Positions 1 through 32,490 of a DNA stretch of 32,490 bases are shown here, one piece after another. A program made the translations under genes and the position numbers. The stretch comes from Acidobacteriaceae bacterium (GTDB taxonomy: Bacteria > Acidobacteriota > Terriglobia > Bryobacterales > Bryobacteraceae). The notes beneath the pieces are model-generated. The model worked only from the letters and a program-made list of their open reading frames with translations. It had not been told where the DNA came from and searched no databases. Each line of letters starts with the position of its first letter. The stretch's first letter is position 1. The DNA is taken from positions 1 through 32,490 of the forward strand of contig JAFATG010000118.1 of assembly GCA_019244055.1 (NCBI GenBank). Reading direction: 5' to 3'.

Positions 1-2466
1 CGGGTTGAGAAGATGCTGCTCACCGTTGATGCGGTACTGGTAATTGCCGCCGATTGCCAGTTCCGGTTCGGATTCGGAAACAGGCTGGAACGCGAACTCA
101 TGCTTCGCGATCGCCTCTTTGGCCAGAATGTCGAGGTCCACGCCTTCAATACGCGATGCCGTGCCAGTGAAATAGCGGTCAATTAGCTCCTGGTTTAAAC
201 CAATGGCTTCGAAAACCTGCGCACCGCGATAACTCTGCAGGGTGGAAATGCCCATCTTGGAAAAAACTTTGAGCAGCCCTTTGTTGACGGCTTTGATGTA
301 GTTCTTGACGGCGATTTCGGGCGTGATGCCATGGGGCAGCTCGCCGGAAGCAGCCAGTTCCTCGATCGTTTCGATGGCGAGATACGGGTTAATCGCGCTC
401 GCGCCGTAACCGATCAGCAGACAGTAATGCATCACCTCGCGCGGCTCGCCCGATTCGATGATCAGGGCGACACCGGTGCGGGTGCCTTCGCGAACCAGAT
501 GGTTATGAACCGCGGTGAGCGCCAGAAGCGATGGAATCGGGGCAAACTCTTCGTCTATTCCGCGATCGGAGAGGATGAGCAGGGTGTAGCCGGCCTTGAT
601 GGCGAGTGAGGCTCGACGGCATAGAGCGTCGAGCGCGCGCTTAAGACCGTTTGTGCCTTCGAGGACACTAAAGATGGTCGACAGCGTGGAAGCGAGCAGA
701 TCGCCTCGCGATACGCGCCGCAGCTTTTCGAGGTCTCGATTGGTCAACACCGGATGCGGCATCTTTAGCGTATGGCAGTTCTCAGGCGTCTCGTTGAGGA
801 TGTTGCGCTCCGTGCCGATGTAGCTGGTTAGCGACATGACCAGCTCTTCGCGAATGGGGTCGACCGGCGGATTCGTTACTTGGGCGAAAAGCTGTTTGAA
901 GTAATGAAAGAGCAGTTGCGGTTTATCTGATAGGCAGGCAAGGGGCGTGTCGGTTCCCATGGAGCCAACCGCTTCCTGTCCCTCGGCCGCCATCGGCGAA
1001 ATCAGCAGCCGCAGGTCTTCATCCGTATACCCGAAGCAGCGCTGCCGCATGAGCATCGTTTGGTGATCGGAACCTTGAACGCGGTGCGGTTCCGGCAGCG
1101 CTTCGAGGGTAATCTGATTCTGTTTCAGCCACTCGCCGTACGGCTGCCGCGTGGCGAGCTGGTGTTTAATTTCCTCGTCGGGAACGATGCGCCCCTGTTC
1201 GAGATCAACCAGCAGCATCTTTCCAGGCTGGAGCCGGCCCTTGGATTCGATCTCTTCGGCGGCGAACGGCAGTACGCCCGTCTCCGAGGCCATCACCAGC
1301 AAGCCATCTTTGGTGATAAGGTAGCGCGCCGGACGCAAACCGTTCCGGTCGAGAGTGGCGCCAATCATTTTGCCATCAGTGAACGCCACCGCCGCCGGAC
1401 CATCCCACGGTTCCATCAATGAGGCGTGATATTCGTAGAACGCCCGCTTCTCAGCGGAAATCGTGGCATCGGCATCCCAAGCTTCCGGAATAAGCATGGC
1501 CATTACATGCGGAAGCGAGCGCCCAGCCATGGTGAGAAGCTCCACTGCGTTGTCGAGCGCAGCGGAATCGCTGACGCCTGGCTGAATGATGGGCAGCAGT
1601 TTTTTAAAGTCATCGAAATGAGGCGATGACATCACCGAATGGCGCGCGTTCATCCAGTTCAGGTTGCCTCGAACGGTGTTGATCTCACCGTTGTGGCATA
1701 GATAGCGGAACGGGTGAGCAAGCTGCCAGGTCGGAAAGGTATTGGTAGAGAAGCGCTGGTGAACGAGGCAGAGCGCACTCTTGGTCGCGGGATCGAGCAG
1801 TTCGTTGTAAAACTCGCCAATCTGGTTCGCGAGCAACAGACCCTTATAAATAATGGTGCGCGACGAGAAGGATGGAATATAGAAGAAGCTCTTGTCGCGC
1901 ATGTCGGACTCGGCAACCAGGGTTTCCACGCGTTTGCGTACGACGTAGAGTTTGCGCTCGAACTGATCCTGTCTCAGGTTGACGGGACGACCAACGAAGA
2001 ACTGCTCGATATAGGGCTGGGAGGCGCGAGCGACGCGCCCTATGGCATCGACCTGCACCGGCGTGTCCCGCCACCCGAGGACTGTGAGGCCTTCCTCGCG
2101 CGAGACTTTCTCAAGCAGGCCCTCGCACGCGAGGCGTTGTTGCCGCTCGACCGGCAGGAAACACATTGCTATCGCGTACTCGCCCGGGTTTGGCAGAGTG
2201 AATCCCAAGCTCGCCGCTTCGCGGGCGAAGAATTCGTGCGGGATTTGAATCAGAATGCCTGCGCCGTCGCCAGTCTCCGAATCGCAGCCGCAGGCGCCGC
2301 GATGGCTCAGATTAACCAGAATCTCCAGGCCTTTACGAACAATGTCGTGGGAGGCCGCACCTTTAATATTGACCACGAATCCGATTCCGCAGGCATCGTG
2401 TTCGTTGGCCGGATTATAGAGGCCTTGCGCTTGGGGTAACTGTGTGGTGGGATCGACTGGGTACAC
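1..2466 (-). CDS. gltB: Glutamate synthase large subunit, N-terminal 822 residues (partial)
   Basis: The product is the large subunit of NADPH-type glutamate synthase, which transfers the amide nitrogen of glutamine to 2-oxoglutarate in the cytosolic GS-GOGAT pathway. The reading frame is open from 2466 to the window edge and covers 822 of the roughly 1500 residues usual for the family. The class II glutamine amidotransferase domain begins at HDACGIGF, where Cys26 should become the N-terminal nucleophile after removal of a short propeptide. HRGACGCD, QRFSTNTFPTW and CHNGEINT follow, then the central domain, and the frame ends near NGEQHLLNP just as the FMN/synthase region starts. I chose the GTG at 2464-2466 because AGGAG lies 5 nt upstream and the protein then starts shortly before the conserved Cys. 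The FMN and 3Fe-4S parts and any gltD lie outside the window. The family assignment is secure. Confidence 0.96.
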   Translation of the reverse strand, partial: MYPVDPTTQLPQAQGLYNPANEHDACGIGFVVNIKGAASHDIVRKGLEILVNLSHRGACGCDSETGDGAGILIQIPHEFFAREAASLGFTLPNPGEYAIAMCFLPVERQQRLACEGLLEKVSREEGLTVLGWRDTPVQVDAIGRVARASQPYIEQFFVGRPVNLRQDQFERKLYVVRKRVETLVAESDMRDKSFFYIPSFSSRTIIYKGLLLANQIGEFYNELLDPATKSALCLVHQRFSTNTFPTWQLAHPFRYLCHNGEINTVRGNLNWMNARHSVMSSPHFDDFKKLLPIIQPGVSDSAALDNAVELLTMAGRSLPHVMAMLIPEAWDADATISAEKRAFYEYHASLMEPWDGPAAVAFTDGKMIGATLDRNGLRPARYLITKDGLLVMASETGVLPFAAEEIESKGRLQPGKMLLVDLEQGRIVPDEEIKHQLATRQPYGEWLKQNQITLEALPEPHRVQGSDHQTMLMRQRCFGYTDEDLRLLISPMAAEGQEAVGSMGTDTPLACLSDKPQLLFHYFKQLFAQVTNPPVDPIREELVMSLTSYIGTERNILNETPENCHTLKMPHPVLTNRDLEKLRRVSRGDLLASTLSTIFSVLEGTNGLKRALDALCRRASLAIKAGYTLLILSDRGIDEEFAPIPSLLALTAVHNHLVREGTRTGVALIIESGEPREVMHYCLLIGYGASAINPYLAIETIEELAASGELPHGITPEIAVKNYIKAVNKGLLKVFSKMGISTLQSYRGAQVFEAIGLNQELIDRYFTGTASRIEGVDLDILAKEAIAKHEFAFQPVSESEPELAIGGNYQYRINGEQHLLNP

Positions 2467-2471
2467 CTAAG

Positions 2472-2476
2472 CTCCT
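2472..2476 (-). promoter_or_regulatory. Ribosome binding site of gltB
   Basis: On the minus strand an AGGAG sits 5 nt before a GTG codon. This fixes the GTG at 2466 as the likely gltB start. Confidence 0.75.
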
Positions 2477-2502
2477 CTGGGTATTCGGGGAGGAATAGTG
2501 AA

Positions 2503-2520
2503 CAGTTTAGCGGCAAACTG
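2503..2520. repeat. Inverted repeat overlapping the gltB -10 element
   Basis: CAGTTT-AGCGGC-AAACTG is a perfect 6-bp inverted repeat with a 6-nt centre. It covers the -10 box and part of the spacer of the proposed gltB promoter, so a bound protein would be expected to block polymerase. It could also be chance. Confidence 0.35.
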
Positions 2521-2532
2521 ACTATTCGTCAA
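2504..2532 (-). promoter_or_regulatory. Sigma70-type promoter candidate for gltB
   Basis: On the minus strand TTGACG (2532-2527) is followed after 17 nt by TAAACT (2509-2504). This is a good -35/-10 pair with ideal spacing. It predicts a transcript starting near 2497 and a leader of about 30 nt before the GTG. Confidence 0.6.
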
Positions 2533-2541
2533 ATCGAATTT

Positions 2542-2575
2542 ATACCCCTTGCAATATCGATTCCTCTTATGGTAT
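2542..2575. promoter_or_regulatory. Candidate LysR-type regulator binding dyad between gltB and the LysR gene
   Basis: ATACC (2542-2546) and GGTAT (2571-2575) are arranged symmetrically around a central ATCGAT (2556-2561), all sharing one axis at 2558.5. Relative to the inferred gltB start of transcription the axis is near -61, where LysR-type activators usually bind. The site also lies inside the regulator's own promoter, as expected for autoregulation. It is not a textbook T-N11-A box, so the call is tentative. Confidence 0.35.
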
Positions 2576-2578
2576 GTT
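2549..2578 (+). promoter_or_regulatory. Promoter candidate for the LysR-type regulator
   Basis: TTGCAA (2549-2554) is followed after 18 nt by TATGTT (2573-2578), with an extended -10 TG at 2570-2571. Transcription would begin near 2585, only a few bases before the GTG at 2588. The message would be nearly leaderless, which agrees with the lack of a Shine-Dalgarno sequence there. Confidence 0.4.
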
Positions 2579-2587
2579 CTCTGAGGC

Positions 2588-3484
2588 GTGAACATTTCTA
2601 CGCTACGGCTGATCCGCGATATCGCCCACAATCGCAGCGTCAGCAAGGCCGCACGGCTCAATGAGATGAGTCAGTCGGCCGCAAGCCAGGCCGTGCAGGA
2701 GATCGAGCGCGAACTGGGCGTTGAGTTATTCGATCGCAGCACCCGACCTCTGACGATTACCGCCGCAGGTAAGATGTACGTCGAATATTGCCGGGACATG
2801 CTGCGCCGGCATGACGAACTCAGAGCAGAAATTGAACTCATCCGCCGGAAGACCAACGGGCTCGCGCGGCTGGCGGCCATCTACTCCGTCGGGCTTTCGG
2901 AGATGTCGCAGATAGAGGCTCGATTTGCAGCCCAGTACCCGGACGGCGAGCTCCAGGTTTCTTATCTCAGGCCCGAGCGCGTATGGGAGGCCGTGGCTGA
3001 AGGCCAGGCGGATTTAGGACTGATGAGCTACGCGGAATCGTCGCGCGAGATCATTGCGCTGCCCTGGCGCGATGAAGAAATGGTCGTGGCGGTCGCGCCG
3101 AGCCATCCTTTGGCGGGCAGGCACTCGGTTCCGGCAGCAGCGCTGGAAGGCGAAACCTTTGTCGGCTTCGACGACGATCTCCCAATCGAAAACCACATTG
3201 AGCGGTATTTCCGCGACCACAAGGTCAGCGTCGACGTGGCACTACGTTTCGACAATTTGCAGATGATCAAGGAAGCAGTGGCGCACGGCGCCGGCATTAG
3301 CATCATGCCGCAGCGTGTCATGCGTGAGGAGATAGAACAGGGTCGAATTCTGGCTTTGCGGTTGGAACCAGCCAAGTTGTTCCGGCCGGTGCGGATTATC
3401 CACCGGCGGCGCAGGGTGTTCAATGAAGTAACGAGCGGCCTGCTCGCACTGTTGCGAGACGAGAATAAATCAAACGCCGCCTGA
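2588..3484 (+). CDS. LysR-type transcriptional regulator, possibly controlling gltB
   Basis: This 298-residue protein is a typical LysR-family regulator. The N-terminal winged helix-turn-helix covers about residues 1-60, with SVSKAARLNEMSQSAASQAVQEIE as the helix-turn-helix and ELFDRS at the wing. A linker helix follows, then a two-lobed periplasmic-binding-like effector domain (about 90-290) with ADLGLMSY and GAGISIMP typical of LysR folds. The start is a GTG at 2588, which gives the canonical N-terminus although no Shine-Dalgarno is visible. The gene is divergent from gltB across 121 bp. In Bacillus subtilis the LysR protein GltC is likewise divergent from gltAB and activates it, so a GltC-like role is a reasonable inference. 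The effector cannot be read from the sequence. Confidence 0.9.
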   Translation: MNISTLRLIRDIAHNRSVSKAARLNEMSQSAASQAVQEIERELGVELFDRSTRPLTITAAGKMYVEYCRDMLRRHDELRAEIELIRRKTNGLARLAAIYSVGLSEMSQIEARFAAQYPDGELQVSYLRPERVWEAVAEGQADLGLMSYAESSREIIALPWRDEEMVVAVAPSHPLAGRHSVPAAALEGETFVGFDDDLPIENHIERYFRDHKVSVDVALRFDNLQMIKEAVAHGAGISIMPQRVMREEIEQGRILALRLEPAKLFRPVRIIHRRRRVFNEVTSGLLALLRDENKSNAA

Positions 3485-3515
3485 GGCGATATACTCGCTT
3501 CTTGCACACCAACCT

Positions 3516-3528
3516 GAACACAGTGTTC
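3516..3528. promoter_or_regulatory. Perfect 13-bp palindrome just upstream of the UPF0182 gene
   Basis: GAACAC-A-GTGTTC is a perfect inverted repeat with 6-bp arms and a single central base. It ends 5 bp before the ATG at 3534 and occupies the place where a Shine-Dalgarno would be. It may be a repressor operator. No known regulator can be named from it. Confidence 0.35.
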
Positions 3529-3533
3529 GCGCG

Positions 3534-6323
3534 ATGGCAGAACGACTGACCGGACGCGCCGAGGGCCGGCGCGGCGGCTGCGTTTCTCTGATCATCGCCG
3601 CGATCGTCATTCTGATCTGCTCGCGCTGGATCGCGTCGACTTTAATCGATTACTTGTGGTGGTCGGAGATGCGGCAGGTGGACACGTGGATCAGCCTGCT
3701 GCTGTATGGAACCGGGCCGATACTGGTCGCGCTGGTTCTCTTTTTCCTGGCATTCTGGATCTCGTTCCGCGCCGGGCTGCGCAAGATGGGCCACACGGCG
3801 CTGTTCGGTTTCATCAGGCGGCGCTACGTTCGGTTTGCAGGCCTTGCGATCGCGATCCTGCTGGCGATTCTGGTCGCCAATGCGACCGTTGATAGTTGGA
3901 CCGTCGTTCGCTATTTTGGCGGCCTGCGGCTACCTCCGGGGCCTGGGGAGTACGTTGATCCGATTTTTAGGGAGCCGCTCCATTTCTACTTCTTCAGCCT
4001 GCCGTTCTATAACCTGCTCCTGCGTGTGGTGCTGACGGGAGCGGTCCTTTCACTGCTCATTTATTGGCTAACTTCGCACGCGGAAAAATTGAGCAAGCAT
4101 CTTCCAACCGCTTATCCGCCAGAGCCTGGCTATCGGTTTGAAGGATTCAATATACGGGAGGCTTTCGACGCCAGTTTTGTACGGCTGGTGATTGCGATTC
4201 TGCTGATCGGTATCGCCATCAAAATCTACTTCGACCGGTACGCGTTGCTGATGGTGGACCACGGACAGTATCTCGTCGGAGTGGATTGGGTGGCGGACCA
4301 CATTGTGCTGCCGCTACAGTGGGCGGAAATCATCTGCGCTGTTGCGGGCGCGACTCTGCTTTTAGTGCGGCGAGGGCGGCTGGCGGTGCTGTTGCTACTT
4401 ATTCTGCCGGTACGCTTTTTTCTGCCTTCAATCATTGCCGGCCTGTATGTCCGGCCTAACGAACTGGCGCTCGAGAAGCCGTATATCCAGCATCACATCG
4501 AAGCGACCCGGTCTGCTTACGGATTGAACCAACGCGTACGCGAGGGCACCCTCGAAGCGGCTCCGGAGATTCCGGTTGATTATGCGCGCCACAAACCGTT
4601 GCTCGACAATGTGCGGCTCTGGGACTGGCGTGCTTTCCACGACACCATTTCGCAGATTCAACCCCTCCGGCCATACGTCTACGTCGACACTGATATTGAT
4701 CGTTATACGATCGACGGGCGGTTGCGCCAGGTTCTCATTTCTCCACGAGAGCTGGATATTCGCCAGTTGGGTGAGGCCGCCAACCGCTGGATCAATCCGC
4801 ATCTCATTTACACCCACGGTTACGGCGTGGTGATGGCAGAAGCAAACCGCATCACGCCGGATGGACTTCCGGTCCTTTTCGTTAAAGACGCGCCGGCAAT
4901 CGTGACAAGCAAGACTCTAAAGCTGACCGAGCCGGAGCTTTATTACAGCGAACAGAGTCACGAACCGGTATACGTAGACACCGCCCAGCAGGAATTCAAT
5001 TATCCGTCGGGCTCCGAATCCGTGTATACGCGCTACAAGGGAACAGGCGGATTCTCGATCTCGTCGCCTCTGACCAGGCTGGCGGCGGCCGTTCATTACG
5101 GCGATGTCAATGTACTGCTGACGGAATATCTCAATTCAAACAGCAGGATGATGATTCACCGCCAGATTTTGGAACGCGTCTCGACACTAGTCGGTTTCGT
5201 GACCTGGGACCACGACCCGTATATCGTGATGACGAATTCCGGCCGCCTGATGTGGATCGCGGACGGATACATGTCGTCGTACGCGCATCCTTACTCGCGC
5301 GAGCTTGAGGTGGCGAATGTCCAGACGGTCAATTACATCCGCAATTCGGTGAAGGCAACCATCGATGCTTATACCGGCGAGGTGAATCTGTACGTGTTCG
5401 CTCCAGGCGATGTCCTGATTCAGGCATACGAGCGGCTGTTCCCGAATCTGTTCAAGCCGGCGGATGCCATGCCCGAGGACTTGAGAGCCCACGTGCGTTA
5501 TCCGGAGATGCTATTCGATGCACAGGCTGAGATCTACCGGACGTTTCACATGCGGGATCCCGAGGCATTCTATAACCGCGCGGACCTGTGGGATCTGGCG
5601 AAAACTTCTGGCGGCCCGGGGGAGGCGGCAAGCGCCGTGGCCCCGACGTATGTAGTCGCCACGCTACCGGACAGCAACGTGCCGGAGTTCCTGCTACTGA
5701 CGACATTCACACCGGCCAACAAAGACAACCTCATCGGCGTGATGTACGCGCGTTGCGACGGCCCGCACTTGGGAGAACTAGTATTCGAGCAGTTGTCGAA
5801 GCAGAACATCATCTTTGGGCCGATGCAGATCGATGCCCGGATTAATCAGGATCAGACCATTTCGAAGGACCTGACGTTGTGGAATCAGCAGGGCTCGCAG
5901 GTCTTACGCGGGCAGACACTGGTGCTGCCGGTCGACAACAGCTTTCTGTATATCGAGCCGATTTACATACAGGCTTCGCAAGCCAGGATGCCGCAGTTGA
6001 AGAAAGTAGCACTGGCCATGGGGAACGTGTTGGCCTACGCTGACACGTATGAACAGGCGCTAGGCCAGCTTATTCAAGAAGTAGGCGGAAACGGTGCGGG
6101 GCTACAGGCGGCGAATGCGCCAGCGCCAGTGAGTGCGCAGAATGCTCCGCCAACGACGCCTGCGCCGACGCAAGCGCCGGCCGTGCAGACATCCGCCCAA
6201 GCGGTGCGGACGCTCCAGCAGATCCGCGATCATCTAGCGCAGTATCGGGAGCTGAGCGCGCAGGGCAAATGGGCGGACGCCGGAAAGGAGCTGGACGAAA
6301 TACAGAAGTTGGTCCAGAAGTAA
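3534..6323 (+). CDS. UPF0182 (COG1615) family integral membrane protein
   Basis: This is a 929-residue protein of the uncharacterised UPF0182 family, close to the family's usual 900-1000 residues. About seven hydrophobic segments occupy residues 16-300, the first near CVSLIIAAIVILIC. A large domain of about 500 residues follows, predicted to be extracytoplasmic, with family-typical stretches such as NPHLIYTHGYG, VYVDTAQQEFNYP and FKPADAMPEDL. Around residues 850-885 there is an Ala/Pro/Gln-rich linker, then a C-terminal helical segment (LQQIRDHLAQY to the end). The start is the only ATG before the first membrane segment. No ribosome binding site is evident. The gene follows the LysR gene by 49 bp on the same strand and ends 6 bp from the convergent dehydratase gene. 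The biochemical role of the family is unknown and I do not propose one. Confidence 0.9.
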   Translation: MAERLTGRAEGRRGGCVSLIIAAIVILICSRWIASTLIDYLWWSEMRQVDTWISLLLYGTGPILVALVLFFLAFWISFRAGLRKMGHTALFGFIRRRYVRFAGLAIAILLAILVANATVDSWTVVRYFGGLRLPPGPGEYVDPIFREPLHFYFFSLPFYNLLLRVVLTGAVLSLLIYWLTSHAEKLSKHLPTAYPPEPGYRFEGFNIREAFDASFVRLVIAILLIGIAIKIYFDRYALLMVDHGQYLVGVDWVADHIVLPLQWAEIICAVAGATLLLVRRGRLAVLLLLILPVRFFLPSIIAGLYVRPNELALEKPYIQHHIEATRSAYGLNQRVREGTLEAAPEIPVDYARHKPLLDNVRLWDWRAFHDTISQIQPLRPYVYVDTDIDRYTIDGRLRQVLISPRELDIRQLGEAANRWINPHLIYTHGYGVVMAEANRITPDGLPVLFVKDAPAIVTSKTLKLTEPELYYSEQSHEPVYVDTAQQEFNYPSGSESVYTRYKGTGGFSISSPLTRLAAAVHYGDVNVLLTEYLNSNSRMMIHRQILERVSTLVGFVTWDHDPYIVMTNSGRLMWIADGYMSSYAHPYSRELEVANVQTVNYIRNSVKATIDAYTGEVNLYVFAPGDVLIQAYERLFPNLFKPADAMPEDLRAHVRYPEMLFDAQAEIYRTFHMRDPEAFYNRADLWDLAKTSGGPGEAASAVAPTYVVATLPDSNVPEFLLLTTFTPANKDNLIGVMYARCDGPHLGELVFEQLSKQNIIFGPMQIDARINQDQTISKDLTLWNQQGSQVLRGQTLVLPVDNSFLYIEPIYIQASQARMPQLKKVALAMGNVLAYADTYEQALGQLIQEVGGNGAGLQAANAPAPVSAQNAPPTTPAPTQAPAVQTSAQAVRTLQQIRDHLAQYRELSAQGKWADAGKELDEIQKLVQK

Positions 6324-6329
6324 AGGCGC

Positions 6330-8069
6330 TCAGTGAATCGCCGGCTCGGGCGTAGGCGCCTGCCGGTTCAGAAAATCGAAATCGCATCCCTTATGCGCCT
6401 GAGTGACCCGCTCTAGATAGAGCGCGCCATAGCCGCGCTGGTATTTCGGCGCGGGCTTCACCCACTGGGCGCGCCGGCGCGCGAGTTCCTCGGGAGAGAC
6501 GAGCAGATCCAACGTGCGGTTTTCTGCATCAAGCCGGATCTGATCGCCATTCTCAACCAGGGCTAGCGGGCCACCGACATAGCTTTCGGGCGAAACATGC
6601 AGGACGCACGTGCCGTAGGCCGTTCCGCTCATACGAGCGTCAGAAATTCGCACCATGTCGCGCACGCCTCTGGTAAGGAGCTTCTTAGGAATCGGAAGCA
6701 TACCCCATTCCGGCATGCCAGGACCTCCAAGAGGGCCGGCATTTTGAAGAACGAGTACAGAATCTTCCGCGACAGACAGATCATCGCTGTTAAGGCGAGA
6801 TTCAACATCGTCATAATTCCTGAAGACGACAGCGGGGCCCGTGTGGCGTAAGAAGCGGGGATCGGCGGCAGATGTTTTGAGCACAGCGCCATTCGGCGCG
6901 AGGCTACCATAGAGAATCGCGGTTCCGCCGGTGGGTTGAAGGGGATTGTCGCGGCCGCGGATTACTTCCGAATTGATGCGCGTCGCGCTCGATAGATTCT
7001 CTCCCAGGTTTTTGCCGTTGACCGTGACGCAACCGAGGTGCAAGAGATCTTTGATTTCGGCCATCAGCGCGGGTAGACCGCCAGCATAGTAGAAGTCCTC
7101 CATAAGGAATGCGCCCGAGGGACGGATGTTCGCCAGAACGGGAACACGTTGGGAGATCTGATCGAAGAACCGCAGATCGAGATCGAACCCGGAGCGTCCC
7201 GCGAGCGCCACCAAATGAATGATGGCATTCGTAGAGCCGGCGATTGCCATGTCGACCGTGATTGCGTTTTCGAACGCGCTGCGCGTAAGAATATCGGAGG
7301 GCTTCAGATCCTCCCAGACCATTTCGACGATGCGATCACCACTGCCGATCGCGAGTCGAGTGTGATTGGAATCGACCGCAGGAATGGAGGACGCGCCGGG
7401 CAAGGTCATCCCGAGCGCTTCGGACAGGGCGGTCATGGTGGAAGCTGTGCCCATCGTCATACAGAAACCGGGTGAGCGCGCGATCCCTGCTTCCATCGAG
7501 TTCCAGTCCTCTTCGCTGAGTGTTCCAGCGCAACGCTCGGTCCAGAATTTGCGGAGATCCGTGCCGCTGCCAAGAGGCTGGCCTCGCCAATTGCCACGCA
7601 GCATGGGGCCTGCAGGCAGATAAATGGCGGGAATATTCATGCTGATCGCGCCCATCAAGAGTCCCGGAGTGGTCTTGTCGCAGCCTCCCATCAAGACGGC
7701 CCCGTCGACCGGCAGGCTGCGGAGCGCTTCTTCGGTGTCCATTGCCAGCAGGTTGCGATACAGCATCGGGCTGGGCTTCATGTAGGTTTCAGTGATGGAG
7801 AAGGCCGGGATCTCGACCGGAAATCCGCCTGCCTGCCAGACTCCGCGTTTGACCGCCTCGGCGCGCTCGCGCAAATGAGTGTGACAGGGATTGATTTCGC
7901 TCCAGGTGTTGACGATGGCGATAACTGGCTTACCGACGAAGTCTTCCTGGCGGTAGCCGACTTGCTTCATCCGGGAGCGGTGACTAAAGCCCGTGAAATT
8001 CTCGGCGCCAAACCAACGATTACTGCGGAGCTCTTCGGGTGCAATGCGCTTTGCCATTCTGGAGCCCAT
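6330..8069 (-). CDS. IlvD/EDD family dehydratase, probably a sugar-acid (L-arabinonate-like) dehydratase
   Basis: The 579-residue protein belongs to the iron-sulfur dihydroxyacid/sugar-acid dehydratase family. Cys62 (NPCHTH), Cys130 (GGCDKTTP) and Cys203 (GFCMTMG) match the three [2Fe-2S] ligands of L-arabinonate dehydratase from Rhizobium with a constant offset of three residues. The catalytic Ser region ARMSGTAYGT is near residue 483. Such enzymes dehydrate aldonic acids to 2-keto-3-deoxy acids in the cytosol. CDKTTP and the overall spacing favour the sugar-acid branch over branched-chain amino-acid IlvD, but the substrate is not certain. The ATG at 8069 lies 4 nt after the stop of the MFS gene, so the two are translationally coupled. 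A second ATG at 8057 is a possible alternative start. The frame stays open upstream to 8213, but that extension lies inside the MFS gene. Confidence 0.9.
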   Translation of the reverse strand: MGSRMAKRIAPEELRSNRWFGAENFTGFSHRSRMKQVGYRQEDFVGKPVIAIVNTWSEINPCHTHLRERAEAVKRGVWQAGGFPVEIPAFSITETYMKPSPMLYRNLLAMDTEEALRSLPVDGAVLMGGCDKTTPGLLMGAISMNIPAIYLPAGPMLRGNWRGQPLGSGTDLRKFWTERCAGTLSEEDWNSMEAGIARSPGFCMTMGTASTMTALSEALGMTLPGASSIPAVDSNHTRLAIGSGDRIVEMVWEDLKPSDILTRSAFENAITVDMAIAGSTNAIIHLVALAGRSGFDLDLRFFDQISQRVPVLANIRPSGAFLMEDFYYAGGLPALMAEIKDLLHLGCVTVNGKNLGENLSSATRINSEVIRGRDNPLQPTGGTAILYGSLAPNGAVLKTSAADPRFLRHTGPAVVFRNYDDVESRLNSDDLSVAEDSVLVLQNAGPLGGPGMPEWGMLPIPKKLLTRGVRDMVRISDARMSGTAYGTCVLHVSPESYVGGPLALVENGDQIRLDAENRTLDLLVSPEELARRRAQWVKPAPKYQRGYGALYLERVTQAHKGCDFDFLNRQAPTPEPAIH

Positions 8070-8073
8070 TAGA

Positions 8074-9447
8074 TCACCGGTCCTGAAGCGGGGCCGCTTG
8101 ACGGATGCGGGTGGCAAGAAGCCCGGCAAGCAGAGTGCAGCAGGAGAGGAAGCACAGGCCGGCTTGGAAACCTCCGGTGCGCGTGGTGAGAAAACCGAAT
8201 ACGTATGGACCAACGAACCCTCCGAGATTTCCGAACGAATTGATCAATCCGACCGCAGTAGCAGCAGCGGATTGGCCCAGGAAAGCGGCGGGGAGCGTCC
8301 AGAAAACGGGCAGATAAGCTTGGGAGGCTGCACCGGCGAGACAAAAGAACCCAATGACTAGCGCGAGGCGATCACCTGATAGCACTGCGAGCAGTAGCGC
8401 GCTGCCGCTGATCAGCATCGGGATGGCGGTATGCCAGCGCTTTTCGCCAGTGCGATTCGCCCAATAGCCGTTCAGCAGGATGCCGCAGATGCTGCAAAGA
8501 TAAGGAAGCACGGTTACGAGCGTGCGCGCGGAGATCGACATGGTCCTCATTTCGTTCGTGATGGACGGAAGAAAGAAAAGAAGGCCCTGATTCCCGGTCA
8601 CGACAAGCAGATAAATAAAGATGAGCAAGAGCACGTAGCGCTGACGGAAAGCATCGGAGATGCGAACGCGGCCTGCGACGATACGTGCGTGCCGCTCGGC
8701 TTCGAGACATGACATCAACCAGGATTTTTCATCTCCGGTTAACCAGGTTGCCTGGATGGGATGATCGGTCAGATAGCGCGCCGTAACCATGCCGAGCAAG
8801 ATACACGGCAGGCCTTCAAGAATAAAGACCCAGCGCCATCCGGGCAAACCGTGCCAATGAACAATTTCGAGAATCCACCGCGAAAGCGGGAGACCGATAA
8901 CTACTGCCAGCGGTTGAGTAACCATGAACCAAGCCTTGGCACGGGCCCGATCCTCGGCGCGGAACCAATGCGAAAGATACACGATGACGCCCGGGAAGAA
9001 ACCTGCTTCGGCTGCACCGAGGAGGAAGCGGGCGAAGTAGAACTGATGGGCAATCATGCTGGGACCGAACGGAGACATGCCGATGAACCCGGTAGCAGCG
9101 GCCACGATGCCCCAGGTGATCATAATTCGCGCCAGCCATTTGCGCGCGCTCCAGCGTTCGACGATCAGAGTGCTCGGCACCTCGAGAAGGAAATAGCCGA
9201 GGAAGAAAATGCCGGCACCGAGGCCTATTACGCCGTCTGTCAAGTGGAGATCGCCTTGCATTTCGAGCTTGGCGATGCCAACATTCGCCCGATCCAGGAA
9301 TGCGAAGAGATACAGAAGCATGAGGAAGGGGAGCAAGCGGCGAGTAACGCGGCGGCGGGTCCGACGGGCAACATCGATTTCCGGGGCGAGCGAGATGACG
9401 GTCCGGTCTTCAGGCGAGGGCTCGCTCATTGCAGCCAATTCTTTCAT
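8074..9447 (-). CDS. MFS transporter of the anion:cation symporter (sugar-acid/phthalate) type
   Basis: The product is a 12-helix major facilitator permease of about 457 residues. Its first helix carries FLDRANVGIAKLEM, the signature of the anion:cation symporter branch that imports hexuronates, galactonate, glucarate or similar organic acids by proton symport. FARFLLGAAEAGFFPGVIVYLSHWF and WRWVFILEGLP are further branch-typical segments. The frame is open to 9519. I prefer the ATG at 9447 (MKELAAM) over the more upstream start because it leaves a short cytoplasmic tail, but no strong Shine-Dalgarno decides it, and the ATG at 9429 is also possible. The gene is immediately upstream of the sugar-acid dehydratase in the same operon. 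The pair therefore probably takes up and starts breaking down a sugar acid. Confidence 0.87.
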   Translation of the reverse strand: MKELAAMSEPSPEDRTVISLAPEIDVARRTRRRVTRRLLPFLMLLYLFAFLDRANVGIAKLEMQGDLHLTDGVIGLGAGIFFLGYFLLEVPSTLIVERWSARKWLARIMITWGIVAAATGFIGMSPFGPSMIAHQFYFARFLLGAAEAGFFPGVIVYLSHWFRAEDRARAKAWFMVTQPLAVVIGLPLSRWILEIVHWHGLPGWRWVFILEGLPCILLGMVTARYLTDHPIQATWLTGDEKSWLMSCLEAERHARIVAGRVRISDAFRQRYVLLLIFIYLLVVTGNQGLLFFLPSITNEMRTMSISARTLVTVLPYLCSICGILLNGYWANRTGEKRWHTAIPMLISGSALLLAVLSGDRLALVIGFFCLAGAASQAYLPVFWTLPAAFLGQSAAATAVGLINSFGNLGGFVGPYVFGFLTTRTGGFQAGLCFLSCCTLLAGLLATRIRQAAPLQDR

Positions 9448-9503
9448 GTTGAGACGATACGGGACCAGAAACCTTGTGATGGCCGCAGATGAACGCTGAT
9501 TAT

Positions 9504-9515
9504 GGGGTGAACCCC
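9504..9515. repeat. Palindrome in the MFS/BON divergent intergenic region
   Basis: GGGGT-GA-ACCCC is a perfect 5-bp inverted repeat midway between the divergent MFS and BON genes. It could be an operator for the sugar-acid operon. The signal is short and may be chance. Confidence 0.25.
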
Positions 9516-9578
9516 TCATCGCTGCGAGCCGTTATATTAGATGACGGCGGCAAGTCGGACGAGACTGCGCCTGGGGGA

Positions 9579-9584
9579 AAGGAG
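9579..9584 (+). promoter_or_regulatory. Ribosome binding site of the BON-domain gene
   Basis: AAGGAG lies 4 nt before the ATG at 9589. It selects this start over the in-frame ATG at 9541, which would bury the signal peptide. Confidence 0.75.
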
Positions 9585-9588
9585 ACGT

Positions 9589-10218
9589 ATGAGTTTTCGC
9601 TATTCAACTTGGATCGGTGCGAGCGTTCTGGGCCTGATCTCACTTACGCCATTTGTAATCGCACAAGAGCAGCCGGCAACTCCTGATGCTAAACAGCAAG
9701 CCGTTCTGAACCTGGCGAAGCAGGTTCGCAAAACGATCGTTACCGATCCCCGGTACGGCGTCTTCGATAACATCCACTTTGCCATCCAAGGTGACACCGT
9801 GATTCTGCGCGGCGAAGCGTCCCGTCCGGTGCTGAAATCTAGCCTTGAGAACTCGGTCAAGAAGATCGAGGGCGTAAAAGATGTGAAGAACGACATCGAG
9901 GTCTTGCCCGTATCTCCGAACGATGATCGGATTCGTGCCGCTGTCTACGCGAGCATCTACCGGTATGGGCCCTTACAGCGCTACACGTCGAATCGGGGCG
10001 GACCAAGAGGTCCCTCGGTTGCTCGTGCGGCGGGCGGAATCACTAACGATCCGCCGATTGGCTACCATGCCATTCACATCATCGTTAAAAACGGTAACGT
10101 GACCTTGACGGGTGTTGTGGATTCCGAGGCGGATTTGGCTCTCGCGGAAATGCGCGCAAATTCCGTGCCGGGCGTGTTTAGCGTAGACAACGACCTTCGG
10201 GTCGCCACGAAGAGCTAA
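9589..10218 (+). CDS. Secreted protein with two BON domains
   Basis: This 209-residue precursor starts with a clear signal peptide (Arg near the N-terminus, hydrophobic stretch ASVLGLISLTPFV, probable cleavage after VIA). It is followed by two BON-like modules. The first (about residues 35-100) contains IHFAIQGDTVILRGEASRP and VKDVKNDIEV. The second (about 105-205) contains IHIIVKNGNVTLTGVVDSEAD and VPGVFSVDNDLRV. BON domains occur in OsmY-type and other envelope proteins and are thought to bind phospholipid or stabilise membranes in the periplasm. A stretch rich in Arg and Gly separates the key strands of the second module. The gene stands alone, divergent from the MFS gene and convergent with the amidohydrolase gene 14 bp away. 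The specific role is unknown. Confidence 0.85.
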   Translation: MSFRYSTWIGASVLGLISLTPFVIAQEQPATPDAKQQAVLNLAKQVRKTIVTDPRYGVFDNIHFAIQGDTVILRGEASRPVLKSSLENSVKKIEGVKDVKNDIEVLPVSPNDDRIRAAVYASIYRYGPLQRYTSNRGGPRGPSVARAAGGITNDPPIGYHAIHIIVKNGNVTLTGVVDSEADLALAEMRANSVPGVFSVDNDLRVATKS

Positions 10219-10232
10219 GCCTCACATCTGAA

Positions 10233-11354
10233 TCAGTTACTGGACCCGGGCAGGACTCCCCGGATCCAATGCACAGCATTATCGTGGTAAAGCTTGCGAA
10301 GCACCTCCGGCGGCAATGCAAGACCCTGAACTTTCCGCCCCCGATAATCCACGGTTTGATCCGACGAAAAGAAGGCCCAATCTGTTGCATATTGCTTCTC
10401 CCATTCCTTCTCCTCCGTTGCCGTGTTCTGCCGGTCATATAAAGACAGATCCGTCCCATATAGGATTCGATCTTGGTATTTGATCAGGAACTGTCGCGCC
10501 TTCTCGCGCGGTTGGAGGGTCAAGTACACCGATCGCGCGGCCAGATCCACCGCAAAATTCGGATAACGGTCGAATCGCCGTCCGATTTCTTCCAGGCTGG
10601 TCTCCAGGCTTCCAAGATGCGCTCCTACTACACGGAGCTTGGGATTCTCTTCCAGCATGTGATCACGAGCCTGAATAATGGTTGCCTTTCGAGGGTGATC
10701 CAGTTGGTTGTACATGTACCATTCCGGATGTTCGCTGTAATAGCTGTAATCGGGAGAATTCTTGTTCGGCGGCTGCCAGCACGAGTCAGGTTCCGCCAAG
10801 TGCGCAATCAAGGTCTTGCTTTGTGCAGCGATGTCCTTATAAATGGGCTCCAGGCGAGGATCATCCGGCATGACAAAATGCCCGGATTGGTCCTTCAATT
10901 CCATCCCGACGTTTTTCCATATCTTGACGGCAACAGCACCCCGGGCGAAATCTCGATTTAGTTGCCGAACGGCATCGTCCGCGAAGTTCGGATCGGAAAA
11001 CTTAAACGGATCAAAAGTCGTACAAAGAACGGCTTGCCCGTTGCTCCCTTTCACGAAAGCCTGCGCCGCCTCAATTTTGGTATCCAGTGTATGGAAATCT
11101 CCTTCGCCTTTGGTGGCGACAACAATATCGACCAGATGCATATGGAGCCTGCGAAGAAAGCCGTAGAAATCCGAATCCACCTTGAAGACATGAGCGTGCG
11201 TATCCACGGGCTCCATCGATGTGAATGCGCGTAAATCGGCAGGCCAAACGGTTTCGCTCGCGTCGTTTCTCGAAGCCCCAGCCGTAATCGAAACTGCGGC
11301 CCCGATAACAGCCGATCCCGCAAAGCAAAGAGAGAGTGATCGTCGCATTTCCAT
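10233..11354 (-). CDS. Secreted amidohydrolase (Amidohydro_2, TIM-barrel metal-dependent hydrolase)
   Basis: The product is a metal-dependent hydrolase of the amidohydrolase-2 (ACMSD-like) group with an export signal. From the ATG at 11354 it has 373 residues. MEMRRSLSLCFAGSAVIGAAVSI forms the signal sequence, and an equally plausible start is the ATG at 11348. The metal-binding pattern is complete: DTHAH after strand 1, KIWKNVG, a His in LIAHLAEP, a His in VVGAHLGS and an Asp in ILYGTDLS. This makes an active enzyme likely. A periplasmic or surface location distinguishes it from cytosolic decarboxylases of the family. The substrate is not evident. It lies downstream of lon on the same strand, but a terminator stands between them, so it should have its own promoter. 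Confidence 0.82.
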   Translation of the reverse strand: MEMRRSLSLCFAGSAVIGAAVSITAGASRNDASETVWPADLRAFTSMEPVDTHAHVFKVDSDFYGFLRRLHMHLVDIVVATKGEGDFHTLDTKIEAAQAFVKGSNGQAVLCTTFDPFKFSDPNFADDAVRQLNRDFARGAVAVKIWKNVGMELKDQSGHFVMPDDPRLEPIYKDIAAQSKTLIAHLAEPDSCWQPPNKNSPDYSYYSEHPEWYMYNQLDHPRKATIIQARDHMLEENPKLRVVGAHLGSLETSLEEIGRRFDRYPNFAVDLAARSVYLTLQPREKARQFLIKYQDRILYGTDLSLYDRQNTATEEKEWEKQYATDWAFFSSDQTVDYRGRKVQGLALPPEVLRKLYHDNAVHWIRGVLPGSSN

Positions 11355-11415
11355 ATTCCAAAAGCTTACAGGAGCTAAGCCAGATAAGAATGTGTCTACT
11401 CTGCTAGGGAACATA

Positions 11416-11450
11416 GAAAAGGCGCATCGGCCGATTAAGCCGGTGCGCCT
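11416..11450 (-). terminator. Rho-independent terminator after lon
   Basis: On the minus strand, 20 nt past the lon stop, a 12-bp GC-rich stem forms between 11450-11439 and 11431-11420. It has one mismatched position and a 7-nt loop, and runs directly into TTTTC. The position and the T-tract fit termination of lon before the amidohydrolase gene. Confidence 0.75.
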
Positions 11451-11470
11451 CGAGTTTCGATAGGCGGGCC

Positions 11471-13822
11471 TTAACTGGCCAGAGCCAATGATTTCAGGTT
11501 GATGTTTGGAATCACGATCGAGAGCACTTGTTCCACGCGCTCCACGAAGTGGAACTGCATTTCCTGCCGGACATGATCCGGGAGATCACGCAGGTCTTTC
11601 TTGTTGCCTTGGGGCAGAATGACGCGATTGATTCCGGATCGCCGCGCGGCCAGCAGTTTCTCTTTAACCCCACCGATCGGAAGCACTAGGCCAGCCAGCG
11701 TCATCTCGCCCGTCATAGCAATATCGGTCCGGGCGGGAAGTCCCGTGTACAGGGACGCCATTGCAGTGGTCATCGTGATGCCCGCCGACGGTCCATCTTT
11801 CGGTATGGCCCCGGCGGGAACGTGTACGTGAATACCGTTCTCCTTAATCGTCTCGGGATTGACGCCGAGCTCGTCCGCGTGCGACCAGATATAACTCTGG
11901 GCGATTTTCGCCGATTCCTGCATCACTTCCCCGAGTTGCCCGGTCAAGGTCAGCCCCTTGCCGTTCGGAAGCAGCGTGCTCTCGATGTAGAGAACGTCGC
12001 CGCCCGCTTCGGTCCATGCTAGACCGGTCGCGATACCCGCGGGAACAGCTTTGCGCATCTGCTCTGGCAGGAAGATCTCCGGCCCAAGCAGATCGGTCAA
12101 AGCTTCCGGCGTCACGGTCACTTTGTCTGCTTGTCCTTCCGCAAGGCGCAGGCTGACCTTTCGGCTCACGCGAGCGATAGCGTGCTCCAATCTGCGCAGG
12201 CCAGCCTCGCGGGTATAACCGCGAATGATCGTTTTCAGCCCTTCTTCGCTGAACTCGATCTCCTGCTCGGTCAAGCCGGTGGCTTTGAGCTGTTTCGGAA
12301 TCAAATAACGACGCGCGATCTGCAGCTTTTCCTCTTCGCTATAGCCGGAGAGCCGCAGAATTTCCATGCGGTCCAGCAGCGGTTGCGGAATTGTATCGAG
12401 CGTATTCGCCGTCGTGATGAAAAGTACCTTCGATAGATCAAACGCCAGATCGAGATAGTTATCGCGGAATGTCTTGTTTTGCTCGGGATCGAGCACTTCG
12501 AGTAATGCCGCCGCGGGATCGCCGCGGAAGTCCCGGCCCAGCTTGTCCACTTCATCCAGCAGCAGTACCGGATTCAGCGCGCCCGCCCGCCGCATCGCCT
12601 GCAGGAGACGTCCGGCCATCGCTCCGATATAGGTTCGCCGGTGCCCGCGCAGTTCGGCTTCATCGTGCATGCCACCCAAGCTGAAGCGCTCGAATTTTCG
12701 CCCGAGCGCTCGCGCGATTGACTGGCCTAACGACGTTTTTCCAACGCCCGGTGCGCCCACCAAACACAAAATCGGCGCTTTCGCTTCCGGGTTACGCTTC
12801 AGTACGCTCAAATGCTCCAGAATGCGTTCCTTGATCTCTTTCAGACCGAAGTGATCCTCATCGAGCACCTGGCGCGCATGGCCGAGCTCTAGATTGTCAT
12901 CCGTCGTCGTGCCCCAGGGCAGGTCGAGAACAAACTCAAGATAGGTCCGCGTCACATGGTAGTCAGGGGCGCCTGCGGGCAAACGCTCCAAACGCGCCAG
13001 TTCGCGCTCGAATTCCTTTTTCGCTTCCTCCGACAAATTCGTCTTGGCGAAGCGCTCTCGCAACATCTCGATCTCGGCCTTATCGCCGTCTTTATCCCCG
13101 AGCTCCTGCTGAATCGCTCGAAGCTGCTGACGGAGCAAGTACTCCCTCTGCTCTTTCGACATCTCGTCGCGAGCGCTGGAAGCGATCTTCTGCCGTAGCT
13201 CCAAAACCTGCAGTTCATGCGTGAGATAAGTATGGGTCAGGCGCAACGCGTCCAGGCGCGTCTCCACCTCAAGCAGCTTCTGTTCTTTCGTGACGTCCAG
13301 GCTGAAGATGCTTGCTAGCAGATAAGCCGTCCGTAGCGGGTCTTCGCTGCCCGCCAGCATTCGGGTCAATTCGCTTGCCGATTGCGGCTGGGACAGGGCG
13401 ATCGCTTTACCGGCCAGCTCCAACAACGCGCCCGAAAGCGCCTCGACTTCCGATCCGCCATCCTCCGGTAACGGCAGCACGCGGTATCTTGCCGTCAGGT
13501 AATCTCCATGCGGCTCCAGTTTCGCGATGACTACACGCTCTAACCCGAGCACCAAAATTTCCAGGAGACCATCGCTGGGCCGCGAGGACTTCCGGATGAC
13601 CGCCTTGGTTCCGATCGTATAAAGATCGTCCTGTTGCGGATTCTCCACCTGCGCGTCGCGCTGGGCGACCAGAAGGATCTCCTTTTCCTCTGTTTTTAGC
13701 GCGGCTTCGACGGCATGCACTGAACTTTCCCGCCCGACCGAGAGCGGCAACAACAATCCCGGGAACAGGATCGTGTTCTTAAGCGGCAAAGTTGGCAGAA
13801 CTTCGTATTCCTTGTTTGCCAT
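11471..13822 (-). CDS. lon: ATP-dependent protease Lon
   Basis: Lon is a cytosolic homohexameric AAA+ serine protease that degrades damaged and regulatory proteins. From the ATG at 13822 the protein has 783 residues. The N-terminal LON substrate-binding domain starts with LPTLPLKNTILFPG, followed by a coiled-coil region. The AAA+ module has Walker A GAPGVGKTS near residue 355 and Walker B PVLLLDEVDKL. The C-terminal protease domain has PKDGPSAGI with Ser679 and GGVKEKLLAARR with Lys722, the same numbering as the E. coli catalytic dyad, which supports this start. The frame extends upstream to a TTG at 13897, but that would add 25 residues foreign to the family. The gene is flanked by a terminator on each side, so it is its own unit. 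No heat-shock promoter or CIRCE element was recognised in front of it. Confidence 0.96.
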   Translation of the reverse strand: MANKEYEVLPTLPLKNTILFPGLLLPLSVGRESSVHAVEAALKTEEKEILLVAQRDAQVENPQQDDLYTIGTKAVIRKSSRPSDGLLEILVLGLERVVIAKLEPHGDYLTARYRVLPLPEDGGSEVEALSGALLELAGKAIALSQPQSASELTRMLAGSEDPLRTAYLLASIFSLDVTKEQKLLEVETRLDALRLTHTYLTHELQVLELRQKIASSARDEMSKEQREYLLRQQLRAIQQELGDKDGDKAEIEMLRERFAKTNLSEEAKKEFERELARLERLPAGAPDYHVTRTYLEFVLDLPWGTTTDDNLELGHARQVLDEDHFGLKEIKERILEHLSVLKRNPEAKAPILCLVGAPGVGKTSLGQSIARALGRKFERFSLGGMHDEAELRGHRRTYIGAMAGRLLQAMRRAGALNPVLLLDEVDKLGRDFRGDPAAALLEVLDPEQNKTFRDNYLDLAFDLSKVLFITTANTLDTIPQPLLDRMEILRLSGYSEEEKLQIARRYLIPKQLKATGLTEQEIEFSEEGLKTIIRGYTREAGLRRLEHAIARVSRKVSLRLAEGQADKVTVTPEALTDLLGPEIFLPEQMRKAVPAGIATGLAWTEAGGDVLYIESTLLPNGKGLTLTGQLGEVMQESAKIAQSYIWSHADELGVNPETIKENGIHVHVPAGAIPKDGPSAGITMTTAMASLYTGLPARTDIAMTGEMTLAGLVLPIGGVKEKLLAARRSGINRVILPQGNKKDLRDLPDHVRQEMQFHFVERVEQVLSIVIPNINLKSLALAS

Positions 13823-13911
13823 GGCGTTTAGTTTCTCTAGAGGTTCGATGCGCTGAACGAAGCGTAGGCTGCGATTTACTGCGTCTCGGACACTCAACGT
13901 TGGTACCCCAT

Positions 13912-13947
13912 AAAAAAGCCCGGGATCCGGTCTCCCGTACCCCGGGC
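13912..13947 (-). terminator. Rho-independent terminator after htrA
   Basis: On the minus strand GCCCGGG (13947-13941) pairs with CCCGGGC (13924-13918), and the stem is followed at once by six T. It begins 23 nt after the htrA stop codon. The 16-nt loop contains additional GC pairing potential. It also separates htrA from lon. Confidence 0.8.
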
Positions 13948-13970
13948 GGCTTCTATCTACTACGTCCTAA

Positions 13971-15524
13971 TTATTTGGGTTGAATCACAGTGAAGAAAGT
14001 ATTTCCGCCATCGTTCACTGTTACCAGAACCGCCTTTCCGTTCGCCTCATTTATGAGTTGCTTAAACTCTTGCACGGACGTGACCGGGTGCCGGTTGATG
14101 GCGGTGATCACAGTTCCTTGCTGGATGTACTGCGATTCCGCGGCCGGGCTGTCAGCGTCCACGCTGTCTACAACTACGCCTTTCGTATTAGCCGGAACGC
14201 CAATTTGCTGAGCCAGATCCGGCGTGAGCGGCTCTACCGTGATGCCGCGCGCAGAGGCGTTACCAGAATTGCCATTGTCATTCTGGTCGTTGTCGTTGCC
14301 TGGGTTGTTGCCATTTCGCTGGCCCCAATTCACGCCGCCGGGGCGCTGGCCCAGGGTTACTTTGACCGTCATCGGTTGCCCATTGCGGACCACATCCAGC
14401 GTCACGGTGCTGCCCGGCTCGTGCGAAATAACGTCCATCGTAAGCTCGTCGTAGTTCTCGATTTTCTTGCCGTCGATCGCCGTGACCACGTCACCGGATT
14501 TCAGGCCGGCCTTGTCACCGGGCCCACCTGGGACAACAGTGGAGACCAGGGCACCCTTCCCGGAGGGGACTCCGAAATGCTGTCCGAGTTCCGGCGTAAG
14601 ATTCTCCAGGTTTACACCAATGTAGCCGCGGGAAACTTTCCCGTTTTTCATCAATTGATCCATCACCTGCTTAGCGAGGTTGGAAGGCACTGCGAAGCCG
14701 ATTCCGACGTTTCCACCCTCACCGCCGAAAGCCGTTCCCCCGGTCAGGATCATCGTGTTCATACCGATTAACTGACCTTTGGCATTGATCAAAGCGCCAC
14801 CCGAGTTCCCGGGGTTGATCGAGGCGTCCGTCTGAATAAAATTCTGGATGTAGGTGTTCCGTTCGAGCGTGCGGTTCTTTGCGCTGACGATACCCATCGT
14901 CACTGTATGTTCCTGCCCAAACGGGTTGCCGATTGCAAAGCAAAGATCGCCTACGCGCGCGGCATCCGAGTTCGCGAACGGCAGCGTCGGCAGGTTATCC
15001 GCGTTGATCTTGATCACGGCCACATCGGTTTGTGGGTCAGCACCAATCACTTTGCCGCTAAAATCGCGGCCATCCGACAGGGATACTTTCAAAGAATTGG
15101 CTTTCTCTACCACGTGGTTGTTGGTAAGAATGTACCCATTTGGCGAAACCAGAATGCCGGAGCCGAGCCCTTCCTCGCGCTGATCGCGGGGGTGCCCCAT
15201 CGGACCACCGTTCCCTCCGAAAAACTGCCGGAAAAATGGATCCGAAAGCAACGGGTTATTTCCTTGCTGCTGGGAAGCTTTGATGATGCGCGTCGAGCTA
15301 ATCTCCACCACTGCGGGAGAGGCCTTCTCCACGATGTCCGCAAAGGAGGTTGAGATCGTTTCCGCTCTGACCGCCGAACTGGGGTTTGTATCCGCCCGCG
15401 CCAGTACCGGGACCGGCGCACTGTTATGGGATACGGCGAAGGCGGCTATCAGCCCGCCTCCAATCGAGGCCGCCACCAGCGTCAAAATTGCTGTGGAGCG
15501 GCGAAACTGGACCACATTTGACAT
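13971..15524 (-). CDS. HtrA/DegP-type periplasmic serine protease with two PDZ domains
   Basis: This is a 517-residue trypsin-fold protease/chaperone for misfolded envelope proteins. Residues 11-30 form a signal sequence or membrane anchor. The catalytic triad is His137 (TNNHVV), Asp167 (TDVAVI) and Ser241 (GNSGGAL), all intact. PDZ1 spans about 285-390 (SRGYIGVNLENLTP, GDKAGLKSGDVV). PDZ2 spans about 425-515. They are joined by an Asn/Gly/Asp-rich linker (about 398-424) that looks low-complexity and flexible. The gene is a standard full-length DegP/DegQ homologue. The ATG at 15524 follows AAGGAC very closely. The next gene upstream on the same strand is clpB, 111 bp away, and a strong terminator lies just downstream. 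I do not distinguish DegP from DegQ. Confidence 0.94.
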   Translation of the reverse strand: MSNVVQFRRSTAILTLVAASIGGGLIAAFAVSHNSAPVPVLARADTNPSSAVRAETISTSFADIVEKASPAVVEISSTRIIKASQQQGNNPLLSDPFFRQFFGGNGGPMGHPRDQREEGLGSGILVSPNGYILTNNHVVEKANSLKVSLSDGRDFSGKVIGADPQTDVAVIKINADNLPTLPFANSDAARVGDLCFAIGNPFGQEHTVTMGIVSAKNRTLERNTYIQNFIQTDASINPGNSGGALINAKGQLIGMNTMILTGGTAFGGEGGNVGIGFAVPSNLAKQVMDQLMKNGKVSRGYIGVNLENLTPELGQHFGVPSGKGALVSTVVPGGPGDKAGLKSGDVVTAIDGKKIENYDELTMDVISHEPGSTVTLDVVRNGQPMTVKVTLGQRPGGVNWGQRNGNNPGNDNDQNDNGNSGNASARGITVEPLTPDLAQQIGVPANTKGVVVDSVDADSPAAESQYIQQGTVITAINRHPVTSVQEFKQLINEANGKAVLVTVNDGGNTFFTVIQPK

Positions 15525-15593
15525 GTCCTTGGAAAATCCTTTCTATTTAGCGGCGCTCACGGCAAGACCCCGGGCCGCTCTCGTTTCATTGGA

Positions 15594-15624
15594 CGTTCTA
15601 AATCTCATTTCGATTTACAGAACG
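15594..15624 (-). repeat. Imperfect hairpin between clpB and htrA
   Basis: CGTTCT plus AAATC (15594-15604) can pair with GATTT plus AGAACG (15612-15616 and 15619-15624). The result is an 11-bp stem with a 2-nt bulge and a 7-nt loop. It starts 12 nt after the clpB stop, but no T-tract follows. It may be a weak terminator, an mRNA-stabilising structure or a regulator site in front of htrA. Confidence 0.35.
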
Positions 15625-15635
15625 CGTTTTGCCTT

Positions 15636-18275
15636 TTACACGGCCGCTGCTTCAGCGGGTTCGTAAACTTCCGTACGGAAAATGAGACCGGGACTGGCCG
15701 GGTCGGCATCAATCCGGACTACCTGACCGTCCCGCACTTCACCAGCCAAAATCTTCTTGGCCAGCGGAGTCTCTACCTCACGTTGTATGGCGCGCTTCAA
15801 CGGCCGCGCGCCGTAATTCGGATCATAGCCGGTTCGCACCAAGCGCGTCTTTGCAGCTTCGGTGAGTTCCAGCCGAATGTGCCGCTCCTCCAGGCGTGCC
15901 CGGAGCCCACCCAATTGAATTTCCACAATCTGTGTGAGCTGATCTTCCCTTAAAGCGTGGAAGACGATGATCTCATCCAACCGGTTCAGGAATTCCGGCC
16001 GGAAGGCGTGCCGGAGCTCATCGAGAACCGTGTCCTTCATGCGGCGGTAGTCTTCGCCTTCAAAAGCGCCCCGGTATTCGAGAATCCGGTGGCTGCCAAT
16101 ATTCGACGTCATGATCACGATGACATTCTTGAAATCCACCGTACGCCCCTGTCCATCGGTCAATCGCCCGTCGTCCAGCACCTGTAAAAGGATGTTGAAG
16201 ACATCGTGATGCGCTTTTTCGATCTCATCGAACAGCACCACGGAATACGGACGGCGCCGGACCGCCTCCGTTAACTGTCCGCCTTCGTCATAGCCAACAT
16301 AGCCCGGAGGTGCGCCGATCAGCCGCGATACGGTGTGCTTCTCCTGGTACTCCGACATATCGATCCGGACCATCGCCCGTTCGTCATCAAACAGGAACTC
16401 TGCCAGCGCACGCGCCAGCTCTGTTTTACCGACGCCGGTGGGACCTAAAAAGATGAAGCTCCCGATCGGCCGCTTCGGATCCTTCAGCCCAGAGCGCGCG
16501 CGGATGATCGCCTCCGCTACCGCCAGCACCGCTTCATCCTGCCCGATGACGCGCTTATGCAACTCGTCTTCAAGCGCTAGCAGTTTCTTCATCTCGCCTT
16601 CGAGCAGTTTTGAAACCGGCACGCCGGTCCAGCGGCTGACTACTTCCGCAATATCCTCTTCGTCCACCTCTTCCTTTAGCAGACGGTTGCCCCTTGCCTG
16701 TGCGGACGCGCGCGCCTGCTCGGCATTTAACTGGCGCTCGAGTTCAGTGAGACGGCCATACTTAAGCTCCGCCGCTCTGTTCAAGTCATAGGCGCGTTCG
16801 GCCTGCGCGATCTCAATCTTCACATGATCGATCTGTTCGCGGAGCGCCCGCACTTTCTGCACGCTGTTCTTCTCGGCTTGCCATTGAGCCTGGAGGGCCG
16901 ACGATTGGGTCTTCAACTCGGCCAGTTCTTTTTCAATCCGTGCCAGCCGGTCCTTCGAGACCGTATCGCGCTCTTTCCTCAGGGCCTCGCGCTCGATCTC
17001 CAGCTGCATACTGCGCCGCAGAATTTCATCTAGCTCGCTCGGCATCGAATCAATCTCGGTGCGCAGTTTGGCCGCGGCCTCGTCGACCAGGTCGATTGCC
17101 TTATCTGGGAGAAACCGGTCCGTGATGTATCGATTCGAGAGGACGGCCGCCCCTACCAGAGCCGTGTCCTTAATGCGCACGCCGTGATGCAGCTCATAGC
17201 GCTCACGCAGGCCGCGCAGAATCGAAATCGTATCTTCGACCGTGGGTTGGTCGACGAACACGGTTTGGAATCGGCGCTCCAACGCCGCGTCCTTTTCAAC
17301 GTGCTTCCGGTATTCGTCCAGCGTAGTTGCGCCAATACAATGCAATTCGCCGCGGGCCAGCATCGGCTTTAGCAGATTGCCCGCATCCATGGCGCCTTCC
17401 GCTTTGCCGGCTCCGACCACGGTGTGCAATTCGTCGATGAAGAGGATGATGCGGCCTTCGGAGGTTTGGACCTCTTTTAATACCGCTTTCAGCCGCTCTT
17501 CAAATTCGCCCCGGAACTTTGCGCCCGCAATCAGCGCGCCCATGTCGAGCGCGACTACCTGCCGGTCTTTCAGCCCCTCAGGCACATCACCACGCACAAT
17601 ACGCTGTGCCAAGCCTTCCACGATAGCGGTCTTGCCAACGCCCGGTTCGCCAATCAGTACCGGGTTGTTTTTGGTTCGGCGCGAAAGTACCTGAATGACG
17701 CGGCGAATCTCCTCGTCTCGCCCGATCACCGGATCGAGCTTCCCCTTGCTAGCCAGTTCCGTCAGGTCGCGGCCATATTTCTTCAGAGCCTCATATGTGG
17801 TCTCCGGATTCGGAGTGGTCACACGCTGATTGCCGCGCACCTCGAGTAGAGCTTTGGCGATGCGGTCGCGGGTAGCGCCGAACTCACGCAGCAATCGCCC
17901 CGTCGCGCCTTGATCGTCCGTCGCCGCGAGAAGCAGATGTTCGATGGAGACGTATTCGTCTTTTAGGCGCTTTGCCTCTTTATCGGCTGCATCAAACAGT
18001 TTCGAAAGCGCGTTGGTGACGTAAAGCTGATCGGGACGGCTCGCGCTACCGGAGACTTTGGGAAGCCGCTCGATTTCCTGTACCACACGCCTCCTCAGCG
18101 CTTCTACGGGAACGTCAGCTTTCGTCAGGATCGAGGGTGCGAGCCCGCCTTCTTGATCGAGCATCGCGAGCAGCAGGTGTTCGACATCCACCTGCTGGTT
18201 GCCGTGTGTAATTGCAGTAGTTTGCGCCTGCCGGATCGCTTCCTGCGATTTCTCGGTCAGTCGATTGAAATCCAT
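15636..18275 (-). CDS. clpB: ATP-dependent disaggregase ClpB
   Basis: ClpB is a cytosolic hexameric AAA+ chaperone that, together with DnaK, extracts and refolds proteins from aggregates. The 879-residue protein is full length. The Clp N-domain occupies residues 1-145, with two repeats VEHLLLAML and [12 protein letters not shown]-1 has Walker A GEPGVGKT at 209-216. The long charged coiled-coil M-domain is around 405-530 and distinguishes ClpB from ClpA and ClpC. AAA-2 has Walker A GPTGVGKT at 611-618 and MTSNIGS. The N-terminus [14 protein letters not shown] is canonical, which fixes the ATG at 18275 although only a distant GAGG precedes it. No ClpP-binding IGF/L loop was noticed, which fits a disaggregase. 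I did not recognise a sigma32 promoter or a CIRCE element in the 158 bp upstream. Confidence 0.96.
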
Positions 18276-18433
18276 AGAGCTAAAACAGCCTCAACCCAAG
18301 GGTACCATGTGAGTGTAGCCAAATGCAATAATCTGAGTGCGATTTACTCAACTAGCAGTGGGGCTGCAGCTAAACCATAAATAATCAGTAATATACAGCC
18401 AGTTGGAGGCCGTTTGGGAGCATGTTATGACGC

Positions 18434-19858
18434 CTACGAGGGCGGTCCGGTAGTGCGGTGCCGCTTCATCATCTGGAATGCCCAATAGTAGACGTTCTCA
18501 CGCAAGATATAGCTGCGCGTCTCCAGAATAACCCGGCGAGCCAGTCTGCTGAGCTTGGTCCCTGGCGGCTCTGGCGCCGACTCAGGGCTGTCGGGCATTG
18601 CACCCGTGCAGGGCTGTAACAGGACAACCGCGATGCGCCTGTCCGTTACACCAAGTCCGCTTACCGGCGCAGTTCGCTCACTCGGTGCATACGAAACAGG
18701 TTCCGAGCACCCGGCGAACGTAAGATCGACTGAAACCTTGGCTCGCTCTTCGTCCAAGTGCGGATCGACCCGGTGCGAGAGCGAAAACCGCTTACCGTTG
18801 AACGCGATTCCGACGTCATGCGTTGCCGCACCCAGCCAGATCTCCTGACCCTCAAACGACCCTGCATCCCAAATGCGAACGTGATGCCGCTTGGAGACTG
18901 TATCGAACGATTTCTCGAAGACAAGATCAGGCGGCCTGCCCTCGTAGAGCAGCTTCGATACCGGCGCTCGCGGGTACGTATTCTTGCCGTTAAAGGCTAG
19001 ATAGACCCGCGCGAGAGATTCGAAGGTGCTCCGTTCGGCTGGATACCACCCGGACACGCTGAAGGCCTCCAGTAATTCTTGACGCGAGCCCGCGAACGCG
19101 ATATTGATCAAGTCCGCGGCCGGTTCGCCATGCACTTTCGTGACTGCTACCGGTATTTCGCGCAGCCAGTCAACCAAATCGGCCGGTGCATCGGGAACAG
19201 GAGCCGCCGGCTGCTTGACGAAACCAGACGACGATTCGTCTACCAGCAGCTCCATATCCGTGCCCGGCGGCAGGTGAATCTCCGGTTCGGGAAATCGCAA
19301 AATAAAGCATCGAACTCCAAACAGAATGGCGGGCCCGACCGGCCCTATCGGGTTTTTCTCCAGAATCTCCGCGCCTAATCCGGTTGCGCCCTCGAGCGGG
19401 CGATAGAACGTGCGCAGTGTCGGCTTGCCCCATATCCCGCTTACTAGTTCGTCGGGATTTTCCGCCGCGAGGACGCCCCTGATCCGGCCATTTGGCATAA
19501 CCTCTTCTCGCGCATTGTCGATCGATGCCAGCCGGGCGCGCAGCGGAAACGTCTGTCCATCGGGCGTCGTATATTCAGAAAACGTCAGCTCCAGGCCCGC
19601 ACGTTCGTGAATTAGCCCGAGGCGGACCGGCAACGCCTGCCGCACCTTTCCGTACACAATACTTCCCTGCGGAATCAGTATCTGTCCGCTCACTTCGAAT
19701 GGGCAGATAACGACGCAGTGAAACGGCGAGCCCGGACGCGAACTATAGCTGGTGAGATGAGTCTCCAGCCTGACTTCAAGCTTGGGTTGACTCGCTGAGC
19801 CGGCCACCCCCGCCCGAGCTATCCCCAAAAGCACCCAGATCAGCAAGCCACGCGACAA
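18434..19858 (-). CDS. Secreted protein with a C-terminal LssY_C domain
   Basis: From the TTG at 19858 the protein has 474 residues. It begins with a signal peptide (LLIWVLLGIARAGVAG). Residues 25-200 are beta-rich and include ILIPQGSIVYGKV, reminiscent of envelope-spanning secretion or TrbI-like folds, but I cannot assign them. A Pro/Ala-rich linker near 215-230 leads to a region matching the LssY C-terminal domain: FSVSGWYPAERSTF, PRAPVSKLLYEGRPPDLVFEK, SKRHHVRIW, WLGAATHDVGI and HRVDPHLDEER. In Legionella this domain is attached to a PAP2 phosphatase, whereas here it is exported and follows an unrelated N-terminal part. The start is fixed by AAGGAG 5 nt before the TTG. The gene follows the BNR-protein gene by 59 bp on the same strand. 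The function of the domain is unknown. Confidence 0.7.
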   Translation of the reverse strand: MSRGLLIWVLLGIARAGVAGSASQPKLEVRLETHLTSYSSRPGSPFHCVVICPFEVSGQILIPQGSIVYGKVRQALPVRLGLIHERAGLELTFSEYTTPDGQTFPLRARLASIDNAREEVMPNGRIRGVLAAENPDELVSGIWGKPTLRTFYRPLEGATGLGAEILEKNPIGPVGPAILFGVRCFILRFPEPEIHLPPGTDMELLVDESSSGFVKQPAAPVPDAPADLVDWLREIPVAVTKVHGEPAADLINIAFAGSRQELLEAFSVSGWYPAERSTFESLARVYLAFNGKNTYPRAPVSKLLYEGRPPDLVFEKSFDTVSKRHHVRIWDAGSFEGQEIWLGAATHDVGIAFNGKRFSLSHRVDPHLDEERAKVSVDLTFAGCSEPVSYAPSERTAPVSGLGVTDRRIAVVLLQPCTGAMPDSPESAPEPPGTKLSRLARRVILETRSYILRENVYYWAFQMMKRHRTTGPPS

Positions 19859-19863
19859 GCGAT

Positions 19864-19869
19864 CTCCTT
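19864..19869 (-). promoter_or_regulatory. Ribosome binding site selecting a TTG start
   Basis: On the minus strand AAGGAG lies 5 nt before the TTG at 19858. A more upstream in-frame TTG at 19879 has no such site, and the ATG at 19883 is out of frame. The LssY_C protein therefore probably starts at the rare TTG codon. Confidence 0.7.
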
Positions 19870-19917
19870 GTGAGAGCAATCATTCGATTGTGAAATCGAG
19901 GGTATCACAAGTCTCAG

Positions 19918-21084
19918 CTAATACAGAACTGCGAAGGTTCCATCTTGCTTTGGGTACCCGGCGACGAGACTCCATGGCGGTACACCGCCTACTGCGCCGG
20001 TTGTTCCTGTCTGCTCTCCCGAAGGATCAAATACCTTCCAGTGCAGCGAACCACCTCGGTTCCAGCCCATTCCCTCTGTCCAGGAAACCAGCACAAAACC
20101 AGATTTGCTTTCGGCCAGAGCGGGATATTTCTGACCCGTGGCATCGCTCACCGGTCTTGCAGTCAATACACCATCCGCGGAACGATTAATGCGTCCGAAG
20201 TATACCTGCTTCTCGCTCTCCCAAGCAGCGAACATTCCAGCCGTTCCACGCGCGAACGATTCGGCGCTCATCACGCAGTAGCCAACGTTCCATCTACCGA
20301 TATCCGAACCTACAAACGTTCGGCCATGATCTCGCGACTCGAGCAGATACATATCGCGATGCACGCTTTCCCGTGCCGACCGAAAGAGCACGTATATGCG
20401 GCCGCTTGCGTCCGCCGCGGCATCCAGAGAGCAACAAGCGCACGCCCCCGTCGGCTTGTTCCACGCAATTTGTTCCGGTTCGAAGTTTTTTCCGCCGTCT
20501 TCTGATCGCGCGACCCACACACGGCGCGCTGCTTCCCCTTCGCTGCCGGGAATTGGTGCGTGCCAGAACACATACACCCGCCCTGAGGAATCGGCGGCAG
20601 CCGCGCCACCTCCGTCTACACCGTACGCGGAATGGATCAGATTTCGTTCGGGCTCGAAGGCAGTGCCCGTATCGTTCAACCGTGTGTAGAGCATGGGCGC
20701 CCGACCTCCGTTTCCCTTCGCTGCTGTTTGCGAGCCGTTCCAGGTGACATAAACGCGGCCGTTCTTTCCTGTCGCAATTCGCCCGCCACGAATGTTACCG
20801 ATCGCGATTGCTGTTCCTGAAACTGAATTCACCCGTATTGGCGCGGAAAACGTGTTTCCGTCCCGGGAACGGCAGTAGTACAGATCGCCTGCCGCAGGGT
20901 CGCCTTTGAAGTAAATGAGATGCACTACTCCTTGGTTATCCAAGGCAATTTCAGGTTGAATCCCACCGCCCGGCACTCTCCTGACCTCCACCGCCGGTGA
21001 CCCAGGGCCGGTTTTTGGGGCCGCCGGCACCGCCAACGCCAGTACCAGGGGAAAAATCGTGTAGGGAATGCAATCTCTTCGCAT
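19918..21084 (-). CDS. Secreted BNR/sialidase-fold beta-propeller protein
   Basis: The product is an exported protein of about 388 residues. After a signal peptide (CIPYTIFPLVLALAVPA) it contains repeated Asp-box (BNR) motifs, SRDGNTF, SEDGGKNF and SRDHGRTF, spaced through a beta-propeller like that of sialidases. Repeated GRVYVTW, GRVYVFW and GRIYVLF strands are visible. A Cys-rich GACACCSLD lies near the middle. The catalytic Arg triad and Tyr/Glu pair of true sialidases could not be confirmed, so enzyme activity is open; many such proteins only bind. The ATG at 21084 gives a normal signal peptide. A TTG at 21108, preceded by GAGGG at short spacing, is an alternative start. It is the first of the six same-strand genes and may be cotranscribed with the LssY_C gene. 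Confidence 0.72.
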   Translation of the reverse strand: MRRDCIPYTIFPLVLALAVPAAPKTGPGSPAVEVRRVPGGGIQPEIALDNQGVVHLIYFKGDPAAGDLYYCRSRDGNTFSAPIRVNSVSGTAIAIGNIRGGRIATGKNGRVYVTWNGSQTAAKGNGGRAPMLYTRLNDTGTAFEPERNLIHSAYGVDGGGAAAADSSGRVYVFWHAPIPGSEGEAARRVWVARSEDGGKNFEPEQIAWNKPTGACACCSLDAAADASGRIYVLFRSARESVHRDMYLLESRDHGRTFVGSDIGRWNVGYCVMSAESFARGTAGMFAAWESEKQVYFGRINRSADGVLTARPVSDATGQKYPALAESKSGFVLVSWTEGMGWNRGGSLHWKVFDPSGEQTGTTGAVGGVPPWSLVAGYPKQDGTFAVLY

Positions 21085-21171
21085 TTCGCTCAGTTTTAGT
21101 TTCCTCAACAGCCCTCTAAATTCGACTCTAGCGGCTTAGCAACGTGCCCACGCTAAAATGTCGCTTGCGCC

Positions 21172-21197
21172 GAATGAGATACCGGAATGAAATACCG
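21172..21197. repeat. Two 13-bp tandem repeats in front of the adenylation-domain gene
   Basis: GAATGAGATACCG is followed directly by GAATGAAATACCG, two copies with one mismatch. They end 26 bp before the ATG at 21224 and lie in the divergent region with the BNR gene. The placement suggests a direct-repeat operator, or else slippage. Confidence 0.5.
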
Positions 21198-21223
21198 GAC
21201 CAATTGAGGGCCGCAGCCTGAAC

Positions 21224-22810
21224 ATGCAGCGACCTCTGTGGGCGGGCTTCATCCGCTCCGCGGCAGAATTCTCACATCGGCCCGCCATCGTGGCGGAAGG
21301 GATCTCGCTGTCATATAGCGAATTAAACGCTGCCGCGCTCCGCATCGCTTCCACCTTACAATCTCTTCCGAATTACTCCCTGAACCCGCTCACGGCGGTC
21401 TTTGCATATAGGACCCCAACTGCGTTTGCAGGCGTGCTAGGAGCGTTGCTGGCCGGTAACGGTTACGTTCCGCTGAATCGGACGTTCCCCATCGAGCGCA
21501 CGCAGCTCATGTTCGAGCGATCCGACTGCCGCTCCATTGTGGTGGATTCCGGTTCGCTGCCACAGCTAGGCGCGATATTGGATGCCGCTGAGACATCGAT
21601 TCTCGTCCTCTTGCCCGATCTGCCCGAAGTCGAATCGCTTCGACAAAAATGGCCTAGGCACCGCTTTCTCACTTCGTCAGATCTCGTACCCGCGAGCCGT
21701 TGGCGAGAGCCGGTCTTCCTCCCTGATGCGATTGCTTATCTTCTGTTTACTTCCGGGAGCACCGGCGTTCCGAAGGGCGTCATGGTTGCGCACCGAAACG
21801 TTACCTCCTTCCTCGATTACATGGTCGACCGCTATGAGGTTTCCGAGAACGATCGCCTATCGCAGATGTTTGACATGACCTTTGATCTGTCAGTCTTCGA
21901 CATGTTCGTTTCCTGGGAACGCGGAGCCTGCCTGTGCTGTCCTTCTCAAAAGGCTTTGATCGCTCCCGGAAAGTATCTCAGCGAAATGGAGCTGACGGTC
22001 TGGTTTTCCGTTCCATCGACCGCCGTGTTTATGAAGCAGTTGGGAATGTTGAAACCGGGCCGGTATCCATCGCTGCGATATAGCCTGTTCTGCGGCGAAC
22101 CGTTGCCTGTCGCATCCGCCTCCGCCTGGTTGGATGCCGCGCCGAATTCGACATTAGAAAATCTCTACGGTCCCACGGAGTTGACCATCGCTTGCACGCT
22201 CTATCGCTGGGACCCCTTGCGTTCCCCGGGTGAAGCGGAGCTGGGCATTGTTCCCATTGGGTATCCGTATCCCGAAATGAAGGTCATTGTGGCAGATGAA
22301 AACCTGCAAGAAGTCGCGCCGGGACAGGAAGGTGAACTGTTGATGAACGGGCCGCAAATGTCGCTAGGCTACTGGAGGGACCTGGCCAAGACGAAAGCAG
22401 CTTTTGTCGTTCCCGCAAACAAAGATGAGGTTTATTATCGAACCGGCGATCGCGTGCGTCGCCCGATCGGCAACGGTCCTCTCACTCACCTGGGCCGGAT
22501 CGATTTTCAGGTGAAGGTGTTGGGACACCGCGTCGAACTCGGCGAGGTCGAAAGCGCTGTACGGAAAGCGTGTGGATTGGACGGGGTGGTTGCGGTAGGT
22601 TGGCCGGAATCGCCCAGCGGATTCGGCGCTATCGAAGTGTTCATCGAAGGCCCGAAAACAGAACCCGACCGTCTTCGTAAATCCGTTGCTGCCGAACTTC
22701 CCGAATACATGGTGCCCAACAGATTCCATTTCTTGGACCGATTGCCTCGGAACGCAAATGACAAATTTGATCGAAAGGCGATGTCAACCATGTTGCAAGA
22801 AGGCCTGTGA
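21224..22810 (+). CDS. Stand-alone amino-acid adenylation domain (NRPS A-domain-like, AMP-forming)
   Basis: The 528-residue protein is a complete adenylate-forming enzyme of the NRPS A-domain/DltA type. It would activate a carboxylic acid, most likely an amino acid, as acyl-AMP and pass it to a carrier thiol in the cytosol. Core motifs are all present: A3 LFTSGSTGVPKG (about 174-185), A4 FDLSVFDMF (220-228), A5 NLYGPTE (313-319), A7 YRTGDR (405-410), A8 around GRIDFQVKV (424-432) and the A10 Lys514 in NANDKFDRK. No condensation, thiolation or thioesterase domain is attached. Asp221 sits where A-domains bind the substrate amino group, which favours an alpha-amino acid, though the rest of the pocket (hand alignment) matches no code I know. 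The ATG has only a distant GAGG. No intact carrier-protein gene is visible nearby. Confidence 0.85.
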   Translation: MQRPLWAGFIRSAAEFSHRPAIVAEGISLSYSELNAAALRIASTLQSLPNYSLNPLTAVFAYRTPTAFAGVLGALLAGNGYVPLNRTFPIERTQLMFERSDCRSIVVDSGSLPQLGAILDAAETSILVLLPDLPEVESLRQKWPRHRFLTSSDLVPASRWREPVFLPDAIAYLLFTSGSTGVPKGVMVAHRNVTSFLDYMVDRYEVSENDRLSQMFDMTFDLSVFDMFVSWERGACLCCPSQKALIAPGKYLSEMELTVWFSVPSTAVFMKQLGMLKPGRYPSLRYSLFCGEPLPVASASAWLDAAPNSTLENLYGPTELTIACTLYRWDPLRSPGEAELGIVPIGYPYPEMKVIVADENLQEVAPGQEGELLMNGPQMSLGYWRDLAKTKAAFVVPANKDEVYYRTGDRVRRPIGNGPLTHLGRIDFQVKVLGHRVELGEVESAVRKACGLDGVVAVGWPESPSGFGAIEVFIEGPKTEPDRLRKSVAAELPEYMVPNRFHFLDRLPRNANDKFDRKAMSTMLQEGL

Positions 22811-22909
22811 ATGAGTTCAATTTCGGTAGGCTTGGCTAAGAACCCGGTATCGGATCATGCCTGTTCCAGGAGGGCCGCCCAAAGCAGGAACCTTCGTGAA
22901 CGAGTTCAA
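22807..22909 (+). repeat. Short direct repeat, 14 bp, two copies 89 bp apart
   Basis: GTGAATGAGTTCAA at 22807-22820 overlaps the adenylation stop codon. It recurs as GTGAACGAGTTCAA at 22896-22909 with one mismatch. This may be a trace of the rearrangements in this scar or coincidence. Confidence 0.3.
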
Positions 22910-22936
22910 ACCATCAGGTCGGAACTTCTAGCCTAA
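22811..22936 (+). other. Small 41-codon reading frame directly after the adenylation gene
   Basis: An ATG follows the TGA stop of the adenylation gene without a gap and opens 41 codons ending in TAA at 22936. The product (start MSSISVGLAKNP, end RVQTIRSELLA) resembles no protein I recognise. It ends exactly where the GT2 remnant on the other strand ends. It could be the stump of a longer downstream gene cut by the rearrangement, or just non-coding. Confidence 0.2.
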
Positions 22937-23115
22937 CCGCGCAGCCTGTTCCAAGCCCCCCAGCAGATTCGCACCATGCGCAGACCATTCCAGAAAACTC
23001 GCGTCATTTTGCTGACGCCGTACACCCTCTCCTGATAGTGCACGGGCACGTCCACAATCTCTCGGTGTAGCTTCGAAGCACCGAATAGGAGATCGTAGTC
23101 GCCCCACAGATCTCG
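22933..23115 (-). pseudogene. C-terminal remnant of a GT2-family glycosyltransferase
   Basis: On the minus strand a frame ending at the TAG 22933-22935 reads WGDYDLLFGASKLH, then IVDVPVHYQERVYGVSKMTR and a final RICWGAWNRLRG. This is the C-terminal end of the GT2 type that acts on lipid-linked sugars, with FGDFDLLFGA- and VPVxYxxRxYG-like motifs. About 60 residues remain and everything upstream, including the GT-A catalytic core, is missing. The remnant joins directly to an IS3-type fragment. It differs from the other GT2 remnant in this scar. Confidence 0.75.
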
Positions 23116-23123
23116 AAGGCCCC

Positions 23124-23238
23124 AGTTCCAGCGCTTCGATAATCTGCGCTTGCGTATGCTTCCCTCTGCCCATTTCAGTTCCCGTTTCTTTCGTCCTAAA
23201 TCGTACCTCGGTTCGGACGGTTTACAGGGGTCACGTCA
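23124..23238 (-). mobile_element. Remnant of an IS3-family insertion sequence (one end plus the start of orfA)
   Basis: Read on the minus strand from 23238, the sequence begins TGACGTGACCCCTGTAAACC, which resembles an IS3-type terminal inverted repeat. About 40 nt later an ATG at 23173 opens MGRGKHTQAQIIEALE, the typical N-terminus of an IS3 OrfA transposase. The match stops after about 16 residues, where the sequence switches to the GT2 remnant. The rest of orfA, orfB and the second inverted repeat are lost. The assignment rests on the OrfA start and the end sequence only. Confidence 0.6.
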
Positions 23239-23261
23239 ACTCGGGAGCAATTAGTGGGTTG

Positions 23262-23741
23262 GAGAAGCTGGAGCAAAGGGTTTGCCAGACGATTTCCCGA
23301 CGATGGTCGAATGAAAATTGCGTCTCGTGATAAGAGAGCTCGTCCGCCCTCTAACATGGTTTGCAATCGTTTTTCATTTACTGATGAAGCTGATGCCTGG
23401 TCAGGAGGGCAAGGGACGTTCGTCGAACAACCGAACCTCTACAAGTCCGAGATCCTGAATGACCTCAAAATTGAATGACGCCACTTCTGGGCAACCTGGA
23501 AACTGGTTTAAAGCCTATACTGGCTGGATATGACATCCGCAAAGTTCCAATTTCCTGGTTAGGCAGGGCTTCGGAAATGGGAACGTTTAGTTTCGAGCTG
23601 TCACGAGTTGGCGGCGATTCTGTCCGTGCTCTGCTACGGATCATGCGCGCTGAGTGGTTTCGGGGCGGGAAACTGGCGCGCAAGCGTGCGCAAGCCTCCG
23701 CCACACGCGCCGCGCCGCCACCCAACGTTAGGGCCATTTGA
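23262..23741 (+). pseudogene. Frameshifted C-terminal half of a GT2 (DPM1-like) glycosyltransferase
   Basis: Pieces in different frames line up with the C-terminal half of the GT2 part of the fusion gene at 26308-27819. The pieces are a RRFPDDGRMK segment for its SRF motif, SNMVCNRF then FHLLMKLMPG for SNRLFHLLARF, and NLYKSEILNDLKIE for NLKLYRADILKNI. HFW follows, and finally NLETGLKPILAGYDIRKVPI with SWLGRASEMGTFSF. At least two frameshifts and an in-frame stop near 23477 break it, so it is non-functional. Its N-terminal half, with the nucleotide-sugar site, is missing, and the IS3-type end lies just upstream. The last 88 codons are still open, to the TGA at 23739-23741, but have no start context. 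Confidence 0.75.
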
Positions 23742-23746
23742 AGTAA

Positions 23747-25483
23747 ATGGGACTCCCAAAAGACACGTCTATACCCGGCGCAACGCGCTTGGGCGGCCGT
23801 CTCCACGAGACCGTCCTTTTCATGGAAGCGGCGGCTGAGCGCTGTGCGGCATCTAGCGTTCTTGTGGTTAGCGTCTTCACAATCCTATATCTGTTACCTA
23901 CGATACAGTTTGCAGCCCAAAAGATGCTTTGGGTCGACGAATTCTTCACGTTATACCTGTCCACAGTTCCCAACTGGGGTGAACTCCTGCGTGCTCTCGG
24001 CACGGGAGCCGATCAGCACCCACCCAGCTTTTATTACCTGACTCACCTTTGTCTTGAACTGTTCGGCTGTACTCCGGTAACCGTGCGGCTACCTGAAATT
24101 TTTGGATTCTGGTTAATGTGTGTGGCTCTCTATGCCCTCTTTAGACGCCTGCTCCCGCCAATTTGGGGAGTTCTTGCCATGATGCTTCCACTGAGTTCTG
24201 GGGCATACTATTACGGTTCCGAAGCGCGCGGCTACGGTCTCATGCTCGGTTTTTCCGCTTTGGCGCTCTACGCCTGGTTCGAAATCACCGCCGGTCGCAG
24301 GCGCGTGATGTCTTTGGCAGTTCTTGCCGTCAGTTCCGCGGCCGCCGTTGCGAGTCACTATTACGCGGTCATCGCCGTCCTTGCACTCGGAATCGGAGAG
24401 ATTGTCCGTACTATCGTCCGGAAAAAGTTCGATGCGCCGGTTTGGGCGGCTTTCGGTGGCTCCGCTATCCCGCTGCTGGTGTTTGCTTCCACAATTCGCA
24501 CCGCTCGAGAATACTCGGTCCACTTCTGGGCTGTCCCCGTCTGGTCCGAGGTCTTTTCATTTTATGGCATGGAGCCCATCGTTAGGGCGGGACGCGGTCC
24601 GCATCTGTTCGGTTACACGTTGAACGTTCTTCTGGGCTGTATCGGGGTGGCGGTCCTGATTGTGCTTGCTCTTCCTCGTGCTTCTGCTAGCCGTGATACC
24701 AGACGCGCGATAGCCATTCCATGGTTTGCCGCAAGCGCCGTGGCTATGGCGATTGCCCCTGTCTTTACGATGATTCTGGCCAAATTTGTAACCCACGGCT
24801 ATAGCGATCGATATGCGATTGTCGCCGTGATTGGAACAACCGTTTTGATTGTCTACGGCGTCTGTGTCATGGCGCGGCAGCGAACGGCAGTGGCAGCAGC
24901 GGCCATAGTAGTTTGCGGCTTGTGCTTTTACATAAACCAACGGGACTTGAAAATGAATGATCAGTTCTCATGGCGAGGTCTGAAATCCGACTTCCAGTTG
25001 CTTAATGCAACACAGGGCGAACCTGTAGCTGTTTCGGACGGCTTTGCTTTCTACCGTCTCTCGTTCTACTCGCCGCCGGCTATCTATCGGAGATTGACCT
25101 ATGTTGCCGACGCTCATGCGTCTTTAGAGTACTTGCATTCAGACACCCTCGACCGCGGACTATTAGACCTTAGCCCTTGGTTCCCATTGGACGTTGTTCC
25201 TCTTCGTGACTATGTGAGAAATCATGCGTATTTTCTCGTGTTCGGGTATGTCCCCGATCGGAGCTGGTTGATCTATCATCTTCCTGAAATCAGCGTGGAG
25301 ACAAAATTATTGGGACGGCGCGGTGGTAATCTGCTTTTCGCTGTCAAGACTGCAGCTGTTCGCGCGACCGCCGGAGATTCTGAGATTATGGAGAACCGTC
25401 CAGGTTTATCATCCAAGTTCATAAAGAGCGGTCGTTCGCTGTGCGAATTCTATTTCGGCGCTAGCCACTGCCCAGTTCTGTAG
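23747..25483 (+). CDS. GT-C family glycosyltransferase, PMT/ArnT-like integral membrane protein
   Basis: This 578-residue polytopic membrane protein (553 from the ATG at 23822) resembles the PMT_2/ArnT group, which transfers sugars from polyprenyl-phosphate donors to acceptors on the outer face of the inner membrane. The first hydrophobic helix ends in KMLWVDEFFTLYL, the acidic pair expected in the first external loop of GT-C enzymes. QHPPSFYYLTHL follows, then about nine more hydrophobic segments to residue 400 and a soluble C-terminal domain of about 160 residues. The ATG at 23747 lies 5 bp after the GT2 remnant and has no convincing ribosome site. The ATG at 23822 gives an N-terminus closer to the first helix. 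Donor and acceptor are unknown. Confidence 0.75.
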   Translation: MGLPKDTSIPGATRLGGRLHETVLFMEAAAERCAASSVLVVSVFTILYLLPTIQFAAQKMLWVDEFFTLYLSTVPNWGELLRALGTGADQHPPSFYYLTHLCLELFGCTPVTVRLPEIFGFWLMCVALYALFRRLLPPIWGVLAMMLPLSSGAYYYGSEARGYGLMLGFSALALYAWFEITAGRRRVMSLAVLAVSSAAAVASHYYAVIAVLALGIGEIVRTIVRKKFDAPVWAAFGGSAIPLLVFASTIRTAREYSVHFWAVPVWSEVFSFYGMEPIVRAGRGPHLFGYTLNVLLGCIGVAVLIVLALPRASASRDTRRAIAIPWFAASAVAMAIAPVFTMILAKFVTHGYSDRYAIVAVIGTTVLIVYGVCVMARQRTAVAAAAIVVCGLCFYINQRDLKMNDQFSWRGLKSDFQLLNATQGEPVAVSDGFAFYRLSFYSPPAIYRRLTYVADAHASLEYLHSDTLDRGLLDLSPWFPLDVVPLRDYVRNHAYFLVFGYVPDRSWLIYHLPEISVETKLLGRRGGNLLFAVKTAAVRATAGDSEIMENRPGLSSKFIKSGRSLCEFYFGASHCPVL

Positions 25484-25507
25484 AAATTGTGCCTGCCCGC
25501 TTACTAT

Positions 25508-26011
25508 CTATGCTGTTCTGAGCCTGTCTGTTACTCGCCGCATCTTGCGCAAACTCAACCCCAAAGCGATTGCGGTGCGCTGAACTTCCCGTACCAACGG
25601 ACTCTCGCGAAAGTCCGTGACCGCTCCGGCGATGCTCTTCGCGTCGTTGTAGGCCGTAAGCGCGACTAGCACTCGCCTGTCGGAAGTGGGAGCCAGCGAG
25701 CCGGCCCGAGAGAACCTGCGATTCCTGGGCAGCAGTACTGCGATATCAGCGAATGCCACAATTATCGCCAGAGTGCAGGGCAAGCCGCTGAACCAGATTA
25801 CGGCGTCATTCGATTTCCAGAAGGCCTCCTCCAGAAATAGCAGCAGCCGAACACTAGAAAATAGAATTCCTAGAAAATGAACAGCCAGCCCGAGCGTGGC
25901 TAGTAAAGCTCCGTAGAAAAATAGCGGTGCGGTGAGACGCCGAACACCGGCGCGACTCTCTTCTTGGTTGTCACACGCGTGTAGTCCGGCTGAATCAACA
26001 CTCCGTGACAA
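25508..26011 (-). pseudogene. Truncated membrane-anchored GT2 glycosyltransferase (N-terminal part only)
   Basis: The frame codes for 167 residues. Hydrophobic segments LFFYGALLATLGLAVHFLGILF and LPCTLAIIVAFADIAVLL are followed by RRVLVALTAYNDAKSIAGAV, which is the first strand and helix of a GT-A fold. After DFRESPLVREV, where the family should continue into VVDNNS and the DxD motif, the sequence turns into an unrelated Arg-rich tail and stops. The protein cannot be an active transferase. I treat it as a gene fragment broken by recombination. The start is uncertain, since the open frame begins with TTG at 26011 and no ribosome site is seen. Its direction is opposite to both neighbours. Confidence 0.6.
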
Positions 26012-26294
26012 GCTGACTTCCCACTCGATTCTAAACCACCCCGACGCGGTGAGGAGTAGGTGTATTCCGGTGATCGTGCGTACTATCCGTACCCGATTGC
26101 AACCAACAAGTGTAATGAAGTAAATTTATAGGATTGTTGTGGTGGCGTTCAAGCATTCAGCGGGAACTGCAGCGTTAGCTAAATCTAGGCAGTGTGCTAA
26201 GAGAGTACAAGAAGTAACTCATAAACAAAGAGGGCGATTTACCTCCGACACAGCTTCGTTGCCGTAGTCGCGACACTTTTAACCCGTTGTCGGT

Positions 26295-26299
26295 AAGGA
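26295..26299 (+). promoter_or_regulatory. Ribosome binding site of the methyltransferase-GT2 fusion gene
   Basis: AAGGA lies 8 nt before the ATG at 26308. It selects this codon over the in-frame TTG at 26287. The preceding 280 bp (from 26012) are relatively AT-rich, show no gene that I can support, and probably hold the promoter. Confidence 0.65.
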
Positions 26300-26307
26300 A
26301 TACATTC

Positions 26308-27819
26308 ATGCTTCGGCAAAATTTGCGAGATATGGAGCGAGCGAGAGAGCGATACTGGCGCAGCTATCCGCAGACCTCGCCTGTCAAATTGAGATGGCGC
26401 GCCCTCGCGGTGCGTCACGCTTTCCATGTGCTACCTGGCGAATCCATTTTGGAAATCGGCGCTGGTTCCGGCATCTGGACACGCGAATTACAAAGAGTAT
26501 TTCGAAACGAGAACGAGATAACGGCCGCCATCTTCAATGAGGATCTGGCGGAGTCGAGCCAGTGGGGGTCCATTCCCGGTGTCCATAAACGTTGGACGGA
26601 GAGTTTGGACGATTTGCCATTGGAGACTTTCGACTACGTTATCGGAACCGCCATTCTTTGCCATGATCGGTATCCGGAAATGTTGAAAGCGATTTACCGG
26701 CTTGTAAAACCCGGCGGCCAGATTCTTTTTTTCGAGAACAATTTACTCAATCCACAGGTTTTCGCGAAAACCGCGATACCGGCCGTCAGCCGCTGGACCG
26801 GCAATGCCCGATGTCAGGTAGGTATCAGCAAATACCAGTTCCTACGGATCGCTTCACAGCAGGGATTCGTGAATGTCGAAGTGATTCCATACGATCTTAT
26901 TCATCCCTCTCTGCCGAAATCCCTGATTCCGGTCGTGCAAAGCGTTGCTTTTATGGTTGAGCACGCACCGATCCTCCGCAATTTGTGCGGTACGCTTTAT
27001 CTCTGGGGTCGAAAGCCGGGCGGCTCGAACATCCGTCCCTCCACTAGCCTAGCGACACACGCGATGTTTCATCGCGCCGTCTCTTTTGTGATTCCCTGTC
27101 ACAACGAGGAGCTGAACGTCGGGCCTTTAATTGCCGCCCTTTGCAAACATTTTGAGGATTACATACACGAGATCCTGATTGTGAACGATAACAGTACTGA
27201 CCGCACGGCGGAAGTCACCCGCGGCCTTGCGGCTGGTAATCCGAGAGTACGTTTGATTAATCGGCTGCCTCCCAATGGAGTGGGGCGCGCTTTGCGAGAC
27301 GGCTATCAAGCGGCTACGGGCGCTTACATCCTGACCATGGACAGCGACTTCGTTCAAATCGTTCCGGAGATCCGGGACCTATTTGAGGCCGTGGCGGAAG
27401 GCTATGATGGAGCGATTGGAAGTCGCTTTACCTACGATTCCATCATGATCAATTATTCATTCCCGAAAATCGTTTCGAACCGCCTGTTTCACCTGCTCGC
27501 ACGTTTCGCGCTTCGCTCGAATTTTCATGACATTTCAAACAATTTGAAGCTGTATCGGGCGGATATTCTAAAAAATATAGCCATCCGGCAGGATCATTTC
27601 GCTGCAAATGCTGAAACCGGATTGAAGCCAATCGCCGCTGGTTATCGAGTGAAGGAAGTTCCCGTATCCTGGATTAATCGAACCTTGGAAATGGGCACCT
27701 CCTCATTTCGCATTTTGCAGGTCGGTCCCGGCTACGCGCGCGCTTTGTGGGACGTGATCCGGTCGTCGCGGCAGCTTAAGGATCAAGCCGACAGAAAGGT
27801 GATGCGGGCCGCGGGTTAG
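26308..27819 (+). CDS. Fusion of a SAM-dependent methyltransferase and a GT2 (DPM1-like) glycosyltransferase
   Basis: This 503-residue cytosolic or membrane-associated protein joins two enzymes. Residues 1-230 are a class I methyltransferase with the SAM motif ILEIGAGSG (47-55), FDYVIGTAILCH as motif II region and LVKPGGQILFFENN. A short linker (about 235-255) leads to a GT-A domain from 257 onward: VSFVIPCHNEELNV, ILIVNDNSTDRTAEV, the metal-binding MDSDF with Asp345 and Asp347, then ETGLKPIAAGYRVKEVPVSW and a C-terminus without membrane helices. The GT2 part resembles polyprenyl-phosphate sugar transferases of the DPM1 type, which could supply lipid-linked sugars to the GT-C enzymes beside it. 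A possible combined job is making a methylated glycan or lipid-linked sugar. A broken relative of the GT2 half lies at 23262-23741. Codon use appears ordinary. Confidence 0.85.
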   Translation: MLRQNLRDMERARERYWRSYPQTSPVKLRWRALAVRHAFHVLPGESILEIGAGSGIWTRELQRVFRNENEITAAIFNEDLAESSQWGSIPGVHKRWTESLDDLPLETFDYVIGTAILCHDRYPEMLKAIYRLVKPGGQILFFENNLLNPQVFAKTAIPAVSRWTGNARCQVGISKYQFLRIASQQGFVNVEVIPYDLIHPSLPKSLIPVVQSVAFMVEHAPILRNLCGTLYLWGRKPGGSNIRPSTSLATHAMFHRAVSFVIPCHNEELNVGPLIAALCKHFEDYIHEILIVNDNSTDRTAEVTRGLAAGNPRVRLINRLPPNGVGRALRDGYQAATGAYILTMDSDFVQIVPEIRDLFEAVAEGYDGAIGSRFTYDSIMINYSFPKIVSNRLFHLLARFALRSNFHDISNNLKLYRADILKNIAIRQDHFAANAETGLKPIAAGYRVKEVPVSWINRTLEMGTSSFRILQVGPGYARALWDVIRSSRQLKDQADRKVMRAAG

Positions 27820-27910
27820 TGGACAAAACTGCTTTTGCAAGGGAAACAAGACCTGCCGGTTTGCATGCCTCATTGCTAGCGGGATCGGTCAAACTCCGCG
27901 CGGAAGCAGG

Positions 27911-29272
27911 TCACGAAACGACTTCCACGTGATCGATCCAGCGGGCTTTTCCTAATCGCATCCGTAACTTCACCGCAAAGGTCCAAAAGACGTTGGCGGC
28001 AAGCAGGAACAAGAAGGGCTCTACCGGAAGGCGATAGCGGGGCGAGGCCTGGAGTAGGTAGTAAACGGCTGGATATGCGATAAAAATACCGGCAAATAGC
28101 CAGGCAGATCTCGCCCTTTGCTGGAACAGCAGCACGAGCCCAGCAAGCCCTAAAATGGTCAAAAGAGCTTCGGAGAGCGTCTGCAAAGGCCGTGTCATTC
28201 TAGGCAGCCAAAAAAGCCGAAAGCGCTGTGCAGTTAGCACCAAAAATTCTCGCTTATGAGAACTGATCCACGCCATTGCCTGCTCTCGCTTTGAGCGCAT
28301 ATACGCGACTTCGCCAAGTTGTTTCACTCTGCGTCTTTGAATGGCACGTAATTGAATGACACGTGAATTCTCAATGAAGCATAGGGAAGGATGCACGAGT
28401 GCCCATTGCCACATTGAAAGGTTGCGTTGCATATCGGCGGTCAGCATACCGTTGTTCGATACTTGCATTTCCAACCAAAAATTCGAGCGCGTAAAGATAG
28501 GCGATCCTAGGGCCCTGAGGTTCCGAATCGCCCAAGGCATCACGGGCACGATGTAACATGCGGCGCATGCCCCGCAAAAAACGAGCACCCGGCGGGCGAA
28601 CTGGCGATGCTCGACGGCGATCGCGATCACCCAGGCAGCCACGACTGGAAGAACTACAGGGTTTAGCAGAGAGCCCACGCCAGTGGCCGCACCCAAAACT
28701 GCCCCTTCCCGCATCGCGTATGTGGCTCTAGCCCAGATGCGGCACATCAGAATACACAAGCCGACCAGGGCTGCGGCAGTAAATGCCGCGTCGAAAAAGC
28801 CGCCGGCGGTTTGGTACCCGAAGTTGATTGGCAACAAGGTACCTGCGATTCCCGCGAGCACGCCAGTGATCGGCTTCAGGCGAGCCGCAACCGCAAGGAC
28901 AGGTAAGAGAGCGAAAGCAAGAGAGGATGCCATCGATGTCGCGATCTCCGTGGCCCATGCACCAGCCTTTCCGGTACCCAAAAAACGAACGAGAACGCTC
29001 AATAGCAACGGATGCAGCGGTGCGCAATGCGCTGTCGGGCCGGTTGCGGCGCCATACGCGTCTGCGTACCTTCCCGTGGTTGCGAGCGAGATTGCAATTC
29101 GAACGGGCTCGTCCATCCCGCCGAGCCCGTTGCGGTAATCTAGCTGCCGGAAGACCAAAGCCTTGGGGGTATCTGGATCGAGGGAAACCAAGAGTAGCCT
29201 GACCGCCAAGCCCAGGAAAAAGAGAAAGGCTGAAATGATAACGAGTCTATGCCGAAGCACTGCATTTCGCAT
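27911..29272 (-). CDS. GT-C family glycosyltransferase, PMT_2/GT39-like (tandem copy 1)
   Basis: From the ATG at 29272 this membrane protein has 453 residues with about ten hydrophobic segments. The first is LVIISAFLFFLGLAVRLLLV. The external loop carries GGMDEPVRIAISLATTGRYADAYG and TAHCAPLHPLLLS, the pattern of polyprenyl-phosphate-dependent GT-C transferases, with Asp-Glu in the expected loop. The C-terminal part includes FWLPRMTRPLQTL and YRLPVEPFLFLLAAN. The frame is open to 29335, but its paralogue aligns from the same internal Met, so I prefer 29272. Neither start has a good ribosome site. It is closely related to the next gene upstream, lies 139 bp after it on the same strand, and is convergent with the fusion gene. 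Confidence 0.78.
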   Translation of the reverse strand: MRNAVLRHRLVIISAFLFFLGLAVRLLLVSLDPDTPKALVFRQLDYRNGLGGMDEPVRIAISLATTGRYADAYGAATGPTAHCAPLHPLLLSVLVRFLGTGKAGAWATEIATSMASSLAFALLPVLAVAARLKPITGVLAGIAGTLLPINFGYQTAGGFFDAAFTAAALVGLCILMCRIWARATYAMREGAVLGAATGVGSLLNPVVLPVVAAWVIAIAVEHRQFARRVLVFCGACAACYIVPVMPWAIRNLRALGSPIFTRSNFWLEMQVSNNGMLTADMQRNLSMWQWALVHPSLCFIENSRVIQLRAIQRRRVKQLGEVAYMRSKREQAMAWISSHKREFLVLTAQRFRLFWLPRMTRPLQTLSEALLTILGLAGLVLLFQQRARSAWLFAGIFIAYPAVYYLLQASPRYRLPVEPFLFLLAANVFWTFAVKLRMRLGKARWIDHVEVVS

Positions 29273-29308
29273 GATTTTGGTAGGCGCTATCGTCAACACG
29301 GGATTGAC

Positions 29309-29326
29309 GTGTCTAACGATAGACAC
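29309..29326. promoter_or_regulatory. Perfect 7-bp inverted repeat upstream of GT-C copy 1
   Basis: GTGTCTA-ACGA-TAGACAC has 7-bp arms around a 4-nt loop and lies 37 bp before the ATG at 29272. It has no T-tract, so it looks more like an operator or leader hairpin than a terminator. If the longer reading frame is real, it would lie inside codons 4-9. Confidence 0.4.
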
Positions 29327-29411
29327 AGACTCCATATTAAAAAAGTTTCCAAGGCCACCGCTCTACTGGGCGGCGTTCTGGCCGCGAAACAACGATCCCG
29401 CCTTTCAACTG

Positions 29412-30710
29412 TTACGGCGTCGACGCGCCCGAAAAAGCCTCCACGTTACGCGCATGACGCTCTCGCAGCTGTACCCGCGAATTTGCCGTAAAAGTCCAAA
29501 CGAGGTGCGCGGCAAGCAGGAACAAGAAGGGCTCTATTGGAAGCCGATACCGGGGCGAGACCTGGATGATGTAGTAAACGGCTGGATATGCGACGAAAAT
29601 ACCGGCAAATAGCCAGGCAGATCTCGCCCTTTGCCGGAACAACAGCACCAACCCACCCAGCCCTAAAATGGTCAACAGAGCTTCCAGGAGCGTCTGCAAA
29701 GGCCGTGTCATTCGAGGAAGCCAAAAAAGCCGAACACGCTCGGCGGTCAGCACCAAGAATTTCCGCTTGTGGCCACCGACCCATGCTATCGCCTCCCGTC
29801 GCTTCAAGCGCATGTACGCGACCTCGCCGAGTTTTTTCACTTTAGCCTTCTCGACTGCACCTAGGTAGGGATGTACAAGCGCGAATTCTGGCATGCGCTC
29901 GTTGCGTTCCTCATCAGCAGTTAACCAATCGTTATTTGAAACGTGCATTTCTAACCAGAAATTAGACCGCGTCCAGATGAGCGATCCCAGGACCCTGAGG
30001 TTTCGAACGGCCCAGGGCGTTAGTGTCCAAATCAAGCACGCGGCGCAGGCTCCCCAAAGGAGGAGCACCTGTCGCGCTCGGCGACGATTCTCGACAGCAA
30101 TGGTGATCAGCCACGCCGCCAGCACCGGAAGAATCGCAGGATTCAGCAGAGAGCCTAGCCCAGCGGCTGTGCCCAAAATCACGCCTTCCCGCATCGTCAA
30201 AGTGCCTCTCGCCCATATGCGGCAAACCAGAATGCATAAACCGACTAGCACTACGGCTGTAAATGGCGCATCGAAAACTCCGCTGGTTTGGGGCCAGAAA
30301 TTGAAGGGCAGCACAGCGCCTGCGGCTCCCGCCAACACGCCTGCTATCGGGTTTAGACCGCTCGCAAACGCAAGCAGCGGCAGTAGAGCGAACACGAGAG
30401 CCGACCCCGTTGACGCCGCGACCTTTATCGAAAACCTGCCAGCCTCATTAGTTCCGAAAATCCGTAATAAACCACTCAGTAGCAATGGATGCAGAGGCGC
30501 GCAATGCGCGGTCGGTCCGACCCCGGTACCATACGCATCTGCGTACTTTCCCGTGGTGGCGAGCGAGATCGCGATCTTGACCGGTTCTGGGGGAGCCTCT
30601 GGTTCGGTGTGCAGCAATACCAGCAGGAGCAACCTGACCGCCAAGCCAAGAAAAAAAACGACAGTCGCCGGGATGATTATTCGCCTATGGCCGAACAATT
30701 TATCTTGCAT
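29412..30710 (-). CDS. GT-C family glycosyltransferase, PMT_2/GT39-like (tandem copy 2)
   Basis: This 432-residue membrane protein is a close paralogue of copy 1, with the shared stretches PTAHCAPLHPLLLS, FWLPRMTRPLQTL, ARSAWLFAGIF and YRLPIEPFLFLLAA. Long runs are nearly identical in DNA as well, so the duplication is fairly recent. The first external loop is shorter by about 15 residues and reads APPEPVKIAISL. It keeps the Glu but lacks the Asp found in copy 1, so activity or specificity may differ. The Met at 30710 corresponds to the proposed start of copy 1; the frame is open to 30773. The gene is divergent from the GNAT-like gene across roughly 150 bp and would be transcribed ahead of copy 1, possibly together with it. 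Confidence 0.77.
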   Translation of the reverse strand: MQDKLFGHRRIIIPATVVFFLGLAVRLLLLVLLHTEPEAPPEPVKIAISLATTGKYADAYGTGVGPTAHCAPLHPLLLSGLLRIFGTNEAGRFSIKVAASTGSALVFALLPLLAFASGLNPIAGVLAGAAGAVLPFNFWPQTSGVFDAPFTAVVLVGLCILVCRIWARGTLTMREGVILGTAAGLGSLLNPAILPVLAAWLITIAVENRRRARQVLLLWGACAACLIWTLTPWAVRNLRVLGSLIWTRSNFWLEMHVSNNDWLTADEERNERMPEFALVHPYLGAVEKAKVKKLGEVAYMRLKRREAIAWVGGHKRKFLVLTAERVRLFWLPRMTRPLQTLLEALLTILGLGGLVLLFRQRARSAWLFAGIFVAYPAVYYIIQVSPRYRLPIEPFLFLLAAHLVWTFTANSRVQLRERHARNVEAFSGASTP

Positions 30711-30868
30711 GTCTCGCTGGAGATGCGCACTACGGCCTATTCGCCTGACGCGCCGCACTAAATCCAGATCCACATCGGTCTAAAAATGTTTCCATTCCAA
30801 CTGCCTGTATATCCTGCTCATGTCGTCAGCGGCTCTCCCGAATGTGCAAAATGCGAAGATTCGTTTGA

Positions 30869-31912
30869 ATGGCACGGCCACACCCATCTCAATCAGGAAA
30901 AGAGCAGAGTGCTCTATTGTCCGATGATACGCGGCGAATTGATCGGGCTACACCCGCCATCGACAACTTTCGGGGAGATTACGCCAACCTGGCTGCGTTG
31001 ATACAAAAATCTTGGTCTGAAAATAACCGCCAGCCGCTCCTCTATACGCCTGATTTTCTCAAGTCTTTGTTTGAGTATCCCGAAGCGTCTTTTTCGCTGG
31101 CTCCTACGCTCTATACAGGAACGAATCCCATTGCCTTCTCCGCTGGTTTGCCTCGTCGCATGCGATTCAGAGGGCGGGATATCCGCGTCGTTACCAGCAC
31201 GCTCCTTACCGTCTCGCCCGAATCCAAGAAGCATGGATACGGAATCGTTCTTTGGAGTGAATTAGTCAAGCGGGCTCGAGCCGCCGGCTTCGATGGAATG
31301 CTGAACTTCTGCATTGATGGGGAGCCGATGAACGGAATGATTGTCGGTTGCGCGCGCAGACTGAACCTCCCGATTGAGCGCATATTCTCCGCGCACTACA
31401 GTTCAGTCCTATTGAGGCCCGCTGGATCTCGGGAACCAACCCCAGATAGCGACAATGGGAGTGTGGAGGAACTCCTGCGCTTAGCTGCCCCGCTCAGTGA
31501 TAGCGTGCCGCTCGGTCGATTATGGAGTGCTGAGGAAGCCCAGTGGCAGTGCATGCACAGGGCGGGCGCTATCACAGCCCGGCACACGGCAGGATCTCGA
31601 TCGGGCATGCTGACCGGGTACGTCATGGAGGTCGATAGACCAGACCGCGCCCAGTGCCTGCTCGTTGAAGATGTGTTGTGGGGTACTCTCACGGCTGACG
31701 AGCGCCTCTACTTACTGCGAAAGCTGCTGCATCGAGCTGCTGCATCCGGTGTTCGCATGGCGACCGTTCCCGATCTTCATTACGCCGACATGCAACCATT
31801 CACAGTCGCTGGGTTTCGGTCTTCGAAACGAATCCTGCACGCATATCTGACAATTTGGAACGGGGACGCGCTCACCGAGCCTCTCCCCTCCATCTACTTG
31901 GATGTATTTTGA
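30869..31912 (+). CDS. GNAT-fold acyltransferase-like protein
   Basis: This 347-residue soluble protein contains a region (about 30-180) with the look of a GNAT N-acyltransferase: VVTSTLLTVSPESKKHGYG followed by a helix IVLWSELVKRARAAGF matches the acyl-CoA-binding strand-turn-helix. FDGMLNFCIDGEPMNGMIV follows. The C-terminal half (about 190-347) may be a second, degenerate GNAT-like unit (LRKLLHRAAASGVRMATVPDL). The cofactor and substrate are not known. The N-terminal 20 residues are polar and poorly structured, so the real start may lie at a TTG at 30917. The ATG has no ribosome site. Only 50 bp separate it from the FkbH-like gene, and the two are probably cotranscribed. FkbH-type proteins in other systems often carry or accompany GNAT modules. 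Confidence 0.55.
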   Translation: MARPHPSQSGKEQSALLSDDTRRIDRATPAIDNFRGDYANLAALIQKSWSENNRQPLLYTPDFLKSLFEYPEASFSLAPTLYTGTNPIAFSAGLPRRMRFRGRDIRVVTSTLLTVSPESKKHGYGIVLWSELVKRARAAGFDGMLNFCIDGEPMNGMIVGCARRLNLPIERIFSAHYSSVLLRPAGSREPTPDSDNGSVEELLRLAAPLSDSVPLGRLWSAEEAQWQCMHRAGAITARHTAGSRSGMLTGYVMEVDRPDRAQCLLVEDVLWGTLTADERLYLLRKLLHRAAASGVRMATVPDLHYADMQPFTVAGFRSSKRILHAYLTIWNGDALTEPLPSIYLDVF

Positions 31913-31962
31913 TCAGCCGCTTGCCGAGTGCATGGATCGCGTGAGTTAATGGATGACATCGA

Positions 31963-32490
31963 GTGAACCTGATTGATGCCTTAGAGCTCCTCAAGCAGGC
32001 TGTTCCCGAGAACTCTCAATTGTTCCGCGTATTTCTGGCCTGTGGCTTCACCCCGCTACACGCTAAAACATTCCTTGCCGCTCACTTGAGAAAATGCTTT
32101 CCTTACCGGCGGGTTCAAATAGAAACGGGTATTTTTGGCGATCTCGCGGGCACTCTAGAGGGCCTTGCCGCTGGAAACTTGGATGCGGTCGCTGTACTGA
32201 TTGAGTGGAGTGATCTGGATGCTCGCTTGGGAATTCGCAGTTTGGGCGGATGGCATCAGGCTAACCTGCCCGACATCGTTGACTGTTCAACCCGAATGGC
32301 TCGGCGCGTCGAGGATTCGCTCATTCGGATCTCTCGCGCCGTTCCGGTCATCTGCTGCCTACCCGCCCTGCCCTTGCCGCCTCTGTTTCCATCGCGTCCC
32401 GAGCAAAGCAGCCAGTCTGAACTCCAGCTTCACCGGTTGATAGCCTCGGTTGCGGTATCGCGTTCTGAACCACCTGGAATGCGACTACTA
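31963..32490 (+). CDS. FkbH-like HAD-IIIC superfamily protein, N-terminal part (runs off the window)
   Basis: The frame opens at a GTG and is still open at the window edge, giving 176 residues. It matches the N-terminal domain of FkbH-type HAD-IIIC proteins: LACGFTPLHAKTFLAAHLR, the ETGIFGDLAGTLEGL segment, VLIEWSDLDARLGIRSLGGW, a Cys-Leu-Pro region and the PALPLPPLF segment. In polyketide clusters FkbH dephosphorylates 1,3-bisphosphoglycerate and loads the glyceryl unit onto a carrier protein. Relatives in other clusters probably do similar carrier chemistry. The HAD catalytic DxD motif lies beyond the edge, so phosphatase activity cannot be confirmed here. The GTG overlaps the stop of a 5-codon ATG frame by 2 nt. 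In-frame upstream codons hit a stop at once, so the start cannot be earlier. Confidence 0.7.
   Translation, partial: MNLIDALELLKQAVPENSQLFRVFLACGFTPLHAKTFLAAHLRKCFPYRRVQIETGIFGDLAGTLEGLAAGNLDAVAVLIEWSDLDARLGIRSLGGWHQANLPDIVDCSTRMARRVEDSLIRISRAVPVICCLPALPLPPLFPSRPEQSSQSELQLHRLIASVAVSRSEPPGMRLL

Follow-up and report, generated by a model that had tools for sequence, protein, structure and literature searches.

A gene at the end of a contig of a soil-dwelling Acidobacteriaceae bacterium (Bryobacteraceae) was assigned, by sequence profiles and a predicted fold, to a bacterial relative of N-myristoyltransferase (NMT). The gene behind it codes for an FkbH-type protein and is followed, on the continuing contig, by stand-alone carrier proteins and a polysaccharide deacetylase. 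Together, these genes would form a module that N-acylates a surface glycan or glycolipid with groups bound to carrier proteins; we see an even chance for this reading.

The gene pair and the continuing contig

The window, i.e. the whole stretch of 32,490 nucleotides that was analysed, is the entire contig C358 of genome G000, and the contig end falls inside the FkbH-type gene. The NMT-like tandem-GNAT acyltransferase gene (30869..31912, plus strand) codes for 347 amino acids with the C-terminal end ...IYLDVF. After a spacing of 50 bp, the N-terminal 176 codons of the FkbH-type protein follow on the plus strand (31963..32490), open at the contig end. From the window sequence alone, Pfam and NCBIfam searches at E 0.1 matched neither gene of the pair. 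Both identities came via relatives: FkbH through the continuation on contig C122 of the same genome (G000:C122, L057:3-1220), and GNAT, weakly also NMT, through the relatives of the first gene. The complete FkbH protein of the related locus L035 was searched against the whole genome, which has a completeness of 96.7 %, and yielded two matches at E 1 or better: residues 34-211 matched the window end and residues 213-609 the first bases of C122. The ends of C358 and C122 have 8 bases in common, one of them mismatched, and the reading frame is kept; the contig join rests on this overlap, and the window fragment and the start of C122 were taken as one FkbH gene. The joined translation contained one surplus residue at the seam, visible as a gap in the alignment to L039.

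The C122 part of the FkbH protein scored 214.9 bits on TIGR01686 (curated cut-off 146.65); the relatives in L035 and L038 reached 210.0 and 217.4 bits. It contains an intact HAD motif, DLDDT, and also the SCR motif. Thus, a missing HAD site was ruled out. The pattern [DN]xDxT[LIVM]W was present in 20 of 23 FkbH rows, L057 included, a count that excludes the window fragment, whose sequence stops before the motif; the strict pattern was unmatched in L045, L051 and L053. The initial annotation, made from the sequence alone, had recognized a GNAT-like and an FkbH-like gene 50 bp apart and had named the HAD DxDxT motif and a carrier protein as features to look for past position 32490. Coordinates, gap and FkbH type were confirmed, and C122 provided the motif as well as two stand-alone carrier proteins directly behind FkbH.

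Carrier protein 1 (L057:1213-1470, plus strand; WDSL; PP-binding 27.8 bits, cut-off 20.8) is stand-alone, lies directly 3' of the FkbH gene and is by its position a candidate FkbH partner. Carrier protein 2 (L057:1454-1804; VDSL), a polysaccharide deacetylase (L057:1817-2860) and an unnamed protein of 314 amino acids (L057:2860-3804) follow in this order, all on the plus strand, and from carrier protein 1 onwards the genes overlap or are 12 bases apart. The cluster ends after the unnamed protein. The genes that come next code for a Na/H exchanger, on the minus strand, and then for GcpE, a TIR protein, a desaturase, two-component proteins and others. The TIR-domain protein is located at L057:8265-9866. 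For the unnamed protein, the L057 member had no Pfam or NCBIfam match, a five-row profile of the family gave no match in PDB, and a single-sequence fold of the L061 relative had a pLDDT of 35.7. In all five members, the one on C122 and those at L061:974-1915, L043:11621-12409, L063:1420-2262 and L064:1501-2463, a polysaccharide deacetylase was found within 3 kb of the gene.

Upstream of the pair, the plus strand codes for a stand-alone adenylation domain of the aminoacyl-carrier-protein ligase type (21224..22810) and, as glycan context, for a PMT_2-type membrane glycosyltransferase (23747..25483) and a methyltransferase fused to a GT2 glycosyltransferase (26287..27819), the latter 3 kb from the pair. 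The adenylation domain scored over the cut-offs for AMP-binding (222.8 bits, cut-off 29.9) and for its C-terminal domain (28.8 bits, cut-off 24.5) and just below that of TIGR01733 (310.8 bits, cut-off 317.4). It is located 8 kb from the pair, and two minus-strand genes intervene. These paralogues (27911..29335, without Pfam family; 29412..30773, without Pfam family over the cut-off) are membrane-spanning as judged by eye and were considered as context only. They directly adjoin the pair, so the earlier description as "next to glycosyltransferases" applies to the fusion gene at 3 kb and the PMT_2-type gene, not to the immediate neighbours. A short open frame at 23475-23741 matches part of the methyltransferase-GT2 gene and is perhaps the remnant of a duplicate. 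The remaining scanned genes of the window were housekeeping or unrelated genes (Lon, ClpA/B-type AAA, trypsin-PDZ, MFS, glutamate synthase, dihydroxy-acid dehydratase and others).

The non-polyketide setting recognized in the initial annotation was corroborated. A PF00109 ketosynthase was found neither on C358 nor on C122, and among the scanned genes of the window and C122 there was no FabH-like gene, no glyceryl-ACP dehydrogenase and no PKS/NRPS module, save the stand-alone adenylation domain, which that annotation had missed. A polyketide cluster past the window end was ruled out, as C122 carries the carriers and the deacetylase and no PKS/NRPS cluster. Genome-wide, two PF00109 ketoacyl synthases (open frames of 434 and 435 aa) were detected on C26 and C333 and one condensation-domain match on C186. 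Metabolite clusters typically combine a stand-alone adenylation domain with carriers and FkbH, which counts for a small soluble metabolite as product, e.g., an N-acyl amino acid or an acylated amine, with the glycan genes as mere neighbours. FkbH together with a carrier is indeed described for metabolite pathways (PMC7489565). However, the condensation domain and the PF00109 matches all lie off C358 and C122, the polysaccharide deacetylase is part of the tightly spaced run, and flippases and other glycan genes stand beside the relatives; a soluble product is improbable in our view. Glycan acylation is the best reading because the HAD motif is intact and the downstream contig lacks a PKS/NRPS cluster. 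The acyl or glyceryl decoration of a surface glycan or lipid, suggested initially, thus gained partial support from the carriers, the deacetylase and the contents of C122; the acyl group and the acceptor we infer.

Kinship of the first gene product with N-myristoyltransferase

NMT is known from eukaryotes: animals, fungi and parasites. A five-row alignment of the first gene product and its relatives was searched against 396 genomes of the phylum and matched in 10, its own included. The corresponding profile had NMT as best match in PDB (E 1.8e-4). With eight divergent proteins from these genomes added, the 13-row profile matched NMT with a best E of 4.8e-13, and 44 of the 45 PDB sequences at E 0.1 or better were NMT; the reported stretches ended short of the C-terminus. 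The divergent eight alone matched NMT at E 6.9e-7. The 13-row set excludes L079, which aligned poorly and has a different end, and also the gene at L035:6999-7958, which is GNAT-like (E 3e-4) and the second of its kind in that locus. The divergent eight have 17-23 % identity to the first five. The 13 relatives are not independent, since members are closely alike: the similarity was 43-91 % within the divergent eight (six proteins at 64-91 % or 43-68 %) and 39-52 % within the first five. Divergent NMT-like tandem-GNAT proteins occur in other Acidobacteriota (L081-L088), seven of these eight ending in Y-E-[VI]-Q-[IV], and divergent genes share one gene order in five genomes. Stretches around the divergent eight had no match to a carrier or FkbH; therefore, the carrier link is limited to the branch of the window.

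The Pfam families recognized the kinship below their cut-offs: NMT matched in 4 of the 13 members (best E 1.2e-4; 22.4 bits, cut-off 25) and NMT_C in 5 of 13 (best E 0.019), and the window protein matched neither at E 1. Acetyltransf_6, a FemABX-type family, was found in one of the 13 members (E 0.017), and NodA was not among the Pfam families matched by them. Pfam NMT gave no match in 297 genomes of the phylum, nor in 14 controls or the own genome.

An AlphaFold2 model from the sequences of the window and L058-L061 consisted of two adjacent GNAT halves (pLDDT 64.8, pTM 0.68), with residues 321-329 and 331-347 below a pLDDT of 50. The best 50 Foldseek matches listed were all NMT entries, with a best E of 1.3e-12; FemABX and other tandem GNATs were not among these 50, and a kinship to them may still exist. 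In the first row of VIA-align 2, 302 residues of an NMT were aligned with Z 24.4, an rmsd of 3.6 and 13 % identity. The GNAT assignment of the initial annotation was thus correct, with two GNAT halves and relatives that score as GNAT, but the kinship with NMT had escaped it.

The enzymes nearest in fold and profile, the NMTs, act on peptides, and this would suit a protein N-acyltransferase in the strict NMT sense with a protein N-terminus or a lysine as acceptor. With identities to NMT of only 11-17 % in the listed structural rows and with glycan and carrier-protein genes as neighbours, we consider a protein acceptor very improbable.

The structural alignment extended to model residue 347, the last one, in all 50 listed rows, and the rows of human NMT reached residue 496; this end of the model is under a pLDDT of 50. 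Given the middling confidence of the model and the values under 50 in its C-terminal stretches, the structural pairing of the last residue carries little weight of its own. In the sequence alignment, the chain ended at one position in 13 of 13 bacterial relatives, while the chain ends spread over 5-18 residues in 23 FkbH proteins, 10-25 in six deacetylases and 1-10 in nine VOC proteins. On the sequence level, a fixed chain end is what a catalytic role of the C-terminal carboxylate would lead one to expect. The chain of human NMT1 ends with residue 496, whose C-terminal carboxylate has been described as the catalytic base (PMC7048800). According to the same source, a variant shortened by two C-terminal residues retained its kcat and used Glu244 as base instead, so the C-terminus is not strictly required even in human NMT1. 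A catalytic C-terminal carboxylate is called unique to NMT among GNATs in a review (PMC4964394).

FkbH loci in related genomes

Of 150 genomes of the family, 31 had a match to the FkbH part and 4 to the first gene; both counts include the own genome. Twenty stretches were drawn from matching genomes, and 19 contained FkbH. Together with L057 and with L067 and L068, which were found via the unnamed protein and are thus biased towards this protein and the deacetylase, 22 FkbH loci were available; most examined stretches had a length of 14-20 kb. In 21 of these 22 loci of related Acidobacteriota, a carrier protein was located at most 2.5 kb from FkbH; L048 has none, and a chance pairing of FkbH and carrier was ruled out. 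All 23 carrier matches in FkbH loci fell within this distance, the one at L050 being weak (E 2.7e-4). The seeds of the carrier profile originated from 6 of the 22 loci, and 15 of the 16 remaining loci have a carrier. Leave-one-out recovered 6 of 8 seeds; the two missed were the carrier of L067 (L063:37-363) and the first of the L035 carriers. Pfam identifies this L035 carrier as PP-binding (47.6 bits); for the L067 carrier the evidence consists of its own seed and inspection by eye.

Other genes within 2.5 kb of FkbH in the 22 loci coded for glyoxalase-type VOC proteins (10 loci), deacetylases (8) and the unnamed protein (4). The VOC gene near FkbH is methylmalonyl-CoA epimerase-like, e.g., L036:8555-8998. 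An NMT-like gene was located within 2.5 kb of FkbH in L035 and L036; the pair of window and C122 is split across two contigs. Genomes G032 and G128 have both pair genes within one FkbH-carrier-GNAT run. For FkbH and the NMT-like gene, the case for a pairing beyond chance rests on the window, L035 and L036. In 18 of the 22 loci the NMT-like gene was absent from the stretch examined; genome G002 has it on another contig. As this partner is rare (4/150) and missing in these 18 loci, FkbH and its carrier must in most cases rely on a different acyltransferase.

The gene orders of the relatives bear on the acyl donor. In L036, FkbH is followed by a carrier, the NMT-like gene and a VOC gene. L035 has the order flippase, second GNAT-like gene, carrier, amino acid:carrier ligase-like gene, FkbH, carrier, NMT-like gene. 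The section 5' of FkbH (L035:6999-9444) comprises the second GNAT-like gene, a carrier and a seryl-tRNA-synthetase-like gene with similarity to amino acid:[carrier protein] ligase. L067 starts with a carrier, a deacetylase and the unnamed protein before FkbH, and continues with asparagine synthase, flippase, Wzy_C and a glycosyltransferase. In L037, the unnamed protein lies between an adenylation domain and the NMT-like gene. L060 contains an adenylation-domain end, a carrier of type 2, the NMT-like gene, GT2, polysaccharide pyruvyl transferase and a flippase; the flippases of L060 and L067 were tested with Pfam. The L060 carrier has 52 % identity to carrier protein 2 over 88 residues and no Pfam match at E 0.001. 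L060 is a 5.7 kb contig of a metagenome-assembled genome named Nitrospira. Among 295 genomes of that phylum, the NMT-like gene was present in one, the source of L060 itself; therefore, the contig is perhaps wrongly binned or the result of a transfer. No FkbH was found in this genome by a search without positive control.

These orders would also fit an NMT-like enzyme that moves an amino acid from a carrier charged by the adenylation domain, comparable to FemX with the carrier replacing the tRNA; FkbH and carrier protein 1 would then supply a different enzyme with acyl groups, perhaps the unnamed protein of 314 amino acids. Such a division of labour would be in line with L060 and L037, where adenylation domains accompany the NMT-like gene, and with the ligase-like gene in the L035 run, which scored 163 bits, below its cut-off of 357. 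The window adenylation domain has 46 % identity each to its homologue in G002, which is cut by a contig end and has the genes of the unnamed protein and the NMT-like enzyme behind it, and to that in G128, which sits on another contig. Its pocket residues, which we take to be D L F F L C L I A from a hand alignment to the PheA numbering, are identical at all nine positions in L037, a further point for an aminoacyl donor; the G128 domain differs at one position (Q for L). In contrast, the NMT-like gene of L036 stands directly behind FkbH and carrier, and that genome encodes its closest adenylation domain on a different contig, next to a separate carrier-like gene (profile E 3.5e-4). We regard the transfer of an amino acid with FkbH serving another enzyme as rather unlikely. 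For the acyl group of the NMT-like enzyme itself, L036 favours the FkbH product, L060 and L037 favour an amino acid.

A putative N-acylation module among known systems

In the preferred reading, the N-acylation module, the FkbH protein would load a three-carbon acyl unit, glycerate from 1,3-bisphosphoglycerate, on carrier protein 1, by analogy with the FkbH proteins of polyketide pathways. The stand-alone adenylation domain would activate an amino acid for a carrier protein. The N-terminal GNAT half of the NMT-like enzyme may bind the phosphopantetheine thioester, and its own C-terminal carboxylate may act as base when the acyl group is handed to a primary amine. Such an amine would be exposed on an N-acetyl sugar by the deacetylase whose gene follows those of the carriers. 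A glycan acceptor is suggested by this deacetylase, with deacetylases near FkbH in 8 of 22 loci, and by the polysaccharide genes beside the relatives, i.e. the flippase in L035, GT2, pyruvyl transferase and flippase in L060, and flippase, Wzy_C and glycosyltransferase in L067. A wider proposal we advance tentatively, as falling somewhat short of an even chance: NMT-type enzymes with an active-site C-terminal carboxylate exist in bacteria, namely Acidobacteriota, and one branch N-acylates surface sugars, using carrier thioesters that FkbH and a stand-alone adenylation domain provide. If true, the eukaryotic protein N-myristoyltransferase shares ancestry with bacterial acyltransferases, and the genes are a candidate pathway for N-glyceroyl sugars, whose gene was elusive in one species according to a 2018 paper (PMC6120980). 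The module makes testable which genes place glycerate or other small acids on amino groups of bacterial surface sugars, and the bacterial NMT relatives provide a second setting in which to study the unusual use that a protein makes of its own C-terminus.

Partial likenesses exist to several systems. The FkbH glyceryl-carrier-protein synthases of tetronate and methoxymalonyl-ACP pathways (PMC7489565) have in common the FkbH score over the cut-off, the HAD motif and the stand-alone carrier directly behind. Unlike these pathways, the locus is without PKS, FabH-like gene and glyceryl-ACP dehydrogenase among the scanned genes, and a polysaccharide deacetylase lies downstream instead. The use of FkbH chemistry on a glycan, deemed unusual in the initial annotation, has a partial precedent in Campylobacter jejuni, where the flagellar glycan locus contains cj1302, a gene with an fkbH domain (PMC7099621). 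The pseudaminic acid of C. jejuni NCTC 11168 carries di-O-methylglyceric acid (PMC3068675). This likeness is one of description, an FkbH gene in a glycan locus and a glycan with a glycerate derivative; a link from cj1302 to the glycerate group is not stated in the accessible text of both papers. The glycan of Tannerella forsythia contains N-glyceroyl on pseudaminic acid, with a candidate gene elusive as of 2018 (PMC6120980). An N-glyceroyl sugar is thus a real bacterial structure, and the two cases are alike by the proposed chemistry alone. FemABX proteins share the two GNAT halves and a primary-amine acceptor at the cell surface, but use aminoacyl-tRNA as donor, and FemX is said to use no protein-borne base (PMC4964394). 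In the literature searched, no report tied FkbH to O-antigen or to capsular polysaccharide and an acetyltransferase. A bacterial N-myristoyltransferase was not reported in the titles and starts of abstracts of a literature mostly without subscription journals.

The rhizobial NodB, NodA and NodF proteins, i.e. deacetylase, N-acyltransferase and carrier protein, are encoded together. They represent the same trio of functions as the module, but differ by a long acyl chain and a chitin oligomer. With the eukaryotic glycylpeptide N-tetradecanoyltransferase, NMT, the window enzyme shares the two GNAT halves, the profile match, the full-length fold match and a fixed chain end that pairs with the NMT end in a low-confidence part of the model. 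It differs in being bacterial, in scoring below the Pfam cut-offs and in being encoded with carrier proteins, and its acceptor is probably not a peptide.
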